Below are positions 1 to 64,000 of a stretch of DNA of 64,000 nt, one piece after another (position 1 is the stretch's first letter; each line of letters opens with the position of its first letter). Made by a program: the position numbers and the translations under genes. Where the stretch lies: assembly GCF_001306135.1 (NCBI RefSeq), contig NZ_LGKP01000035.1, forward strand, positions 372,001 through 436,000, in the 5' to 3' direction. Origin of the DNA: Herpetosiphon geysericola (GTDB lineage Bacteria > Chloroflexota > Chloroflexia > Chloroflexales > Herpetosiphonaceae). The notes beneath the pieces are model-generated. The model did no database searches. It was not told where the DNA came from and saw nothing but the letters and a program-made list of their open reading frames with translations.

Positions 1-802
1 AGACCGCCAAAACGCCTAACGGCCCACTGGCATCACCAATTGGCACAATTAAGGCCGAGCGCACGTTGGCCGCCGATTGCTCAAGCGCCAGCCAACGTGA
101 ATCCTCGCGCACATCTGCAATCCGTACTGTTTCACGGCTGCGCAAGGCATAGCCCGCTGCTCCTTCTTTAACCACGCGCTTGACTCGCTCAAGATTGTGC
201 GCAACCCCATCATCGGTCGTCAGAATCTCAACATCAGCAACATCGTGCAACAAAAAAAGATTGCCATGGTCGGCGTGCAAGGCTTTGGTACTCACCTCGA
301 CCACATGAGCCAACATGCCCGAAATCGACTCGATCTGAGTAATATCGCGAGTTATATCGGCAATCAGGGCAAAGCGTTCGCGCTCGGCCTCGACCCGCGA
401 AAGCACATGTTTAAGCCGAATTGCCGCCCGCAAACGGGCGCGCAAGGTTGCCGAATCAACTGGTTTGAGCAGAAAATCGTCGGCGCCCTCGAAATAGGCT
501 TGTTGGCGCACCGCCAATTCTGCTGCTGCCGTCACCACAATCACCGGAATATAATGATGGTCACGTTGGGCACGAATCGTCTTCAGCACTTCAATGCCAT
601 CAATGCCGGGCATAAAAATATCGAGCAAAATGGCATCGGGCGGCGTTTGGCGCACAAACTCCAACGCCGCCATGCCATGCTCAGCCTCAGCGGCGAGGTA
701 GCCCGCCGCTTCAACATAGCGCCGCACAATTGAACGATTTGAAGATTGATCATCGACGATCAAGACTAATGGCTGTTGACTAAATTCGTGCATTTCAGTC
801 AT
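1..802 (-). CDS. Response regulator with GAF domain (partial, 3' end outside window)
   Basis: Reading the minus strand from the ATG at 802 gives a receiver domain (about residues 10-125) followed by a linker helix and a GAF domain that runs off the window edge. The receiver has the acidic pair in LIVDDQ, the phospho-acceptor in ILLDIFMPG and the lysine in LLKPVD. The GAF part contains GNLFLLHD and a stretch ending in SALIVPIGDASGPLGVLAV, typical of sensor GAF domains. Codons 1 and 4 are both ATG; an AGGA site about 8 bases upstream favours 802. Whatever output domain (kinase, cyclase or phosphatase) follows lies outside the window, so the role stays at two-component signalling. It is 17 bases downstream of the polA stop and reads the same way, so it may be co-transcribed with polA. 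Confidence 0.85.
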   Translation of the reverse strand, partial: MTEMHEFSQQPLVLIVDDQSSNRSIVRRYVEAAGYLAAEAEHGMAALEFVRQTPPDAILLDIFMPGIDGIEVLKTIRAQRDHHYIPVIVVTAAAELAVRQQAYFEGADDFLLKPVDSATLRARLRAAIRLKHVLSRVEAERERFALIADITRDITQIESISGMLAHVVEVSTKALHADHGNLFLLHDVADVEILTTDDGVAHNLERVKRVVKEGAAGYALRSRETVRIADVREDSRWLALEQSAANVRSALIVPIGDASGPLGVLAV

Positions 803-819
803 GCAGGGTTCCTAAATTA

Positions 820-3681
820 CTAAGCTGGGGCGTGCCAGCGCTGAAGTTGGTCCCAATTCAGCCCTGTTTCAACGTTGACTTCCAAGGGCACGGCCAAATC
901 AGGATAGACTTGGGTCATCGTATCACAAACTAATTGAGCGACTGCATCACGCTCAGCTTCAGGCACTTCCAACACCAATTCGTCATGCACTTGGAGCAGC
1001 ATTTTGGCCTGATAGCCACCTTCAATCAAGGCTTTTTCCAAGCGAATCATGGCTAGTTTGATCAGATCGGCAGCTGTGCCCTGAATGCCTGCATTGGTTG
1101 CTTCGCGCTCGAAAGCGCTACGGCGTGGCCCAGTTACTCCGCCATCTTGCAACTCGCGGAAGTAGCGGCGGCGACCAAACAGGGTTTCGACATAGCCTAC
1201 CGCCTTGACCCGCTCCAAGGTGCGGTCGATATAGCTTTTCAGGCCAGGATATTGAGCAAACAAGCCGCTAATCATTTGTTGGGCTTCGCCACGTGAAAGT
1301 GCTGTGCGCGCAGCCAGACCAAAACTACTAATGCCGTAAATAATGCCGAAAACTGTCATTTTGGCAATCCGGCGTTGGTTTTTGCTAACTTCATCCATCG
1401 GAATATCGAACAAGCGTGCTGCCGTGGCGGCGTGAATGTCTTGGCCAGTTTGAAAAACTTCGACCAAAGCTGGGTCGGCGGTGATATGGGCCAATACCCG
1501 CAATTCAATCTGCGAATAGTCGGCGGTCATCAGCACATGGCCTGGGCGGGCAACAAAGGCGCGGCGAATTTCGCGGCCTTCTTCGCTACGCACCGGAATA
1601 TTTTGCAAGTTGGGCGAATCGGAGCTAAGCCGCCCAGTTTCTGCGCCAATTTGGCGATATTGGGTATGCACGCGACCAGTTTTTTGGTTAATTAATTCAA
1701 TCAAGGCATCAACGTAGGTCGATTTGAGCTTCGACAAACGGCGATAGCGCAAAATCATGGCGACAATCCCGCTTTGATCGTGGTTTTGCAAATCTTCCAA
1801 GGTTTCGGCGTTGACCGAGTAGACCGCGCCGCCGCTGCGGGTGGTGCCAGCCAAGCGCTTGAGATTGGCGGTTGGCAGTTTGAGCCGAATAAACAGCAGA
1901 TCATTTAAATCGAAGCGCGAATTGATATTTAATGGTTCGCCCACAAAATCGGCAATGTGCTGCTCGATTTCGCGCAAACTTTGGCCCAACACTTGACCTT
2001 GTTGCACCAATTGCGCTCGATCAAGCCCAATGCCACAGGCTTCCATTCGCATTAGCACAGGGCTAAGCGGCATTTCGATTTGCTCGAAAACTTCACGTAC
2101 CGCTGGAATTGCCCCAAGTTGCGGCATAAACAGCGCCAACAAACGGGCAGTCATATCAACGTCGGCGCAGGCATAGGGTGTTACTTGTTCAATCGCCACT
2201 TGATCCATGGTAATTTGTTTTTTGCCGCTGCCAATCAAGGTTTCGATTCTGGTCATCTCAATTGGGCGATCATCAGCGTCGCGCAATTCGGCAAAGGCCA
2301 AATCCTTGAGGCTTTGACGTTTGCCCAGCAAGGCGGCGGCGATGGCAGTATCAAAGCTTAAATGCGGCACATCAAGCCCAATCAGGCTCAGCGCGCTCAT
2401 ATCGAACTTGCCATTGTGGGCCACCACAGCTTTTTTGGGGTCGCTAAACAATGGTTGCAAGGCCGCGACAACCTCGGCCACGGGCAATTGCTGGCCGCTG
2501 CGATGCGCCAAGGGAATGTACCAACCACAGCCAGCAGTGTGGGTCAAGGCGATCCCGACCACGCTGGCAGGCACTGGCGAGAACAAATTCAGGCTATTGG
2601 TTTCCACGTCGAAGATTAACCGTTCAGACTCGGCCAAAATACTTACCAATTCGGCCAATTGTTCGCTGGTAGTGACCGCTTGGTAATCGCCGGATTGAGC
2701 GATTGGCTCGGCGCTTGGCGGCGTTGCATCATCGAACATGGTTAATTGGCTGGGATTGGTGGTTTGGGGCACGGCAACAACTTGCACCGCACTGACATTG
2801 CTCGAAAGCGGCAATTTATCGACCAACTTGCGAAATTCGAGTTGGCTAAACAAAGCCAAAACTGTATCGCGATCGTAATCGTGCACCTTGGTGGCTTCGA
2901 GATCCAAGGTCACTGGCGCATCGGTGACGATGGTTGCTAAGTGGGTGCTGAAGCGAGCGGCTTCGTGTTGGCCGTCAAGCTTTGAGCGATAGCGATTGGC
3001 AACTTTATCGAGGTTGGCATAGATATTTTCGACGCTGCCCCATTCGTTGAGCATGCTAATTGCCCCAGCTTCGCCAATGCCCTTGACCCCAGGAATGTTG
3101 TCGGAGGTATCGCCTTTGAGGCCGCGCAAATCGGCAAGTTGGTTTGGCTTTAAGCCTTTGTAGCGTTCGCGCACTTGAGCCTCGTCGTAGAGCGACACAT
3201 TGCCCTTGCCATACGGATTGGCCAACAGCACCTTGGTATAGTCGTTGACCAATTGCAAGGTATCGGTATCGCCAGTGATGATCAAGGTATCGACACCCTG
3301 AGCTTCTGCTTGGCGACATAATGTGCCAATCACATCATCGGCCTCATAGTTCTCGGCAGTGTAAATTGGAATATTCAGGGCATTGATAATTTGCTTGATC
3401 CGCTCAAGTTGAGGGTGGAAATCGGCGGGTGTTTCAGCGCGGCCAGCCTTATATTCTGGGTAAATATCATCGCGGAAGGTGCGCCCAATATCAAACGAAA
3501 CCGCCACGTATTCTGGTTGGCGCTCGCGTAACAAGTTGAGCAAAATTGATAAAAAGCCTTGGACTGCGTAGGTTGGTTCGCCAGTTGCCCGAACCGACAT
3601 GCCCGTGTCGCGGAGCGCAAAAAAGGCGCGAAACGCCAGCGCATGGCCATCAACCAAGACGAGCGTGGGTCGCTGCTGCAT
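820..3681 (-). CDS. polA: DNA polymerase I
   Basis: 953-residue family A DNA polymerase that fills gaps, removes RNA primers and repairs DNA. Order of domains: 5'-nuclease (about 1-300, with RGLKGDTSDNIPGVKGIG), 3'-5' exonuclease (about 340-540), then polymerase. The exonuclease keeps the D-x-E of FDVETNSL, so proofreading is likely active. Polymerase motif A is DYSQIELR, motif B contains RRIAKMTVFGIIYG and motif C is QVHDELVLE near residue 900. The frame is open for 20 more codons upstream, but an AGGAGGT site 9 bases before the ATG at 3681 and the usual N-terminus (LVLVDGHALAFRAFFAL) fix the start there. A promoter and a GAAC-N4-GTTC box lie upstream (3760-3801), suggesting DNA-damage control. 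Confidence 0.97.
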   Translation of the reverse strand: MQQRPTLVLVDGHALAFRAFFALRDTGMSVRATGEPTYAVQGFLSILLNLLRERQPEYVAVSFDIGRTFRDDIYPEYKAGRAETPADFHPQLERIKQIINALNIPIYTAENYEADDVIGTLCRQAEAQGVDTLIITGDTDTLQLVNDYTKVLLANPYGKGNVSLYDEAQVRERYKGLKPNQLADLRGLKGDTSDNIPGVKGIGEAGAISMLNEWGSVENIYANLDKVANRYRSKLDGQHEAARFSTHLATIVTDAPVTLDLEATKVHDYDRDTVLALFSQLEFRKLVDKLPLSSNVSAVQVVAVPQTTNPSQLTMFDDATPPSAEPIAQSGDYQAVTTSEQLAELVSILAESERLIFDVETNSLNLFSPVPASVVGIALTHTAGCGWYIPLAHRSGQQLPVAEVVAALQPLFSDPKKAVVAHNGKFDMSALSLIGLDVPHLSFDTAIAAALLGKRQSLKDLAFAELRDADDRPIEMTRIETLIGSGKKQITMDQVAIEQVTPYACADVDMTARLLALFMPQLGAIPAVREVFEQIEMPLSPVLMRMEACGIGLDRAQLVQQGQVLGQSLREIEQHIADFVGEPLNINSRFDLNDLLFIRLKLPTANLKRLAGTTRSGGAVYSVNAETLEDLQNHDQSGIVAMILRYRRLSKLKSTYVDALIELINQKTGRVHTQYRQIGAETGRLSSDSPNLQNIPVRSEEGREIRRAFVARPGHVLMTADYSQIELRVLAHITADPALVEVFQTGQDIHAATAARLFDIPMDEVSKNQRRIAKMTVFGIIYGISSFGLAARTALSRGEAQQMISGLFAQYPGLKSYIDRTLERVKAVGYVETLFGRRRYFRELQDGGVTGPRRSAFEREATNAGIQGTAADLIKLAMIRLEKALIEGGYQAKMLLQVHDELVLEVPEAERDAVAQLVCDTMTQVYPDLAVPLEVNVETGLNWDQLQRWHAPA

Positions 3682-3759
3682 ATGATCCAAACCTCCTGAA
3701 ACACAACATCCACCCTGCATTGTAGCAGTATTTTGCTGCAATACCTAGGCGAGCGTAAT

Positions 3760-3773
3760 CGAACATTTGTTCA
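3760..3773 (-). promoter_or_regulatory. Candidate LexA (SOS) box upstream of polA
   Basis: The sequence CGAACATTTGTTCA contains a perfect GAAC-N4-GTTC palindrome (3761-3772). This is the Gram-positive type LexA site, which has also been reported for a green non-sulfur bacterium. It touches the -10 element of the polA promoter, where a repressor would block initiation. Confidence 0.6.
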
Positions 3774-3801
3774 TTTTAGCATAGAAATGAGGCCATGATA
3801 A
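3773..3801 (-). promoter_or_regulatory. polA promoter candidate
   Basis: On the minus strand TTATCA (3801-3796), a 17-base spacer and TAAAAT (3778-3773) form a plausible sigma-70 type promoter about 92 bases before the polA start. The -35 is weak. Confidence 0.45.
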
Positions 3802-3810
3802 GTAATTGAT

Positions 3811-4069
3811 CCACGAAGGGCACGAAGGGCACGAAGGACACGAAGGATGGAAACCGCGAAGCACGCGAAGGGCACGAAGGACACGAAGGACGGAAACCGC
3901 GAAGCACGCGAAGAGCGCGAAGGCTGAGTTTTAGCCACGAATTACACGAATTACACGAACAATTATCCGATAGCCCATAGCCTAGCACCTCGTCCCTGAT
4001 CCCCGACCCCTAGCCCCTGAACCTCAACTCCTATGCTCTATGTTCTATGCTCTATGTTCTATGCTCTTA
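3811..4069. repeat. Mosaic short-word repeat island 1
   Basis: Between polA and the VOC gene there are at least ten imperfect copies of the nonamer CACGAAGGG or CGCGAAG(C/G)A (3811-3930), then three CACGAATTA-type units, then an ATAGCCCATAGCC word, a run of CCCTGATCCCCGACCCC type, and five TCTATG(C/T)TC units (4031-4069). The last part forms the final codons and stop of the VOC gene. No reading frame is supported here. Confidence 0.85.
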
Positions 4070-4686
4070 ATTCCGCTTGGGGTTTCAATTGTGGCGATCA
4101 GCTGCGGCGTGGCTGCGGTGTGCCACTCAAGCTGATCCTTCATACCAATCTGGCTCAGCATGGTTTCGATTTGGCGCGCTTGGGGGTGATGCAGCTCAAA
4201 ATTCAACAAACGACAGCCTTGATCAGTTAAGTGTTGAATTGGATGTTGATCGCGCGGCCATTCGATCAACATCGGCCCAACGCCAGCGAACGGCAAACTG
4301 CCATCAGCAGGAATCGTGATTTGCCAGTGGAGATCGCCACGGCTCATCGGTGTGATACTGCCAAATTGGTGCTGAAGCAATTCACTGGCTGGTTGGATGA
4401 GAATGGTGCGAGCGACCCAGGCTGCCAAACGCGGAGCGCTATTTGCTGGTAATGCATCCAATTCAAACCAACGTGGGCGCTTGGGTGTGGGCAAGCTCGG
4501 GTCGGGCGCGATCACTTCGAGGTAGCAATTGCCAAGCTTAAGCAAGCAATTATGGGTTGCCATAGCCTGATGTTGGCCGCCTGCTTGCAGCGGCACGCCG
4601 AGCAAATCCTCAACATAGGCCATGCCAACGTCGAGCTTGGGCGCGGTTATCACCAAATGATCGATCCAAGTTACTAAAGGCATCAT
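4045..4686 (-). CDS. Glyoxalase-like (VOC superfamily) protein
   Basis: 213-residue protein. The N-terminus (WIDHLVITAPKLDVGMAYVEDLLGVPLQAGGQH) and the later YLEVIAPDP match the beta-alpha-beta-beta-beta fold of the glyoxalase-like family that includes PF13468, with a possible metal-binding His (DHLV) and Glu (LEVI). The substrate cannot be told. A GGAG site 8 bases before the first of two tandem ATG codons supports the start. The last residues (SIEHRA) and the stop codon are encoded by the AGCATAGAACATAG repeat, so the original C-terminus may have been replaced by the repeat island. It is monocistronic and converges with nothing obvious. Confidence 0.7.
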   Translation of the reverse strand: MMPLVTWIDHLVITAPKLDVGMAYVEDLLGVPLQAGGQHQAMATHNCLLKLGNCYLEVIAPDPSLPTPKRPRWFELDALPANSAPRLAAWVARTILIQPASELLQHQFGSITPMSRGDLHWQITIPADGSLPFAGVGPMLIEWPRDQHPIQHLTDQGCRLLNFELHHPQARQIETMLSQIGMKDQLEWHTAATPQLIATIETPSGIKSIEHRA

Positions 4687-4783
4687 GGGTGTTGCTCCTT
4701 TATTTAAGCCTTATTTTTAGCATATATGTGGCCAGAAAAGTGGGTAAACTGAGAACTAGCTGATAATTAGCTGAAAATTATTA

Positions 4784-4812
4784 TTGACTTTAAGGGATCG
4801 AGCCGCTATGAT
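4784..4812 (+). promoter_or_regulatory. Promoter of the golvesin-domain gene
   Basis: TTGACT (4784-4789), a 17-base spacer and TATGAT (4807-4812) make a near-consensus sigma-70 type promoter. It implies a leader of about 125 bases before the ATG at 4944. Confidence 0.6.
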
Positions 4813-4943
4813 TGGCCTCCAAGCCCCATCTCCGTGTTGAGATGTTTGTTGCCATGAACGCAGAGAAACCCTGGTGTTGATGGCTGTGTATTGCCTTGTT
4901 GTGGTTCGTGGGCGGAACACACACTCGTAGGAGGTTGTCGATT

Positions 4944-6692
4944 ATGCGGCGTTATCTGCTCGCCGCCGTCGCCATTGCCCTCTTGATTATGCCAGTATTG
5001 ACGATTAATGCTGGTCCAGAGCAAGTTTGGGTTGATGATTTAACGGCTGGCAGCTTTGATGGGTTGGTCGGCAGTGGCACTATCACCCTCGCTCCCAACG
5101 CTCCTCCCGCTCCTGCATTCGTTGGCGATTATCCTCAAGCAGGAAGTTATCTTTCTTCCGAGCATCAATTTGAAGAAGTCGTTGCTGCGGTTGTGATTGA
5201 TACCGATACAACGCTGACCACTGGTAGCACTGTGCGTTTTGATGTGCGCGGCAAAAATCCAAGTGGTACGTGGCAAATGTGGCAAGAGGCTCCACGCGGT
5301 GGTCGGGTGGCACTCGAACGCCCAACCAGCGTGATTCAATATCGTATGTGGCTGTTGGCCAATGGTGAGTCGCCCCGCGCGCGCTCAGTCACGTTGGTTG
5401 CAGAATGGTCGGATGGTGCGGCAGTTCTGGCCGAATCAGAAGCACCAACCTATCGGATTTATGCGACCCGCGAGGGCTTGGTGGGCCATCGCACCGCCAA
5501 CGGCCATATCATTCGCCCATACGATCAGTTTGTGGCCTTGCCTTCGTGGCGCGCCCTCTCATCGTATCGCGGCTACGAATACCAAGTGCGCGTTACCTAT
5601 AAAGGCCGCTCTAAAGTTGTGCCGGTGTGGGATGTGGGGCCGTGGAATACGCGCGATGATTATTGGTCAACCAATCGTCAATCGTGGAAGGATTTGCCCC
5701 GTGGCTTGCCCGAAGCTCAAGCTGCCTATTACGACGGCTACAATGGCGGGCGTGACGAACGTGGCCGCCGCCCGAACTTGCCCAACGGCATCGACATTGC
5801 CGATGGCACGTTCTGGGATTTGGGGATTCCTGATAATGCGTGGGTTGAAGTGACCTTCTTGTGGGAAGGCTACGATCCTGGGGCTGGTAGCCCTGCGGCA
5901 ACCCCAACGCCGAATGTCACCGCAACGCCATTGCCTGTAACCTTGCCGCCAGCTGGCGCGCTGTTGGTCGATAACCGCGACAATAGCTTCCGCGAAATGC
6001 AAGGCGTGTGGTTTGATGCGCGCTGTGGCTTCAACGGTGCCCACCGCTGGACCAAGAGCGTCGCTAATCAAAGCCAAGTTGATAATCTTGGAGTATGGAA
6101 AGCCCCCATTACCAACCCTGGTTTCTACGAGGTGATGGCCTACATTCCTGCGTGTGGTGAGCCAGCAACCAAGAATGCAACCTATGTGATCGCCCACGAC
6201 GGCAGCAATACCAAAGTGCGCGTCGATCAAGAGGCCAATCAAAATAAATGGTATTCGCTGGGGGTGTATTACTTCAAGGGTGGCAACGAGATTTTGCTCG
6301 ACGATGTGACTGGCGAAGAGGGATTAAGCGTGCGTTACGATGCGATGGCTTGGTTGCCACGCTCCGATAACACTGCACCTAACGCCACAATCATCGATGT
6401 TAAAGATCTTGGCGAGGGCCGCTACGAAGTGCATTGGAACGGCCAAGATGATAGCACTGGCGTGGCCAGTTTCGATGTACAGGTGCAACGCAACGGCGGC
6501 GAATGGGTCGATTGGTTAGTAACCACGACTGAATTGCAAGATACCTTTATTATTGATGTCAACGCCGCTGATGCAGAAAATACTACCTATGGCTTTCGGG
6601 CACGCGCGCGCGATTGGGCTGGCAACACTGGCGAATTTCCACCCAGTGCTCAAGCAACTTCGCTCGATACCTTAGTCATTCAACAACCTTAA
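4944..6692 (+). CDS. Secreted golvesin C-terminal-like domain protein
   Basis: 582-residue exported protein. A Sec signal peptide is visible (MRRYLLAAVAIALLIMPVLTINA), followed by an N-terminal region of about 300 residues rich in aromatic residues. A Pro/Thr linker (GSPAATPTPNVTATPLPVT) leads to a golvesin/Xly carbohydrate-binding-like domain (from LLVDNRDNSFREMQG to RYDAMAWLP). The C-terminus is a fibronectin type III-like module (VHWNGQDDSTGVASFDVQVQ to RARDWAGNTGEFPPS). There is no catalytic motif I can name, so it is best seen as a surface or matrix protein, perhaps linked to gliding or adhesion. The start at 4944 is set by GTAGGAGG 10 bases upstream; an earlier in-frame ATG at 4896 lacks a site and would spoil the signal peptide. 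It ends at a strong terminator. Confidence 0.75.
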   Translation: MRRYLLAAVAIALLIMPVLTINAGPEQVWVDDLTAGSFDGLVGSGTITLAPNAPPAPAFVGDYPQAGSYLSSEHQFEEVVAAVVIDTDTTLTTGSTVRFDVRGKNPSGTWQMWQEAPRGGRVALERPTSVIQYRMWLLANGESPRARSVTLVAEWSDGAAVLAESEAPTYRIYATREGLVGHRTANGHIIRPYDQFVALPSWRALSSYRGYEYQVRVTYKGRSKVVPVWDVGPWNTRDDYWSTNRQSWKDLPRGLPEAQAAYYDGYNGGRDERGRRPNLPNGIDIADGTFWDLGIPDNAWVEVTFLWEGYDPGAGSPAATPTPNVTATPLPVTLPPAGALLVDNRDNSFREMQGVWFDARCGFNGAHRWTKSVANQSQVDNLGVWKAPITNPGFYEVMAYIPACGEPATKNATYVIAHDGSNTKVRVDQEANQNKWYSLGVYYFKGGNEILLDDVTGEEGLSVRYDAMAWLPRSDNTAPNATIIDVKDLGEGRYEVHWNGQDDSTGVASFDVQVQRNGGEWVDWLVTTTELQDTFIIDVNAADAENTTYGFRARARDWAGNTGEFPPSAQATSLDTLVIQQP

Positions 6693-6717
6693 CCTTCAGC
6701 CCAACCTGGATTTACCC

Positions 6718-6751
6718 AAACTCCCGTTATCACAATGAATAACGGGAGTTT
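6718..6751 (+). terminator. Rho-independent terminator
   Basis: A perfect 13-bp stem (6718-6730 with 6739-6751) encloses an 8-base loop and is followed by a short T-rich tract, 25 bases after the stop of the golvesin-domain gene. Confidence 0.8.
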
Positions 6752-6756
6752 GGTTT

Positions 6757-7055
6757 TAACGCGATTTGAATGTAGTTCTTTTTTTTCTGAGTACATAAAC
6801 CCAATGCTTTGGTTTACGCTTGGGCTGACATGCTCCTAACCAAATTTTAGCGACGCCAGGGCATAAAAAAATTCTGCGCTGCCAGCTGGCAGGAACATAG
6901 ACTGGTGGTGATCGCACTGCTTTGAATGGCCAATTGAATTGCCCCATGCGATTTCATCGTATAATGCTAGCCCGACACACGAACTTGGCTAGGATGGGGC
7001 GCGGCAAGCCAACGGCGTGCCTTGCGGGCGTACATCCCCCACTATGGAGAAACCG
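6757..7055 (+). promoter_or_regulatory. carB upstream region with TATAAT element
   Basis: This 299-base stretch has no supportable gene. A perfect TATAAT lies at 6960-6965 with only weak -35 candidates (TTGAAT at 6934 is 20 bases away). It would give a leader of about 85 bases before carB. No pyrimidine- or arginine-responsive element could be recognised. Confidence 0.4.
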
Positions 7056-10000
7056 ATGCCAAAACGCAGCGACATTCACTCGATTCTGGTGCTTGGCGCA
7101 GGCCCAATCGTGATCGGGCAAGCATGTGAGTTTGATTATAGCGGGACTCAGGCAATCAAAGCCCTTCGCGAAGAGGGTTACCGCATTATTTTGGTCAATT
7201 CGAACCCAGCCACGATTATGACCGATCCATCGTTGGCTGATCGTACCTATATTGAGCCGTTGGATGTGCCAACGGTCAGCGAAATTATTGCCCGCGAACG
7301 CCCGGATGCTTTGTTGCCAACGGTCGGCGGCCAAACTGCGCTCAATCTGGCCATGGATCTGCACCGCGCTGGCGTGTTGGAGCAATATAATGTGCAGTTG
7401 CTCGGCGCAAATGTCGATGCGATTGCCACCGCCGAAGATCGCGAGTTGTTCAAACAGGCGATGGATCGAATAGGTTTGCAATCGGCGCGTTCTGGCATCG
7501 CCCGCTCACTTGAAGAAGCGCTTGAATTGGTCAAAGCAACTGGCTTTCCCTCGATTATTCGACCTTCGTTTACCCTCGGCGGCGCTGGCGGCGGCATCGC
7601 CTACAACTCAGAGGATTTTCGGCGCATCGTCGAAGAAGGCCTGAAACTTTCACCAATCGGCGAACTGCTGATCGAAGAAAGTTTGCTTGGCTGGAAGGAA
7701 TACGAGCTTGAGTTGATGCGCGACAGCGCTGGCAATGGCGTTGTCGTCTGTTCAATTGAGAATTTCGACCCTATGGGTGTGCACACTGGCGATTCAATTA
7801 CGGTTGCTCCAGCCATGACCCTCTCTGACCGCGAATATCAACGCTTGCGCGATATGGGCTTGGCAGTGATGGAAGTCGTTGGCGTTGCAACTGGCGGATC
7901 GAATGTCCAATTCGCGATCAATCCCCACGATGGGCGGGTGATTGTGATTGAGATGAATCCACGGGTTTCACGTTCATCGGCGCTTGCATCCAAAGCCACG
8001 GGCTTCCCAATTGCCAAAATTGCCGCTAAATTGGCGGTTGGCTATACCTTGCCCGAATTGCCCAACGATATCACCAAATCAACTCCAGCCTCATTCGAGC
8101 CAGCGCTCGATTATGTGGTAGTCAAAATTCCGCGCTGGAACTTCGAGAAATTTCCAGGCTCGCAGCCAGTGCTTGGCACAGCCATGAAATCAGTTGGCGA
8201 AGCCATGGCGATGGGCCGCACCTTTACCGAGGCCTTGCAAAAAGCCTTGCGCTCGCTGGAAAATGGCCGCATGGGTTGGGGCGCTGATGGCAGCCAACCT
8301 GTTCCCCAAGAGCGTTTGCGCGAGCTTTTGATTACGCCAACGCCACAGCGAATTTTTGCTATGCGCACTGCCTTCGACCTTGGCTGGACGGTTGATCAGA
8401 TTCATGAATTGACTAAAATCGATTATTGGTTCCTTGATCAATTGGCCAGTTTGATTGCGCTTGAAAAAGAGCTGCGCCAATACGATTTGGCCACGATTCC
8501 AGCAGAATTATTGCTGCAAGCCAAACGTAACGGCTACAGTGACCCGCAATTGGCCTATTTGCTGAATGCGAACGCCGCCGAGGTGCGCCAACAGCGGCTT
8601 GGCCATGGCATCACGCCCACCTATCATCATGTTGATACCTGCGCGGCGGAATTTCCAGCGCAAACGCCATACCTTTATTCATCGTATGAAACCGAGAGCG
8701 AAGCCAATCCCAGCGATCGGCGCAAAGTGATGATTTTGGGTGGCGGGCCAAATCGCATCGGCCAAGGGCTTGAATTTGATTATTGCTGTTGTCACGCGGT
8801 GTTTGCCCTACGCGAGCTTGGCTATGAAACAATCATGGTCAACTGCAACCCTGAAACAGTTTCAACCGATTATGACACCGCTGATCGGCTGTATTTCGAG
8901 CCATTGACCTTAGAAGATGTGCTGAATATTGTCGATGTTGAGCAGCCTGCGGGCGTGCTGTTGCAGTTTGGTGGCCAAACGCCGCTCAAATTGGCCAAAG
9001 GTTTGGAAGCAGCAGGAGTGCCCTTGTGGGGAACTTCGCCAGCAGCAATCGATCGCGCCGAAGATCGCGGCCAATTTGGCGCAGTGCTGGCCGAATGTGG
9101 CTTGCGAGCAACGCCCTATGGCTCGGCAACCTCGTGGGATGAAGCGCGGGCCATCGCTGAGCGCATCGGCTACCCAACGATGGTGCGGCCATCGTATGTG
9201 CTTGGCGGCCAAGGCATGGCGATTATCCACGATCAAGCTGGGCTTGACGATTATTTGCGCCATATCACCGAGGCCTCGCCAGAACATCCTGTGTTGCTCG
9301 ACCGCTTCCTTGAAGATGCGACCGAGCTTGATGTTGATGCCGTTGCTGATGGCGAAACCGTGGTGATTGCAGGCATGATGGAGCAAATCGAACGTGCAGG
9401 CATCCACTCAGGCGATTCGGCGTGCGTGATGCCAACCGTTGGGATCAAGCCCGAAGTTGTTGAGCAACTCAAACTTGCAACCGATAAATTGGCCCGCGCC
9501 TTGGGCGTGGTTGGCTTGATGAACGTGCAATTTGCGGTCAAAGACGACGAGATTTATGTGCTCGAAGTCAATCCACGAGCTTCGCGCTCGATTCCCTATG
9601 TTGCCAAAGCGAGCGGAGTAGCCTGGGCCGCATTGGCCGCCAAAGTGATGGCTGGGGTGACGCTCAAGCAACAAGGCATCAGCAGTGCGCCAGCCTTGCG
9701 CGGCTTCCATGTCAAAGAAGTTGTGTTGCCATGGCGGCGCTTCCCTGGCGCAACAATTGCTTTAGGCCCAGAAATGCGCTCAACTGGCGAGGCCATGGGC
9801 AGTGGCGATAGCTTTGGGGCAGCCTTTGCCAAAGCCCAAGCTGGCTGTGGCCGTAGCTTGCCAACTAGTGGCGCGATTTTTGTCAGCGTCAACGACCACG
9901 ATAAACCAGCTTTGGTGCCTGTTGCCAAGCAATATAGCGAGCTTGGCTTCAACGTGATTGCAACCGCTGGCACAGCCCAATATCTGCGTGAACAAGGCCT

Positions 10001-10253
10001 GAAGGTTGAAAGCATTTATAAAGTTAACGAAGGCCGACCCAACGCTGCCGACTATATTATCAACGGCCAAGTTGATATTATTGTGAATACGCCGCTAGGC
10101 CGCGCCTCGCTGTTTGATGAACAAGCGATTCGCCAAACTGCCTTGCGCCAAGGTGTGATTTCGATCACCACTGTGGCCAGTGCGGCGGCGGTCGCCGATG
10201 CGATTCAAGCCTTACGCGAAGGTGGCTTAGGCGTGCGAGCCTTGCAAGATTAG
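7056..10253 (+). CDS. carB: Carbamoyl-phosphate synthase large subunit
   Basis: 1065 residues, close to the usual 1070. It makes carbamoyl phosphate from bicarbonate, ATP and ammonia delivered by CarA, feeding arginine and pyrimidine synthesis. Two homologous ATP-grasp halves are visible: the first begins [19 protein letters not shown], the second [20 protein letters not shown]. Each has the metal-binding [18 protein letters not shown] or [18 protein letters not shown] segment. The C-terminal MGS-like allosteric domain (from [19 protein letters not shown]) is present. The ATG at 7056 has GGAG 8 bases upstream; ATGs at 7017 and 7044 are open but less well placed. carA is not adjacent, so the two subunits are encoded apart. 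Confidence 0.97.
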
Positions 10254-10269
10254 GTTTCGGATGCTGCTT

Positions 10270-10309
10270 GCAGCCAGTGGGTCAAAACCTGCTGGCTGCC
10301 TGCTGTTTT
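10270..10309 (+). terminator. Probable carB terminator
   Basis: GCAGCCAG (10270-10277) pairs with CTGGCTGC (10292-10299), followed by a TTTT run at 10306-10309, 17 bases after the carB stop. Confidence 0.6.
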
Positions 10310-10381
10310 AGTCGCATTTTGTGAGACAATAGACCCTAGTTAGAGAGGTATGGCAATACCTCGCTGTTAAAGGAGCCAACC

Positions 10382-11023
10382 ATGGCAAATTTGATCGATA
10401 TTAGCGTGCCGATTTCACCAGCCTTGCCAGTGTGGGAAGGCGACCCGCCGATTGAGCAAAAACGCGCCGCCGATATGAACAAAGGCGATATTTGCAATGT
10501 GACGCGACTCAACACAGGGGTGCATATCGGAACCCACGTCGATGCACCGCTGCACTTTATCAACAACGATTTGGCGGTTGAAAGCTTGGAGCTTGATCGC
10601 TTTATTGGCGATTGTTATGTGGTGGAATTAACTGGCACTGGCCCGATTACTGGCGAGGAATTAGCCGCCGCCAATGTGCCCAGCGATTGCAGCCGCCTGT
10701 TGCTCAAAACCAGCAATTCGGCTTTTTGGCAAGAGGAGCCATTACGCTTCCATCGCGATTTTCGGGCACTCGATAGCAGTGCCGCGCGCTGGGTAATTGA
10801 ACGCGATTTGCGTTTGATCGCGATTGACTATCTTTCAATCGAGCCATTCGAGGCTGAATCTGGCAATCCAACGCACTGCATTTTGCTTGGTGGGCGGGTT
10901 GGTATCTTAGAGGGCATTAACCTAAATGATGTCGAGCCAGGTGCCTACAACCTGATTTGTTTGCCCTTGAAAATTTTGGGCAGCGATGGCGCTCCGGCGC
11001 GGGCAGTGCTTCAACCACGCTAA
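10382..11023 (+). CDS. Cyclase family protein (kynurenine formamidase-like)
   Basis: 213 residues of the metal-dependent cyclase/KynB family (PF04199). The signature HIGTHVDAPLHF supplies the His/Asp/His metal ligands, and the opening DISVPISPALPVWEGDPP matches the family's N-terminus. Members hydrolyse N-formylkynurenine or other cyclic and amide substrates. No tryptophan-catabolism gene lies nearby, so the substrate is open. AAAGGAG sits 7 bases before the ATG. The following gene starts 57 bases downstream on the same strand and may be co-transcribed. Confidence 0.85.
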   Translation: MANLIDISVPISPALPVWEGDPPIEQKRAADMNKGDICNVTRLNTGVHIGTHVDAPLHFINNDLAVESLELDRFIGDCYVVELTGTGPITGEELAAANVPSDCSRLLLKTSNSAFWQEEPLRFHRDFRALDSSAARWVIERDLRLIAIDYLSIEPFEAESGNPTHCILLGGRVGILEGINLNDVEPGAYNLICLPLKILGSDGAPARAVLQPR

Positions 11024-11080
11024 TTCATCGACGAATCAAGCTTGCTACAGCCAGTTTGTGGCACTATCGGGAGTTTTGCC

Positions 11081-11635
11081 ATGGTGCATACCATTGATCT
11101 TGTGGTTGAACCAGTAACCGATCCACGGATTACGCTTGTTTTGCAAGCCTTGCGTGGTATGTATCTGAATGGGGGCGTGATTTTTCGCAGCGTGCGGCCA
11201 AGCGATGCAGCGGCCTATGATGCAGTATTTGCCAGCAACCCCACCGATATTAGTCTCCAGATCTATCGGTTTCTCAGCCATCCCACACTGAATCGCGAAT
11301 TGCCCGAATTGGGATTGCCCACCGCCGTTCCTAGCGATCTGCCGCTAACCTTCTACAGTGGCTACGAATATGAGGGCGCCTTGACCCACGCCTTGGTCAG
11401 CGGCGGCGCCTTCACCAGCTCGCCATTTAGCGATGGCGATGCGCGAACGATGAGCAAAGTTTGTGTCGAGGCCATGCTCGGTGGCGAAATCACCACGACC
11501 ACGGTTTGTCGGATTGAAGGCGCATGGGCACCGTGGTTCAATGCCAACCTATGGGATCGCAGCTTTGCCACATTCAATCATGGCCAGCGCCGCTGGACGT
11601 TGCTCTGTTTGACGGACACCAATCAAGCGAGCTGA
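11081..11635 (+). CDS. Conserved-looking protein of unknown function
   Basis: 184 residues; I do not recognise a family. No signal peptide or membrane segment is evident. The sequence is balanced in composition, with an early VVEPVTDPRITLVLQ stretch and a tail of alternating strands, suggesting a folded cytosolic domain. GGGAG 7 bases before the ATG at 11081 makes this the likely start rather than the upstream in-frame one at 11042. It follows the cyclase gene closely and ends before a strong terminator, so the pair probably forms an operon. Confidence 0.65.
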   Translation: MVHTIDLVVEPVTDPRITLVLQALRGMYLNGGVIFRSVRPSDAAAYDAVFASNPTDISLQIYRFLSHPTLNRELPELGLPTAVPSDLPLTFYSGYEYEGALTHALVSGGAFTSSPFSDGDARTMSKVCVEAMLGGEITTTTVCRIEGAWAPWFNANLWDRSFATFNHGQRRWTLLCLTDTNQAS

Positions 11636-11652
11636 TCTCCTGGTTTCACAAA

Positions 11653-11684
11653 CCCCTCGTCCATTAAGCGGACGAGGGGTTTTT
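11653..11684 (+). terminator. Rho-independent terminator
   Basis: A perfect 10-bp stem (11653-11662 with 11670-11679), 7-base loop and TTTTT tail lie 18 bases after the stop at 11635, between convergent genes. Confidence 0.88.
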
Positions 11685-11726
11685 CTGTGGGGTTGAGGTG
11701 ATTTGTGGGCAACGATCTGAGCACTG

Positions 11727-12755
11727 CTAACGATCGGTTGGCGGTGGCAGTTGCTCGCTTGTGCCTTGCATAGCGCTGACCTGCACCCAACCTACAACAT
11801 TTGAACTGCCGCGCACAAAGCCCTCGTACCAACCATCGCGCTGGCGAAATGGCATAAAACGCTGATCTGCTTCCATCGTATACAACACCCGTGCGCCGCT
11901 ATCAGGAGCTGCATACACCTGCACAGCGTCAGTTTTTGGGCGCTGAATTGCATACTCAATGACTTTCAAGGCTTCAAGATCGTTGCGATCGTGGGCTGCG
12001 AGATAGCGCAACAGGCCGTTCGCAATGCTCTGGGCTACAACATCTGATTGATTGAGCATAAACGCCCGATCGGTTGGGTTGGTCAAAAAGCCCATTTCGA
12101 CGATTACTGCTGGGGTCGTTGGGGCAATCGCGTTGCGGTGTCGTCGCCAACTGAAGGCATAGTAGCCGCGCATATTGGCCGTGATTGCTGAATCTTGGGG
12201 CATGTTTGTGCCCGCTGCATATTCAGCGATCAAGCTATCGAGCAACAATAAACTGGCTTCTGAGGCTCGCCATGGCGTTGCCATCTTAAACCCGCGACTG
12301 CTGCTACTGGTCGAGCCATCTGCATGAATCGTGATAAAGGCATCAGCTTTGTAGGCAACTGGCACGGTTGCAGGCAGCAGATCAACCGTAATCCCCTCTG
12401 CTTCGAGCAAGGCTTTGACTTTTTCGGCAACTGGCAAATTGACCTCAACCTCCGAGATACCATTAACAAACGCTCCAGTTGAGGTGCGGAACTTGGCCAG
12501 ATCTTCGGGGAGATCTTCGGTTTGCCAATGGCCCACTTGAATGCCAACCCTTGGTGGCTCTGGCACTGGGGTTTGGGTTGGCGGGGCCGGCGTAGCGCTG
12601 GGCGCTAGCGTAGCCGTTGGAACAACCTGGGTGGGGGCCGTGGTAGCAATCGCAATTTGCTGCACCGCAGCAGGTTTGGGCGCTTCAACAAGTATAGCAG
12701 CATCGCTACAGCCAACGACGAACAAGGTGCCAATAATCAAAGACCAGCGTTTCAT
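11727..12755 (-). CDS. N-acetylmuramoyl-L-alanine amidase, lipoprotein
   Basis: 342 residues. The N-terminus is a lipoprotein signal with lipobox FVVGC (Cys16), then a long Pro/Thr/Ala linker (about 25-70). Next comes an Amidase_3 zinc peptidase domain. The expected zinc and catalytic residues are visible: His in IQVGHW, Glu in SEVEVNLPVAE, His in ITIHADGS and Glu in VIVEMGFLTNPTD. A C-terminal SH3-like part (RVLYTMEADQRFMPFRQRDGWYEGFV) probably binds cell wall. It should cleave the amide between MurNAc and the stem peptide during cell separation or remodelling, acting outside the cytoplasmic membrane. No neighbour informs on its control. Confidence 0.88.
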   Translation of the reverse strand: MKRWSLIIGTLFVVGCSDAAILVEAPKPAAVQQIAIATTAPTQVVPTATLAPSATPAPPTQTPVPEPPRVGIQVGHWQTEDLPEDLAKFRTSTGAFVNGISEVEVNLPVAEKVKALLEAEGITVDLLPATVPVAYKADAFITIHADGSTSSSSRGFKMATPWRASEASLLLLDSLIAEYAAGTNMPQDSAITANMRGYYAFSWRRHRNAIAPTTPAVIVEMGFLTNPTDRAFMLNQSDVVAQSIANGLLRYLAAHDRNDLEALKVIEYAIQRPKTDAVQVYAAPDSGARVLYTMEADQRFMPFRQRDGWYEGFVRGSSNVVGWVQVSAMQGTSEQLPPPTDR

Positions 12756-12775
12756 CGGGTGGTTCCTTGTATGGG

Positions 12776-12930
12776 ATGGGGGTTAGTTGTTGGGGGTCGG
12801 GGACTGGCTAGCGGTAGCTATGGCCTGAGCCATATTTTTTTCAATCATTAACGAGGTTTGAGCTGGGTTCTGCCGCAATGCAGATAAACCTTCCAGCCCC
12901 CGATCCTCAATCCCTGATCCCCAATAATTA
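12776..12930. repeat. Mosaic short-word repeat island 2
   Basis: Upstream of the amidase there are G-rich words (GGGGGTCGGGGACTGG type, 12792-12808) and their complements (CCCCGATCCTCAATCCCTGATCCCC, 12898-12922, written here in two overlapping words). They resemble the CCCGACCCC words of the other islands. No gene is supported. Confidence 0.55.
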
Positions 12931-12960
12931 AAAGATTAACATGCTTTTGCACTTAATTGC

Positions 12961-12989
12961 TTGACACAAAGATTAAGGTTGGACATATA
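12961..12989 (+). promoter_or_regulatory. Promoter of the orphan response regulator
   Basis: A perfect TTGACA (12961-12966) is followed after 17 bases by CATATA (12984-12989); TATATT at 12986 is an alternative -10. The start codon is 30 bases downstream. Confidence 0.6.
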
Positions 12990-13018
12990 TTTGATGATAA
13001 TTGGCTAAGGATTATCCG

Positions 13019-13765
13019 ATGCAGACAATCCAAACCCTTGTGGTTGAAGATCACCCGAGCTTACGGGCGGCGATGGTGGCTGGTTTACATGCTACCAAAG
13101 AAATTAGTGTGATTGGTGAGGCTGGCAGCGGCGAAGATGCGATTGAATGGTGTGCCCAGCATATTCCGCAAGCAATTTTGATGGATGTGGCCTTGGCTGG
13201 CGAATTAAATGGCATTCAAGCAGCAGTCATTATTCGCCGCGAACACCCGCGGATTCCAGTTGTGTTTTATTCGATCCAAGATGACGATGCCTATTATCGC
13301 GATTTCCAGCGTTCGGGAATTTTAAGCCACTATGCTTATGTGCGCAAAAGCAACTATCTACTACCAGCGATGGTTGCGCCGCTCTTGCGCGATGCCTTTC
13401 AAGGCCGCGCTTTTATCGACCCCGATATTGCCAGCCGTGTGCAAGAGGTGCGTCACCTCGATGAACAATCGGCGCTCGATTTGCTGGAGCCTGCCGAGCG
13501 CGAGGTAATGACTTTGGTGGCCCATGGCTTTACCAACGATCAAATTGCCCATCGCTTGGGTTTTCGCGATGCGCGGGCGGTCAGTCGCATCAACGGCCAA
13601 ATTTATACTGCTTGGGGCTTGAACGAAAATACCACCGATGAAAAAGTGGCGCGCACCCGCGCAACGATTATTTTTCATGAGCGCCAGTTGATCGTTTGGG
13701 ATGAAGAAGGCCGTGGGCGGGTGTTTATGCCCGATGGCCAGTGGCAAACTCGTTGGAACGATTAA
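13019..13765 (+). CDS. Orphan response regulator with helix-turn-helix-like output
   Basis: 248 residues. The receiver (about 5-125) has the acidic pair in VVEDHP, the phospho-acceptor in ILMDVALAG, the Ser of FYSIQ and the Lys of YVRKSN, so phosphorylation looks possible. The C-terminal part (LEPAEREVMTLVAHGFTNDQIAHRLG) resembles a LuxR/sigma-4 type helix-turn-helix, followed by an unusual tail that ends GRVFMPDGQWQTRW. A TTG start at 13001 is open, but AAGGA 7 bases before the ATG at 13019 fits better. No histidine kinase is adjacent. The downstream gene is a glycogen-debranching enzyme with its own TATAAT, so regulation of that gene is only a guess. Confidence 0.8.
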   Translation: MQTIQTLVVEDHPSLRAAMVAGLHATKEISVIGEAGSGEDAIEWCAQHIPQAILMDVALAGELNGIQAAVIIRREHPRIPVVFYSIQDDDAYYRDFQRSGILSHYAYVRKSNYLLPAMVAPLLRDAFQGRAFIDPDIASRVQEVRHLDEQSALDLLEPAEREVMTLVAHGFTNDQIAHRLGFRDARAVSRINGQIYTAWGLNENTTDEKVARTRATIIFHERQLIVWDEEGRGRVFMPDGQWQTRWND

Positions 13766-13787
13766 GCAGATTTAGCAATTTGTTGCA

Positions 13788-13793
13788 TATAAT
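13788..13793 (+). promoter_or_regulatory. -10 element before the debranching enzyme
   Basis: TATAAT lies 46 bases before the start codon. No good -35 is seen at the standard distance. Confidence 0.35.
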
Positions 13794-13838
13794 GTGCTAT
13801 ACATACGAGTTTTCCCAGTTTATGGGGGATAGTTTAAG

Positions 13839-16514
13839 ATGTTAGATCAATCTGTTGTTGAAGAGCAGCCCAGCGTCGGGCAGCTTGATCGGCTGCGGGC
13901 GTATTGGGTGCGTCGCGATACGATTGTATGGAATATTCATGCGCTCCCCAATGCTCGCTATGAGGTACATTATTCGCTTGATGGTTCGTTGAAACTCACC
14001 GCCCAAGGCATCCAGCATGGCCAAGTTTTGCCGCTCGAACGCCATTTGCCAGGCCTCGATGCAGATTTGGTGGCGGCGTTTCCGCATTTGCAGGGCTTGC
14101 CGGTTTTTCGGCTGGCTGCTGAGCACCATGGCTTGGTTGCGAAAATCCTGCGCGGGCAAGTCGCGGTGCAAGCCTATCACAGCGACGATCGTAGCTTGAT
14201 CGATGCTACGGCCTTGCAAATTCCCGGGGTGCTTGATGATTTGTATCATTACACTGGCGAGCTTGGCGTAAGTTTTGATCAGGAGAAAATACCAACTTTG
14301 CGCTTGTGGGCACCAACCGCGCGCAATGTCGAGCTGTTGTTGTATGCAGATTCGGCCAAAACCACGGAGCCGCAGCGTTATCCAATGCAGTTCGATGAGG
14401 GCACTGGGGTTTGGAGCGTTGTTGGCAAGCCTGCTTGGAAAAACCAATTTTATCGGTATGAAATTGATGTTTTTGTGCCTAGCACTGGCCAATTCGAGCG
14501 CAATAGCGTGACCGATCCCTATTCGCTGAGTTTATCGACCAACAGCCAACACTCGCAGATTGTCGATTTGCAGAGCAAGGGTTTGCAGCCCAAAGGTTGG
14601 AGCAAACTGGCCAAGCCGAGCCTTGCCAAGCCAACCGATATTGTGCTTTACGAGTTGCATGTGCGCGATTTTTCGATTACTGATCCCAGTGTGCCAGCAG
14701 AATTACGTGGTACCTACAAAGCCTTCACCCAATTGGAATCGAATGGCATGCAGCATCTTCAGCGGTTGGCCAAAGCTGGGCTGAGCCATGTGCATTTGTT
14801 GCCAGTGTTCGATATTGCTACGGTTGAAGAGCATCGGCCAGATCGCAAGCGAATCGATTTTGAATATTTGGCTAGTTTGCCCGCCGATTCGAGCGAGCAG
14901 CAAGCCTATCTGTATCCAATTCGCGATCGCGATGGCTTCAACTGGGGCTACGATCCGCGCCATTACACCACGCCCGAAGGCTCGTACAGCACCGATTCCA
15001 ATGGAGCAACGCGCATTCTTGAGTTTCGCGAGATGGTGCAAGCGCTGAATCAGCTTGGGCTGCGAGTGGTTATGGATGTGGTCTACAATCACACCCATTC
15101 GAGCGGCCAAGCAAGCTGCGCAGTGCTCGATCGGGTTGTACCAGGCTATTACCATCGTTTGGATGCTGATGGCAATGTTTGCAACAGCACCTGCTGCGCC
15201 AACACCGCCAGCGAACAGCATATGATGGAAAAATTGATGCTCGATTCGCTGCGCACCTGGGCAGTTGAGTACAAAGTTGATGGCTTTCGCTTCGATTTGA
15301 TGGGCCATCACCTTAAACGTAACATGCTGGCGATTCGCGAAATGCTCGATGGCTTGACCCTCGCTGAGCATGGCGTTGATGGCAAAGCGATCTATTTGTA
15401 TGGCGAGGGCTGGAATTTTGGCGAGGTTGCCGATGGCGCGCGCGGCGAGAACGCAACCCAACATGCCATGGCTGGCACAGGCATAGGCACGTTTAGCGAT
15501 CGTTTGCGCGATGCGGCGCGCGGTGGCGGGCCATTTGTTGGCTTCCAAGTGCAAGGCTTTGCTACAGGCCTGCTCGATCGGCCCAATCACTATGAACAAC
15601 GAGCCTTGGTCGAACGCACGTATCACGTTGCAGTCATCAGCGACGTGGTGCGCTTGAGTTTGGCTGGCAACTTAGCCGATTATCCAATTCTCAGCTGCGA
15701 AGGCCAACAGACGATTGGTGGCCATTTGTATGTTAATGGCAAGCCAGCGGCCTATGGGTTGCGCCCAGATGATCATATTGCCTATGTTTCAGCCCACGAT
15801 AACGAAACCCTGTTTGATGGTGTGCAAGTCAAGGCTCCCATCGAAGCGCCAATTGCCGATCGCGTGCGCATGCACAATTTGGCCTTGAGCTTGGTCGCTT
15901 TGGCCCAAGGCATTCCGTTTTTCCACGCTGGCGATGAGCTGCTGCGCTCCAAATCGATGGATCGCAATAGCTACAACTCCAGCGATTGGTTTAATCGGAT
16001 TGATTGGACGGGCCAGCAAAACACCTGGGGTTCGGGCTTGCCGCCCTCGGCGGATAATCACGAACATTGGTCAACCGTCGCTCCATTATTGGCCGACCCT
16101 GCGCTCAAGCCAACGCCCGAAGATATGGCGTTCAGTTACGCTCATTTCCAAACCATGCTCCAAATTCGGCGTAGCTCGGAGCTATTTCGCCTAAGCACTG
16201 CTGAGCTGATCAAGCAAAAACTCTGGTTTCTCAACACTGGGCCGGAACAAGTGGTTGGTTTGGTGGTGATGGTGCTTGATGATGAGGTTGGCGAAGCCTG
16301 CGATTCGCCATTTTGTCGGATTGTGGTGGCCTTCAATGGCTCGCATCAGCAGTTGAGCTACAGCGATGCCAGTTTTGGCCATTACGATTTGCAGTTGCAC
16401 CCGCTATTGCGCAATGGCTATGATCCTGTGCTGGAGCAAGCCAGCTTTGACCGCAGCCATGGCAGCATTAGCGTGCCCGGATTTAGTTGTGTGGTTTGGG
16501 TTGAACAACGCTAA
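13839..16514 (+). CDS. pulA: Pullulanase-type alpha-1,6-glucosidase (glycogen debranching)
   Basis: 891 residues of glycoside hydrolase family 13. An N-terminal carbohydrate-binding/early-set region (about 1-265) precedes the barrel. Pullulanase signatures are clear: YELHVRDFS (about 270), NWGYDPRHYTTPEGSYS (about 367), VVMDVVYNHT (region I), GFRFDLMGHH with the nucleophile Asp (about 485), YGEGWNF with the acid/base Glu (about 520) and SAHDNETLFD (about 650). It should hydrolyse alpha-1,6 branches in glycogen or starch-like glucans. No signal peptide is seen, so the enzyme is probably cytosolic and acts on storage glycogen. A GGGGGAT stretch precedes the ATG. Confidence 0.92.
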   Translation: MLDQSVVEEQPSVGQLDRLRAYWVRRDTIVWNIHALPNARYEVHYSLDGSLKLTAQGIQHGQVLPLERHLPGLDADLVAAFPHLQGLPVFRLAAEHHGLVAKILRGQVAVQAYHSDDRSLIDATALQIPGVLDDLYHYTGELGVSFDQEKIPTLRLWAPTARNVELLLYADSAKTTEPQRYPMQFDEGTGVWSVVGKPAWKNQFYRYEIDVFVPSTGQFERNSVTDPYSLSLSTNSQHSQIVDLQSKGLQPKGWSKLAKPSLAKPTDIVLYELHVRDFSITDPSVPAELRGTYKAFTQLESNGMQHLQRLAKAGLSHVHLLPVFDIATVEEHRPDRKRIDFEYLASLPADSSEQQAYLYPIRDRDGFNWGYDPRHYTTPEGSYSTDSNGATRILEFREMVQALNQLGLRVVMDVVYNHTHSSGQASCAVLDRVVPGYYHRLDADGNVCNSTCCANTASEQHMMEKLMLDSLRTWAVEYKVDGFRFDLMGHHLKRNMLAIREMLDGLTLAEHGVDGKAIYLYGEGWNFGEVADGARGENATQHAMAGTGIGTFSDRLRDAARGGGPFVGFQVQGFATGLLDRPNHYEQRALVERTYHVAVISDVVRLSLAGNLADYPILSCEGQQTIGGHLYVNGKPAAYGLRPDDHIAYVSAHDNETLFDGVQVKAPIEAPIADRVRMHNLALSLVALAQGIPFFHAGDELLRSKSMDRNSYNSSDWFNRIDWTGQQNTWGSGLPPSADNHEHWSTVAPLLADPALKPTPEDMAFSYAHFQTMLQIRRSSELFRLSTAELIKQKLWFLNTGPEQVVGLVVMVLDDEVGEACDSPFCRIVVAFNGSHQQLSYSDASFGHYDLQLHPLLRNGYDPVLEQASFDRSHGSISVPGFSCVVWVEQR

Positions 16515-16526
16515 TTAAAACCACAA

Positions 16527-16561
16527 GGGCAGCGCAATGAATGCTACTCATTGCGCTGCCC
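16527..16561. terminator. Bidirectional terminator between convergent genes
   Basis: A perfect 14-bp stem (16527-16540 with 16548-16561) with a 7-base loop sits between the stops of the debranching enzyme and gatB. It is flanked by TTAATTA on one side and AAAACC on the other, so it can serve both. Confidence 0.85.
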
Positions 16562-16579
16562 TTAATTAGTTAACCAAAC

Positions 16580-18031
16580 TTAATTCAGCGTATCAAGTTC
16601 AGTTTTGAGCGCTTCCTCGACCACTTGGGGATTGGCTTGGCCTTTGGTTGCGCGCATCACTTGGCCGACCAAGAACTTAATCGCTGGCAATTTGCCGCTC
16701 TTGTAGTCGGCAACGACCTTGGGATTGGCGGCAATCGCATCGCGGGCAGCTTGGCTCAACACGCTGCTATCGCTAATTTGGCGCAAGCCTTTGGCGTTGA
16801 TGATTTCGACTGGAGCCTCGCCAGAGCGATACATTTCCTCAAAGACTTGTTTGGCAACCGTGCTGCCAATTTCGCCCTTGGCCACAACTTCAATCAAGCT
16901 GGTGAGGTTGGCTGGCGTGACGCGTTTGGCAACGTCGGCAAGGGTTTCTGCGCCATCCTTGATCAAACGGAATAACTCGCCGGTAATCCAGTTGGCAACT
17001 GGTTTGGCATTGCTTGCCCCAGCGGTGGCGACGATGGTTTCAAAATAGTCGGCGGTTTCGCGTTCGCCGCTCAACAAGGCTGCATCCTGCTTCGACAAGC
17101 CAAACTCGCTGATATAGCGGGCAAATTTGGCATCGGGCAATTCGGGCAACTCAGCGCGGCGCTTGGCAACCCACTCGCGGCTCAACTCCAGCGGCGGCAA
17201 ATCTGGCTCAGGGAAGTAGCGATAGTCGTGGGCATGCTCTTTGGATCGTTGGCTAAGCGTGCTGCCTGCTGCGTCGTCCCAACCACGCGTTTCTTGCACA
17301 ATCGTGCCGCCTTCGCGCAGGATTTTCTCTTGGCGTTCCAATTCATAGACCAAGGCGCGCTCAAGGTTGCGGAACGAGTTCATGTTTTTGATCTCGACCT
17401 TGGTGCCCAATTCCTTTTGGCCTTCTGGGCGAATTGAAACATTGGCATCGACCCGCAAGGCGCCTTCTTCGAGGTTGCCGCTGTTGACGCCCAAAAAAAC
17501 CAAAATTTGGCGCAATTTGGTGGCATACAAACGAGCTTCTTCGGGCGTGGTCATATCTGGCTCGCTGACAATTTCGAGCAAGGGTACGCCAGATCGGTTG
17601 TAATCGACCAGCGAGTGGGTTTCATCGCCGTGTTGCAACATGCCCGTATCTTCTTCAAGGTGGGCACGGGTGATGCCAACCCGCTTGGTTTCGCCATTGC
17701 CAAGGGTAATTTCTAGCTCACCATTGATACAAATTGGCTTATCGTACATGGTAATTTGCCATGCTTTGGGCAAATCGGGGTAGGTATACGATTTGCGCGA
17801 AAACTCGCAATACTCAGGAATTTCGCAATTGAGCGCTAAACCAAGCAGCGCAGCCTTGCGAATCGCTTCCTGATTGACAACTGGCAAGGTGCCAGGTAGG
17901 CCAATGCTGACTTCATCGATACAGCTATTGGCGGGAGCGCTGGCATAGGCCGCGTTACAACCGCTGAACATTTTCGATTTGGTAAGAATTTGGGCATGAA
18001 CTTCTAGCCCAATCGTGGCAGTATATTTCAT
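16580..18031 (-). CDS. gatB: Aspartyl/glutamyl-tRNA amidotransferase subunit B
   Basis: 483 residues. GatB activates the misacylated glutamyl- or aspartyl-tRNA by phosphorylation and receives ammonia from GatA. The start IGLEVHAQILTKSKMFSGC and the motif DYNRSGVPLLEIVSEPDM are diagnostic, as are RCDANVS-like (RVDANVSIRPEGQ) and GTKVEIKNMNSFR. The C-terminal YqeY-like domain (about 330-483) is complete. The frame extends 18 codons upstream, but GGAG 6 bases before the ATG at 18031 and family alignment set the start. gatA and gatC are not adjacent. Confidence 0.97.
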   Translation of the reverse strand: MKYTATIGLEVHAQILTKSKMFSGCNAAYASAPANSCIDEVSIGLPGTLPVVNQEAIRKAALLGLALNCEIPEYCEFSRKSYTYPDLPKAWQITMYDKPICINGELEITLGNGETKRVGITRAHLEEDTGMLQHGDETHSLVDYNRSGVPLLEIVSEPDMTTPEEARLYATKLRQILVFLGVNSGNLEEGALRVDANVSIRPEGQKELGTKVEIKNMNSFRNLERALVYELERQEKILREGGTIVQETRGWDDAAGSTLSQRSKEHAHDYRYFPEPDLPPLELSREWVAKRRAELPELPDAKFARYISEFGLSKQDAALLSGERETADYFETIVATAGASNAKPVANWITGELFRLIKDGAETLADVAKRVTPANLTSLIEVVAKGEIGSTVAKQVFEEMYRSGEAPVEIINAKGLRQISDSSVLSQAARDAIAANPKVVADYKSGKLPAIKFLVGQVMRATKGQANPQVVEEALKTELDTLN

Positions 18032-18145
18032 AGCAACTCCGAGGCAACACAACAGCACAATCTCCCGCTGATTGTGCCCGATCATGGCTGATTATGCAAG
18101 CTGTTACATGTACTGGTTCATCACGTTAACCAGCATGTCCCTTTT

Positions 18146-18204
18146 CCACTCTTCCGTCCCGCCAGCGGGAAACGCAGGGGGATTAAAGCCCCCTGCACCC
18201 CCTC
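18146..18204 (-). repeat. Dispersed two-hairpin repeat, copy 1 (inverted)
   Basis: Reverse orientation relative to the other copies. It has an 8-bp stem (18174-18181 with 18189-18196) and a CCCGC/GCGGG hairpin, flanked by a complement of the conserved GACGGAAG tail. Confidence 0.75.
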
Positions 18205-18330
18205 AAGGGCACGACGCGACCAAACGCCATCTATTGATGAACCTGCGGATGCGTGGTGGACAGCGAAAACCGACTCGATGGGGGTGGATTGCGGCAATAC
18301 ACTGGTTGCCAACGCAATGAACCAATACAG

Positions 18331-19302
18331 TTACAAGCTAGCGAGTTGCTGCATGGCTTGATATTCTTGCTCGGCAATCTGGTTCATCAGCGTGCTTGCT
18401 GCTTGAATTGGCTTTAGATCGCGCTGCTTGCCTGCTTGATCAAGCAAAGCTGCTACTTCCGTCCAGTTTGCGGCAATTGTAGCGAAGCTGGATTCAGCTT
18501 GACGTAATTGCTCGGCATCGATCATCGTTGCAGCCTCGGCCAAGAAATCGCGGTAGAGCTTGCGAAACAGCGAGCCGCCAGTTCCGGCGCGTTCCATCAG
18601 CATTGCCGTGGTGCAAAAATCGTACTCAACATCAGCAGACGCTTCAAACCATGGTTGTAAGGCGGCGCTGGCTTTGTGAATCCCTTTGTAGCTTACGTTG
18701 GTAATTGGCGGGTTGAGATAGGCTTGGGCATTGTTGCGAATTGCTTGGCGCACTGCCTGGGCCAAATCATACTCAGCGCCACGCTTGAGCGTATAGGCCA
18801 GATTTTTCGAGGCCATCGAGCCTTTGGCATTGCGGGCTTGGGCCAAACTTGCTAATGATGTTTGAACTTCGCTGCCCTGTTGTTGGGTATCCACCAAGTA
18901 GGCGTTGTGTTGATCGTAGCCATAGATCGCGGCGTAGTGGCCAGCAAAATGAATTGGGTTGCTGAAATATTCGAGGTAAAAACAATCGAGCTTCAAGCCA
19001 ACCGCTTGGCCTTGATCAAGCCAGCCTTTGACGATTGCCCATGCTTTATTTGGTGAGCTGGTTTCTTGGCGCTCAATCGTTAGGTTGAGATGTCTGACGA
19101 GGTTGTCGGTGAGTTGGTCGGGCTTTATCCTCCCACCGATGAAGGGCATGGGCATCGATTTCATGTGCCAAAAAATAAAACCAAGCCCTTCGCCAAGCCC
19201 AAATAGCAGCGGCTCCGAAAGCTCAATCCCTTGCTGATACAGCAATGTGCCATTGGTGGTTGTCTCACAGTGTTGGCCGATGAATGGTTTGATTGCCAGC
19301 AT
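18331..19302 (-). CDS. BtrH N-terminal domain / DUF4872 protein
   Basis: 323 residues that match, as far as I recall, the BtrH-like family (cysteine-protease-like N-terminal fold, PF14399, plus DUF4872). The opening FIGQHCETTTNGTLLYQQG holds a candidate nucleophile Cys. HFAGHYAAIYGYDQHNAYLVDT supplies the matching His and Asp region. BtrH itself transfers an acyl group from a carrier protein in butirosin synthesis; other members are of unknown role. No carrier protein or biosynthetic gene lies beside it. GAGGA 5 bases before the ATG supports the start. It is flanked on both sides by copies of the two-hairpin repeat, suggesting a region open to rearrangement. Confidence 0.7.
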   Translation of the reverse strand: MLAIKPFIGQHCETTTNGTLLYQQGIELSEPLLFGLGEGLGFIFWHMKSMPMPFIGGRIKPDQLTDNLVRHLNLTIERQETSSPNKAWAIVKGWLDQGQAVGLKLDCFYLEYFSNPIHFAGHYAAIYGYDQHNAYLVDTQQQGSEVQTSLASLAQARNAKGSMASKNLAYTLKRGAEYDLAQAVRQAIRNNAQAYLNPPITNVSYKGIHKASAALQPWFEASADVEYDFCTTAMLMERAGTGGSLFRKLYRDFLAEAATMIDAEQLRQAESSFATIAANWTEVAALLDQAGKQRDLKPIQAASTLMNQIAEQEYQAMQQLASL

Positions 19303-19378
19303 AAATCCTCATCACTTAACATTCTATTGAGCTTGGGTCTTAAGTATTGGCTAATAATAATCCACAAAATAGTTATTA

Positions 19379-19441
19379 GGGGGTACAGGGGGATGAAAAC
19401 CCCCTGTGTCTCCCGCCTTGAGGCGGGACGGAAGGGTGGTG
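19379..19441 (+). repeat. Dispersed two-hairpin repeat, copy 2
   Basis: CAGGGGG/CCCCCTG (19386-19392 with 19400-19406) is followed by CCCGCC-TTGA-GGCGGG and the GACGGAAGGGTGG tail. It lies upstream of the BtrH-like gene. Confidence 0.8.
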
Positions 19442-19460
19442 AAAGTCATGAGCCAAGCCA

Positions 19461-19528
19461 ATAATCCATGATTCTACGCGTGGATTATGCAGCTACTTCT
19501 GCCTTAACTAACGAAAGCAGAAGTAGCT
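19461..19528. terminator. Paired hairpins after the Bax1-like gene
   Basis: Two perfect inverted repeats lie side by side: 8 bp (19461-19468 with 19481-19488) and 12 bp (19491-19502 with 19517-19528). The second begins 14 bases past the stop of the DUF790 gene and may act as its terminator, although no T-run follows on the minus strand. Confidence 0.5.
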
Positions 19529-19542
19529 CAAACCTTAATTTT

Positions 19543-21045
19543 TTAGGCGGCTTTGCCAAGCATACTACCCAATTCACGCAGCTTTTGCGGCGTAAATAGG
19601 CCAAGATTTGGCACATACTGGGCTGTACCTTCGCGCCAGCCACGCAGCGCCAAGCCAATTTCTACCGCGTTGCGACACTCCAAAATTGCCAAAAGCTCGG
19701 CTTCGGCCACAAAGCCCGCTTGATCAAAGCGCAACGCCAAGCGGCTCCAGCGATCTGCTGGCTGTTGGGCTGGGGCAAGTTGTTCGAGTTGCGCCAACAC
19801 TGCCTGCATATCGGGCGTAGTTTGGTAAATCACTTTGGCAACTTGGCAATTGCGCAACAGGCTTTGATAGCTTTTCGCCACTACAACCAAAACTTTGGGT
19901 TGGCCGACCAAGCGTTGCGCCAAACTCGCTGCCATAGCTTCGGTAGCAGGCACAAAGATCGGAATCCGCTCGCTGCCACGTTGGGCAATAAAATCGGGTA
20001 CTAACAAGCGATGAGCCAAGCTAAATGGCACTGGGTCGCGGCGAATCCGCCAACCTGCATTGTTGCCTTTGCTCACGAAGCGGCTCCAAGCTTGGCTAAA
20101 TTGCTGTTCGAGCGTAGTTTCCCAGCTATCGCCGCTGGTGTTATGTTGATAGCGAGCTGTGCCACCAAGTACGGTTAACTCGCGCTTCGCAAGCTTAACC
20201 AAACTATTTTTGCCCTGCATATGCACCTGAATCAGGCCTTCGCTGGCAGTGTTGGGATGCGCCGCCAGCAAGCGCAACGCACAGCGGGCAATCCGCCGAC
20301 CAGTGCGGGTCCAATTGCCAAGCGCATCTTTGGCTCCATGCAAGGTCAACATTACGAACGTAGCCATACAATCTTCAGGCTCGCTTAATTCATAACGTAG
20401 ATTATAACGCTGGGCCAAGTTATGGGCAGAAACTGCCAAGGCATTAATATCGCCATCAAGCCGTAATTGCAGTGAGCGGCAATTGCGCAAGCCAGTTTCC
20501 AGCGAATGAAAATTGTATAGCGCCACAATCGCGCTTGGCTCTGGGCGTTCGGCGCTGCGCACCAACAAGGCTTCTTGCTCATCATCAAGGTAGAGCACCC
20601 GCTCAAATTGGCTGGCGGTTAGCCCCACCTCGCTAGCTAGTTGGTTGACTGCAGGCCAACGTTCGCTGGGCAAAATGAAGCCAGTGCTTTGATTGGCATA
20701 GGCATACAGCAAGGCTCGAAAATCGGCTGAATTGCGCAAACCACGTTCGGCCAATTGTTGGTACGTAGTTTGATCGAGCACTTCGGCGATTTGGGGCTGA
20801 TGCCAGCGATAGGTTTGGCGTAAACATGCCACCAAGCCACGCGCCAACTTGGGATCGCCGAAAAACTCCAGCAAGGTGGCGGCTTCAAATTCGCGCCGTG
20901 CCCGCCCAAGCATCTGCTCGTAGTAGCCAATCGCATACTCAATCGCGGCCAAGTAGCGATCATCACGCAATTGGTGCGGGTAGAGTTGGCGGCCAAGCTC
21001 GCCATTGCGGCTGGTATATTTGAAATCGGCTGGTGTAAATGACAT
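19543..21045 (-). CDS. DUF790 protein, Bax1-like putative nuclease
   Basis: 500 residues that resemble DUF790 (PF05626), the family of archaeal Bax1, the nuclease partner of XPB helicase. The N-terminus starts ADFKYTSRNGELGRQLYPHQL. The C-terminal nuclease-like region contains DSWETTLEQQF and LLVPDFIAQRGSERIPIF (Asp near residue 350). In the archaeal family the PDF is followed by an EIVGFWTPEYL-like stretch carrying a catalytic Glu and Lys; here that stretch reads IPIFVPATEAMA, so the active site may be eroded. The gene stands 218 bases downstream of the XPB-like helicase gene, on the same strand, which strengthens the assignment. A repeat island separates the two. Confidence 0.72.
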   Translation of the reverse strand: MSFTPADFKYTSRNGELGRQLYPHQLRDDRYLAAIEYAIGYYEQMLGRARREFEAATLLEFFGDPKLARGLVACLRQTYRWHQPQIAEVLDQTTYQQLAERGLRNSADFRALLYAYANQSTGFILPSERWPAVNQLASEVGLTASQFERVLYLDDEQEALLVRSAERPEPSAIVALYNFHSLETGLRNCRSLQLRLDGDINALAVSAHNLAQRYNLRYELSEPEDCMATFVMLTLHGAKDALGNWTRTGRRIARCALRLLAAHPNTASEGLIQVHMQGKNSLVKLAKRELTVLGGTARYQHNTSGDSWETTLEQQFSQAWSRFVSKGNNAGWRIRRDPVPFSLAHRLLVPDFIAQRGSERIPIFVPATEAMAASLAQRLVGQPKVLVVVAKSYQSLLRNCQVAKVIYQTTPDMQAVLAQLEQLAPAQQPADRWSRLALRFDQAGFVAEAELLAILECRNAVEIGLALRGWREGTAQYVPNLGLFTPQKLRELGSMLGKAA

Positions 21046-21077
21046 AATTATTCCAATGCTACAAAGGCTAAGCTGAT

Positions 21078-21263
21078 TGATCCACGAAGAACACGAAGGG
21101 CACGAAGGGCTATAACCGCTAAGGACGCGAAGATCGCGAAGGTTTCTCTTTCCAAAGCCTTACGCTTCATCCCTCATCCCTCATCCTTCGCTACTCTGCG
21201 CCTCTGCGTTAAATCCTAATCCCTGATCGTGAGCCTTCATCCCTCATAATTCATCCTTCATCC
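21078..21263. repeat. Mosaic short-word repeat island 3
   Basis: Between the helicase and Bax1-like genes: CACGAAGAA, CACGAAGGG and CGCGAAG units (21081-21142), CTTCATCCCTCATCC words (21166 and 21236), a CTGCGCCTCTGCGTT word (21196) and CCTAATCCCTGATC words. The last CATCCTT unit abuts the stop codon of the helicase gene. Confidence 0.8.
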
Positions 21264-22571
21264 TTAACTATTGCTCTGCTGATTATGCGCGGCCACAGCT
21301 TTTTTGCGGCGGCGCGCAGTCTGAACTTCGCTGGTGTTGCGGGTAACCAACTCGTAGAGCAAGGCTTCATCGGGTTTTTTGCGCAATACCCGCCCTAAGC
21401 GCTGAATATATTCGCGGGCAGTGGCTGAACCGCTGACCACAATCGCCACGTTGGCATCAGGCACATCAACGCCCTCGTTGAGCACCCGACCCGTGACCAA
21501 CTTAGAATAGCGTCCAGACCGAAAGCCATCCAAAATCGATTTACGTTCATCAGCCGCCGTGCGATAGGTAATGCTGGGGATGGCAAACTGACGGCTGATC
21601 GTGTTGACCAAGGTGTTGTATTCAGAAAAGATAATGACTTTATCGTTGGGATGCTGGCTGAGCAATTGGCCAACATGCTCAAGCTTTTTCTCGGCATTGA
21701 GCGCAATCATGCGCGCTTGATGCTGCGCTTGTAAGGCATTGCGGGCTTGGGGATCGCTGCCAGAGCGCCGAATCAATTCGCCAAAGAAATCACCACCGCT
21801 AGCCAATTTATGCCGATGCTTGGCCAAAAACCAGCGCCATGTGGTCATTAAGGTTTCGTAGCGCACTAATTCATCGGCGGTCAGATCGACTAAAATTCGT
21901 TTTTCGCGGAATTTGGCAATATGGCCTTCTTCGGCTAAGTCGTTGGGTGCACGCCGATAGACGACCTTGCCAACCAAGCGATCGAGTGCTGAATGCGCGC
22001 CATCGCTGCGTTCGGGCGTGGCAGTTAAGCCCAAGCGATAGGGCGTGCGGCTGCGTAGGGCAATTGTGCTATAGGCAGGTGAAGGCAAATGATGCACTTC
22101 ATCGCAAATGAGCAAACCCAAATTTTCCAGCGGGGCATCGGGCATGGCCGCCGAAGCATAGGTGATGACAGTGATTGGCCGCCATTCGCGCTGGCCATCT
22201 CCAACCACGCCCACAAATTTGGGATCGAGCGCCAAGGTTTGGATCACGGTGTCGCGCCATTGGTAGAGCAATTCAATCGTGGGCACGACGATCAGGGTGC
22301 GCAAGCCTAGCTTGGCAATTGCCAACATCGCGGTGATCGTTTTGCCAGCACCGGTTGGCAGCACAATCACCCCACGCCCTTCGTTGGCCGTCCAAGCAGC
22401 GACAGCCTCGGTTTGGTAGGGACGCGGGGCGAATTGCAATTTGGCTTTGAAGCCGCCCTGCAAACTGACATCAACTTCGGGCAAATCCTCATCTGGTTCG
22501 TCAAGCAGGCTTGCATCAAGCAAACTTGCCTCGTCGAGCAGCCATTCTTCTTGGGTGGCAGTTCGAGTCAT
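21264..22571 (-). CDS. XPB-like DEAD/DEAH-box helicase
   Basis: 435 residues of superfamily 2. After an acidic N-terminal tail come FAPRPYQTEAVAAW, Walker A LPTGAGKT (71-78), DEVHH (motif II, near 157), GLTATPERSDGAH (motif III region), and the C-terminal motifs IIFSEYN, GRVLNEGVDVPDANVAIV and QRLGRVLRKKPDEA. The two RecA cores and the short spacing are those of XPB/RAD25-type helicases, which open DNA at lesions. The start at 22571 follows AGGAGG that overlaps the stop codon of the upstream HhH gene, so the two are translationally coupled. The Bax1-like gene follows. Together they suggest an archaeal-type nucleotide-excision module; a type I or BREX-related helicase is less likely. Confidence 0.85.
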   Translation of the reverse strand: MTRTATQEEWLLDEASLLDASLLDEPDEDLPEVDVSLQGGFKAKLQFAPRPYQTEAVAAWTANEGRGVIVLPTGAGKTITAMLAIAKLGLRTLIVVPTIELLYQWRDTVIQTLALDPKFVGVVGDGQREWRPITVITYASAAMPDAPLENLGLLICDEVHHLPSPAYSTIALRSRTPYRLGLTATPERSDGAHSALDRLVGKVVYRRAPNDLAEEGHIAKFREKRILVDLTADELVRYETLMTTWRWFLAKHRHKLASGGDFFGELIRRSGSDPQARNALQAQHQARMIALNAEKKLEHVGQLLSQHPNDKVIIFSEYNTLVNTISRQFAIPSITYRTAADERKSILDGFRSGRYSKLVTGRVLNEGVDVPDANVAIVVSGSATAREYIQRLGRVLRKKPDEALLYELVTRNTSEVQTARRRKKAVAAHNQQSNS

Positions 22572-22579
22572 GCATCCTC

Positions 22580-23125
22580 CTAGGCGGCTTTTTGCCCATA
22601 CTCCCATAAGGTTGGTTGGGTATAGATGATGTTGCTGCTGCGAGCGCTGTGGGCTGCATTGGCTGGTGGTGGTGGATCGTCGGGAAACATGTTCGAAACA
22701 ATTAGGTCGGCGCGTTGCGGGCCTACGCCCCAAATTGCGGTCAGCCGTTGGTAGGCTGCTTCGCGCAACAAGGCCGAAAGCTCAAGCTCGCCCAGTTCTT
22801 GGCTGATGCGTTCGGCCAAAATTGGCCCAATGCCAGCAATTTTGAGCAAGCGTTGTTGGCTCACTGGCAGCAAGGCACACAGATCTTCGTAGAAATCTAA
22901 TTGGCCTTGGGCTGCAAGCACCGTGATTTTGCGGGTGAGGCTGGCCCCAAGTTTGTTGAGCCCTAACGGCTTGCCTGCTAAAGCGCGTTCGGTGAGGGAA
23001 TGGCGTAGGCGGAGAATTGCCCGCGCAACTTCGCCATAGCGCCGCACTCGATAGGGATTGGCGTTTTGACGCTTGAGCAGCGTGGCAATATTAAACAGAA
23101 TTTGGGCAATTGCGCGATTATTCAT
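22580..23125 (-). CDS. Helix-hairpin-helix protein, PolX N-terminal-like
   Basis: 181 residues. The first 90 (AIAQILFNIATLLKRQNANPYRVRRYGEVARAI) resemble the 8-kDa lyase-like N-terminal domain of family X polymerases. Two HhH motifs follow: IAGIGPILAERI (about 96-107) and IWGVGPQRADLI (131-142). No nucleotidyltransferase or PHP domain is present, so this is a stand-alone DNA-binding protein. The ATG at 23125 follows GGTGA; a GTG at 23137 is possible. It is the first gene of the set, with a good promoter upstream, and is only 8 bases from the helicase start. Its likely role is DNA or lesion binding for the helicase. Confidence 0.75.
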   Translation of the reverse strand: MNNRAIAQILFNIATLLKRQNANPYRVRRYGEVARAILRLRHSLTERALAGKPLGLNKLGASLTRKITVLAAQGQLDFYEDLCALLPVSQQRLLKIAGIGPILAERISQELGELELSALLREAAYQRLTAIWGVGPQRADLIVSNMFPDDPPPPANAAHSARSSNIIYTQPTLWEYGQKAA

Positions 23126-23188
23126 GGCTATCACCAAAGCTTTCTACTCGTTCAAACGTACTGTGTCTGTGATGAAACATCTGTGCTA

Positions 23189-23216
23189 ATTATACTACAT
23201 TTAAGCTTAATCGCAA
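23189..23216 (-). promoter_or_regulatory. Promoter of the HhH-XPB operon
   Basis: On the minus strand TTGCGA (23216-23211), a 16-base spacer and TATAAT (23194-23189) lie about 64 bases before the HhH start. Confidence 0.6.
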
Positions 23217-23295
23217 GCCTTATTATGTTGATCTGACCGATTCATAGAGGTCGTTAACGTAAGCAAAGTATAGCCTGAGCATGTGACAAAAACCG

Positions 23296-23532
23296 TCACA
23301 AACTGCTTTTGGGCTGAATCTGAATCTCTAAATCGCCAGCCTTGATGCCATTAAAAAGCTGGCGCGGAATCGTCACCGCCGCATAGCCAGTTGCATCAAA
23401 GCGCCGTTCGATGCTGAAATGTGGGGTCGCAATATTCACAAGCTGGGCATACGCCGCCTCACAATGAATCAGCAAAGCCCAATCGCCGTTGGCTAGCTCT
23501 TGGGCTTCGAGATCATAGAGATAATTCGGCAT
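23296..23532 (-). CDS. Small protein of unknown function
   Basis: 78 residues with no recognised domain. It is moderately acidic, with an alternating pattern of hydrophobic residues (DWALLIHCEAAYAQLVNI) suggesting a small alpha/beta fold. AAGGAAC precedes the ATG by 7 bases. A TGTGAC/GTCACA hairpin (23282-23300) overlaps the stop codon. It sits between the HhH-XPB operon and the giant WD40 protein, 83 bases from the latter, and reads in the same direction, so it could be co-transcribed with that gene. Confidence 0.6.
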   Translation of the reverse strand: MPNYLYDLEAQELANGDWALLIHCEAAYAQLVNIATPHFSIERRFDATGYAAVTIPRQLFNGIKAGDLEIQIQPKSSL

Positions 23533-23615
23533 TGACCGTTCCTTTCATGAATCAGCTTCATTTTTTGCAACGCCGCCGATTGTACCAGAACATGGGGTGT
23601 AGATGTGAATAACCG

Positions 23616-26600
23616 CTACTTAATCACTGCGCCTAAATTGAGCAAACTTGCTTGTTCTGCTGGATTGAGGCCAGTTGCTTGCTTGATGCTAAGGCCTTGA
23701 TAGGGGTGGTCGCCATGCAGCCGTTTGCGCAATTTGCCGGTGGCTAAATCCCAAATCGTAATCGTACCTTGCTGATCGCCAGTGATTAACAGTTGGCTAT
23801 CAGCGCTCAGGTACGCACTATCCAAGGCTGCCAGATGCTCAAAACGCTGGACTATTTGGCGGTTCTGCCAATCCCAAATTAGTGCCAACGAACCAGCTAC
23901 AATCACAATCCAACGCCCATCCGCCGACCATTGCACTTTTTTGAGTAAGCCTGGTTTATGCAAGGCGATAATCTCATATTGCTCGGTGCTGAGATCCCAA
24001 ATTCGTACCTGTTGGTCTGTTGCCGCACTAACAATATGGCGTTGATTGGGGCTAAAGCTCAGGCTGATGATGCTGGCACTATGGCCCGCCAATAAGCCAA
24101 CACAACTGTGTTCGTTAATGCCCCAAATACGAATTGTCTGGTCGGCGCTGCCAGTCGCCAACAAATTGCCGTTGTGGCTCCAGGCCAAGGTTGTTACCAA
24201 ATCATCGTGGCAAGCAAAAACATGGCTAATGTGGCCATGCGGCAGCGACCAAATATGCACCGTGTGATCTTCGCTGCAACTGGCGAGCATGCTGCCATCG
24301 GGCCGAAAGGCCAACGCCCGAATTAAGCCCTGATGGCCAGTTAAAATCATGGTCAATTGCAAGCGCTGACAATCCCAAATTTGAATCAGCTGCTCTTTGC
24401 TCAGTGCCAAACTGTGGCTGGCTTGATGATAGGCCAATTCGCGCCCATTATTGGTTTCTGGTGGTAAATTGAGGTGATAATATGGCTCAGTTAGTTGCCA
24501 TAATGTGACAGCTTGCGCTTCGCTGGAACTAAACAATAAAGCGTTATTTGGGCTTAATGCGAGGCTGCGCACCCCGCCGCGATAGCCTTGCAGCGTGTGA
24601 ATTAAGCGCCCGCTGGCTTGCTCCCAAATTCGCAGGCTTTGATCGCTGCTCACCGAATAGAGCCGCGCGCCATCGCGACTGTAGCGCAACGCCCGCACCC
24701 AATGCTGATGCCCATACAACATATGGGTCAAATTGGCGCTTTGGACTTGCCAAACCCGAATACATTGATCGATGCCAGCAGTAGCCAAATTGGCGCCATC
24801 AGGGCTAAATTGCAAATCAAACACGCGATCATCGTTGGCTAGGCTGGTGATTAACTGATTATCCTGAAGATCCCACAGATAGACATCGCCATCAAGCCCA
24901 GTGCCAGCTAAAATTGTGGTATCAGGGCTGAATGCCAAGAGCTGAATTGGCTCGTGATGAGTCGTTAACGTGCTTTGATAGCGCAAATGCTGTCCATGCC
25001 AGAGCTTGATTTGGCGATCAATCCCAGCGGTTGCCAAAAGCTGACCATCGGCGCTCAATTGAATGCTGCTGAGGCCGCCACTATGCACATTGATTGTTTG
25101 CAAACATTTGCCACTCAGCCGATCCCACACCCGCAACTCACCATCGCTGCTGGCGCTCATCAGCTGCTGCGATTGCGGCGCAACCACCACGCCAATTACT
25201 GGCTGGGTGTGGCCAACGAACATCCGTGGATTGTGGCCTTGGCTGGCTTCCCACAAGCGAATGATGCCATCGTTGCCAGCGCTAATGAGATAGCGGCCAT
25301 CGCTGCTAAAACTCAGCGTGCGCACGCCATCGTGGTTGCTTGGCACATGCCAGAGTTTGCGCAGATCCAAGCTTTGCCAAACGATTAACTCATCATCGGC
25401 GGTAGCGACGGCCAAAAACCGATCTGCGGGATCGCGGGCGAGGGCAATTAATGGGCCAAATTGTTCGCTAAACACCGTGCGCGAAAGGTCGCTATAGCTC
25501 AAATCGAGCTGTTTGGGCGTGAGGCCGCGCAGATTAGCTTGCCACAATGGTTTATGCCGAAAATCAAATTGGCTAAGATCGGCCTTGAGTTCAACCAGCA
25601 AATTAAAAATATTGCCTGGCGCATAGCCCATTTCCAACGTACTCAACCCTTGCATCGTTTGCAGCAATTGACGCAGGGTCGTCAACAAGCGTTCTTGGCC
25701 AAGCTCGACAAAAATTCGGTGCAGCAATGGCCGCAAAATGGCCCGACTTTGGTGCTCGCGAATGCTATCGAGGCTATTGGCTTTAATTAGCGCGTGGCGA
25801 TAGAGCAACCCTTGGGTTCCATCAAGCAATTCTTGGGCAATCTGGTCGATCAAGCGGTCGGTGGTGTATTCGAGCACTACGTTATGCAGCATAAACCCAT
25901 CTTGGTGGCGCTCAACGAGTGAGCGGCGCAGCAACGATTCAAGGGTTTCGAGCAGCATATGTTGATATTTCGAGCGCACCAAATCGTGCTTCAGTTCAGC
26001 CAATTTGACGGTGTGGCGTTCGATTGCTAGCCAATACAATAATTCTTGTTCTTGGTCGGATAAACGCTCGAATTGCTGGGCTAAGATTGTGCGCACATCG
26101 CCAAAAATCAGCTCTTCGTGCTGCAAAAACTCGGCAATTTGGCCAAAAAACATGGTTTTGATCACTTGGGCAACCAATTTTAAGGCCAACGGATTGCCAG
26201 TGTAATGCTTGATTAGTTCCTGCCAGAGTTGCGGCGTACCATACAACTCCTGATTATCGAGCAACATTTGAGCATCATCGCGGATCAAACCAGTGAGCAC
26301 CATTGAGCGGGTGTGTACACCTTCGAGCCGATTGAACTCATAGGGTTTTTCGCGGCTGGTCACAATCAAACAGCTTTCGTGGGCACGTTCGCTAATTGCC
26401 TGAAACAGTTGGGCATATTGCTCGTAGCCCTCGCGATAGCGCCCAGCTGGATAATTGGGCTGCAAAATTGCCTCAATATTATCGAGAATCAATAGGCAGC
26501 GAGTGGTGCGCAAATAATCAATCAAGACACTTAAACGCTGCTCAAATTGGGCGGGATAGGCCGAATTGGGGCTGGGAATAATCCGATGTAGGCATTCCAA

Positions 26601-27245
26601 GAGAAAATCATTTGCATGTTGGCCTTGTTGCAACGAACGCCAAACAAGCACTTTAAAATCATCTTGGGCTTGTTGGGCAACCTTGGTTGCAAGGCTGGTT
26701 TTGCCCATGCCGCCCAGCCCAATAATTGCCACCAAGCGGCAACGGTCAAGCTGCAGCCACTTCACCAAGGTCGCAGTTTCATCCTCGCGGCCAACAAAAT
26801 TTTGCACATCGGGCGCATCGCCCCAATCGTGCAACACGCCCATCAACGGCCCAGTTTTGGCTTGCTCCTGCTTTTGTTGCTGCACCTCGGCCAAGTAGGC
26901 GTTGGCCAGTTGTTGCAAGGCCTGCCAAGTTGCCAGTGGAGCGAAATCAATTGCATACTCGCTGAGAGCGAACTGAATCGTTGCCAACAACTGCTGTTCA
27001 GCCAAGCCCCGCTGGTAGGGCGGTAAATCCAACTGATCGATCACCAGTTGGGCGAGGGCTGCGATATAGCCTAGTGGGCATAAAATTTGATCATTTTCAT
27101 AGCGCATAATCGTGGTATGCGCCAGCCCAAAATGGCGGGCAGCCCGATTTTTTGAGCGAAAAACCCATGAACGCAAATCGCCCAGAAATGCGCCAAGCCC
27201 TTCGGTTGCATGAAAAACAGGCAACGATAAAACAGCGTTTGTCAT
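23616..27245 (-). CDS. STAND ATPase: HTH, NB-ARC and 14 WD40 repeats
   Basis: 1209 residues. Residues 1-90 form an XRE-like helix-turn-helix (SKNRAARHFGLAHTTIMRYEND). A linker DWGDAPDVQNFVGRE leads to an NB-ARC NTPase with Walker A GLGGMGKT (176-183) and Walker B CLLILDNIEAIL. A helical arm (about 400-600) follows, then WD40 repeats to the end. I count 14 blade ends (LIVWQS, IRLWEA, LRVWDR, IKLWHG, VYLWDL, IRVWQV, LRIWEQ, VTLWQL, IQIWDC, VHIWSL, IRIWGI, VRIWDL, ALIWDW, ITIWDL), enough for two seven-bladed propellers. Such proteins act as ligand-triggered switches in regulation, programmed death or phage defence; the role here is unknown. The start has GAGG 6 bases upstream. Confidence 0.9.
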   Translation of the reverse strand: MTNAVLSLPVFHATEGLGAFLGDLRSWVFRSKNRAARHFGLAHTTIMRYENDQILCPLGYIAALAQLVIDQLDLPPYQRGLAEQQLLATIQFALSEYAIDFAPLATWQALQQLANAYLAEVQQQKQEQAKTGPLMGVLHDWGDAPDVQNFVGREDETATLVKWLQLDRCRLVAIIGLGGMGKTSLATKVAQQAQDDFKVLVWRSLQQGQHANDFLLECLHRIIPSPNSAYPAQFEQRLSVLIDYLRTTRCLLILDNIEAILQPNYPAGRYREGYEQYAQLFQAISERAHESCLIVTSREKPYEFNRLEGVHTRSMVLTGLIRDDAQMLLDNQELYGTPQLWQELIKHYTGNPLALKLVAQVIKTMFFGQIAEFLQHEELIFGDVRTILAQQFERLSDQEQELLYWLAIERHTVKLAELKHDLVRSKYQHMLLETLESLLRRSLVERHQDGFMLHNVVLEYTTDRLIDQIAQELLDGTQGLLYRHALIKANSLDSIREHQSRAILRPLLHRIFVELGQERLLTTLRQLLQTMQGLSTLEMGYAPGNIFNLLVELKADLSQFDFRHKPLWQANLRGLTPKQLDLSYSDLSRTVFSEQFGPLIALARDPADRFLAVATADDELIVWQSLDLRKLWHVPSNHDGVRTLSFSSDGRYLISAGNDGIIRLWEASQGHNPRMFVGHTQPVIGVVVAPQSQQLMSASSDGELRVWDRLSGKCLQTINVHSGGLSSIQLSADGQLLATAGIDRQIKLWHGQHLRYQSTLTTHHEPIQLLAFSPDTTILAGTGLDGDVYLWDLQDNQLITSLANDDRVFDLQFSPDGANLATAGIDQCIRVWQVQSANLTHMLYGHQHWVRALRYSRDGARLYSVSSDQSLRIWEQASGRLIHTLQGYRGGVRSLALSPNNALLFSSSEAQAVTLWQLTEPYYHLNLPPETNNGRELAYHQASHSLALSKEQLIQIWDCQRLQLTMILTGHQGLIRALAFRPDGSMLASCSEDHTVHIWSLPHGHISHVFACHDDLVTTLAWSHNGNLLATGSADQTIRIWGINEHSCVGLLAGHSASIISLSFSPNQRHIVSAATDQQVRIWDLSTEQYEIIALHKPGLLKKVQWSADGRWIVIVAGSLALIWDWQNRQIVQRFEHLAALDSAYLSADSQLLITGDQQGTITIWDLATGKLRKRLHGDHPYQGLSIKQATGLNPAEQASLLNLGAVIK

Positions 27246-27305
27246 GACAAACCTCATTCTGCGCTGGAAAAAATATCAAGCTCGGTAGTAACGAATTATG
27301 CCTGA

Positions 27306-27334
27306 ATGATAGATGCAAGCTCGTAGAACTTCAA
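27306..27334 (-). promoter_or_regulatory. Promoter of the STAND ATPase gene
   Basis: On the minus strand TTGAAG (27334-27329), a 17-base spacer and TATCAT (27311-27306) lie about 61 bases before the start codon. Confidence 0.5.
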
Positions 27335-27410
27335 GAGCGAGAAGGCTAGTGCCAAAGTACTATTTTTAACCGTAGTTTAACGGGTTAATTGGGGAGTCAC
27401 CGCGAAGGTT

Positions 27411-27842
27411 TAATCCACGAAGCGCACGAAGAGCACGAAGGGTCAGGAACCGCGAAGAGCGCGAAGCGCACGAAGGGGGAATAGAACCATACTCACAATC
27501 CACGGAGAAACATGAGGGGGTGCTGGGGGATGAAAACCCCGGCGTTTCCCTCCAGCGGAGGGACGGAAGGGAGGAGAAATGATGATGAGGTGAAAATCAA
27601 AAATCAGAAGTCAGAAGTCAAAATAGGAATCAGGATGACATTTTTAACGCAGCGGCGCAGAGGAACCGATGGCTATGGGCTATTGGCTTTGGGCTGGCGA
27701 GAGCATAATCCTAAAAATCTGTGCCAATCTGTGGCCAACGAAAAGGATGAGGGATGAAAGATCAAAAATCACTAACCCATAGCCCAAAGCCTATAGCCAT
27801 GCTTCGTGCAATTCGTGACTAAAAAATAGCCTTCGTGGGCTA
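27411..27842. repeat. Mosaic short-word repeat island 4
   Basis: The 926-base gap between the STAND ATPase and coxB is filled mostly with repeat words. They include CACGAAG(C/A)GC and CGCGAAGAG units (27413-27478), a two-hairpin repeat (27514-27576), AATCAAAAATCAGAAGTCAGAAG words (27597-27620), a GCAGCGGCGCAGAGG word, CTATGGGCTATTGGC and CCCATAGCCCAAAGCC words, a GAGGGATGAAAGATC word, and inverted CTTCGTGCAATTCGTG units. No gene is supported. Confidence 0.8.
27514..27576 (+). repeat. Dispersed two-hairpin repeat, copy 3
   Basis: GCTGGGG/CCCCGGC-type first hairpin, then CCCTCC-AGC-GGAGGG and GACGGAAGGGAGG. The second stem differs from copy 2 at a paired position on both sides (G-C to T-A). 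Confidence 0.75.
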
Positions 27843-27879
27843 GTGGCCAAGATTGGGCCAAAAATTGCGCGCAAAATAT

Positions 27880-27909
27880 TTAGACAGCGCTAGCAAGATT
27901 TGATACTAT
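27880..27909 (+). promoter_or_regulatory. coxB operon promoter candidate P1
   Basis: TTAGAC (27880-27885), an 18-base spacer and TACTAT (27904-27909). Confidence 0.4.
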
Positions 27910-27956
27910 CCCAGTTAGCGACCAAATCGCAGCCCTGTACCTATCCATATGTCAAC

Positions 27957-27984
27957 TTGAGACTTTTTGATAACAGTGTACAAT
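27957..27984 (+). promoter_or_regulatory. coxB operon promoter candidate P2
   Basis: TTGAGA (27957-27962), a 16-base spacer and TACAAT (27979-27984), leaving a leader of about 180 bases before coxB. Confidence 0.45.
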
Positions 27985-28171
27985 TGGGGTGATAGCGAAC
28001 CAGTAACTCCCCCAACTCCAAGTTCATGCCACCACGAGATTGCGCGTGGGCGGTTTGAGTGGGGTTGACTCTGATTTAGTAGTAGTGGAAAGGCCAATCG
28101 TTTGGCTTGGTGGCGGATGTTCGCGGTGCCAACCACGATTTGGAGAACACGGTCTTAGCAAGGAGGCATGG

Positions 28172-29251
28172 ATGCCCAATCGTTCGCCTGCCAAGGCTCT
28201 GCTGCGCCCAACGGCAACCCTGTTGCTTGGAAGCGTTGTACTGGCAGCGTGCGGTCAAAAGACCCCTCAAACGACCCTGAACCCAGCAAGCGAGAGCACC
28301 CGCGCAATTTACAATCTCTCGGAATTGTTGTTTTGGTTGGGCGTTGTGGTCTTTTTGATCGTACAAACCTGGTTGATCGTTTCGATCATCAAGTATCGAC
28401 AAAAGGATAGTTCGCAGGTTCCCACACAGATTCATGGCAATACGAAGGTTGAAATTGCTTGGACAATCGTGCCAGCAATTATCGCGATTGTTATTTTCGT
28501 CTTCACCTTCGACACGATTCGCAAAATCGAGTTTATGCCAGACGAAGCTGCTGGTAATACCTTGAATGTCAAGGTTATCGGCCATCAGTGGTGGTGGGAA
28601 TTCCAGTATCCTGATATTAAGGATGCGAACGGGAAGCCGTTGGTCACTGCTAACGAGTTATGGATTCCTTCAGGAAGCTATATCGACGTGAAAATGACCT
28701 CGGTTGACGTAATCCACGACTTCTGGATTCCTGGGCTTGCAGGTAAGCGCGACGTGATGCCCAATCGCGAAAGCGGCTTGTGGTTCAAGGCCGATGATGT
28801 AGCCGATGGCGCGCCTGGCGTATTCTGGGGCCAATGTGCCGAATACTGTGGCGGCCAACATGCCTACATGAAAATGCGGGTCGTTGTGGCTAGCCCCGCC
28901 GACTTCCAAAAATGGTCAACCGAGCAAAGCCAAGTAGCGGTTAATACCACCTTGCCTGAATCGTTTACCAAAAATTGTATTGGTTGTCACGTGGTGCGTG
29001 GCACCAATGCTGCCGGGATTACCGGCCCCGATTTGACTCACTTCGGGGGCCGGATGACGATTGCCGCTGGCACCGTCGATAATACCCGCGAACATCTTTA
29101 TGCATGGTTAGACGACCCTGATGCAGTCAAGCGTGGCAACATTATGACCACCGCCATCAAGGCCGATACCCTGACCGAAGCCGAAATTAATGAGTTGGTC
29201 GATTATCTGGAAAGCCTCAATCCTGGCACCAGTGTTAAAGGTCAGCAGTAG
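28172..29251 (+). CDS. coxB: Cytochrome c oxidase subunit II with fused cytochrome c
   Basis: 359 residues. A lipoprotein-type signal (LLLGSVVLAACG, Cys27) is followed by two membrane helices (about 48-70 and 90-112). The periplasmic CuA domain has QWWWEFQYPD, the His of VIHDFWIP and the copper ligands in CAEYCGGQHAYM (about 222-233). A C-terminal class I cytochrome c has CIGCH (about 268-272) and a later Met. This makes it a caa3-type subunit II that accepts electrons directly and passes them to subunit I. The ATG at 28172 follows AGGAGG by 5 bases; the frame is open further upstream without support. coxA starts 9 bases after the stop. Confidence 0.95.
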   Translation: MPNRSPAKALLRPTATLLLGSVVLAACGQKTPQTTLNPASESTRAIYNLSELLFWLGVVVFLIVQTWLIVSIIKYRQKDSSQVPTQIHGNTKVEIAWTIVPAIIAIVIFVFTFDTIRKIEFMPDEAAGNTLNVKVIGHQWWWEFQYPDIKDANGKPLVTANELWIPSGSYIDVKMTSVDVIHDFWIPGLAGKRDVMPNRESGLWFKADDVADGAPGVFWGQCAEYCGGQHAYMKMRVVVASPADFQKWSTEQSQVAVNTTLPESFTKNCIGCHVVRGTNAAGITGPDLTHFGGRMTIAAGTVDNTREHLYAWLDDPDAVKRGNIMTTAIKADTLTEAEINELVDYLESLNPGTSVKGQQ

Positions 29252-29260
29252 GAGGGCCGC

Positions 29261-31108
29261 ATGGCTACTGACGTAAGTACCCTCCATCACGCCCCAGCCA
29301 AACAACGGCGGGGTTGGTTGGAATGGATCACCACCGTCGACCACAAAAAAATTGGCATCATGTATGCAGTGACTGCCTTTTTGTTCTTTGTAATCGGCGG
29401 GCTTGAGGCGTTGCTCATTCGTTTGCAGCTAGGGACGCCCCAAAATGCGCTCCTGACCCCAGAAGCGTATAACCAAGTCTTTACGATGCACGGCACAACT
29501 ATGGTGTTTATGGCAATTATGCCAATTAACGCTGGGTTTATGAACTATTTTGTGCCGCTGATGATTGGCGCAGGCGATATGGCCTACCCGCGCATGAACG
29601 CCATGAGCTATTGGCTCTTGCTGTTCGGCGGGATCGTCATGTATTCAAGCTTTGTCTTCGGTGGCGGCGCTCCCGATGCTGGCTGGTTTGCCTATGCTCC
29701 ACTCACTTCAACCACCTACTCGGTTACCCGAGGGATGGATTATTGGGTCTTGGGCTTGCAGTTGTTGGGGGTTTCCTCGCTGGCTGGCTCGGTCAACATC
29801 ATCGTAACGATCATCAGGTTGCGAGCACCAGGCATGCGCTTTAATCGGATGCCATTGTTCGTCTGGATGAGCTTCGTTACCTCATTCTTGTTGATTTTCG
29901 CCCTGCCAAGCATCACGGTTGGGATCACGTTGCTGTTCTTCGACCGCAACTTTGGCACCAACTTCTTCTTGCCTGCTGCTGGTGGCGACCCACTCTTGTG
30001 GCAACACTTGTTCTGGTTCTTCGGTCACCCCGAAGTGTACATTATGATTCTGCCCGCTTTCGGCGTGGTTTCAGAAATGTTGCCAGTGTTCTCACGCAAG
30101 CCAATCTTTGGCTACGAGTTTGTAGCCTACTCAGGCGTTGCAATTGGTGTGTTGGGCTTTACTGTGTGGGCACACCACATGTTTGCCACCAACTTGGGCG
30201 TGATTGCCGACACTTTCTTTGCTGCCGCGTCGATGCTGATTTCTGTTCCAACCGGGGTCAAAATCTTCAACTGGCTAGCAACCTTGTGGCGTGGTGAGTT
30301 GCGCTTCAAAACTCCGATGCTGTTCAGCCTTGGCTTTATCGCCATGTTTGTGATCGGCGGGATTTCCGGGGTTTCGTTGGCCGCAGCACCATTCGACTTG
30401 CAAGTGACCGATAGCTACTTTGTGGTTGCCCACTTCCACTATGTGCTGTTCGGTGGCGCTGTCTTTGCCTTGTTCGGGGCCGCCTATTATTGGTTCCCCA
30501 AAATCACTGGCAAGATGATGAGCGAGCGGATTGGCAAATGGCACTTCTGGATTCTGCTGCTTGGCTTTAACTTGACCTTCTTCCCGCAACATATGCTTGG
30601 GTTGCAAGGCATGCCACGGCGGGTCTGGACGTATCAACAAAACCAAGGTTGGGATTTCTACAACTTGCTCTCAACGATTGGGTCATTTTGTATTGCCTTT
30701 GCAACTTTGGTCTTTATCGTCAACTTCATTATTAGCTTGCGCAAGGGCGCTCCTGCGGGCAACGACCCATGGGATGCAGCAACCCTGGAATGGGCGACGA
30801 CCTCGCCACCTCCAGCCCACAACTTCGATGTTGAGTACATTGTGCATAGCCGTCGCCCCTTGTGGGATAACAAATATAGCGGCGAAGGCCGTGGCATGAC
30901 GATCAATTACGATTTTCATCCCCACTTGCCACCGCCGTCATATGCGCCAATCATCTTCTCATTTGGCTTGTTTGTGCTCGCCTATGGCATGCTCAATCTC
31001 GCCTCTGCCCCATTGATTGGGATTCCAATTATCTTGGTGGCCTTGGCAATTGCCTTTGTCGGCATGAATCGCTGGGTCGGCGAAATTGCCCAAGATCCGG
31101 TGCTGTAA
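29261..31108 (+). CDS. coxA: Cytochrome c oxidase subunit I
   Basis: 615 residues, about 12-14 membrane helices. It holds haem a and the haem a3-CuB centre where oxygen is reduced. The ligands are visible: FTMHGTTMVF (haem a His), FFGHPEVYIMILP (CuB His with the cross-linked Tyr and the D-channel Glu, so A1-like), WAHHMFATN (two CuB His) and VVAHFHYVLFGG (haem a3 and a His). PTGVK keeps the Thr and Lys of the K-channel. An AGGAGG lies 6 bases before the ATG. The C-terminal tail (EYIVHSRRPLWDNKYSGEGRG) and two last helices extend the protein beyond the minimum core. Part of coxBACD-ctaG. Confidence 0.97.
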   Translation: MATDVSTLHHAPAKQRRGWLEWITTVDHKKIGIMYAVTAFLFFVIGGLEALLIRLQLGTPQNALLTPEAYNQVFTMHGTTMVFMAIMPINAGFMNYFVPLMIGAGDMAYPRMNAMSYWLLLFGGIVMYSSFVFGGGAPDAGWFAYAPLTSTTYSVTRGMDYWVLGLQLLGVSSLAGSVNIIVTIIRLRAPGMRFNRMPLFVWMSFVTSFLLIFALPSITVGITLLFFDRNFGTNFFLPAAGGDPLLWQHLFWFFGHPEVYIMILPAFGVVSEMLPVFSRKPIFGYEFVAYSGVAIGVLGFTVWAHHMFATNLGVIADTFFAAASMLISVPTGVKIFNWLATLWRGELRFKTPMLFSLGFIAMFVIGGISGVSLAAAPFDLQVTDSYFVVAHFHYVLFGGAVFALFGAAYYWFPKITGKMMSERIGKWHFWILLLGFNLTFFPQHMLGLQGMPRRVWTYQQNQGWDFYNLLSTIGSFCIAFATLVFIVNFIISLRKGAPAGNDPWDAATLEWATTSPPPAHNFDVEYIVHSRRPLWDNKYSGEGRGMTINYDFHPHLPPPSYAPIIFSFGLFVLAYGMLNLASAPLIGIPIILVALAIAFVGMNRWVGEIAQDPVL

Positions 31109-31116
31109 GCTAAATT

Positions 31117-31147
31117 GCCCTGCGCCGATGGTAGGTTGGCGCAGGGC
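31117..31147 (+). terminator. Intra-operon hairpin between coxA and coxC
   Basis: A perfect 10-bp stem (31117-31126 with 31138-31147) follows the coxA stop by 8 bases but has only TTAGTTA after it. It could be a partial terminator that lowers coxC expression or a protective 3' end after processing. Confidence 0.55.
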
Positions 31148-31167
31148 TTAGTTATCTGGGAGAACCT

Positions 31168-31794
31168 ATGGCACAGGCAGTCGTGCGCGATATTGATAAA
31201 AATGATCCTGGGCGCGGCCTCGATTTACGCAAGCTTGGTATGTGGACGTTCCTTGGCTCGGAAGTATTTTTCTTCGGAGCTTTGGTTGTAACCCACCTTT
31301 CAATGCGCGGGGTCGTTGCACCATCATCAAGCAAAGCCAACCTTGATGTTACTGGCGTTCGCAACTTGTTTGGCGATAATGTCTTGACCTCGATTCTGGC
31401 TTTCATTTTGTTGACCAGTAGCTTGACCATGGTGTTAGCACTTGATGGAGTCAAAACCAACAATCAAAAGCGTTTCCGCTTCTGGTTGGGGGCCACCATC
31501 GCATGTGGTGTGATCTTCTTGGGTGGTCAGGTGTACGAGTTCTATCACATTGTCCACGAAGGGGTGACGATCAAAAATATGATGTTTGGCTCGACCTTCT
31601 TCTTTGTAACGGGCTTCCACGGAACCCACGTTGCGGTTGGGGTCGTCTGGCTGGTATCATTGCTGGTCTCGGCAATTCGCCACCCTGAGCGCTACAATGC
31701 TGGCAATTATATGGCCGTCGAGCTAGGCGGTTTGTATTGGCACTTTGTCGACTTGGTGTGGGTCTTGATTTTTACCGTAATCTATCTGATCTAA
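31168..31794 (+). CDS. coxC: Cytochrome c oxidase subunit III
   Basis: 208 residues with five or six membrane helices, the usual short bacterial form. The start DLRKLGMWTFLGSEVFFFGALVVTHL and FFVTGFHGTHVAVGVVWL with LGGLYWHFVDLVWVLIFTVIYLI at the end are diagnostic of subunit III, which stabilises the proton uptake path of subunit I. GGGAG lies 5 bases before the ATG. It follows coxA after a 59-base gap with a hairpin. Confidence 0.95.
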   Translation: MAQAVVRDIDKNDPGRGLDLRKLGMWTFLGSEVFFFGALVVTHLSMRGVVAPSSSKANLDVTGVRNLFGDNVLTSILAFILLTSSLTMVLALDGVKTNNQKRFRFWLGATIACGVIFLGGQVYEFYHIVHEGVTIKNMMFGSTFFFVTGFHGTHVAVGVVWLVSLLVSAIRHPERYNAGNYMAVELGGLYWHFVDLVWVLIFTVIYLI

Positions 31795-31819
31795 CCATTA
31801 TTTATCCAAGGAGTACATA

Positions 31820-32152
31820 ATGGCCCACGGTCATGATGAACACGCCCCAATTGAACACGAAGCGCATCACAGCCACGCTAAGTTGTATGTGATTATCTTC
31901 TTTATCTTGTTGGTAATGACTGGGATTGAAATTGCGATTCCAATCATCAATAAAGCTGAAATTGTGGTTAAGCAAGTCGAAGTCGCGCTGTTGCTTGGCT
32001 TGATGACGATCAAGGGTGCAATTGTAATGATGTTCTATATGCACCTTAAAGGCGATCGCCGCATGTTTGGGACGCTGTTTGTGTTCCCAATTGTGTGTGT
32101 GTTGTTGATGATGCTTGGCTTCTTTGCCCTGTTCCAGCCAGAGTTATGGTAA
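31820..32152 (+). CDS. coxD: Cytochrome c oxidase subunit IV (caa3 type)
   Basis: 110 residues with three predicted membrane helices (VIIFFILLVMTGIEIAI, VALLLGLMTIKGAIVMMFYMHL and LFVFPIVCVLLMMLGFFALF), matching the prokaryotic COX4 family. The His-rich N-terminus (HGHDEHAPIEHEAHHSHAK) is typical in Chloroflexota and may bind metal weakly. AAGGAG lies 7 bases upstream. The ctaG start is only 4 bases after the stop. Confidence 0.88.
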   Translation: MAHGHDEHAPIEHEAHHSHAKLYVIIFFILLVMTGIEIAIPIINKAEIVVKQVEVALLLGLMTIKGAIVMMFYMHLKGDRRMFGTLFVFPIVCVLLMMLGFFALFQPELW

Positions 32153-32156
32153 ACAA

Positions 32157-32969
32157 ATGAACGAATGGACGCTTGATTGGCCGCTGTTTTTGGGCTTAAT
32201 CGCCGCAACGGTTGGCTATCTCTGGGCAGTTGGCCCAGGTCGCAAGCGCCTCGGTGGGCCAGCAGCTTTCCCAGTTGGGAAGGCTGTTGCCTTCTTAAGC
32301 GGCTTGTTGGCCTTAGGTTTATCGATTATGTCGCCAATTGGGTTGTGGGCAGATCGCTATCTGTTTACGATGCACATGGTTCAACATATGATTTTGACCA
32401 TGTTTTGCGCGCCCATGCTGTTAATTGGCATTCCTGAGTGGTTGTTGCGGCCTTTGGTGCAATTGCCCTGGGTTTATAGCATTGTGCGCTTTGCAGTGAA
32501 TCCAATCGTTGCATTTAGTGCCTTCAATATTTCCTTCAATGGCTGGCACTTTCCCCAATTTTACGATTTGGCCCTACGCAACGAGCTTGTGCACATTCTC
32601 GAACATCAAATGATGATGGGCAGCGCAATTTTGCTCTGGGCACCATCGCTAATACCCTTGCCAGAATTACGCGCATCGTATCCGGTGCAAATGCTGTATT
32701 ACTTTGTGAATTCAATTATCCCAACGATTTTGGGCGCGTTGATTACCTTTGCAGATAGTGTGTTGTACCCAACCTACGAGTTAGCGCCACGGATTTGGGG
32801 CATTAGCGCCATCGCCGATCAACAAATTGGGGCCTTAATTATGTGGATTCCTGGTGGCTCGATTTTTATCCTAGCAATTACCATCGCCTTTTTCAAGTGG
32901 ATGAATCGCGAGGACGAAGAACAAAGCCTGCCAAGCATCGCCGACCAAAAAGCGGCAGCCCGCCAGTAA
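32157..32969 (+). CDS. ctaG: Cytochrome c oxidase assembly factor CtaG (caa3_CtaG)
   Basis: 270 residues, about seven membrane helices, of the caa3_CtaG family (PF09678). Conserved features are FTMHMVQHMILTMFCAPMLLIG, FNGWHFPQFYDLALRNELVHILEH and DQQIGALIMWIPG, rich in His that may handle copper for the CuB centre. No clear Shine-Dalgarno site precedes the ATG, which lies 4 bases after the coxD stop, so translation is probably coupled. A 14-codon longer reading overlaps coxD and is unlikely. Confidence 0.9.
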   Translation: MNEWTLDWPLFLGLIAATVGYLWAVGPGRKRLGGPAAFPVGKAVAFLSGLLALGLSIMSPIGLWADRYLFTMHMVQHMILTMFCAPMLLIGIPEWLLRPLVQLPWVYSIVRFAVNPIVAFSAFNISFNGWHFPQFYDLALRNELVHILEHQMMMGSAILLWAPSLIPLPELRASYPVQMLYYFVNSIIPTILGALITFADSVLYPTYELAPRIWGISAIADQQIGALIMWIPGGSIFILAITIAFFKWMNREDEEQSLPSIADQKAAARQ

Positions 32970-32983
32970 AACATAATTATGCA

Positions 32984-33017
32984 AGGCGCATTGGTTTGCA
33001 ATGCGCCTGTGCTTTTT
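32984..33017. terminator. Terminator between ctaG and arsM
   Basis: A perfect 10-bp stem (32984-32993 with 32999-33008) with a 5-base loop and a T-run at 33013-33017. It ends the oxidase operon and may also serve arsM from the other side. Confidence 0.8.
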
Positions 33018-33021
33018 AGAC

Positions 33022-33840
33022 CTATTTATGCGCCCGAATCAAGCACGATGTAAAGCGTTCAGCCAATTGCTGACCTTGCAAATCGCTTAATCCTGCCAAT
33101 TCCTCAGGCAACTTGCCGCCAATATCCGCTAAACTATAGCGATGGGTTAGCTCGAAACTAATCTGTTGAAAGCCTGCTTGCTCTAAAAATTGCTGATATT
33201 GCTCGCGGGTTGGTGCCCCCGCGACACAGCCAACCCAATTCATGGCTGCCCGTAAACTGGCTTCAGGCAAGGGGAAATCAGCCAAACTCCCATCGATCAC
33301 AATATCGGAGATTGCCATATAGCCGCCAACTTTGAGCACACGATAGGCCTCACGCAAGGCCATGCCCTTATCGGGAGCCAAATTGATCACGCAATTGGAG
33401 ATAATCACATCGACTTGCTCATTCTCTAGCGGCAGTTGCTCAATATCGCCTTTCAAAAAAGCTACGTTTTCAATTTGGGCTTTCTGGGCATTCTGGCGGG
33501 CCAAATCGAGCATAGCATCGGTCATATCAACTCCATAGACGAAGCCAGTTGGCCCAACTTGTTTGGCAGCGAGCAATACATCTAAGCCGCCGCCTGAGCC
33601 AAGATCAAGCACGACTTGGCCTGGTTGCAAAGCGGCTCGTACAACTGGATTGCCACAGCCACGGGTGCTGTTGACGGCGGTCGCGGGCAAATCAGCAGTT
33701 GCGGTATCACGGTAGATTGTGCTGCTCAGCGAAATATCATGACTACCGCAACAACTGGTTTTTGGCTCTTCCTGTTGCACCTGCTCGGCCCATTCGCCAT
33801 AATAGGCTTGAACGCTGGCTTTAATCGATTGATCGCTCAT
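33022..33840 (-). CDS. arsM: Arsenite S-adenosylmethionine methyltransferase
   Basis: 272 residues. Rossmann-type SAM domain with [17 protein letters not shown] (motif I, from 76) and [16 protein letters not shown]. The As(III)-binding cysteines of ArsM are all in place: Cys30/31 (TSCCGS), Cys62 (RGCGNP), Cys150 (SNCVINL) and Cys205 (WVGCVAG). The enzyme methylates arsenite to volatile or exported methylarsenicals. The ATG at 33840 follows GGAGG; the in-frame ATG at 33855 contains that site. An ATTGAA-N4-TTCAAT operator lies just upstream, so ArsR control is likely. Confidence 0.95.
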
Positions 33841-33853
33841 AGTGGGTTCCTCC

Positions 33854-33869
33854 ATTGAAAAAATTCAAT
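33854..33869 (-). promoter_or_regulatory. ArsR operator at arsM
   Basis: ATTGAA-AAAA-TTCAAT, a perfect 6-4-6 inverted repeat directly before the arsM Shine-Dalgarno site. Confidence 0.7.
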
Positions 33870-33885
33870 CTTGTTAGCAAAAAAA

Positions 33886-34308
33886 TCAAACCAAGTGTTT
33901 AACCATCAACGTTGCGCTGCTGCAAATGCTGCCCCATTGCGCCGAAGCATGCAAGCGCGAATCGGCTTCGGCTCGCGGGATTGGCTGGTAGCCGTGGGTT
34001 GCAAAAAATTTGGCGGCACTGGTCGTCAAAAGATAGAGGGTTTGCATGCCCTGCCGTTGTGCCTGTTGCTCCAAAGCTGCTAGCAACGTTGCACCCAAGC
34101 CTTGGTTTTGTTGATCTGGGGTAACTGCGACCGAGCGCAATAAGCCAAGCTCGCCATAGATTTCAAGCGCACCACCAGCTACTAAATTGCCGTCTTGCCA
34201 CCAGCCATAGGCCTGAGCCGTGGCTAAACCTTCGTTGCCCAATCCTACTGTGCTCAATAACTGCTCGAATGTTGGTTGTTGATCTGAGGTGATTGGTTCA
34301 AGCTGCAT
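33886..34308 (-). CDS. arsN2: Arsenic-resistance GNAT acetyltransferase ArsN2
   Basis: 140 residues with the GNAT core: LRSVAVTPDQQNQGLGATLL holds the acetyl-CoA loop (QNQGLGAT), and LYLLTTSAAKFFATHGYQPIPR plus SSATLMVKHL match the ArsN2 family found in ars operons. It probably acetylates an arsenical or related thiol-reactive compound. It lies between arsR and arsM, each with its own copy of the same operator. Confidence 0.88.
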   Translation of the reverse strand: MQLEPITSDQQPTFEQLLSTVGLGNEGLATAQAYGWWQDGNLVAGGALEIYGELGLLRSVAVTPDQQNQGLGATLLAALEQQAQRQGMQTLYLLTTSAAKFFATHGYQPIPRAEADSRLHASAQWGSICSSATLMVKHLV

Positions 34309-34318
34309 AGGCCATCCT

Positions 34319-34334
34319 ATTGAAAAATTTCAAT
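34319..34334 (-). promoter_or_regulatory. ArsR operator at arsN2
   Basis: ATTGAA-AAAT-TTCAAT, identical half-sites and spacing to the arsM site, 10 bases before the arsN2 start. Confidence 0.7.
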
Positions 34335-34361
34335 TCAGAAGCGAAAAAAAGCTAGCCGCAG

Positions 34362-34721
34362 CTAGCGATTCCAGCCATCCAAGTGGCTGTTGATACGAGC
34401 TTTGAGGCTGGCAAGGCGTTCGCGTTCAACCCGATAATAGGCCCACGGGCCACGCCGTTCGCAACTAACCAAGCCAGCTTCGCGCAACAACTTGAGATGA
34501 TACGAGACGGTTGGCTGTTTGACCGCAACCGCTGCTTCAAGATCGCAAACACAAACATCCTCACTTGATCGCGTCAGCAAGGTCAGCAATTGCACCCGCA
34601 CCGGATGCGCGAATACCTGAAAATCGGCGCTCATCGCCTCGGCTTCAGTTTCGTTCAAGCCAGCGCTGGCAGGCGCACAACAGCCTGTGGTTTGGGCAAT
34701 CAGTTCAATAATGCCAGTCAT
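34362..34721 (-). CDS. arsR: ArsR/SmtB family arsenic-responsive repressor
   Basis: 119-residue winged-helix repressor. The As(III)-sensing motif CVCDL (Cys57, Cys59) precedes the recognition helix QPTVSYHLKLLREAGLV, and the wing RRGPWAYYRV is intact. An extra Cys14-Cys15 pair near the N-terminus could form the third ligand. In the absence of arsenite it should bind the three ATTGAA-N4-TTCAAT sites of this cluster, including one over its own -35 element. Neither ArsB nor Acr3 is present in the window, so detoxification here relies on ArsM and ArsN2 unless a pump is encoded elsewhere. Confidence 0.95.
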   Translation of the reverse strand: MTGIIELIAQTTGCCAPASAGLNETEAEAMSADFQVFAHPVRVQLLTLLTRSSEDVCVCDLEAAVAVKQPTVSYHLKLLREAGLVSCERRGPWAYYRVERERLASLKARINSHLDGWNR

Positions 34722-34739
34722 AATTCAGCCTCCACGAAC

Positions 34740-34769
34740 ACTATAGCATGCTTATCGAATTAATTCAAT
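34740..34769 (-). promoter_or_regulatory. arsR promoter with overlapping ArsR operator
   Basis: On the minus strand TTGAAT (34768-34763), a 17-base spacer and TATAGT (34745-34740). ATCGAA-TTAA-TTCAAT (34754-34769), one mismatch from the other two operators, covers the -35. Confidence 0.75.
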
Positions 34770-34814
34770 TCAGCAAGCCCTTGATTGCGAATGTCACTGA
34801 CAGCCATTGAATTG

Positions 34815-35171
34815 TTATTTTGAGAGATATATCTGAACGCCCAGCAATATTACTGCCCCACCAATGGCAAGTTTGAGGGCCAATCCATATGCCCGTGGTC
34901 GCGGTATACTCGGCAATCCTTTGACTAGTAGCCAACTATCTTGAGCTATACCAAATAAGCAACAACCTATGGCTAGCATAAATGGAATAATCACGAGGGT
35001 TATTGGGCGATATGATAGGTATACAATGGGTTTATCGCCCCCCGAAAGCGCTTCAAGATAAAAAAGCAATAGATAAAAACTAATCCATCCCAATGGAATA
35101 CAGCAAACCAAAGCCCATAGCATGCGCGAACTAGGCGAAGGATAGGTATGGGCTGGGGAATTATTAGACAT
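34815..35171 (-). CDS. Small membrane protein, unknown function
   Basis: 118 residues with three predicted membrane segments: LWALVCCIPLGWISFYLLLFYL, LVIIPFMLAIGCCLFGIA and LAIGGAVILLGVQIYL. No family is recognised. GAGGAG precedes the ATG by 7 bases. It lies between arsR (same strand, 93 bases) and the divergent DUF2087 regulator, so it may be a target of either regulator, but nothing shows this directly. Confidence 0.65.
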   Translation of the reverse strand: MSNNSPAHTYPSPSSRMLWALVCCIPLGWISFYLLLFYLEALSGGDKPIVYLSYRPITLVIIPFMLAIGCCLFGIAQDSWLLVKGLPSIPRPRAYGLALKLAIGGAVILLGVQIYLSK

Positions 35172-35297
35172 ACGATTCTCCTCAAACTTTAAACGAACAG
35201 GTTAACCTTTGTTCTTCATAGCATATACCGTGAACGAAGCCAACGCTATCCCCAACATCCCTCCAAAGGCTGATTTGCTGCTGGCCAGGTTATTTTA

Positions 35298-35324
35298 TTA
35301 TTCAACTATCTAATTATTGAATAA
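35298..35324 (+). promoter_or_regulatory. Inverted repeat before the DUF2087 regulator
   Basis: TTATTCAA (35298-35305) and TTGAATAA (35317-35324) form a perfect 8-bp inverted repeat with an 11-base spacer, ending 15 bases before the start of an ArsR-type regulator. This is the layout of an autoregulatory SmtB/ArsR operator. Confidence 0.5.
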
Positions 35325-35339
35325 ATAAGTGAGCATAAC

Positions 35340-36629
35340 ATGCAGTTTTATACCTCAGCAGTTGCCGATAGCCTGAATACGCTGCAATTGCTTAATCAAG
35401 CAAGCAGTTTGCGCGGCGCGACGGCGTGGGTTCAACGCACAGCCCAAGCTCTCAGCGCCCAAGAATTGGCCGATAATCAGTTGGTGTCAAGCCTTAGTTT
35501 TGGCTTATTGCCCGCAGATCCGTGCCAAACAATGGACGCTTATTTGAGCGCATTACGCAACGCCGAGCCTGTTGCATGGGTTGCTCAGCTGCAACACCAG
35601 ATTCTCGAATTTGCTGGCAATCAAGGTTCGCTCACCAGCGAACGGCTGTGGCAGGGCTTGCGCAATGCTGGCATTTCTAGCGAGTTGGCGACCCAGCAAG
35701 CCTTGTTAGCGGCGATGCAACAGCCAGCCGAATTGTTGGCGCGGGTTTGCCAACACCTTGCGCATATGTGGCACACTTGGCTGCAAACTGAATGGCAACA
35801 AGCCCAAACCGCGATCAGCCAGCTCAAAAATCAACTCCAAAGCCAAATTCCCGACCAAGCTGCGCTCAACGGCTTTCGCCAAAACTTGGGCTATGGAGTG
35901 AATCAAGTTTGGCAGCAATTACAAGGGCAACGCCACATTCGGTTGTTTGCTGCGACCCAAAATGCCAGCCTCACCACATTTTTGCTAGATCCAAGCTATT
36001 TGTGGGTTGGCATTGGTTTTGGCAGCAGCAACGAGCTTCAGCCTCGGGTGGTGAGCCGCAACGAGTTATTATTGCGCTTGCAAGCCTTGGCCGATGCAGC
36101 CCGAATCCAAATTATGGAGTTGCTGGCGCAGGGTGAATTATCGGCTCAAGCGATTATCAGCCAAACCCAACTGCCACAATCGAGCGTTTCGCGCCATTTG
36201 AACATTTTGCGGAATGCTGGCTTTGTGCACGAACGGCGATCAGGCGGCGCAACCAAAAGCTACCGTTTGGTTACGAGCCAACTTGGGGCTACCTTTGCGG
36301 CGTTTGAGCAAGCACTCGCTCAGCCCAGCCAAGCCCAAACCAGCGTAGAGCAAACAGAATCAGCTGTGCCCAGCAGCATCCAACGCTTTTTCAACCGCGA
36401 AGGGCGCATGGTTACCTGGCCAAGCAAACATAGCGATCGGATTCCAGTCTTGGAGTATTTGGCTGGGCGATTTGAGCTTGGGCGTGAATATAGTGAGCGT
36501 GAAGTTAACGAACTGCTCAAGCAGCATACAGGCAGCGATGTGGCCAACCTACGCCGCTATTTGATCGACGTGAAACTGTTTGAGCGCGATGGCACTGGTT
36601 CCCGCTATTGGCGAAAAAATGAAGAATAG
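35340..36629 (+). CDS. ArsR-type HTH regulator with DUF2087 domain
   Basis: 429 residues. The first 235 are mostly helical with many Gln and Leu and no known family. An ArsR-like winged helix follows (RLQALADAARIQIMELLAQGELSAQAI, then QSSVSRHLNILRNAGFVHERRSG). After a linker the C-terminus is DUF2087 (IQRFFNREGRMVTWPSKHSDR to YLIDVKLFERDGTGSRYWR), a small domain often fused to regulators. No metal-binding Cys is seen in the helix, so the signal is not arsenite. The upstream inverted repeat suggests autoregulation. The Shine-Dalgarno site is weak (GTGAG). Confidence 0.85.
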   Translation: MQFYTSAVADSLNTLQLLNQASSLRGATAWVQRTAQALSAQELADNQLVSSLSFGLLPADPCQTMDAYLSALRNAEPVAWVAQLQHQILEFAGNQGSLTSERLWQGLRNAGISSELATQQALLAAMQQPAELLARVCQHLAHMWHTWLQTEWQQAQTAISQLKNQLQSQIPDQAALNGFRQNLGYGVNQVWQQLQGQRHIRLFAATQNASLTTFLLDPSYLWVGIGFGSSNELQPRVVSRNELLLRLQALADAARIQIMELLAQGELSAQAIISQTQLPQSSVSRHLNILRNAGFVHERRSGGATKSYRLVTSQLGATFAAFEQALAQPSQAQTSVEQTESAVPSSIQRFFNREGRMVTWPSKHSDRIPVLEYLAGRFELGREYSEREVNELLKQHTGSDVANLRRYLIDVKLFERDGTGSRYWRKNEE

Positions 36630-36631
36630 AA

Positions 36632-36757
36632 TTTTAACCGCGAAGAGCGCGAAGAACGCTAAGCAATGTCAATATCTATATCCTTCGTGCTCTTCGTGGT
36701 TAACAATAATTTGGATTTGATCCTTGTCCTTTATGTTCTATGCTCTATGCTCTTTTG
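36632..36757. repeat. Mosaic short-word repeat island 5
   Basis: AACCGCGAAGAGCGCGAAG (36635-36653) is followed by its degenerate complement CTTCGTGCTCTTCGTGG (36683-36699), so the unit occurs as an inverted pair able to form a hairpin. TTATGTTCTATGCTCTATG words follow. Confidence 0.8.
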
Positions 36758-36766
36758 ATCCTGCGC

Positions 36767-37828
36767 TTACTTTTTACGAAACAGAAAAATATACTCGTGC
36801 TTGAAGATATAGAAGCCGCCAACCAAGGCTCGGTAGCGCCACAGCTCTTTTTGGTGGCGCTTGCCAGTCGTTTCTTCGAAGTTTTTGACAATGATGCTTT
36901 TGAGTTGAAAGCCTTGTTGCTGCACCACTTCCATGGTGCGAAAACCGAGCGGAACCCACTCGCCATGCATATATTTATCGCCGATAATTACCGCAAGATG
37001 GCGGCCACGTTGCAGCACAGGCACGACCCGCGCAACTGCCGCTGCCATTTGAGCCAGAAACTCAGCAACCGAAGGTGCATTCGATAAATCGCGCTCATCA
37101 TCGCTGAAATTAATAATATCGAAATAGGGCGGGTGCATAATGGCCAGCTGCACATGGCGCTGACCATAATCAGCTAAAAGCGCTTGCCAATTGATCGTCG
37201 TGCAATCGCCATGCACCGAACGCGCAATAATTGCCGCTGGATTTGGCTCGCGCTCAACTGCTTGGTTGGCGTATTCAACCATATGTTCCTGCAATTCGAC
37301 CCCAAGCACATTGCGGCCAAGCCGCTGGCCTTCGATCAGCGTCGTGCCTGAACCGGCAAACGTATCAAGCACCCAATCGCCTTGTTTGGTATAACGCCGC
37401 ATCAATTGATTGGGAATTTGCGGCACAAAATTGCCCCAATAGCCAGCAGAATGCACGCCTGAGCCATCGCGGCGATCGATCATCCACAAACTATCGGTAT
37501 TAATATCATCGTATTCCTTCCAACGATTGAGATTAATATCGTTAATTGCGGTCGTGCGAACTGTGGCGATGCTGCGGGCCAAGCGATCGATATAGTAATG
37601 GGCGCGTTCGAGCGTCTGGGCATCGCTAATTTGCTGCAATTCGCCCAATAAATACGCATAATCGTAGGCCACGCTTTCGGCCTGATCGGCAACGCCATCA
37701 GCATAATCTGCAAGGTGAGTCGTGGTAGCAAGAATACTAGCGCGGAGTGCGACGAGGGCTGTGAGATCACGCCAACCAGCCAAAAGATTGAGCAAACGTG
37801 GTTTGCGAAACCAAAGCAACCGATCCAT
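36767..37828 (-). CDS. DNA methyltransferase (N4/N6 amino type)
   Basis: 353 residues. The N-terminal 120 are helical (KPRLLNLLAGWRDLTALVALRASI). GNFVPQIPNQLMRRYTKQGDWVLDTFAGSGTTLIEGQRLGRNVLGVEL holds the SAM motif I (155-161, shown here only as FAGSGT) and motif IV is HPPY (232-235) rather than DPPY or SPPY. No long target-recognition region is seen and no restriction gene is adjacent, so it is a solitary modification enzyme or acts on another target. The ATG at 37828 has GGTGA upstream; the in-frame start at 37873 would lie inside the terminator hairpin of the upstream gene and is disfavoured. Confidence 0.8.
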   Translation of the reverse strand: MDRLLWFRKPRLLNLLAGWRDLTALVALRASILATTTHLADYADGVADQAESVAYDYAYLLGELQQISDAQTLERAHYYIDRLARSIATVRTTAINDINLNRWKEYDDINTDSLWMIDRRDGSGVHSAGYWGNFVPQIPNQLMRRYTKQGDWVLDTFAGSGTTLIEGQRLGRNVLGVELQEHMVEYANQAVEREPNPAAIIARSVHGDCTTINWQALLADYGQRHVQLAIMHPPYFDIINFSDDERDLSNAPSVAEFLAQMAAAVARVVPVLQRGRHLAVIIGDKYMHGEWVPLGFRTMEVVQQQGFQLKSIIVKNFEETTGKRHQKELWRYRALVGGFYIFKHEYIFLFRKK

Positions 37829-37854
37829 GCAATCACCCATGAACAATTCACAAA

Positions 37855-37883
37855 CGGGGTTGGTCTTGTACAAACCAACCCCG
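37855..37883 (-). terminator. Terminator of the M32 carboxypeptidase gene
   Basis: A perfect 10-bp stem (37855-37864 with 37874-37883), 9-base loop, and TTTGTG on the minus strand, 28 bases after the carboxypeptidase stop. Confidence 0.75.
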
Positions 37884-37911
37884 ACAACGGTTTCCTGTGT
37901 GGAATGCTATT

Positions 37912-39417
37912 TTACAACGAATAAAGCTCGCCGTATTTGGTGCGCAGATAGCGGATGTATGGCTCGATGCTGAGGTCTTGGCCAGTTACTTTGCGGATCA
38001 AAGTTGGAACGCTGTATTTGCGGCCATACACATACATATTGGATTTTAACCAGTTGTGCAGGTTGGCAAATTGGCCTTGGCTAATTTCGGTTGGAATACT
38101 AGGGTTGGCCTTTACAGCGGCATCGAAAATTTGCGCGCTAAGAATATTACCCAAGGTGTAGCCTTGGAACGAACCACCGATAATCCCACCATACCAGTGC
38201 ACATCTTGCAATACCCCATCACGATCATCTGGTGCGGTAATGCCCAAATCGCTGCGATAGCGTTCGTGCCAAGCTTCGGGCAAATCGCGAATTGCTAATT
38301 TGCCTTCGAGCAAGGCCAATTCCAAATCGAAGCGAATCATGACGTGTAAGTTGTAGGTCACTTCATCGGAATCGGTGCGCACCAACGAGCGTTGGACTTT
38401 GTTGATTGCGCGATAGAACGTTTCCAGATCGACGTTGCCAAGTTGGCTTGGGAAGGCAGCTTGAGCTTTGGGATAGGCGTATTGCCAGAAGGCGCGGCTG
38501 CGGCCAACCACATTTTCCCACAAGCGCGATTGCGATTCGTGGGTGCCTGCAGATGCGCCGCTGGCCAATGGTGTGTTTTCATAGGCTGGGTTTACGCCCA
38601 ACTCATAAACCGCATGGCCAGTTTCATGAATCGTGCTGAACAAGCCATCGCTCAGGTCGTTGTCACGGAAACGGGTGGTAATCCGCACATCGCCAATCGA
38701 GAACTTGGTCATAAATGGGTGGTGGGTTTTATCTTGGCGGCCACGTTCGAAATCGTAGCCAATTTCGCGGATCAAGCTCTCGCCAAAGGCCAATTGCTCG
38801 GCTTCTGGATAGTGTTGGAGCAAGCAGCTATCGTCGGCGGCTGGTTGCTCAGTGATGGTTTTGACCAAGGGCACGAGTTGTTCGCGCAAGGGGCCAAAAA
38901 TCTCGCGAATTTTGGCGACGGTCATGCCTTGGTCGGCCAAATCGATTAATGGATCGGCGATGTGCTCGCTTGGGCCGAAGAACTCGGCGTAGCGGCGGCT
39001 GAGATCCAAGGTTTTTTCGAGCAACGGGGCCACTGAAGCGAAGTCGTTGTTAGGGCGAGCTTGCGTCCAAGCGGTATAGGTTTTAGCAATGTGCGAATAC
39101 AATTCGGCGATAAACTCGCTTGGCACGCGCACCGCTTGGTCGTAATCGCGCTTGGTGACGAGCACTAACGCTGCATCATCTGAATCAGGATCTTGCTGTT
39201 CGGCCCAAGGCACGAGCTTATCCAGCAAGCGCCCAACCTCGGCAGAGGTCGCATGTTCGTGGGCCAAACGACTGAGCGTGGCCATTTGGCGGCCCCGAGC
39301 TTCGGCCCCGCCATTGGGCATATAGGTGCTTTGATCCCAATTTAAGACAGCGCCAGCATACGCTAAATCTTGCGCAACCCCAATTTTTTCCTTCAAATCA
39401 GCTAATTGTTCTTGCAT
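37912..39417 (-). CDS. Carboxypeptidase Taq family metalloprotease (M32)
   Basis: 501 residues, the usual length. The zinc motif HETGHAVYELG and the downstream HESQSRLWENVVGRS are the family signatures (HExxH and the Glu ligand), along with GSFQGYTLGNILSAQIFDA near the C-terminus. It removes C-terminal residues from peptides in the cytoplasm, with no signal peptide visible. GGAG lies 7 bases before the ATG. It ends at a terminator and is probably monocistronic. Confidence 0.95.
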   Translation of the reverse strand: MQEQLADLKEKIGVAQDLAYAGAVLNWDQSTYMPNGGAEARGRQMATLSRLAHEHATSAEVGRLLDKLVPWAEQQDPDSDDAALVLVTKRDYDQAVRVPSEFIAELYSHIAKTYTAWTQARPNNDFASVAPLLEKTLDLSRRYAEFFGPSEHIADPLIDLADQGMTVAKIREIFGPLREQLVPLVKTITEQPAADDSCLLQHYPEAEQLAFGESLIREIGYDFERGRQDKTHHPFMTKFSIGDVRITTRFRDNDLSDGLFSTIHETGHAVYELGVNPAYENTPLASGASAGTHESQSRLWENVVGRSRAFWQYAYPKAQAAFPSQLGNVDLETFYRAINKVQRSLVRTDSDEVTYNLHVMIRFDLELALLEGKLAIRDLPEAWHERYRSDLGITAPDDRDGVLQDVHWYGGIIGGSFQGYTLGNILSAQIFDAAVKANPSIPTEISQGQFANLHNWLKSNMYVYGRKYSVPTLIRKVTGQDLSIEPYIRYLRTKYGELYSL

Positions 39418-39792
39418 TCTGTTCTCCTACACATGTGGCACGCTTGTGCAACAATGCACACCCGCCTTGTCATTATAATTCAATTCATGGCCGATCGGCG
39501 AGCCAGAATATGTATTCCGATGGTGTAGAATGCTGCCCAAGAGCTGCTTGGCAAAAGCACTGGTGGGCGAACAAACCAGCCTTTATTGGTGTAGCAAGGC
39601 CAACCGTGCTGATAGGCCAAATGTATGAGTAGCTCTGGTACTATCTGGGGGAGCGAATCCAACCCCTTTGCGGGGCATATATCCCTAGGTAACCCATAAA
39701 TAAAGTCCTATAGTCCTGTTATTGCTAGTTGCACGAACCGACTGAGTATGTCATACTCACGAATAACCATTTTTCCCAACGGGTTTTTCACT
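39418..39792 (+). promoter_or_regulatory. Gene-free region with inverted repeat before the STAS operon
   Basis: No supportable gene lies here. A perfect inverted repeat TGAGTATG-T-CATACTCA (39743-39759) sits 34 bases before the next start and may be an operator. A short hairpin CCCC-TTTG-CGGGG type (near 39663-39677) is also present. Confidence 0.4.
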
Positions 39793-39999
39793 ATGCAACG
39801 ATCATTACCATCTGCGAAACAGCTTGGTTTGGCTGCCTTGGCAACGTTGATTTTAGGAATCGGCTTGCTGTATGCAGGAGCCTTAACCATTGCACCATTA
39901 GCTTTGCTCAGTTTTGTCGTGCTATCAATTGTGGCAATGGTATCCCTCACCGCCCACGACATAGAAGATACCATTCTAAAGAAAGGGCGTTCAGAATGA
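39793..39999 (+). CDS. Small membrane protein before the STAS gene
   Basis: 68 residues with two predicted membrane segments (LGLAALATLILGIGLLYAGA and LALLSFVVLSIVAMVSL). I do not recognise a family. The ATG at 39793 is chosen because it starts just before the first helix; an in-frame ATG at 39748 falls in the inverted repeat. It overlaps the STAS gene by 4 bases (ATGA), so translation is coupled. A role as partner of the membrane STAS protein is inferred from this alone. Confidence 0.6.
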   Translation: MQRSLPSAKQLGLAALATLILGIGLLYAGALTIAPLALLSFVVLSIVAMVSLTAHDIEDTILKKGRSE

Positions 40000-41069
40000 G
40001 TTTACTTCCCGCCGCGATTGACGACAACGAGTTATCGCCTGCGCGCAAAACCCTGCTTGATCGAATTCATTTGGTGTGGATCTTTGTCAATGGCTCGACT
40101 GCACTGAGCCTTTTCTTCCTGTTTTTGTTCAATTTCTTTAGTGGCAACGACGCTTGGGTGCAGATGCTGATCCTCTCTATCTCATCGATTGGCTCGACCG
40201 GGATTTTGTGGTATACCAATCACAAGCCGGTTCAATGGCGTTTGTGGGCTGCCTTGGTTAGCTCGATGGTTGCCTTAATCGAAATTGCGCTCTTCTTTCA
40301 AAATGGCTATTTGATTGCAATTTCGGTCACCAGCGTGGTGAGTATTTATGCAGTTACCGCCGATCGCCACGAGTTGATCACTTGGTCGGCAGTCATTGGC
40401 GTGGTCTTTACGATTGTTTTTGCGATTTTGAATGGCGTTCAGCAAACTCCGCCAGAATGGCTGAATAACCTGCACCTGAATTTAGTTATTTCCAAAGTGC
40501 TGGTGCCAGCCTTTATTGGTGGCGGGATTGTGATGATTGCGCTGTTGTTGCTTGGTTTGAGCAATACTTTGCGTCAATCGTTGAATGAGGCCAATGAGCG
40601 GCGCCGGATTGCTGAAGAATCGCAAGCAGCGCAGGCTAAAACCTTAGCTCAGGTTGAGCGCCAAGCAGCTGAGCAAGCCCGCTTGCTTGAATTGGTGCGC
40701 GACCTCGAAACGCCAGTTATTCCGGTGCTCGATGGAGTGTTGGTGCTGCCAATCGTTGGGCACCTTGAAAGCAAACGCCTAGAAAATCTCACCGATTTGC
40801 TGTTGAATCGGGTGGCTCAAGAGCGAGCACATACAGTTTTGCTCGATATTACTGCCGTTTCGGTGGTTGATACTGCTACTGCTCAACACCTGATTCAGTT
40901 GGCGCGGGCAATTCGTTTGCTTGGCGCTGAATGTGTGATTACTGGGATTCGCGCCCATGTTGCGAGCACCTTGGTGGCGCTTGGCATTACTTGGGAAGGC
41001 CTGCGCACTGCTGGCTCGTTGCGCGATGGAATTGCCAAAATTATCGCCGAAAAGAATATTGCAATTTAG
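39996..41069 (+). CDS. Membrane-anchored RsbR-like STAS protein
   Basis: 357 residues. About six membrane helices (20-190) are followed by a coiled coil (LNEANERRRIAEESQAAQAK) and a C-terminal STAS domain (VIPVLDGVLVLPIVGHLES to LRDGIAKII). The STAS part resembles RsbR-type stressosome proteins: DITAVSVVDTATAQHL keeps the Asp-Thr that is phosphorylated in that family, and LLGAECVITGIRAHVASTLV follows. It therefore looks like a membrane sensor feeding a stressosome-like switch. No RsbT kinase is adjacent. It overlaps the previous gene and ends 2 bases before the aminotransferase start. Confidence 0.8.
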   Translation: MSLLPAAIDDNELSPARKTLLDRIHLVWIFVNGSTALSLFFLFLFNFFSGNDAWVQMLILSISSIGSTGILWYTNHKPVQWRLWAALVSSMVALIEIALFFQNGYLIAISVTSVVSIYAVTADRHELITWSAVIGVVFTIVFAILNGVQQTPPEWLNNLHLNLVISKVLVPAFIGGGIVMIALLLLGLSNTLRQSLNEANERRRIAEESQAAQAKTLAQVERQAAEQARLLELVRDLETPVIPVLDGVLVLPIVGHLESKRLENLTDLLLNRVAQERAHTVLLDITAVSVVDTATAQHLIQLARAIRLLGAECVITGIRAHVASTLVALGITWEGLRTAGSLRDGIAKIIAEKNIAI

Positions 41070-41071
41070 GA

Positions 41072-42214
41072 ATGTGGCTTGTGGTTTTTGACGATACTGA
41101 TTTAACACCCAACCAGATTGAAATGGCTCGCCGCGCTGCGGCGGGTCATTTTATTGATCTGACCAGTAGCAATCCAACCCAGCAAGGCTTGCTTTTTCCG
41201 CCTGAGGTGCTTGAGCATGCAGCTAGCAACTATTGGCGACAACGGCGCTACGAGCCAAATCCACGTGGTTTGGAGCCAGCGCGCCAAGCAATTATTGAAT
41301 ACTATCAGCAACGCACCCCAGCTTTGGTGCTGACGTTTGATGATATTTTTATTACTGCCAGCACCAGCGAAGCCTATAGCCTGTTGTTTTCGCTGCTCAC
41401 CGCGCCAGGCGATAATATTCTTGGCCCGAATGTGACCTACCCATTGTTTGAATATTTGGCCGATTTGCATCACGTTGAGCTGCGCACCTACGAGCTTGAT
41501 CCTGCCAACGATTGGGCGCTTGATCAGGCTTCGTTGCTAGCGGCAGCAGATGAGCGCACGCGGGCAATTTTGCTGATCTCGCCACATAATCCAACTGGCG
41601 CGATTATTAGCGAGCCAATTGCGGCCTTGCAACAGCTTGCCATTCCGTTGATCTGCGATGAGGTGTTTGCGCCGTTTGCCCTTGCCAAGCCAGCAGTGCC
41701 ACCCTTGGGCGTGTTGCACCCAGATGTGCCAGTATTTCACCTGAATGGGATTTCGAAGCTGTTGGCCTTGCCCGACCTCAAGTTGGGCTGGATTGCGCTG
41801 AACCAAGCGGCGCAGCGCTATGCAGAACGCTTAGAATTGATCAACGACACCTTTTTGAGTTGTAGCACGCTGATTCAGAGCATGTTGCCCGCTTTATTGC
41901 AGGCAGCGCCAGCGTTTATTGCCCAGATGCTCGAGCGCGTGCGCAGCAATATTGATTATGCACGACAACATTTGGCTGAGCATCCGCGTTTGATTTGGAG
42001 CGAGCCAGCTGGCGGCTATTATCTGTTTCTCCAAGTGCGTGATGAATATGATGATGAAGCCTTGGTTGTGCGCTTAATCGAGCAAGGTGTGCTGGTGCAT
42101 CCTGGCTTCTTTTTCGATTGGAATGACGATTGTCGGATTATGCTTTCGGCCTTGACTGAGCCGAATCAATGGCGCGCAGGGATTCAAAAACTTGCCCAGA
42201 ACCTTACAATTTGA
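41072..42214 (+). CDS. Aminotransferase class I/II (PLP-dependent)
   Basis: 380 residues of PLP fold type I. SSNPTQQGL is at the N-terminus. LISPHNPTGAII, CDEVFAPFAL (Asp for the pyridine N) and NGISKLLALPDLKLGW (Schiff-base Lys) mark the family. The C-terminal VLVHPGFFFDWNDDCRIMLSAL is typical of aspartate- and alanine-type members; the substrate is uncertain. The ATG at 41072 lies 2 bases after the STAS stop with only a poor site, so coupling is likely. The stop codon overlaps the -35 element of the tRNA-tuf promoter. Confidence 0.85.
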   Translation: MWLVVFDDTDLTPNQIEMARRAAAGHFIDLTSSNPTQQGLLFPPEVLEHAASNYWRQRRYEPNPRGLEPARQAIIEYYQQRTPALVLTFDDIFITASTSEAYSLLFSLLTAPGDNILGPNVTYPLFEYLADLHHVELRTYELDPANDWALDQASLLAAADERTRAILLISPHNPTGAIISEPIAALQQLAIPLICDEVFAPFALAKPAVPPLGVLHPDVPVFHLNGISKLLALPDLKLGWIALNQAAQRYAERLELINDTFLSCSTLIQSMLPALLQAAPAFIAQMLERVRSNIDYARQHLAEHPRLIWSEPAGGYYLFLQVRDEYDDEALVVRLIEQGVLVHPGFFFDWNDDCRIMLSALTEPNQWRAGIQKLAQNLTI

Positions 42215-42239
42215 CAAGCAATCAATCTTCGGCTATAAT
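42211..42239 (+). promoter_or_regulatory. Consensus promoter of the tRNA-tuf unit
   Basis: TTGACA (42211-42216), a 17-base spacer and TATAAT (42234-42239) are both perfect. The -35 contains the aminotransferase stop codon. Confidence 0.88.
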
Positions 42240-42278
42240 CACCCGCGCTGCCAGAAAACGGCAGGTTTACAAAAAAGT

Positions 42279-42363
42279 GGGTAGGTACCAGAGCGGTCAA
42301 ATGGGGCGGACTGTAAATCCGCTGGCTTCGCCTACGGGGGTTCGAATCCCTCCCTGCCCACCA
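42279..42363 (+). tRNA. tRNA-Tyr (GTA)
   Basis: 85 bases including an encoded CCA. The acceptor stem GGGTAGG pairs with CCTGCCC, the anticodon GTA lies at 42313-42315 and a long variable arm follows, as expected for bacterial tRNA-Tyr. GGTTCGAATCC is the T arm. Confidence 0.93.
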
Positions 42364-42389
42364 ACTTGTTTTCCATGTCAAAGACAAAT

Positions 42390-42465
42390 GCCCTTGTAGC
42401 TCAGTTGGTAGAGCACACCCTTGGTAAGGGTGAGGTCACGGATTCGAGTTCCGTCAAGGGCTCCA
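42390..42465 (+). tRNA. tRNA-Thr (GGT)
   Basis: 76 bases including an encoded CCA. GCCCTTG pairs with CAAGGGC, the anticodon loop TTGGTAA holds GGT at 42423-42425, and GATTCGAGTTC is the T loop region. It lies 26 bases after tRNA-Tyr, upstream of tuf. Confidence 0.95.
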
Positions 42466-42560
42466 TACCTATGCTGGAAAACGATCCGACACTTTGTGCG
42501 GGTCGTTTTCATTGAAACTTACAAAACCCCATTTTGGGATTGTAGGAGGACAAACACTCA

Positions 42561-43763
42561 ATGGCTAAGCAAAAGTTCGAGCGGAACAAGCCCCACATCA
42601 ACATTGGGACGATCGGCCACGTTGACCACGGCAAGACCACCTTGACCGCTGCCATCACCAAAACCATGGCACTCCGTGGTCGCGCTGAATTCCGCGCTTT
42701 CGATCAAATCGACAACGCTCCCGAAGAACGCGCTCGTGGGATTACGATTTCGATTTCGCACGTTGAATACGAAACCGAAAATCGGCACTATGCCCACGTG
42801 GACTGCCCAGGTCACGCCGACTATATCAAAAACATGATTACCGGTGCTGCCCAAATGGACGGTGCGATCTTGGTGGTTTCGGCCCCAGACGGCCCCATGC
42901 CCCAAACCCGCGAACACATCCTCTTGGCTGGCCAAGTCGAAGTGCCCGCGATGGTGGTCTTCTTGAACAAAGTCGACATGATGGACGACCCTGAGTTGCT
43001 CGAACTAGTCGAAATGGAATTGCGCGAGTTGCTGACCAAGTACGGCTTCCCGGGCGACGAAATTCCGATCGTGCGCGGCTCAGCGAAAGGCGCCTTGGAT
43101 AGCGCATCAACCGATGCGAGCCAACCAGAGTATCAATCGATCCAAGAATTGATGCAAGCGGTTGACGACTATATCCCAACGCCAGAACGCGCGATTGACA
43201 AACCATTCTTGATGCCCATCGAAGACGTGTTCTCGATCAAAGGCCGTGGTACCGTGGTAACCGGACGGATCGAACGCGGGATCGTCAAGGTTGGCGATAC
43301 GATTGAAATCATCGGGATGGGCCCAGACGTGCGCACCACCGCCGTAACGGGCGTGGAAATGTTCAAGAAGTTGCTGGACGAAGGTCGCGCAGGCGACAAC
43401 GTGGGGGCACTCTTGCGCGGGATTGAACGGACGGACGTGGAACGCGGTCAAGTCTTGGCGAAACCAGGCTCGATCAAACCCCACACCAAGTTCAAAGCCG
43501 AAGTGTACGTGTTGAAGAAAGAAGAAGGTGGCCGCCACAGCCCATTCTTCAGTGGCTATCGCCCACAGTTTTACGTGCGAACAACGGACGTGACGGGTGC
43601 GATTGGCTTGCCCGAAGGCGTGGAAATGGTGATGCCAGGCGACAACATCCAAATGACGGTGGAGTTGATCGTTCCGGTTGCTATCGAACAAGGCTTGAAA
43701 TTTGCGATTCGTGAAGGTGGCCGCACCGTGGGTGCTGGTATCGTGACCGAAATCATCGCATAA
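42561..43763 (+). CDS. tuf: Elongation factor Tu
   Basis: 400 residues. G1 [10 protein letters not shown]3 DCPGHADY and G4 NKVDMMDD are intact, with domains 2 and 3 complete up to [15 protein letters not shown]. It delivers aminoacyl-tRNA to the ribosome. AGGAGG lies about 11 bases before the ATG. It shares a promoter with the two tRNA genes, and its codon use is more GC-rich and uniform than that of the neighbours, as expected of a highly expressed gene. Confidence 0.98.
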
Positions 43764-43784
43764 GCTAATGCTTTGAAAAAGCAT

Positions 43785-43817
43785 AAACGCGATCAGCCGC
43801 TTGGTCTGGTCGCGTTT
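43785..43817 (+). terminator. Hairpin after tuf
   Basis: A 12-bp stem with one G-T pair (43785-43796 with 43806-43817) 22 bases after the tuf stop; no T-run follows, so it may be a weak terminator or processing site. Confidence 0.5.
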
Positions 43818-43916
43818 GTGCCTCAACCTGCGTCAGCAGCAGGCTAAGCATAACGAGACGGGGGCAACCCCGCATTATTATGTTTGGCACTGATTCACAT
43901 CTACAGAGGTTTTATC

Positions 43917-44081
43917 ATGGCAAAGAAAGAAAACCGGATTGTGATCACCTTGGCTTGTACTGAGTGTGGCGATCGCAATTACACAACGACCAAGAATCGC
44001 AAAAACGACACAAATCGTTTAGAATTGATGAAGTACTGCCCACGTTTGCGCAAACGCACCTTGCACCGCGAAACGAAGTAG
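43917..44081 (+). CDS. rpmG: Ribosomal protein L33
   Basis: 54 residues. The family pattern [22 protein letters not shown] and [16 protein letters not shown] is clear. The zinc pair Cys14-Cys17 is present, but the second pair has Cys41 and Leu44 where Cys is usual, so the zinc site is incomplete. AGAGG lies upstream of the ATG at 43917; the earlier in-frame start at 43884 has no support. It is followed by secE and nusG, the normal bacterial order. Confidence 0.95.
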
Positions 44082-44150
44082 TACCAGAAATTGCGCAAAC
44101 GCGGTCGCGCCTAGCGCCCCGCAGCATTTCTATTTCATCAGGAGGTTGTG

Positions 44151-44366
44151 GTGGCCGTGGCAACAGAAGACAAAGAAGATTACAAACCGAATCCAATCGC
44201 CCAATTTTTCCGCGATGCGTTTTCGGAAATGCGCAAGGTCGTTTGGCCAAGCCGCGAGGAAACTCAACGCTTGACGCTAGTCGTGATTGGCATTTCGTTG
44301 TTGGTCGGGTCGATTCTAGCAGTCTTCGACTTGCTATTTGAAACGCTGGTGCGGATCATCCAATAA
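44151..44366 (+). CDS. secE: Preprotein translocase subunit SecE
   Basis: 71 residues. A short amphipathic helix (FFRDAFSEMRKVVWPSREE) precedes one membrane segment (LVVIGISLLVGSILAVFDLLF), the minimal SecE form that clamps SecY. Three in-frame GTG codons occur at 44148, 44151 and 44157; AGGAGG ends at 44145, so 44151 has the best spacing. nusG starts 24 bases after the stop. Confidence 0.92.
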   Translation: MAVATEDKEDYKPNPIAQFFRDAFSEMRKVVWPSREETQRLTLVVIGISLLVGSILAVFDLLFETLVRIIQ

Positions 44367-44390
44367 ATACCGCCAAATGCGAGGCTCAGT

Positions 44391-44963
44391 ATGTCTGACA
44401 ACGAAAACGAAGCACAAAAAACGCTTGATCCCGAGGGTGTCCATTGGTACGTTATTCATACCTACTCAGGCTATGAAAACAAAGTGATGCAAAATCTCCG
44501 GCATCGGATTGAATCGATGGATATGCGGAACCAAATTTTCCGCGTCGTCGTGCCAACCGAAGAAGAGATTGAAATCAAAAATGGCCAGCGTCGGACTGTT
44601 CAAAAAAAGGTGTTTCCTGGCTATGTGCTGGTTCAAATGGCCATGACCGACGATTCGTGGTATGTGGTGCGTAATACACCAGGTGTCACCTCGTTTGTGG
44701 GCATGGGAACCAAGCCATCACCATTGGCCGATGAAGAAGTTCGCTTTATTCTGAAGCAAATGGAAGAAGAAGCACCCAAAGTCAAGGTCAACTACGAAAT
44801 TGGCCAAACTGTCAAAATTACCGACGGCCCCTTCACCGACTTTGAAGGCGTGGTCGATGAGATTGACGAAGAACGGGGCCGCGTGCGCGTGCTTGTTTCG
44901 TTCTTTGGTCGTGAAGCACCAGTTGAGCTTGATTTCTTACAAGTTATCCGGGTTATCGAATAA
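44391..44963 (+). CDS. nusG: Transcription termination/antitermination factor NusG
   Basis: 190 residues. The NGN domain starts WYVIHTYSGYENKV and includes FPGYVLVQM and VRNTPGVTSFVG. The KOW domain holds VKITDGPFTDFEGVVDEID. The acidic N-terminal extension of about 18 residues is mild. It binds RNA polymerase and Rho or the ribosome. It is followed by rplK after 35 bases. Confidence 0.97.
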   Translation: MSDNENEAQKTLDPEGVHWYVIHTYSGYENKVMQNLRHRIESMDMRNQIFRVVVPTEEEIEIKNGQRRTVQKKVFPGYVLVQMAMTDDSWYVVRNTPGVTSFVGMGTKPSPLADEEVRFILKQMEEEAPKVKVNYEIGQTVKITDGPFTDFEGVVDEIDEERGRVRVLVSFFGREAPVELDFLQVIRVIE

Positions 44964-44998
44964 ACACCCGCGACACCTAGTTCGCGAAGGAGTCCCTT

Positions 44999-45424
44999 GT
45001 GGCAAAGAAAGTAACCGCAGTCGTAAAGTTGCAATTGCCTGCTGGTAAAGCAACGCCTGCACCACCTGTTGGTCCTGCACTTGGTGCAACTGGTATCAAC
45101 ATTATGGCGTTTTGTAAAGATTACAACGAAAAAACGTCAGCTCAAGTTGGCACGATTATTCCAGTTGAAATTACGGTTTATTCAGACCGCTCGTTTACCT
45201 ACATTCTGAAAACCCCACCTGCTGCCGACTTGTTGCGCAAAGCTGCTGGGATTCAACGTGGCAGCGGCAAAACTGGCACTCAAGGTGCTGGCTCAATTAC
45301 CCGCGCTCAATTGCGCCAATTGGCCGAAACCAAAATGCCTGATTTGAACGCCAACGATGTTGAAGCCGCCGAAAAAATTATCGCCGGTACCGCCCGCTCA
45401 ATGGGGATTACAATCAAAGACTAA
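44999..45424 (+). CDS. rplK: Ribosomal protein L11
   Basis: 141 residues, standard length. [20 protein letters not shown] and [12 protein letters not shown] open the protein; [19 protein letters not shown] lies near the end. It forms the stalk base and the thiostrepton/RelA region. The start is a GTG at 44999 with AAGGAG 7 bases upstream. The next gene, rplA, is 206 bases away, which is unusually far. Confidence 0.97.
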
Positions 45425-45429
45425 GTGAA

Positions 45430-45580
45430 AGTCAAAAGGCAAATATCAGAAGGCAAAACTTGCTGATAGCTGCTATCTGATGCATATTCACTTGTTTTTT
45501 GGATAAAGATCAAGCCAAAAATATATATTAAACGTTTTTATGTTTAATCTGATTTTTGACTTCTGACTTTTGATTTGATG
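45430..45580. repeat. Repeat words between rplK and rplA
   Basis: AGTCAAAAGGCAAATATCAG and AGAAGGCAAAAC (45429-45460) are answered by the complement-like TTTTTGACTTCTGACTTTTG (45550-45569), an inverted pair around an AT-rich core. Similar words occur at 27597-27620 and 57989. Confidence 0.6.
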
Positions 45581-45630
45581 TTGTGGCAGAAGCTTTGGCT
45601 TCGCTTAAGACCACAAGGAGCTAATTGTTC

Positions 45631-46344
45631 ATGGCAAAGCAACACGGTAAAAAGTACCAAGCTGCTGCGGCAAAAGTAGAAGCTGATCGCTTGTACACGC
45701 CCGAAGAAGCTGCGGCTTTGGTCAAAGAAACCTCGTTCACCAATTTTGATGCAACCGTTGAAGTTCACTTGCGCTTGGGTATCGACCCTCGCCACGCCGA
45801 CCAAACGGTTCGGAGCACCGCTTCATTGCCCCACGGTACCGGTAAAAACGTGCGCGTGTTGGTCTTCGCTCAAGGCGATACCGAAAACGTCGCTCGCAAT
45901 GCTGGTGCTGATATTGTCGGCGGCGATGAGCTGATCCAACGCATCGAAAAAGAAAACTTCATCGATTTCGACGTCGCCGTTGCCACCCCCGACATGATGG
46001 GTAAGGTTGGTCGCTTGGGCCGGATTCTTGGCCGCCGCGGCTTGATGCCAAACCCTAAGAGCGGTACGGTTGTGCCACCAAGCGATTTGCCACAAGCTAT
46101 CAAGGCTTTGCAAGGCGGTCGCGTCGAATTCCGCAACGATAAAACTGGTTTGTTGCACGTTGCCATCGGCAAGGTTAGCTTCAGCGCTGAGCAAATTCAA
46201 GAAAACTTGTTAGTTTTGTTGGATGCGATCAAAGCTGCAAAACCAAGCGGTTCAAAAGGTGTTTACATTCGCAGCATTACCCTGACCAGCACCATGGGTC
46301 CTGGGATTCCGCTCGATGTGAACATTGCGCAAGCAACCGCCTAA
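45631..46344 (+). CDS. rplA: Ribosomal protein L1
   Basis: 237 residues. HGKKYQAAAAKVEADRLYTPEEA at the start, and GRLGRILGRRGLMPNPKSGT in the middle, are diagnostic. It binds 23S rRNA at the L1 stalk and in many bacteria represses its own operon. The ATG at 45631 follows AAGGAG by about 10 bases. rplJ and rplL, which normally follow, are 12 kb away. Confidence 0.97.
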   Translation: MAKQHGKKYQAAAAKVEADRLYTPEEAAALVKETSFTNFDATVEVHLRLGIDPRHADQTVRSTASLPHGTGKNVRVLVFAQGDTENVARNAGADIVGGDELIQRIEKENFIDFDVAVATPDMMGKVGRLGRILGRRGLMPNPKSGTVVPPSDLPQAIKALQGGRVEFRNDKTGLLHVAIGKVSFSAEQIQENLLVLLDAIKAAKPSGSKGVYIRSITLTSTMGPGIPLDVNIAQATA

Positions 46345-46354
46345 TTGAATTCGT

Positions 46355-46392
46355 AAACCAGCGGGAATGGCTGCTGCCGTTCTCGCTGGTTT
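46355..46392. terminator. Terminator between rplA and the dimethylargininase gene
   Basis: A 13-bp stem with one G-T pair (46355-46367 with 46380-46392) followed by GTTTT, between convergent genes. Confidence 0.82.
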
Positions 46393-46409
46393 TGTTTTAG
46401 CCCTCAAGT

Positions 46410-47174
46410 TCAATCAACTAACACGCTGCAACAGGTCAATGCGCCCTCGGCTTTGGCTAGCTCGCTATTATCCAGCAAAATTAGTTGATAGCCCTGCTGG
46501 CGTAAACGTTCAGCAGTTGCCGGATACGCTTGTTCGTAGAGCAAACGCCCATCGTGCAGCTGCACCACATTCGCCGCATACTCCTCACGTGGGTCTACCT
46601 CGATCACCTGATATTCAGCAAATACCTGCCGATCAACCCATTGTGGATTGATCAAGACTGTGGTTTGATCAACGGCACAAACAGCGCTTTTGAGATGCAG
46701 GCACTGGCCCAATTCCACACCTTGAACGCGATAGCCAAATGGCGCGGTTAGCGTCTGCACTTGCTCAACCGCAGCTTGATTGCTACGGCTCGACAGCCCA
46801 ATCCAGATGCTTTTGCCTAAAACAACCACATCGCCACCATCAAGCGTTGCTGGCTCGCTGAGCCAGGCCAATTGACGGTAGTTTTGTAGTACTGCGGCCA
46901 TGGCTGCCAACTCTGGGCGCCGCGATTCAGCGCCAGGTCTGGTGATAATTGCTAGTTCTGGTAGCACGACGGCGGTATCTTCGACAAACACCGAATCAGC
47001 CAAATCTTCGGCTAAAGTAAGTTCAACGACCTGATAGCCATGAGCCGCAAGCGTAGTGCAGTAGCGATTATGCTGGCTCTGAGCATTGCTCAAATCAATC
47101 GGCAAACGTTCGAGGTGGGTTAGCTCACATGCTTGAATTGCCGGACTAACCGGACGGACAATTGCGGTTGGCAT
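46410..47174 (-). CDS. ddaH: Dimethylarginine dimethylaminohydrolase-like amidinotransferase
   Basis: 254 residues of the amidinotransferase fold. VFVEDTAVVLPELAIITRPGAESRR, LDGGDVVVLGKSIWIGLSSRSN, LHLKSAVC (catalytic His) and the C-terminal EGALTCCSVLVD (nucleophile Cys at 248 or 249) match DDAH-type enzymes, which cleave N-methylated arginines to citrulline. An arginine or peptidyl-arginine role cannot be excluded. It is transcribed toward rplA and diverges from rpoN. Confidence 0.88.
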   Translation of the reverse strand: MPTAIVRPVSPAIQACELTHLERLPIDLSNAQSQHNRYCTTLAAHGYQVVELTLAEDLADSVFVEDTAVVLPELAIITRPGAESRRPELAAMAAVLQNYRQLAWLSEPATLDGGDVVVLGKSIWIGLSSRSNQAAVEQVQTLTAPFGYRVQGVELGQCLHLKSAVCAVDQTTVLINPQWVDRQVFAEYQVIEVDPREEYAANVVQLHDGRLLYEQAYPATAERLRQQGYQLILLDNSELAKAEGALTCCSVLVD

Positions 47175-47250
47175 AAAAATTGCTATCCTTTTTGGCTACT
47201 TCAAAAGTCCACGTATGTACCACAGAAAGCCTTCACTTGGTGGTTTACCG

Positions 47251-47256
47251 TATAAT
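47251..47256 (+). promoter_or_regulatory. -10 element of rpoN
   Basis: TATAAT about 70 bases before the rpoN start. No convincing -35 is present at 16-18 bases. Confidence 0.4.
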
Positions 47257-47325
47257 AGCAATAGAATTACCTTGTTTGCCAGCACCCGTGTTGGCAAAGC
47301 ACCAAACCTATGGAGGAATTGCGCC

Positions 47326-48711
47326 ATGGAATTTCGCATGGGCATGTCGCCTGAGGCGCTAGCACAACAAGCCATGTCAACCAAAGCATCACCAGCTTTG
47401 ATTGCATTAAACAATATGCTGGTGCTTTCAACCCACGAATTGCAACAATTGATCCAGCAAGAATTAGAGGAGAATCCAGCGCTTGAGAATGTCGATCTGG
47501 AGCCAGATGAAACATGCTCACGTTGTGGTCGGCCTTTGATCGAAATGCTCTGTTTATATTGCGTTCACGAAGACCAACGCTTGGCCGAAGCTGAACGTAG
47601 CGATTACACCGCCGCTGGCGAGGAAGATGAATTTGATCCATTAATGATGGTGGCTACGCCAGCCCAGTTGAGCGAAGTGTTGCTACGTGATTTGCGAGCC
47701 TCGCTGCCAGAACAAGATTATTTTATTGCTGAATATTTGGTTGGCTGCTTGGATGAGCAGGGCTTTCTCGATGCCAATACCGTCGATATTGCCGCAACGC
47801 TCACGATTGACGAAGAACGGGTGATTGCGGTATTGCTCAAGCTGCAAGATATCGCCCCAGTCGGCGTCGGCGCGCGCACGGTGCAAGAATGTTTGTTGTT
47901 GCAATTGCGGCGCTTGGCCGAAGAAGATGTGCAACATCCCTATGTTGAGCGCGTGATCACTGAGTTTTGGAACGATTTGGCTGAACATCGCTATGGCGCA
48001 ATCGCCCAAGCCTTGAATGCAGAATATGATGATGTGGTCGAAGTGCGCGAGTTTATTCGCGAACATTTGCGGCCCTATCCCCTAGCGCTCAGCGGCGAAG
48101 GCTCAGCCCGCACCAACTACATCATGCCCGATGTGATTATTCGCGAGAACGAAGGCAAGCTCGAAGCAGAAGTGCTGATGTCGGATCGCAGCTTCCTACG
48201 CATCAATCCGCTGTATCAATCGTTGGCCAAACGTGGCCGCGAAGCAGAAGCTGAAATGTCTTCAGAAGAGCGCGATCACCTTAGTCAATATGTTGCGCGT
48301 GCTCAAATGTTCCTGACCAACATTCGCCAACGCCGCGAAACCATTCGTCGGATTAGCGAATTTTTGATTGAGACCCAAGAAGATTTCTTGCGTCAAGGCG
48401 TGCGCTTCTTGCGTCCAATGACGCGGGCCGAGGTTGCCGATGGCATTAGCGTCCACGAATCGACGGTGAGCCGCGCAACCGCCAATAAATATGTGCAATT
48501 GCCCAATCGCTCGGTGATTCCATTTAGCCATTTCTTCACCGCCTCGTTGAACGTCAAAGATGTGCTGTTGGAATTGGTGCAAAACGAAACCCGCCCATTG
48601 ACCGACCAAGAATTGGTTGAATTGCTCTCAGAGCGTGGTTTTGATGTGGCGCGCCGCACGATTGCTAAGTATCGCAATCAACTGAATATTTTGCCTTCGA
48701 CCTTGCGCTAA
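47326..48711 (+). CDS. rpoN: RNA polymerase sigma-54 factor
   Basis: 461 residues. Region I (1-50) is Gln/Leu-rich (LSTHELQQLIQQELEENPALEN). Core-binding and DNA-binding domains follow, ending with the RpoN box RRTIAKYRNQLNILPS. Between region I and the core-binding domain, Cys64, Cys67, Cys76 and Cys79 form a CxxC-x8-CxxC motif, likely a small zinc site not seen in the proteobacterial protein. GGAGG lies 10 bases before the ATG at 47326; the frame runs further upstream without support. No enhancer-binding activator is in the window. Confidence 0.96.
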   Translation: MEFRMGMSPEALAQQAMSTKASPALIALNNMLVLSTHELQQLIQQELEENPALENVDLEPDETCSRCGRPLIEMLCLYCVHEDQRLAEAERSDYTAAGEEDEFDPLMMVATPAQLSEVLLRDLRASLPEQDYFIAEYLVGCLDEQGFLDANTVDIAATLTIDEERVIAVLLKLQDIAPVGVGARTVQECLLLQLRRLAEEDVQHPYVERVITEFWNDLAEHRYGAIAQALNAEYDDVVEVREFIREHLRPYPLALSGEGSARTNYIMPDVIIRENEGKLEAEVLMSDRSFLRINPLYQSLAKRGREAEAEMSSEERDHLSQYVARAQMFLTNIRQRRETIRRISEFLIETQEDFLRQGVRFLRPMTRAEVADGISVHESTVSRATANKYVQLPNRSVIPFSHFFTASLNVKDVLLELVQNETRPLTDQELVELLSERGFDVARRTIAKYRNQLNILPSTLR

Positions 48712-48733
48712 ACCTTCAAGAAAGGCTGTTGTG

Positions 48734-49024
48734 ATGCGACGTTGGCGAATCTGGCTCGAATGGTTGCTCGCTGCTGGGTTAAGTTTGCTGATTACGCGGT
48801 TGGTATTGCTCTTATTTGCTGCCAACCCCGCTCAGCCGTTTACCCAACTGATTCTTTGGTTGAGCCAAGCCTTGGTTTGGCCCTTTGCATGGCTCGACGC
48901 AGCGCAGCCGCAAACGGGCGTGCGCTTTGAGCGTGGCACATTCTTGCTTATAGTGCTGGGAATGCTTGGAACTGGCATTTGGCAATTGAAGCAAGCACGG
49001 AGAAGCACCCATGGATTGGAGTAA
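48734..49024 (+). CDS. Small membrane protein, possibly YggT-like
   Basis: 96 residues with two membrane segments (LEWLLAAGLSLLITRLVLLLF and GTFLLIVLGMLGTGIWQL). The phrase FAANPAQPFTQLILWLSQALVWPFAWLD recalls the YggT family (ANP..PF......LT.P...P), but the match is partial. AAAGG precedes the ATG at 48734. It lies 22 bases after rpoN and overlaps the next gene by 14 bases, so it belongs to one operon. Confidence 0.6.
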   Translation: MRRWRIWLEWLLAAGLSLLITRLVLLLFAANPAQPFTQLILWLSQALVWPFAWLDAAQPQTGVRFERGTFLLIVLGMLGTGIWQLKQARRSTHGLE

Positions 49025-49391
49025 CTTTTTCAGGGCTGTTGGTTGGACGATTGCAATTGCCGGGGGCTTGGGCTTGCTTGGCCTAGCCCTCATTTGGTAT
49101 CGGCTCAAACGCCTGAATGTGCCCGAAGGCGCATCGTATCGCGAAACTATGATGCGCGTTCCCTTAAGCTTGGTGATTGTGCTCGATCTACTTGATTTGG
49201 CCTTTGACGTGTTTGCAGCGCCAATTTCGTGGTTGGTGCTCAGTCACTTCAACTTGCAGGGATTGCGCCGCGTTAGCGTGGTTGAGGCCCTAATTCCAGG
49301 TACTCAGGTGATTCCTTGGATGACGGTTAGTTGGTTTGCAGTGCGGTTGTTCGATCGCCATTCGCAACCAGATGAAAGTGTTGAGCCATGA
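49011..49391 (+). CDS. Membrane protein of unknown function
   Basis: 126 residues with membrane segments at the N-terminus (VGWTIAIAGGLGLLGLALIWY) and in the middle (VPLSLVIVLDLLDLAFDVFAAPISWLVLSHF). No family is recognised. It overlaps the preceding gene and shares an ATGA overlap with the lipid kinase gene, so rpoN, two membrane proteins and the kinase appear to form one unit. Confidence 0.6.
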   Translation: MDWSNFFRAVGWTIAIAGGLGLLGLALIWYRLKRLNVPEGASYRETMMRVPLSLVIVLDLLDLAFDVFAAPISWLVLSHFNLQGLRRVSVVEALIPGTQVIPWMTVSWFAVRLFDRHSQPDESVEP

Positions 49392-50326
49392 GCGACGAGG
49401 CCACTTTGAAGATTAGCCTAATCATGAATCCTGCTTCGGGCACGTCTGAGCAAGGCGCTTTGCTGCGCGAAACGCTGGCCCCAATGAGCGGTGTCACAAT
49501 TCTCACGACCGATGCTGCTGGCGATGGTGAGCGTTTGGCCCGCCAAGCGGTGGCCGCTGGAGCCGAATTAGTTGTTGCTGCTGGCGGCGATGGCACGATC
49601 AACGAGATCGTTAAAGGCCTGCTAGAAGCTGAACGGCGCGTGCCGCTGGGTGTGATCCCGCTGGGCACGGGTAATGATCTTGCTCGCACCTTGGCCTTGC
49701 CCACTGATCCGCTCGAAGCTTGGAAATTGATTTTGGTTGGCGAGCGGCGCAAACTTGATGTGATTGAGATTCGCACGCCGCGCGAATTGCATTATGCGCT
49801 GAATGTCTCTGCTGGTGGTTTTAGCGGCCAACTCAACGAAGCGTTATCGGGCGAGGTCAAGTCTACTTGGGGGCCGTTAGCTTACTTGCGCGGAGCTTTG
49901 GGGGTTTTGCCCGATCTAACGACCTATCGCACTACAATTCAATATGATGATGCAGCGCCTGAGCAGGTAGATGCGCTGAACATTATTATTGCCAATGGCC
50001 GTACAGCGGCGGCTGGCGTGCAAGTTGCACCCTTGGCCAACCCCGAAGATGGCTTGCTCGATGTGGTGATTGTGCATTATGGCTCGCTGTTGAACTTGGT
50101 TGGAGCGGCGGCACGCTTATTGGTCAATGGCAATTATCTGAATAGCGAGTTGGTCGAATTGCGCCGCGCCAAAAAAGTCCAAGTTGTTTCTGAGCCAGAA
50201 ATTTGGTTCAACGCCGATGGCGAATTGATAACTAACGAGCCAATTGTGTTCAGCGTGCTGCCCAAAGCCTTGGAAGTGGTTGTGGGTGCTGAATATCAGG
50301 CCGAGATTCAGAAGGACGAGGGATAA
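49388..50326 (+). CDS. Diacylglycerol kinase-family lipid kinase
   Basis: 312 residues. IMNPASG at the N-terminus, VVAAGGDGTINEIVKGL (nucleotide-binding) and GVIPLGTGNDLARTLALP are the DAGK/YegS catalytic signatures. It phosphorylates a lipid such as diacylglycerol or undecaprenol; the exact substrate is unknown. It overlaps the previous gene by 4 bases. The last codons (QKDEG and stop) come from an AAGGACGAGGGATAAGGG word that resembles the GAGGGATGAAGG repeat family. Confidence 0.88.
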   Translation: MSDEATLKISLIMNPASGTSEQGALLRETLAPMSGVTILTTDAAGDGERLARQAVAAGAELVVAAGGDGTINEIVKGLLEAERRVPLGVIPLGTGNDLARTLALPTDPLEAWKLILVGERRKLDVIEIRTPRELHYALNVSAGGFSGQLNEALSGEVKSTWGPLAYLRGALGVLPDLTTYRTTIQYDDAAPEQVDALNIIIANGRTAAAGVQVAPLANPEDGLLDVVIVHYGSLLNLVGAAARLLVNGNYLNSELVELRRAKKVQVVSEPEIWFNADGELITNEPIVFSVLPKALEVVVGAEYQAEIQKDEG

Positions 50327-50327
50327 G

Positions 50328-50446
50328 GGTCAGAACATAGAGCATAGAACATAGAACATAGGCTTTTGGCTAGCGGAATAGTGGGGGCAATCGGCGGACG
50401 ACTCGAACTACCGACCCCCAGCCCCTAGACCCTAAACCCTCAATAG
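50328..50446. repeat. Mosaic short-word repeat island 6
   Basis: AGAACATAGAGCATAGAACA units (50334-50358) are followed by an ACCGACCCCCAGCCCCTAG-type run (50409-50437) between the lipid kinase and the acidic protein. Confidence 0.75.
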
Positions 50447-50459
50447 CAAGGAGATTCTG

Positions 50460-50762
50460 ATGAGTGATGATTTACGTGATGAACTACGCGAATTAGCTGG
50501 CTATCGCAATGAAGAAAGCGATGTTTTGGGCGTGTTCAACGCCGATGAAGTTGAAAATCTGCAAGATTTTACGATTACTGATATTGAGCAAGGCGAAACT
50601 GAAGCCTACAGCGATTTGGACGAGCCGCTGGAATCATACGACGAATTGACTGGCGAGAACTTACGCGAAGGCGAAACCGACGATCCCATGGAAGCGATCC
50701 AAGAAGGGCTAAGTTATGTGCCGCCAGTTGATGATCCGCTAGATTTCGACGATGCTGAATAA
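50460..50762 (+). CDS. Acidic protein of unknown function
   Basis: 100 residues, extremely rich in Asp and Glu and with very few basic residues. No domain is recognised; the tail (DDPMEAIQEGLSYVPPVDDPL) has a repeated-DP flavour reminiscent of some actinobacterial acidic proteins, but this is weak. AAGGAG precedes the ATG by 6 bases. It sits between two repeat islands, which isolates it from its neighbours. Confidence 0.6.
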   Translation: MSDDLRDELRELAGYRNEESDVLGVFNADEVENLQDFTITDIEQGETEAYSDLDEPLESYDELTGENLREGETDDPMEAIQEGLSYVPPVDDPLDFDDAE

Positions 50763-51020
50763 GAACGAGGCTATTGGCTGTTGACGCTTGAAGTTTATGA
50801 GCAACCCAAAACTATAGCGATAGCCAATAGCCTCGCTTTTCCGTAGCTCTGTGTTAAATTGCTCATAGATATAGTTGCCATCTGATCTTCTGACCCATAA
50901 TCCTCTGATCCTCGATTCCCAAAACCTCGATTCTCTGTGCTACTTCTTGGATTATTCATCCTTCTGGTTTATTCGTGCGTAGTCTCAAGCGGCATAACTT
51001 GCTAAGATCATGCTTAAAAA
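50763..51020. repeat. Mosaic short-word repeat island 7
   Basis: GGCTATTGGCTGTTG (50770) and its complement GCGATAGCCAATAGCC (50817), then CTCTGATCCTCGATTCCC-type words (50901-50927). With the next promoter this fills the 345-base gap before the pteridine operon; no gene is seen. Confidence 0.65.
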
Positions 51021-51023
51021 GCA

Positions 51024-51052
51024 TTGAGAGCCTAGAGTTTCAATGGCATAAT
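51024..51052 (+). promoter_or_regulatory. Promoter of the pteridine operon
   Basis: TTGAGA (51024-51029), a 17-base spacer and CATAAT (51047-51052), 55 bases before the first start codon. Confidence 0.5.
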
Positions 51053-51107
51053 AAAAAGACATGATCGATAGCTGGGGGATTGGTGTTAACATAAGGATGA
51101 ATTGCTC

Positions 51108-51929
51108 ATGGATGTTTTTGCAACTAGGCGCTTTAATTTTTCGGCTTCGCACCGCTATTGGCGCGAGGAATGGAGCCAAGAGCAAAATGAGGCGGTCTTT
51201 GGCAAATGCACCAATCGCTATGGTCATGGCCATAACTACGAGTTGTTTGTGACCGTCGCTGGTGCTGTTGATCCGATCACTGGCATGGTTATGAATATGG
51301 TTGAGTTGAAGCGCTTGGTCACAACGGTTTTAGACCAATTTGATCATAAACATCTGAATGAAGATACCCCCTACTTTCGTGAGATAATCCCCACAACCGA
51401 AAATTTGGTGCAAGTTTTGTGGGGCCAGATCGAGCCGCAATTACCCAAAGGAGTTCGTTTAGCCAAATTACGCTTGTACGAAAATAACGATTTGTATGCT
51501 GAATATTTTGGTCAGCAACAGCGCGCCACATTCAACCGGCGCTATGAGTTTTCGGCAGCGCATCGCTTGCATGCGCAACAGTTATCCGATGAAGCAAACC
51601 GCGATTTATATGGCAAGTGCAATAATCCCAATGGCCATGGCCATAATTATCAGCTGGAAGTGACGGTTGATGGCCTGATCGATGCCCAAACTGGCATGGT
51701 GATCGATTTGGTCGATATGGATCGGCGCGTGCAGAGTGTGCTTGACGACTGGGATCATCGCCATCTTGATTATCAGGTTGCCGAATTTGCCGAACAGCCT
51801 TCGACCGCTGAAAATATTGTGGTTGTGCTGTGGCAACGGCTCGAAGCGTTGTTTGGCTCACAATTAAAACATTTGCGGCTGTGGGAAACTGCCAATAATG
51901 TGTTTGACTACCCATTGAGCCACAATTAA
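51108..51929 (+). CDS. Fused tandem 6-pyruvoyl-tetrahydropterin synthase
   Basis: 273 residues made of two PTPS/QueD domains (about 1-135 and 140-273). Each keeps the zinc His residues and the catalytic Cys: SASHRY, GKCTN and GHGHNYEL in the first; SAAHRL, GKCNN and GHGHNYQL in the second. PTPS enzymes turn dihydroneopterin triphosphate into 6-pyruvoyl-tetrahydropterin, or in QueD to 6-carboxy-tetrahydropterin. The fusion probably makes an intramolecular dimer of the usual hexamer. AGGA lies about 10 bases before the ATG at 51108; a TTG at 51102 is an alternative. folE and a reductase follow, pointing to pterin synthesis. Confidence 0.88.
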   Translation: MDVFATRRFNFSASHRYWREEWSQEQNEAVFGKCTNRYGHGHNYELFVTVAGAVDPITGMVMNMVELKRLVTTVLDQFDHKHLNEDTPYFREIIPTTENLVQVLWGQIEPQLPKGVRLAKLRLYENNDLYAEYFGQQQRATFNRRYEFSAAHRLHAQQLSDEANRDLYGKCNNPNGHGHNYQLEVTVDGLIDAQTGMVIDLVDMDRRVQSVLDDWDHRHLDYQVAEFAEQPSTAENIVVVLWQRLEALFGSQLKHLRLWETANNVFDYPLSHN

Positions 51930-51987
51930 GCTTAAGCCTGAACGCTGGACGAGGTTCTGGAACTACTACTAACAAAGGATTAATCAG

Positions 51988-52608
51988 ATGACGCTTATTT
52001 ATTCTGGCAATGGACTCAATAGCAACTCAGCCCCAGCTGTGCGCGAAGATATGGAAGCAGCAGTCAAAACAATTATCGAGGGTCTCGGCGAAGATGTTGA
52101 ACGCGAGGGTTTGCAACGCACTCCGCATCGGGTTGCTAAAATGTTTACCGAGCTTACGGCTGGCTATCGCACTGATCCGGTTGCCTTGATTAACGAGGCA
52201 ATCTTTACAGTTGATTATAACGAGATGGTTTTGGTGCGCGATATTGAGTTTTCATCGCTCTGTGAGCATCATATGTTGCCATTTTGGGGCAAAGCCCACG
52301 TTGCCTATATTCCCAATGGTAAGGTGATTGGGCTTTCGAAAATTCCGCGCATTGTCGATATGTTTGCCAAACGCTTGCAAGTGCAAGAGCGGCTTACCCG
52401 CGAGATTGCCGATTTTGTCGCTGAAGCGATCGGTGCTAGCGGTGTGGCGGTCGTGGTTCATGGCGCGCATATGTGCTCGATGATTCGCGGCGTTAAAAAA
52501 GCTAATGCTCGCATGGTGACCCAATCGCTGCAAGGTGTGTTTAAGACCGATCCCCAAATTCGGGCTGAATTTATGGGTCATATTACGGCGAATTATTCCG
52601 ATGAGTAA
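51988..52608 (+). CDS. folE: GTP cyclohydrolase I
   Basis: 206 residues. The zinc and active-site residues are in [10 protein letters not shown] and [25 protein letters not shown] is the usual N-terminal motif. It converts GTP to dihydroneopterin triphosphate, the precursor of folate, queuosine and biopterin. AAAGGA precedes the ATG. It follows the fused PTPS by 58 bases and its stop overlaps the start of the reductase gene by 8 bases. Confidence 0.97.
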
Positions 52609-53302
52609 AACAATTCTCATTACTGGCGCAGGGCGTGGCATTGGGAGGGCGATTGCTTTGGCCTGTGCCGCCCAGAATCAGCTGATTTTGCTGGCTCGCA
52701 GCGAAACCGAGCTGCAAGCAGTGGCCGCCGAAATTCATGCTGCTGGCGGGACGGCGCAGGTTGTGGCTGGCAATGCCAGCGATCCGGTGATTGTGCAGCA
52801 AGCGATTGATTTGGCTCAGCAAGTAGGCCAAGGCCAAATTGATGCGTTGATTTTGGCTGCTGGTGTGGCCCATGTGGCCGACGTTGGCGCGTTGAGTTTG
52901 CAGCAATGGCAGCAATCATTGGATGTAAATTTGACTGCCAGCTTTGTGGTCTGTCAAGCTGCTTTGCCCTACCTCAAGCCTGGCAGCCAGATCATTGCGA
53001 TTTCGTCGATTGCTGGCAAGAGTGGTTTTCCTGGTTGGTCGGCCTATTCAGCCAGCAAATTTGGCTTGATGGGCTTTTTGCAGGCCTTGCGCGAGGAGCT
53101 ACGCCCGCAATCAGTGCGGGTGACGGCGGTTGTTTCGGCGGCAGTTGATACAGCATTGTGGAATGATGTGGCTGGCAGCTGGAACCGCCAGAATATGTTG
53201 CAAGCCAGCGAAGTTGCCAACACCATCGCGCATATTCTGAGCCAACCAAGCCATGTGCTGATCGATGAGATCAGCATTGGCCATGTTGTTGGCAAATTGT
53301 AG
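52601..53302 (+). CDS. Short-chain dehydrogenase, sepiapterin reductase-like by context
   Basis: 233 residues of the classical SDR fold: TGAGRGIG (NADPH loop), DVNLTASF, the catalytic Ser in ISSIAGKSG and YSASKFG. Alone it could reduce many substrates. Placed after the PTPS and folE with an 8-base overlap, the most economical idea is the reduction of 6-pyruvoyl-tetrahydropterin toward tetrahydrobiopterin. It starts at 52601 inside folE; the open frame upstream of that is a shadow. Confidence 0.85.
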
Positions 53303-53313
53303 CCAACAAAAAA

Positions 53314-53337
53314 CCGAGGCGGTAAATGCCGCCTCGG
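53314..53337 (+). terminator. Terminator of the pteridine operon
   Basis: A perfect 9-bp stem (53314-53322 with 53329-53337) with a 6-base loop, 11 bases after the reductase stop; the tail CTTACTC is weak. Confidence 0.75.
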
Positions 53338-53390
53338 CTTACTCTGGAAGTCCCAGATTGAGAATGGTCGAGCATCAAACTGAAAGGCTA

Positions 53391-53530
53391 CGATGTGCGA
53401 TGGTAGTGCGATGTCGAGTGCAATGAGCTAGAATGGTGCGACAACGTGCTAGAATGTCGTGCTGCAATGGAGTAGTGCGATGAGTGCTGCAACGAGTTTG
53501 GTTGGTGCGACGATGTGCAATGATGTATAC
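53391..53530. repeat. Degenerate GTGCGATG-type array
   Basis: About ten imperfect copies of GTGC(G/A)A(T/C)G or GTGCTGCAATG are spaced 10-20 bases apart, with no reading frame. Unlike the other islands, this word does not recur elsewhere in the window. Confidence 0.55.
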
Positions 53531-53734
53531 TGCGACGATATTAGATTGCTTGGCGACTACAATGTTCAGTTCGATTACTCTGGATGTATCATACCAAGCT
53601 TATTCCAGTGATTCAATCAAGCGACAGTCCATAGCTTGATAGCACCTCGCTTCCCCCATATGTGTCATCAAAAATTTTTAATAAATCACCCATTTAAGTT
53701 GAAATTTAAACACTTCGATTGATATGCTGCCTAT

Positions 53735-53776
53735 TTTCGTCATTTAAGCTACTAATAGAGCAGAATTTCGTCATTT
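53735..53776. repeat. Direct repeat TTTCGTCATTT
   Basis: Two identical 11-mers at 53735-53745 and 53766-53776, 31 bases apart (about three helical turns), in an AT-rich region. A regulator-binding pair is possible. Confidence 0.4.
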
Positions 53777-53854
53777 GCTGTGCGAATGCTCTTAAACAGA
53801 GGGGGGATGTAGCTATAAAGTACTATTGTGACTCGTAAAGTTTGAGCTATTTTT

Positions 53855-54050
53855 GATCCACGAAGAGCACGAAGGACACGAAGGGCTGAAACCGCGAAGA
53901 ACGCGAAGAGCACGAACATGGGCTATTGGCTATTGGATGTTCCAACTCATCCCCGATAGCCCAAAGCCTATAGCCTATAGCCATCTCTTCTTTGCGCTAA
54001 ATCCCAATTTCCGACCCCCGATCCCCGACCCCTGACCACTAGCTCCTACC
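53855..54050. repeat. Mosaic short-word repeat island 8
   Basis: CACGAAGAG/CACGAAGGA and CGCGAAGAA units (53857-53918), GGGCTATTGGCTATTGG and CCCAAAGCCTATAGCC words, a TTTGCGCTAAATCCC word and CCCGATCCCCGACCCC-type runs (54008-54035) upstream of the dehydrogenase. The 835-base gap 53303-54137 otherwise holds the array and direct repeat listed above and no gene. Confidence 0.8.
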
Positions 54051-54054
54051 CACT

Positions 54055-54083
54055 TTGACAGTAGTGGCACAGACTTGTATCCT
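54055..54083 (+). promoter_or_regulatory. Promoter of the isocitrate dehydrogenase-like gene
   Basis: TTGACA (54055-54060), a 17-base spacer and TATCCT (54078-54083), 54 bases before the start. Confidence 0.6.
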
Positions 54084-54137
54084 TAGGTGAACTTTGTTTA
54101 TTTTCAAAACGATCGATACGATCAGGAGTTAAATTAA

Positions 54138-55217
54138 ATGAGTAAGCCAACGATTGTTGTCCTTGAGGGCGATCAAACGGGGCAAGAACTGCTTGAAGAA
54201 AGTCTGCGCGTGCTTGATCCTGCCGTGACAGGCGTTGAGATTGAATTGAAGCGCTACGATCTGAGCCTCGAATCGCGTCGAGCGACCAATAATCAAATTG
54301 TGTTGGAAGCAGCTCAAGCGATGAAAGAAGCTGGCTTTGGCTTAAAGGCCGCCACGATCACTCCAGAAAAAGCTGGCGATGTTGGTAGCCCCAACGCAAT
54401 TCTGCGCGAACAAATCAATGGCACGGTGATTGTGCGAACTGGCCGTCGAATTCCAGGTGTGCGCCCAGTTGGCGGTGCCTATGCCCCAATCTCGGTCATT
54501 CGCATGGCCGTTGACGATGCCTATGGTGCTAAAGAATGGCGCGAAGGCGAAGGCGATAACGAAATTGCCTATCGCACCGAAAAAATTACCCGTGGCACGT
54601 GTCGCGCTGTTTCTGAATATGCCTTTATGCATGCTCGGCGCATGAAAGCTAAAGTTTTTGGCGGCCCCAAATATACCGTTAGCCCAGTCTACGAAGGCAT
54701 GCTCAAGGAAGAAATGGACGCAGCAGCCAAGCGCTATGCTGATGTGCGCTACGAGCCACAATTGATCGATGCAACCTATGCCTTGCTGCTGACCAACTCT
54801 GGCGATCCAATGGTTATACCAGCGCTCAACCGCGATGGCGACTGCTTGAGCGACTTGGTTTTGCAAATGTTCGGCACGATTGCTGGCGCTGAATCATTGC
54901 TTTTGGCCTTCGACAAAGATTTCAAGGTGAATGTTGTGATGGCCGAAGCGCCACACGGTACGGCTCCCAGCTTGGAAGGCAAAAATGTTGCTAATCCAAT
55001 GGCTATGATTTTGGCCTCGGCTGCCTTGCTTGATTACATTGATACGCCGCAAGCCAATATGGCTGCCCGCGCGATCAGTGAAGCCACCTTGGAAGCGGTG
55101 TACGATGGCGTGCGCACCGCCGATTTGGGCGGCCACACCACCACCACCGATTTCACCGACGAAGTGATTCGCCGGGTCAAAACCAAGATGGAAGTTTGGC
55201 CATCGCTCGGTAACTAA
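54138..55217 (+). CDS. icd: Isocitrate/isopropylmalate dehydrogenase family protein (probable NAD(P)-isocitrate dehydrogenase)
   Basis: 359 residues of the beta-decarboxylating dehydrogenase family. The start VVLEGDQTGQELLEE, RTGRRIPGVRPVGGAY, and the metal/cofactor region NRDGDCLSDLVLQMFGTIAG with EAPHGTAPSLEGKNVANPMA are recognisable. RRIPGVRP fits an isocitrate-type Arg set better than the isopropylmalate form. The coenzyme cannot be decided with confidence, though the short form suggests the archaeal-like type. AGGAG lies 9 bases before the ATG. It is monocistronic. Confidence 0.8.
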   Translation: MSKPTIVVLEGDQTGQELLEESLRVLDPAVTGVEIELKRYDLSLESRRATNNQIVLEAAQAMKEAGFGLKAATITPEKAGDVGSPNAILREQINGTVIVRTGRRIPGVRPVGGAYAPISVIRMAVDDAYGAKEWREGEGDNEIAYRTEKITRGTCRAVSEYAFMHARRMKAKVFGGPKYTVSPVYEGMLKEEMDAAAKRYADVRYEPQLIDATYALLLTNSGDPMVIPALNRDGDCLSDLVLQMFGTIAGAESLLLAFDKDFKVNVVMAEAPHGTAPSLEGKNVANPMAMILASAALLDYIDTPQANMAARAISEATLEAVYDGVRTADLGGHTTTTDFTDEVIRRVKTKMEVWPSLGN

Positions 55218-55281
55218 GCTGCTTGCCAGCAATTGATCACTTCGAAAGCACACTGCAACGGCGGAGTGTGCTTTTATTGTC

Positions 55282-55545
55282 TCTGGGGATCGGTTGTTGG
55301 GGTTCGGGGATCGGTTTTGATCTAAGAAGGATACAAAGAGCACGAAACATTATTTTTTTAGCCACGAATTCCACGAATTACACGAACAATCTTCCGTTAG
55401 CTCAAAGCCATTAGCCCATAACCCTGTTCTATGCTCTGTGTTCTTATAAAGCACGATTTTCTAGCCACGAATTGCACGAATTGAACGAACCATTAGTCAA
55501 AAGCCATTCGTTCTCTGCGCCTTTGCGTTAGAGTTGTAGCCCTAG
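55282..55545. repeat. Mosaic short-word repeat island 9
   Basis: GGGGATCGGTTGTTGGGG-type words (55285), AGCCACGAATTCCACGAATT (55363) and AGCCACGAATTGCACGAATT (55464) units, TTCTATGCTCTGTGTTC (55429) and TCTGCGCCTTTGCGTTA (55513) words. These fill the 354-base gap 55218-55571; no gene is seen. Confidence 0.78.
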
Positions 55546-55571
55546 ATCTTTTGTTTTGTTCTATTTGTGAT

Positions 55572-56129
55572 CTAGTGAGCATCTTGAAGAGCTTTTTTAA
55601 GCAGATCGGAAATTTCTAGTTGAGCAGCCCAATATTCCAAATATGAATGATCAAGCTGGTCTGCTTGAACCTTGATAATTGATTTCACATCTCGCCATTG
55701 CTGATCGGATACGCCTTGTGCCATGCTATACCATTCAAGTTTTGCCAGAATAATATCTTCGGCGGTCGTAATACATGTACCAATTGCTGTTTCATTCGTT
55801 AGCTGCTCGTAGACTCGGCGATTAAATTGGCTTTGCTCGAAAGGTCTATGGGTGGGGAGGAAAATATCTATCTTAAATCCTGTAGCCAAATGAATAATGT
55901 TAAAAGTTGACCTAAAAGAAGGTGTATCTTGATAATAATTGACTGTATTAATCGCCATTTCTATTTCGGATTCTTGAATATAAAATTCTTTTTGAAGATG
56001 GTAAAGTAACATTGGAATATGTTGTTTATTAATTTTGGCAATGATATCAACATCCTGAGTTGTACGGTATTCGCCATAGATAATTGATGCAAACGATCCT
56101 CCAACGAAATATTCAATCAATAAATTCAT
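55572..56129 (-). CDS. Nucleotidyltransferase-fold protein of a putative two-gene module
   Basis: 185 residues. FVGGSFASIIYGEYRTTQDVDII holds the GS..(x)..D.D motif of minimal nucleotidyltransferases (AbiEii/DUF6036-like). The C-terminal ATTAEDIILAKLEWY-like stretch (ITTAEDIILAKLEWYSM) is typical of that family. A frame one base off starts at 56154 with MTYIAEIFDEFID and stops after 13 codons at the point where the family's N-terminus would continue, hinting at a small frameshift. As read, the ATG at 56129 gives the shorter form. The partner gene lies just upstream. The pair looks like a toxin-antitoxin or defence-associated module, but activity is unproven. It is AT-richer than its surroundings. 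Confidence 0.7.
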   Translation of the reverse strand: MNLLIEYFVGGSFASIIYGEYRTTQDVDIIAKINKQHIPMLLYHLQKEFYIQESEIEMAINTVNYYQDTPSFRSTFNIIHLATGFKIDIFLPTHRPFEQSQFNRRVYEQLTNETAIGTCITTAEDIILAKLEWYSMAQGVSDQQWRDVKSIIKVQADQLDHSYLEYWAAQLEISDLLKKALQDAH

Positions 56130-56167
56130 CAAATATCTCAGCAATATACGTCATAATATCTAAAGGG

Positions 56168-56440
56168 CTATTCAATGATCTCATTATTACACCATTGCTC
56201 GATTGAGCCATATACTTTATTTGCTAGTTCATAACCTAGTTTAATATCAAAGAAACGGCGTTGTAATTCGCGATTACTCGCATCAGGGAAGCGTTTACGC
56301 AACCCATAGAACGCTAGTCGATCACGGGTTTGATTGAGTTGCTCTGCCAAACGTAATTTCTCAACAATGCTCATTGATCGTAGGATGTTAATTTGGATTT
56401 CCTCGGCTTTGCTGCTGGTATCAAGCGAAAGTTGGCTCAT
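56168..56440 (-). CDS. Small partner protein of the nucleotidyltransferase
   Basis: 90 residues, mainly helical: SIVEKLRLAEQLNQTRDRLAFYGLRKRFPDASNRELQRRFFDIKLGYELA. The pattern alr.RyP.as..El..rf..i..G.el is familiar from short proteins next to nucleotidyltransferase genes in many bacteria, where it may be the antitoxin or recruiter. It precedes the nucleotidyltransferase gene by 13-38 bases, depending on which start is real. No domain name can be given. Confidence 0.65.
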   Translation of the reverse strand: MSQLSLDTSSKAEEIQINILRSMSIVEKLRLAEQLNQTRDRLAFYGLRKRFPDASNRELQRRFFDIKLGYELANKVYGSIEQWCNNEIIE

Positions 56441-56548
56441 AAGCTACAATCCTTTTTGGAATATGGCCATCCTAGAACTTTTGATAAGCGATTCAGAAAA
56501 ACTCTGCGAAGCATAGTATGGCTATGCTTCGCAGGTATTGGTTGCTCG

Positions 56549-57874
56549 TTACTTTGCGCCGAGGGCTTGCAGGGTATCGTTCAACAAATTGATGCCTTCA
56601 TCAACTTGATCTTTGGTGAGCACCAATGGCGGACAGAAGCGGATGGTCGATTTGCCACAGGTCAACAGTAACATGCCACGGCGGAACGATTCTTCCATCA
56701 CGGCGTTGGAAAGCTCGCCATGGGGATCTTTGTTGACGTTATCCTTGATGAATTCCATGCCGATCATCAAGCCGCGTCCGCGCACGTCGCCGATACATTC
56801 GTAGCGATCTTCGAGTTCGTGCAGACGTTGCTTGAAGTAGCCACCAACCTCGTTGGCATTGGCCATTAATTCTTCTTCGGCAAGGCATAAGGTTTCGTAG
56901 ACGGCACGCATTGCCAAGGCGTTGCCACCATAGGTATTGCCGTGTGCGCCTGGTTTCCAAACGCTGCTAATTTCTTTGCGGGCGATCATCGCGCCAACTG
57001 GCACGCCTGAGCCAATGCCTTTGGCGCTGGTGATGATGTCGGGTACAACGCCTTCGTATTCAACTGCCCACATTTTGCCAGTGCGGCCAACGCCGCTTTG
57101 CACTTCATCGGCGATCAACAAAATGCCGTGACGATCGCAGAGTTCGCGTAAGCCTTGCCAGAAGCCTGGAGCTGGCACGACATAGCCGCCTTCGCCTTGA
57201 ATTGGCTCAACGATGATTGCCGCTACATCTTCTGCTGGCGTGGTGGTGGTAAACAAGGTCTTTTCGATGAAATCCAAACAGATTTCGGCAACTCGTTCTG
57301 GCTCAACGCCCCATGGTGTGCGATAGGGGTTGGGATAGAAGGCGTGGAATACACCAGGCATTAAGGGGAAGAAGCCTTTGCGTTGATACGGCTTCGAGGC
57401 AGTTACCGACAAGCTGCCATACGAGCGACCATGGAATGAGCTATAGAAGCCAATAATATTTTGGCGTTTGGTGTAATAACGCGCCAATTTGATTGCTGCT
57501 TCGACTGATTCGGTGCCGCTATTCGCAAAAAAGACTTGCCACTCGCCTGAGCCAGGCATCAATGAGGTTAATTTTTCGGCGGCCTTAACCATTGGCTCAT
57601 TATAAAAATCCGTCCCAGCCATATGGATAAACTTCGCCACCTGATCTTGCAGGGCGCTTACGAGGCGTGGATGACTGTGGCCAGTTGATACGACCGCAAT
57701 CCCTGCATTTAAATCGAGGTAGCGATTACCATCAACATCCCACACTTCAGAACCAAGGCCACGTTCCATCACAAAAGGATAGACACGCCCACTACATGGG
57801 GCCATTACCGCCGTATCGCGATCAACTAGGGCAGTTGCGCGGGGACCAGGAATCGTCGTCAGCAGATCAGTCAC
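56549..57874 (-). CDS. Class III aminotransferase (4-aminobutyrate/ornithine type)
   Basis: 441 residues. ANSGTESVEAAIKLAR (PLP phosphate loop), IIVEPIQGEGG, LIADEVQSGVGRTG (Asp) and ITSAKGIGSGVPVGA (Schiff-base Lys) define the class III omega-aminotransferase group. The substrate, whether GABA, ornithine or acetylornithine, is undecided. The GTG at 57874 follows AAGGAG by 6 bases and opens with TDLLTTIPGPRAT; longer in-frame starts at 57907 (ATG) and 57952 exist but the first lies before that Shine-Dalgarno site. It is monocistronic. Confidence 0.85.
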   Translation of the reverse strand: MTDLLTTIPGPRATALVDRDTAVMAPCSGRVYPFVMERGLGSEVWDVDGNRYLDLNAGIAVVSTGHSHPRLVSALQDQVAKFIHMAGTDFYNEPMVKAAEKLTSLMPGSGEWQVFFANSGTESVEAAIKLARYYTKRQNIIGFYSSFHGRSYGSLSVTASKPYQRKGFFPLMPGVFHAFYPNPYRTPWGVEPERVAEICLDFIEKTLFTTTTPAEDVAAIIVEPIQGEGGYVVPAPGFWQGLRELCDRHGILLIADEVQSGVGRTGKMWAVEYEGVVPDIITSAKGIGSGVPVGAMIARKEISSVWKPGAHGNTYGGNALAMRAVYETLCLAEEELMANANEVGGYFKQRLHELEDRYECIGDVRGRGLMIGMEFIKDNVNKDPHGELSNAVMEESFRRGMLLLTCGKSTIRFCPPLVLTKDQVDEGINLLNDTLQALGAK

Positions 57875-57984
57875 GGGGAACTCCTTAAACAGGTTGATAG
57901 GCGACATTGCCAAAATACCCATCCTTGGCACAGTGATCGGTATTATGCTCATTCTATCCGAGCCATTCTAGTGCGTCAAAGGTA

Positions 57985-58235
57985 AATCAAAAGTCAATAT
58001 GGGGAAAGAGCATAGAGCATAGAACATAGAACATAGAGATGCCAAATTGGTTGCTGAGGCTGAGGATAACGAATTAAAACCGCGAAGAACGCGAAGAGCG
58101 CTAAGATTTAGATGAGAGTACATTGTTTGGATTGCCACCGAATTTATAGAATGGCTGAATCTACACTTCGTGTTCTTCGTGCTCTTAGCGGTTTCGTACC
58201 TTCCTTATGTTCTATGCTCTCTGTTCTCTGTTCTG
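57985..58235. repeat. Mosaic short-word repeat island 10
   Basis: AAATCAAAAGTCAATATGG (57988), AGAGCATAGAACATAGAACA (58015), then CGCGAAGAACGCGAAGAG (58081-58098) and its complement CTTCGTGTTCTTCGTGCTC (58168-58186) as an inverted pair, then TATGTTCTATGCTCTCTG (58206). It ends just before the rplJ promoter. Confidence 0.8.
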
Positions 58236-58242
58236 TTTAGTT

Positions 58243-58271
58243 TTGACGAAACATCCAAAGCCTGCTATAAT
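58243..58271 (+). promoter_or_regulatory. rplJ promoter
   Basis: TTGACG (58243-58248), a 17-base spacer and a perfect TATAAT (58266-58271). Confidence 0.85.
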
Positions 58272-58277
58272 CTCGCT

Positions 58278-58440
58278 TCGGTACAAGAAATACCACCGTA
58301 GACAGCAGGTGCGTTCGCGCTTAATGATGCCAAGCATCGCCCGCCGAGGTAGCTGATAGATTCTTTGTAATCTTCCACACATTTGTGTGCTACTGCCTCT
58401 GCGTGTCTTGACACTCAGGGCTTTTTTATTTGCCTGTGAA
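58278..58440 (+). ncRNA. L10 leader (ribosomal protein autoregulatory RNA)
   Basis: The leader before rplJ has the GTAGACAGCAGGTGCG word (from 58298) and the pairing CGCCCGCCGAGGT stretch (from 58336) found in L10 leaders, which bind the L10-L7/L12 complex. It ends with an imperfect hairpin (58395-58421) and a six-T run (58422-58427), a likely attenuator just before the rplJ Shine-Dalgarno site. Confidence 0.75.
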
Positions 58441-58454
58441 AGGAGGTGAACGGA

Positions 58455-58979
58455 ATGCCAACACAAGCTAAGGTTGCAACCGTTGCCGAATTAACCGAAC
58501 GCCTAAACCGCGCTCAAATGCTTTTAGTTGCCGACTATCGCGGCTTGACAGTTGCCGAATTGAGCGAGCTTCGCAAGAAAGTTCGTGAAAAAGGCGGCGA
58601 GGTGATTATTGCTAAAAACACCTTGACCCGCTTGGCAGCACGCGAAGCAGGTAAAACTGACATTGAAGAATTTTTGGGTGGCCCAACCGCGCTGGCATTT
58701 TCATACGATGATATTCCAGGCGTTGCCAAGGCAATTGACGATTTCTTCAAAGCTTCGAAGAAAGACATCAAGATCAAAGGCGGGCTCGTCGGTACCTCAA
58801 AAATCACTGGCGCAGATGTCGAACGGGTGGCCAAAATGCCAACCCGCGACGATAGCTTGGCCAAGATCTTGGGCGGTATCAACGCTCCAGCAAGCCGCAT
58901 TGTCGGTGGCTTGAAGGGTGTTATGCGCAATATTGCCTACATCCTCGGCGCACACGCACAAAAAGGTGCTGAAGGCTAA
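58455..58979 (+). CDS. rplJ: Ribosomal protein L10
   Basis: 174 residues. Start [20 protein letters not shown] and the motif [21 protein letters not shown] are those of L10; the C-terminus is short helices that hold L7/L12 dimers. An AGGAGG 8 bases before the ATG at 58455 fixes the start; the GTG at 58446 overlaps it. It is controlled by its own leader RNA upstream. Confidence 0.96.
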
Positions 58980-59064
58980 ATCGCATTCGTTCGGCGAATC
59001 GCCTAGCCTTTTCGCCAATCAACCTTGAAATTCGTATTTTATTGCTTTGGAGGCAATTACACTC

Positions 59065-59460
59065 ATGGCTTCAGAAAAAGTAACTGCATTGTTGGAAGAA
59101 CTCAAAGGCTTGACCTTGGTCGAAGCTGCTGAATTGGCTAAAGAAATGGAAGAAGTATTCGGCGTTTCAGCTGCTGCTCCAGTGATGGTTGCTGGTGGCG
59201 CTGCTGCTGGTGGCGATGCTCCAGCTGCTGCTGCTGAAGAACAAACCGAATTCACCGTTATCTTGAAAGGCGCTCCAGCCGACAAGAAAATCGCGATCAT
59301 CAAAGCCGTTCGCGAAGTTGTCGCTGGCTTGGGCTTGAAAGAAGCCAAAGATTTGGTCGAAGGCGCACCAAAACCAATCAAAGAAGGTGTCAGCAAAGAA
59401 GAAGCCGAAGCTGCCAAGGCTGCTTTGGCCGCTGCTGGCGCAGAAATCGAAATCAAGTAA
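59065..59460 (+). CDS. rplL: Ribosomal protein L7/L12
   Basis: 131 residues. The N-terminal dimerisation helix pair ([28 protein letters not shown]) is joined by an Ala/Gly-rich hinge to the C-terminal factor-binding domain ([24 protein letters not shown] to GAEIEIK). GGAGG lies 13 bases before the ATG at 59065. It follows rplJ by 85 bases and ends at a strong terminator. Confidence 0.97.
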
Positions 59461-59480
59461 GTTTTTTACTTGGCTTTCAG

Positions 59481-59521
59481 CCGACGTTTGGGGGTTTCTC
59501 CCCTCAAACGTCGGTTTTTTT
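59481..59521 (+). terminator. Terminator of the rplJL operon
   Basis: A 14-bp stem with one bulged T (59481-59494 with 59500-59514) and a run of seven T (59515-59521). Confidence 0.9.
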
Positions 59522-59602
59522 GTTAATTGCCACCACTAAGCCTGCTATTCTGCCAAAATTGGATTAAACTGAGGAGAAGAGTTTTTTCAGCTGTGAGTTG
59601 AC

Positions 59603-60100
59603 ATGCTTGTTGTTGTCCAACTAATCAAAACGCGCTGGACTGTGCCCCACGGCCAACGTCCACCGCAGTTGTGTCAAGGTACACCTGAACGGTTAAGTGT
59701 GATGCCCCTGCCACCGACTGGTTTTGTGCAAGGCGCTGTGCTGCATCATACCGAGTTTGATGAAACCAATGCCTACACCCGCCCAACTCGGGCTAATCTG
59801 CGTACCTATAGCGATTTGCGCCACCTGTATCATAATGGCTTAGGTTTGCGCCTCAACTCGTTGCCCCAACTTGAGGTGCTGTTGCGCTTGCCCGAACAAA
59901 CCACCTCAACCACGATTATGCAGTTGGCAATTGGCGAATGGGGCCAGCTAAGCTATAAAACCCGCTTTGGCTTGGAACGTGAGGCGACTTACACAAAATA
60001 TACCTTCAATATCACCTACCGCGCCTACCTCGACCCCTTTGTTTTTATGCGTGGCAATCCAACCCACACGCTTCACTTGCCTTTGGAGCATAGCCCATGA
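59603..60100 (+). CDS. Protein of unknown function
   Basis: 165 residues; no family is recognised. It is rich in Thr, Leu and Arg with short strand-like segments (TSTTIMQLAIGEWGQLSYKTRF and YTKYTFNITYRAYLD), suggesting a beta-rich fold. There is no signal peptide. The site before the ATG is poor (GTGAG). It shares an ATGA overlap with the sugar kinase gene, so the two are co-translated. Confidence 0.6.
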   Translation: MLVVVQLIKTRWTVPHGQRPPQLCQGTPERLSVMPLPPTGFVQGAVLHHTEFDETNAYTRPTRANLRTYSDLRHLYHNGLGLRLNSLPQLEVLLRLPEQTTSTTIMQLAIGEWGQLSYKTRFGLEREATYTKYTFNITYRAYLDPFVFMRGNPTHTLHLPLEHSP

Positions 60101-60876
60101 GCCTTGAGTATCTGTTAATTGGCGCACTAACCCGCGATCTGACTGCGACCGGCTGGAAACAAGGCGGCACTGGCACGTTTGCCGCGCGGGCATTAGCCTC
60201 GTGGGGAGTGGCACCCACGATCATCACTCCAGCTCAAACCAAGATCATCTTTGATTTGCCAAGTAACTGCACCGTGTTGCGTTTACCAAGCAGCGCCACC
60301 GCCACCTTTGAAAATCGTTATCAGGGCGATGCTCGTACTCAATGGCTGCATGCTGCGCCCACAACCTTGGATTGGGCAGCGCTTGGGCCATATTGGCGCA
60401 CAGCCCGCTTGGTGCATCTTGCGCCCTTAGCCCAAGAACTCACCGCCATTCCGCCGCGCAGCCTATTTCCCCACGCTTTGATTGGCTTAACAGCTCAGGG
60501 TTGGCTCAGGCATTGGGATAGCACTGGTCGAATTCAGCCTAAACGTTGGCAACCAACCCCAACTGAGCTAGCCCAAATTGATGCCTTGGTGGTCAGCGAT
60601 GAAGATGTTGGTGGCAAGCTTGAGCTGGTTGCCAGTTGGGCCAAGGCTTGTGGCTTGGTGGCGATGACCCAAGGTTCGCGTGGCGCAACCATCTGGATCA
60701 ATGGTGAGGCCCAGCATGTGGCGGCTTATCCGGTGCAGGTGAGCGACCCAACCGGGGCTGGTGATGTTTGGGCAGCGGCATGGTTTTGGCGGATACAGCA
60801 AGGCGCTTCACCGTTGCAAGCAGCAGATTGGGCCTGCCAACAAGCAGCCTTGCAGATTAGCGGCCAATTGGGCTAA
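60097..60876 (+). CDS. PfkB-family carbohydrate kinase
   Basis: 259 residues. The C-terminal motif SDPTGAGDVWAAAWFWRI carries the catalytic Asp and anion-hole glycines; MTQGSRGATIWING precedes it. The N-terminal GALTRDLTATGWKQGGTGTFAARAL is the shortened sugar-binding motif. It is smaller than ribokinase (about 300), lacking part of the lid, so the substrate is unclear. It overlaps the preceding unknown gene by 4 bases. Confidence 0.8.
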   Translation: MSLEYLLIGALTRDLTATGWKQGGTGTFAARALASWGVAPTIITPAQTKIIFDLPSNCTVLRLPSSATATFENRYQGDARTQWLHAAPTTLDWAALGPYWRTARLVHLAPLAQELTAIPPRSLFPHALIGLTAQGWLRHWDSTGRIQPKRWQPTPTELAQIDALVVSDEDVGGKLELVASWAKACGLVAMTQGSRGATIWINGEAQHVAAYPVQVSDPTGAGDVWAAAWFWRIQQGASPLQAADWACQQAALQISGQLG

Positions 60877-60968
60877 GTTGCCAGCCCCGCTTCCACTGAA
60901 TGCGGGCGAGGAAAGTTTAAAGTATTGGATTGATTAATAAAGGGTGGATGTTGACAGCTTGAATTTTA

Positions 60969-61030
60969 GGGGGGCAGGGGGATTAAAGCCCCCTGCGTTT
61001 CCCACCTTGAGGCGGGACGGAAGGGTGGTG
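60969..61030 (+). repeat. Dispersed two-hairpin repeat, copy 4
   Basis: GCAGGGGG/CCCCCTGC is followed by CCCACC-TTGA-GGCGGG and GACGGAAGGGTGG, almost identical to copy 2 but with the outer pair of stem 1 changed from A-T to G-C on both sides. Confidence 0.8.
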
Positions 61031-61085
61031 ATCATCAATGATCGTTGACAACCTACCCTTGAAAGCAGAGGGCTGCAAATATCTT

Positions 61086-61466
61086 TTAGCGCAATACAAT
61101 CACTTCGACTTCAACTTGCACATCGCGAGGCAAGCGCGCCACTTGCACGGTTGAGCGCGCTGGTGGATTTTCGGGGAAGTATTCGCCATAAATTGCATTG
61201 ACGGTTGCAAAGTCGTTCATATCGGCCAAGAAAATCGTGGTTTTGACCACTTTTTCCAAGCTGGTGCCAGCTGCCGTCAGCAAGGCGCGAATATTTTCCA
61301 TCACTTGGCGGGTTTGGGCGCTCACATCGCCCTCGATAACTTGGCCAGTCGCGGGGTCAAGCGGAATTTGGCCTGAGCAGAACAATAATCCATCAATGGC
61401 AATTGCTTGTGAGTATGGGCCAATTGCGGCTGGTGCGTTGGGCGTGCTGATAACTTCACGGGTCAT
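61086..61466 (-). CDS. ridA: RidA family enamine/imine deaminase
   Basis: 126 residues. The start IGPYSQAI, GQIPLDPATGQVIEGD and the end VARLPRDVQVEVEVIVL with the Arg of NPPARSTVQV are diagnostic of RidA/YjgF. It hydrolyses reactive 2-aminoacrylate and other imines. AAGGAG lies 7 bases before the ATG. It follows yraN by 21 bases, on the same strand. Confidence 0.95.
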   Translation of the reverse strand: MTREVISTPNAPAAIGPYSQAIAIDGLLFCSGQIPLDPATGQVIEGDVSAQTRQVMENIRALLTAAGTSLEKVVKTTIFLADMNDFATVNAIYGEYFPENPPARSTVQVARLPRDVQVEVEVIVLR

Positions 61467-61487
61467 GTAAAACTCCTTGATCGCTAC

Positions 61488-61862
61488 TTATTCAATCGAA
61501 ATTGCTTGAAAATGCTCAAGTTGGGGCTGACCACGGGAGAGGGTGATGGCGATGGCATCGATGCGATATTCACCAAGCCATGGGGTTTGAGCTTGCTCAA
61601 GCACTTGCAAGTAGGCTTGCATCAATTGGGCTAAACGCTGGCGTTTTTTGAGGGTCAATGATTCTGCTGCACTGCCATGGGCTGCGCCGCGGCGGGTGCG
61701 AACTTCAATAATCACCAAGGTTGTCTGATCGTAGGCGATCAAATCGATTTCGCCCCAACGACAGCGCCAACCGCTGGTAATGAGTTGATAGCCTAATTGC
61801 TGAAGGTAGGCGGCAGCGTAGTGTTCGCCCCACTGCCCAAGTGCTTTACGATCATCGGCCAT
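61488..61862 (-). CDS. yraN: YraN/UPF0102 endonuclease-fold protein
   Basis: 124 residues with GEHYAAAYLQQLGYQLI, WRCRWGEIDLIAYD and LVIIEVRTRRG, the conserved D-ExK-like core (here EIDLI and EVRTR, with R for the usual K) of the UPF0102 family, an archaeal-Holliday-junction-resolvase-like fold. It reads in the same direction as eno, 64 bases downstream of it with a hairpin between. Confidence 0.9.
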   Translation of the reverse strand: MADDRKALGQWGEHYAAAYLQQLGYQLITSGWRCRWGEIDLIAYDQTTLVIIEVRTRRGAAHGSAAESLTLKKRQRLAQLMQAYLQVLEQAQTPWLGEYRIDAIAITLSRGQPQLEHFQAISIE

Positions 61863-61887
61863 GCTTGCTCCCCCTAAAATAGCAAGC

Positions 61888-61909
61888 GGACACGCGCCGT
61901 TGCGTGTCC
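61888..61909 (-). terminator. Hairpin between eno and yraN
   Basis: A perfect 8-bp stem (61888-61895 with 61902-61909) with a 6-base loop, 17 bases after the eno stop; the T-run is short, so readthrough into yraN-ridA is likely. Confidence 0.6.
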
Positions 61910-61926
61910 TGAATGGTCAGTGTCGA

Positions 61927-63255
<1,329 letters not shown>

Positions 63256-63307
63256 TCATACCACGCTCTGTCTATTTGCTGGGTAGCGGTTTCGCGACCT
63301 ATCGAGC

Positions 63308-63585
63308 AAGGATAAAGGATAAATTATGAGGGATGAAGGATGAAGACGTATAGACAAAAGGCAAAATGGGGAGCAGAACAGAGAGCAAAGAACATCGAAC
63401 ATAGGAGACAGGGATCAGGGGTTAGTTGTCAGGATTCAGGCAGTTGGCAATCCACGATAATCATAACAATCTGTGGCAAAAAATTTAACCTTCGTGCCCT
63501 TCGTATCCTTCGTGGATCAAAACTGGCCCCTGAATCCTAACCCCTTGTCCCTTCGCGTTCTTCGTACCCTTCGTGGTTTCAGTCG
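63308..63585. repeat. Mosaic short-word repeat island 11
   Basis: GGATAAAGGATAAATTATGA, GAGGGATGAAGGATGAAG (63328), AGAACAGAGAGCAAAGAACA (63377), GATCAGGGGTTAGTTGTC (63412), and inverted CTTCGTGCCCTTCGTATCC (63490) and CTTCGCGTTCTTCGTACCC (63551) words. These fill the 380-base gap before the last gene. Confidence 0.8.
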
Positions 63586-63593
63586 AGCTCTTC

Positions 63594-64000
63594 CTACGCC
63601 ACAACGACTGTTTCAACTCCATCCAAAAAGCCATTCAGATCGGTAATGCGCACGCGCCCAACATGCGGTGCTGCCAGCGAGGCTGCTTTGACGACCGAGG
63701 TATAGCTTGGATCGAATGCACCTTGTTTAATGTAGCGATCACATTGGCGGCCAGAAATGCCACTGATTCGTCGCCCCGCAGCATACACGCCTGGGGTTTG
63801 CACAATATAGGTTAATTGATCAGCTGAAAGTGCCGAGGCGATCATCTGGGCGGCGGTATCGGCGTTGAGCAATTTGACCGCACCGGTTGCACTTTCCATG
63901 GCAAGTGGCGCCAGCACTGGCAACCAAGCCTGCTCCAATAAATAGTGCAATACCTCGAAGCGCACAATCGGCTCATCGCTTTTGGGCAACAAATACATCA
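63594..64000 (-). CDS. Amino-acid kinase family protein, acetylglutamate kinase-like (partial, 5' end outside window)
   Basis: The last 135 residues of a protein whose start lies beyond the window. LNADTAAQMIASALSADQLTYIVQTPGVYAAG resembles the amino-acid kinase fold of ArgB (NADTAA..IA.AL.A..L....PGV). The usual GGM-type acetylglutamate-binding tail is replaced by ISGISGRQCDRYIKQGAFD and a short C-terminus (VRITDLNGFLDGVETVVVA), so it is a divergent member. The Met at 63998 need not be the start, since the frame remains open to the edge. Confidence 0.7.
   Translation of the reverse strand, partial: MYLLPKSDEPIVRFEVLHYLLEQAWLPVLAPLAMESATGAVKLLNADTAAQMIASALSADQLTYIVQTPGVYAAGRRISGISGRQCDRYIKQGAFDPSYTSVVKAASLAAPHVGRVRITDLNGFLDGVETVVVA

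Follow-up and report, generated by a model that had tools for sequence, protein, structure and literature searches.

A candidate XPB–Bax1-like cassette of Herpetosiphon geysericola with a disarmed nuclease homologue and a PolX-like HhH protein bearing a clamp-binding-like tail

Little is understood of what XPB does in bacteria. Helicase–nuclease complexes of XPB with Bax1 are described for A. fulgidus and S. tokodaii (PMC7293015 and PMC7672443, both available in part), and the available part of a 2012 paper on M. tuberculosis XPB (PMC3353954) states that no bacterial complex of this kind had been identified. In the window, the whole 64,000-nucleotide stretch of H. geysericola DNA analysed here, an XPB-type helicase gene lies between genes for a HhH protein and a DUF790 protein. 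An earlier note read this row as a helicase–nuclease pair with the HhH protein as a DNA-binding addition, and the question is whether the proteins fit that reading or a machine of another kind. The note knew of no characterised bacterial version with the third gene, and our literature searches likewise found none; a search for Herpetosiphon with XPB returned no paper, and one for Bax1 with the sliding clamp returned nothing relevant (an unrelated paper).

A three-gene row and its relatives

The HhH, XPB and DUF790 open reading frames follow one another on the minus strand, where the earlier note had placed them. The features are as follows.

22580–23125, minus strand: HhH protein gene (ORF, 181 aa); residues 1–151 PolX N-terminal-like, tail 156–181 mostly predicted disordered
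22604–22618, minus strand: clamp-binding-like motif Q170-P-T-L-W174 in the disordered HhH tail, read from the sequence, a pattern that recurs in relatives
22571–22582, minus strand: HhH stop/XPB start junction, read from the sequence
21264–22571, minus strand: XPB-type SF2 helicase gene (ORF, 435 aa)
21046–21263, no strand: XPB–DUF790 spacer of 218 bp, holding one AAGGGCACGAAGG repeat
19543–21045, minus strand: DUF790/Bax1 homologue gene (ORF, 500 aa; predicted Bax1 fold)
19810–20124, minus strand: DUF790 nuclease-domain region, residues 308–412; PD-(D/E)XK fold kept, third acid lost

At the junction, the HhH stop codon TAG runs, as previously noted, into an AGGAGG; this stands 4 nt before the XPB ATG. 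This overlap makes translational coupling of the two genes likely. A longer XPB frame from TTG 22733 is also present, the ATG behind AGGAGG being the better start. The length of the XPB–DUF790 spacer differs among Herpetosiphon genomes, and promoter and terminator scans gave matches no commoner than in shuffles.

DUF790 loci of this cassette kind, here called type W, were collected from 38 distinct relatives, of which 34 belong to the Chloroflexota and 4 to a second phylum. The linkage on which the earlier note built recurs among them: the order HhH–XPB–DUF790 is present in 31 of the 34 loci in which the HhH gene could be judged (L060, L063, L097 and L123 being the four in which it could not), and the cassette was found in all six Herpetosiphon genomes searched, its own included. 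By this conservation of order, the three genes are a conserved unit. The HhH gene is not indispensable, since three type W cassettes (L094, L100 and L102) lack it. DUF790s of two further types, C and L, occur in the same phyla and belong to the same family, with an intact nuclease motif and no HhH gene found. For 16 of 19 such DUF790s the stretch that was fetched includes an XPB gene (none in L065, L074 and L084), which lies about 2.9 kb from DUF790 in L075 and L085.

A helicase motor beside a dismantled nuclease site

The XPB-type identity of the helicase, proposed before, is borne out by its match to A. fulgidus XPB (2fwr, E=9e-99) and to the Pfam families PF04851 and PF16203, which cover the SF2 motor and the XPB C-terminal helicase domain. 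The helicase core starts near residue 47 and has a dN/dS of 0.026 across six Herpetosiphon genomes. Motor motifs I, II and VI are present in 32/32 type W XPB rows, and in the XPB tree a branch with support 100/98 sets apart the 32 type W rows (two of them identical). At the RED-motif position the window XPB reads R-S-D, and R-x-D is found in the rows of type W (32) and of type L (7). The protein scores below the NCBIfam repair_heli_XPB equivalog cut-off (230 bits vs 610), with its best stretch starting at model position 168 of 548, and its alignment with AfXPB begins at AfXPB residue 91–92. The damage-recognition domain PF18458 gave no Pfam match at E<=1 in this XPB, one of five XPBs searched for the domain in all; neither this nor the clamp-like HhH tail had been remarked upon in the earlier note.

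The DUF790 protein is a Bax1 homologue with, according to its model, a Bax1 fold, in agreement with the family assignment made before. It passes the PF05626 gathering cut-off of 28.8 bits (E=1.5e-21, 77.1 bits; Pfam) and falls below the NCBIfam Bax1 equivalog cut-off (29.3 bits vs 500). The AlphaFold model (mean pLDDT 85.9) retrieved Bax1 structures in all of its best five PDB rows (Z 13.2–15.0). Against four nearly full-length Bax1 rows the rmsd was 14.5–15.6 Å, the domains being shifted, and against 6p66_B it was 4.4 Å across 261 residues. In structure comparison, residues 308–421 match PD-(D/E)XK nucleases such as Can2 (Z 7.4).

The catalytic triad of AfBax1 (E275, D305 and E318) is incomplete in the Herpetosiphon protein: equivalents of two acids are kept (E313 and D351), and the position of E318 is occupied by F364. 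This third position is acidic in none of 36 type W DUF790s (a residue in 35, a gap in one), a count that covers 36 of the 38 distinct loci (L047 and L049 were left out) and includes the three cassettes lacking the HhH gene and the four in which it could not be judged. The same position is Glu in all 19 DUF790s without a HhH gene found nearby; the third acid of L146 was not visible. The G-F/Y-W motif that follows the third acid is also gone in the 33 type W rows tallied. For the first acid the alignment leaves a doubt of one column, E313 falling at the E275 position or one residue from it (by our count the conserved Glu pairs with AfBax1 E274, and the paper names E275), so the case for a dismantled site rests on the third acid. 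With that acid lost, an active PD-(D/E)XK nuclease was rejected, and the helicase–nuclease pair of the earlier note is not supported. Substitution rates among the six Herpetosiphon genomes place the nuclease domain under strong purifying selection (dN/dS 0.032 for the nuclease region, 0.072 for the N-terminal domain). A basic residue, R335, lies within the nuclease domain, and the N-terminal domain is the best conserved part of the protein.

A PolX-like HhH protein with a clamp-binding-like tail

In sequence and in its predicted structure, residues 1–151 of the HhH protein resemble the 8-kDa and HhH N-terminal part of bacterial DNA polymerase X, as the earlier note had recognised. The protein matches HHH_8 (PF14716, E=4e-12) and also HHH_5 in Pfam, T. 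thermophilus PolX at 1.5e-9 and, over residues 1–151 of its AlphaFold model (mean pLDDT 78), 3au2 with VIA Z 13.2 and rmsd 6.5 over 148 aligned residues. Unlike the bacterial PolX of T. thermophilus and D. radiodurans, it is a stand-alone subunit: its length of 181 residues leaves no space for a polymerase or a PHP domain, and Pfam gave no match to these except a weak 14-residue one to DNA_pol_lambd_f, below the cut-off. A separate 604-aa ORF of full-PolX size, with HHH_8, is present in the same genome. A 568-aa HhH ORF in L082 was rejected as a whole PolX: its frame is over-long, and the HhH protein occupies the end.

For clamp binders the published consensus is QL[S/D]LF or, more generally, QxxLF (PMC12309361); the window tail reads QPTLW. 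Its Pro at position 2, in place of an aliphatic residue, and its Trp at position 5 set it apart from the revised consensus of PMC13254535 (available in part); the Trp has a precedent in the mycobacterial ImuB motif QLPLWG (PMC10421592, in part). Taking the last 45 residues as tails and patterns first written after some tails had been seen, we found such motifs in 15 of 23 non-redundant HhH tails, compared with 48 of 375 other protein tails; in type W they occur in 0/33 DUF790 and 1/32 XPB tails. Two further HhH genes, fetched once the pattern had been fixed, both carry an exact QLSLF. In family f24 of the sister type L, QxxLW ends the nuclease itself in 16/16 newly fetched proteins; the criterion used here, a match in the last 12 residues, was defined after the first type L tails had been seen and run on later-fetched sequences, of which 16/20 matched, all f24. 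Matches in 4/8 type C XPB tails were discounted, since they are located in the helicase core, and an FTQTVELL-type N-terminal stretch of HhH proteins (L062, L081, L083 and L115) was not counted, as it falls outside the published consensus.

With modest confidence, we favour a machine in which XPB works as a DNA translocase, DUF790 serves as a pseudonuclease scaffold and the complex is probably tethered to the sliding clamp. The conserved N-terminal domain of DUF790 would bind XPB, and its disarmed, more basic nuclease domain would grip forked or bubble DNA rather than cut it. The HhH protein would recognise gapped, nicked or forked DNA and tether the complex to DnaN; XPB would then open or remodel DNA at the tethered site, leaving incision to another enzyme, for example UvrC (both UvrB and UvrC are encoded in the same genome).

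The tethering step is where the strongest rival departs. The complex could be an XPB motor with its scaffold, free of the clamp, in which the HhH protein does no more than stand in for the missing damage-recognition domain, the tail motif being a peptide for another partner or without a role. The lack of a match to that domain in XPB would fit this reading, as would the motif's absence from 8 of the 23 HhH tails and, in type L, from proteins outside f24 (0/4 newly fetched). We nevertheless consider it rather unlikely, as the Q, the L/F/M and the aromatic or aliphatic end of the motif stay constant while its other residues vary, exact QLSLF occurs in three relatives (L104, L128 and L129), and one type L family carries the motif at the nuclease C-terminus.

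That the cassette is instead an archaeal-type helicase–nuclease pair able to cut DNA for excision, to which the HhH protein adds a DNA-binding subunit, appears improbable. Such cutting could rely either on a remodelled nuclease domain or on the N-terminal site put forward for AfBax1. The Bax1 fold speaks for this, as do the two retained Herpetosiphon acids, the second being Asp in 22/33 type W rows and Glu in 4 more. So does D154, kept in 33/33: it is equivalent to AfBax1 D133, the N-terminal Asp at which a second nuclease site has been reported (PMC7293015, in part), and some cutting by the type W complex may thus occur. However, XPB binding explains why D154 is kept: the position of E135 is not acidic in 9/9 nuclease-intact type C proteins, and the same source places D133 and E135 at the AfBax1–XPB interface. 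The loss of the third acid and of the G-F/Y-W motif also stands against a cutting pair. An anti-phage or mobile-element system built around an XPB-like helicase is very improbable: XPB does score against the helicases PbeA (PADLOC) and dnd_restrict_1 (NCBIfam), but over the helicase part that they share; at E<=0.01 PADLOC gave nothing for the HhH and DUF790 proteins, a tblastn search with DUF790 came back empty from 72,556 plasmid and 50,697 phage records, and every Herpetosiphon genome searched has the cassette.

Relation to known systems

We regard the cassette as a candidate new variant of XPB–Bax1, its binding and activity being predicted from sequence. As in the archaeal system, an XPB motor gene stands beside a DUF790 partner with the Bax1 fold, and the N-terminal domain that makes the XPB contact there (sources available in part) is the one best conserved here. 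Unlike it, the partner has lost the third acid, no damage-recognition domain was found in XPB, a HhH gene is added and the host is a bacterium. A dead enzyme serving as a clamp-bound adaptor has a parallel in the mycobacterial ImuB mutasome (PMC10421592), and a helicase–nuclease tied to the clamp in the E. coli RecBCD contact through RecB QVEMEF (PMC13254535), both papers available in part. The proteins are unrelated, however, and in the cassette the clamp-like motif lies on a different subunit from the dead enzyme.

The clamp-like motif sits on the HhH protein in type W and on the nuclease's own C-terminus in the one type L family. A wider reading, which we offer tentatively and hold to be somewhat short of probable, is that clamp-tethered XPB machines operate in bacteria from two or more phyla. 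One branch would have kept the Bax1 nuclease, with a clamp hook on it in at least one family; in the other, the nuclease would have been disarmed once and kept as a DNA-gripping scaffold, a PolX-like HhH subunit taking over DNA recognition and the clamp hook. If true, XPB would here drive a minimal machine without a nuclease that, like eukaryotic TFIIH, opens DNA for outside nucleases, and XPB would be coupled to replication or gap repair. A nuclease homologue disarmed yet kept by evolution would offer a natural experiment separating the motor role of XPB from incision, and the clamp-like tails a possible link between XPB machines and the replisome. A type W and a nuclease-intact DUF790 occur together in five genomes (G081, G161, G224, G145 and G097), a comparison from which the second DUF790 of G265 and of G237 was left out.

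The cassette and its distribution

The three genes of the cassette lie where the earlier note had placed them, and Pfam searches gave the following domains for their products:

22580-23125, minus strand: HhH gene (181 aa; HHH_8 and HHH_5)
21264-22571, minus strand: XPB-type helicase gene (435 aa; ResIII, Helicase_C and ERCC3_RAD25_C)
19543-21045, minus strand: DUF790 gene, a Bax1 homologue (500 aa; DUF790, 77 bits against a cut-off of 28.8)

The stop codon of the HhH gene overlaps an AGGAGG, and the XPB ATG follows four bases further on. The DUF790 protein is 98% identical to that of H. giganteus, the nearest named locus. Directly upstream of the cassette, a 1213-aa protein (23616-27257, minus strand) contains many WD40 repeats; by eye only, its N-terminal half resembles a helix-turn-helix and an NTPase. 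A protein with BtrH_N and DUF4872 domains (18331-19302, minus strand) adjoins gatB. The short repeat AAGGGCACGAAGG, with its one-mismatch forms, occurs in 12 copies in the window versus 0.05 expected (3816-3889, 21096-21108, 27429-27476, 36682-36694, 53863-53884 and 63489-63501). One such copy lies between XPB and DUF790, and the spacer there differs in length among Herpetosiphon genomes.

DUF790s of the window's kind, here termed type W, were retrieved from 38 distinct loci, six of them from Herpetosiphon; a contig present in two collections was recognised by its length and entered the count once. Leaving aside four loci too close to a contig end (L060, L063, L097 and L123), the order HhH, XPB, DUF790 on one strand is kept in 31 of 34, confirming in relatives the linkage proposed earlier. 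The flanks examined of L094, L100 and L102 contain no HhH gene; elsewhere in these genomes, the HhH profile matches best within ORFs as long as a full PolX (583-641 aa). The type W DUF790 profile scored at least 360 bits in 21 of the 400 Chloroflexota genomes sampled (own included), and type W was present in 4 of 251 genomes of a second phylum, whose centre is titled Armatimonadetes in NCBI. DUF790 had no match among 72,556 plasmid or 50,697 phage records. Five genomes (G081, G161, G224, G145 and G097) carry a nuclease-intact DUF790 alongside their type W copy, which suggests that the two divide labour. In the second phylum, locus L130 pairs XPB with a DUF790 whose nuclease motif is intact, and a neighbouring HhH gene was not found.

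DUF790 and its XPB partner

The three catalytic acids of archaeal Bax1, numbered as in A. fulgidus, are given as E275, D305 and E318 (PMC7293015, in part). The third is Glu in all 19 DUF790s without an HhH gene found nearby, namely L130 and the nuclease-intact types C and L, the latter being the sister of type W. In type W this position is acidic in none of 33 proteins (Cys 13, Val 10, Phe 6, Leu 2, Thr and Ala) and in none of three further ones (Ser, Ser and, in L129, a gap with no acid beside it). The helicase-nuclease pair suggested in the earlier note was thus not borne out. All 33 type W rows tallied have lost the G-F/Y-W motif that follows the third acid. At the position of the second acid, 22/33 have Asp and 4/33 Glu; at that of the first (the conserved LE), 4/33, from Herpetosiphon, have Glu and 2/33 Asp. 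Herpetosiphon keeps E313 and D351, the third acid being replaced by F364. Another position holds Glu in 9/9 type L versus Arg or Lys in 35/36 type W proteins. Loss of the nuclease site follows lineage: all three type W loci without an HhH gene also lack the third acid.

The nuclease domain is kept, though disarmed. The five best matches of the AlphaFold model of the window's DUF790 (mean pLDDT 85.9) are Bax1 structures (Z 13.2-15.0), and Can2 is among the PD-(D/E)XK nucleases that its nuclease region resembles (Z 7.4, rmsd 3.4, 107 aligned). Six Herpetosiphon genomes give a dN/dS of 0.032 for this region, 0.072 for the N-terminal, 0.017 for the Cas2-like and 0.104 for the C-terminal domain, with 0.054 for the HhH domains and 0.026 for the XPB core. 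Within type W, mean column identity is highest in the N-terminal domain (0.44) and lowest in the nuclease region (0.29). D154 corresponds to D133 of AfBax1, which lies at the XPB interface, and is conserved as Asp in 33/33.

The window's XPB aligns with A. fulgidus XPB only from residue 91-92 of the latter (E=9e-99) and has no Pfam match to the damage-recognition domain. Among four other XPBs scanned, this domain exceeded the cut-off in L066 (type C), fell below it in L073 (type C) and was not found in L077 (type L) or L082 (type W). All 32 type W rows carry helicase motifs I, II and VI, and the motor appears intact but short. A tree of 47 XPBs sets the 32 type W rows off by a branch with support 100/98; the 7 of type L are their neighbours (87/72), and the 8 of type C stand apart (100/99). 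A single change could therefore explain the lost nuclease site.

The HhH tail and a proposed mechanism

Over residues 1-151 the HhH protein resembles the N-terminal region of T. thermophilus PolX (Z 13.2), the remaining polymerase being absent; a separate 604-aa ORF of PolX size in the genome carries the same domain. AlphaFold predicts residues 156-172 and 175-181 with pLDDT <50, and QPTLW sits in this tail. The patterns Q..[LMF][FLWYP] or Q..[LM].[LFV] occur in the last 45 residues of 15/23 non-redundant HhH proteins, versus 48/375 tails of other proteins encoded at these loci and a mean of 1.2/23 in within-tail shuffles; type W DUF790 and XPB tails gave 0/33 and 1/32. Examples are QESLF, QESFW, QEPLF, QTRLF, QLPLPL and QLSLF, only some of which are canonical, given the published clamp-binding consensus QL[S/D]LF, more generally QxxLF (PMC12309361, in part). 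The motif is absent from 8/23 tails (families f43, f41, f63 and f32). Because the patterns were fixed after the first HhH tails had been inspected, two later sequence sets weigh more. In one of them, from the second phylum, both newly fetched HhH genes carry exact QLSLF, which L104 has too; the other is the type L set described below.

Most likely, XPB would act as the motor, with DUF790 as a non-cutting scaffold that would hold XPB and keep a grip on forked DNA. In this reading the HhH protein would sense DNA with gaps or forks and hook the complex to the sliding clamp, and incision would fall to other enzymes; UvrB and UvrC are encoded in the genome. ImuB, described as an inactive polymerase acting as a clamp-bound adaptor (PMC10421592, in part), is a precedent for the dead-enzyme principle, and RecBCD, a helicase-nuclease reported as a clamp binder (PMC13254535, in part), for a clamp-tied helicase; by analogy, they show that both principles occur in nature. 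A 2005 study (PMC1189080, in part) assigned DUF790 to the PD-(D/E)XK superfamily, almost confined to archaea and cyanobacteria, with SSL2-type helicases as its usual neighbours; the helicase-DUF790 neighbourhood, bacteria included, is therefore already known. Searches of open-licence papers turned up nothing on the HhH gene, on loss of the nuclease site or on a link to the clamp. With its nuclease site lost, the cassette is, as judged from sequence, a variant of XPB-Bax1 and not a member of the helicase-nuclease complex.

Clamp-like motifs in type L and in polymerases

Q..[LMF][FLWYP] occurs in the last 12 residues of 16/20 newly fetched type L DUF790s (QGDLW, QPDLW, QEALW, QENLW and others; shuffle mean 0.09). 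The nuclease motif was recognised in 19/20, and no HhH gene was found near them within short flanking stretches. All 16 matches belong to family f24 and the four misses to two other families, so this evidence concerns f24 and not type L in general. The middle residues vary, which argues for selection on the pattern within f24. A long C-terminal extension with a QxxLW end characterises intact-nuclease DUF790s of about 640-780 aa from one family (L074, L075, L084, L085, L131-L136, L138-L145, L147 and L148).

For Trp at position 5, the ImuB motif QLPLWG offers a precedent; replacing this motif is described as comparable to imuB loss (PMC10421592, in part). Among these genomes, 2/4 readable Y-family polymerase tails carry QLPLW and QLNLW. 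The Y-family DNA polymerase profile (PF00817) had no match in G000, G067, G139 and G295, the window's own genome included, and matched in the remaining 8 of the 12 genomes searched.
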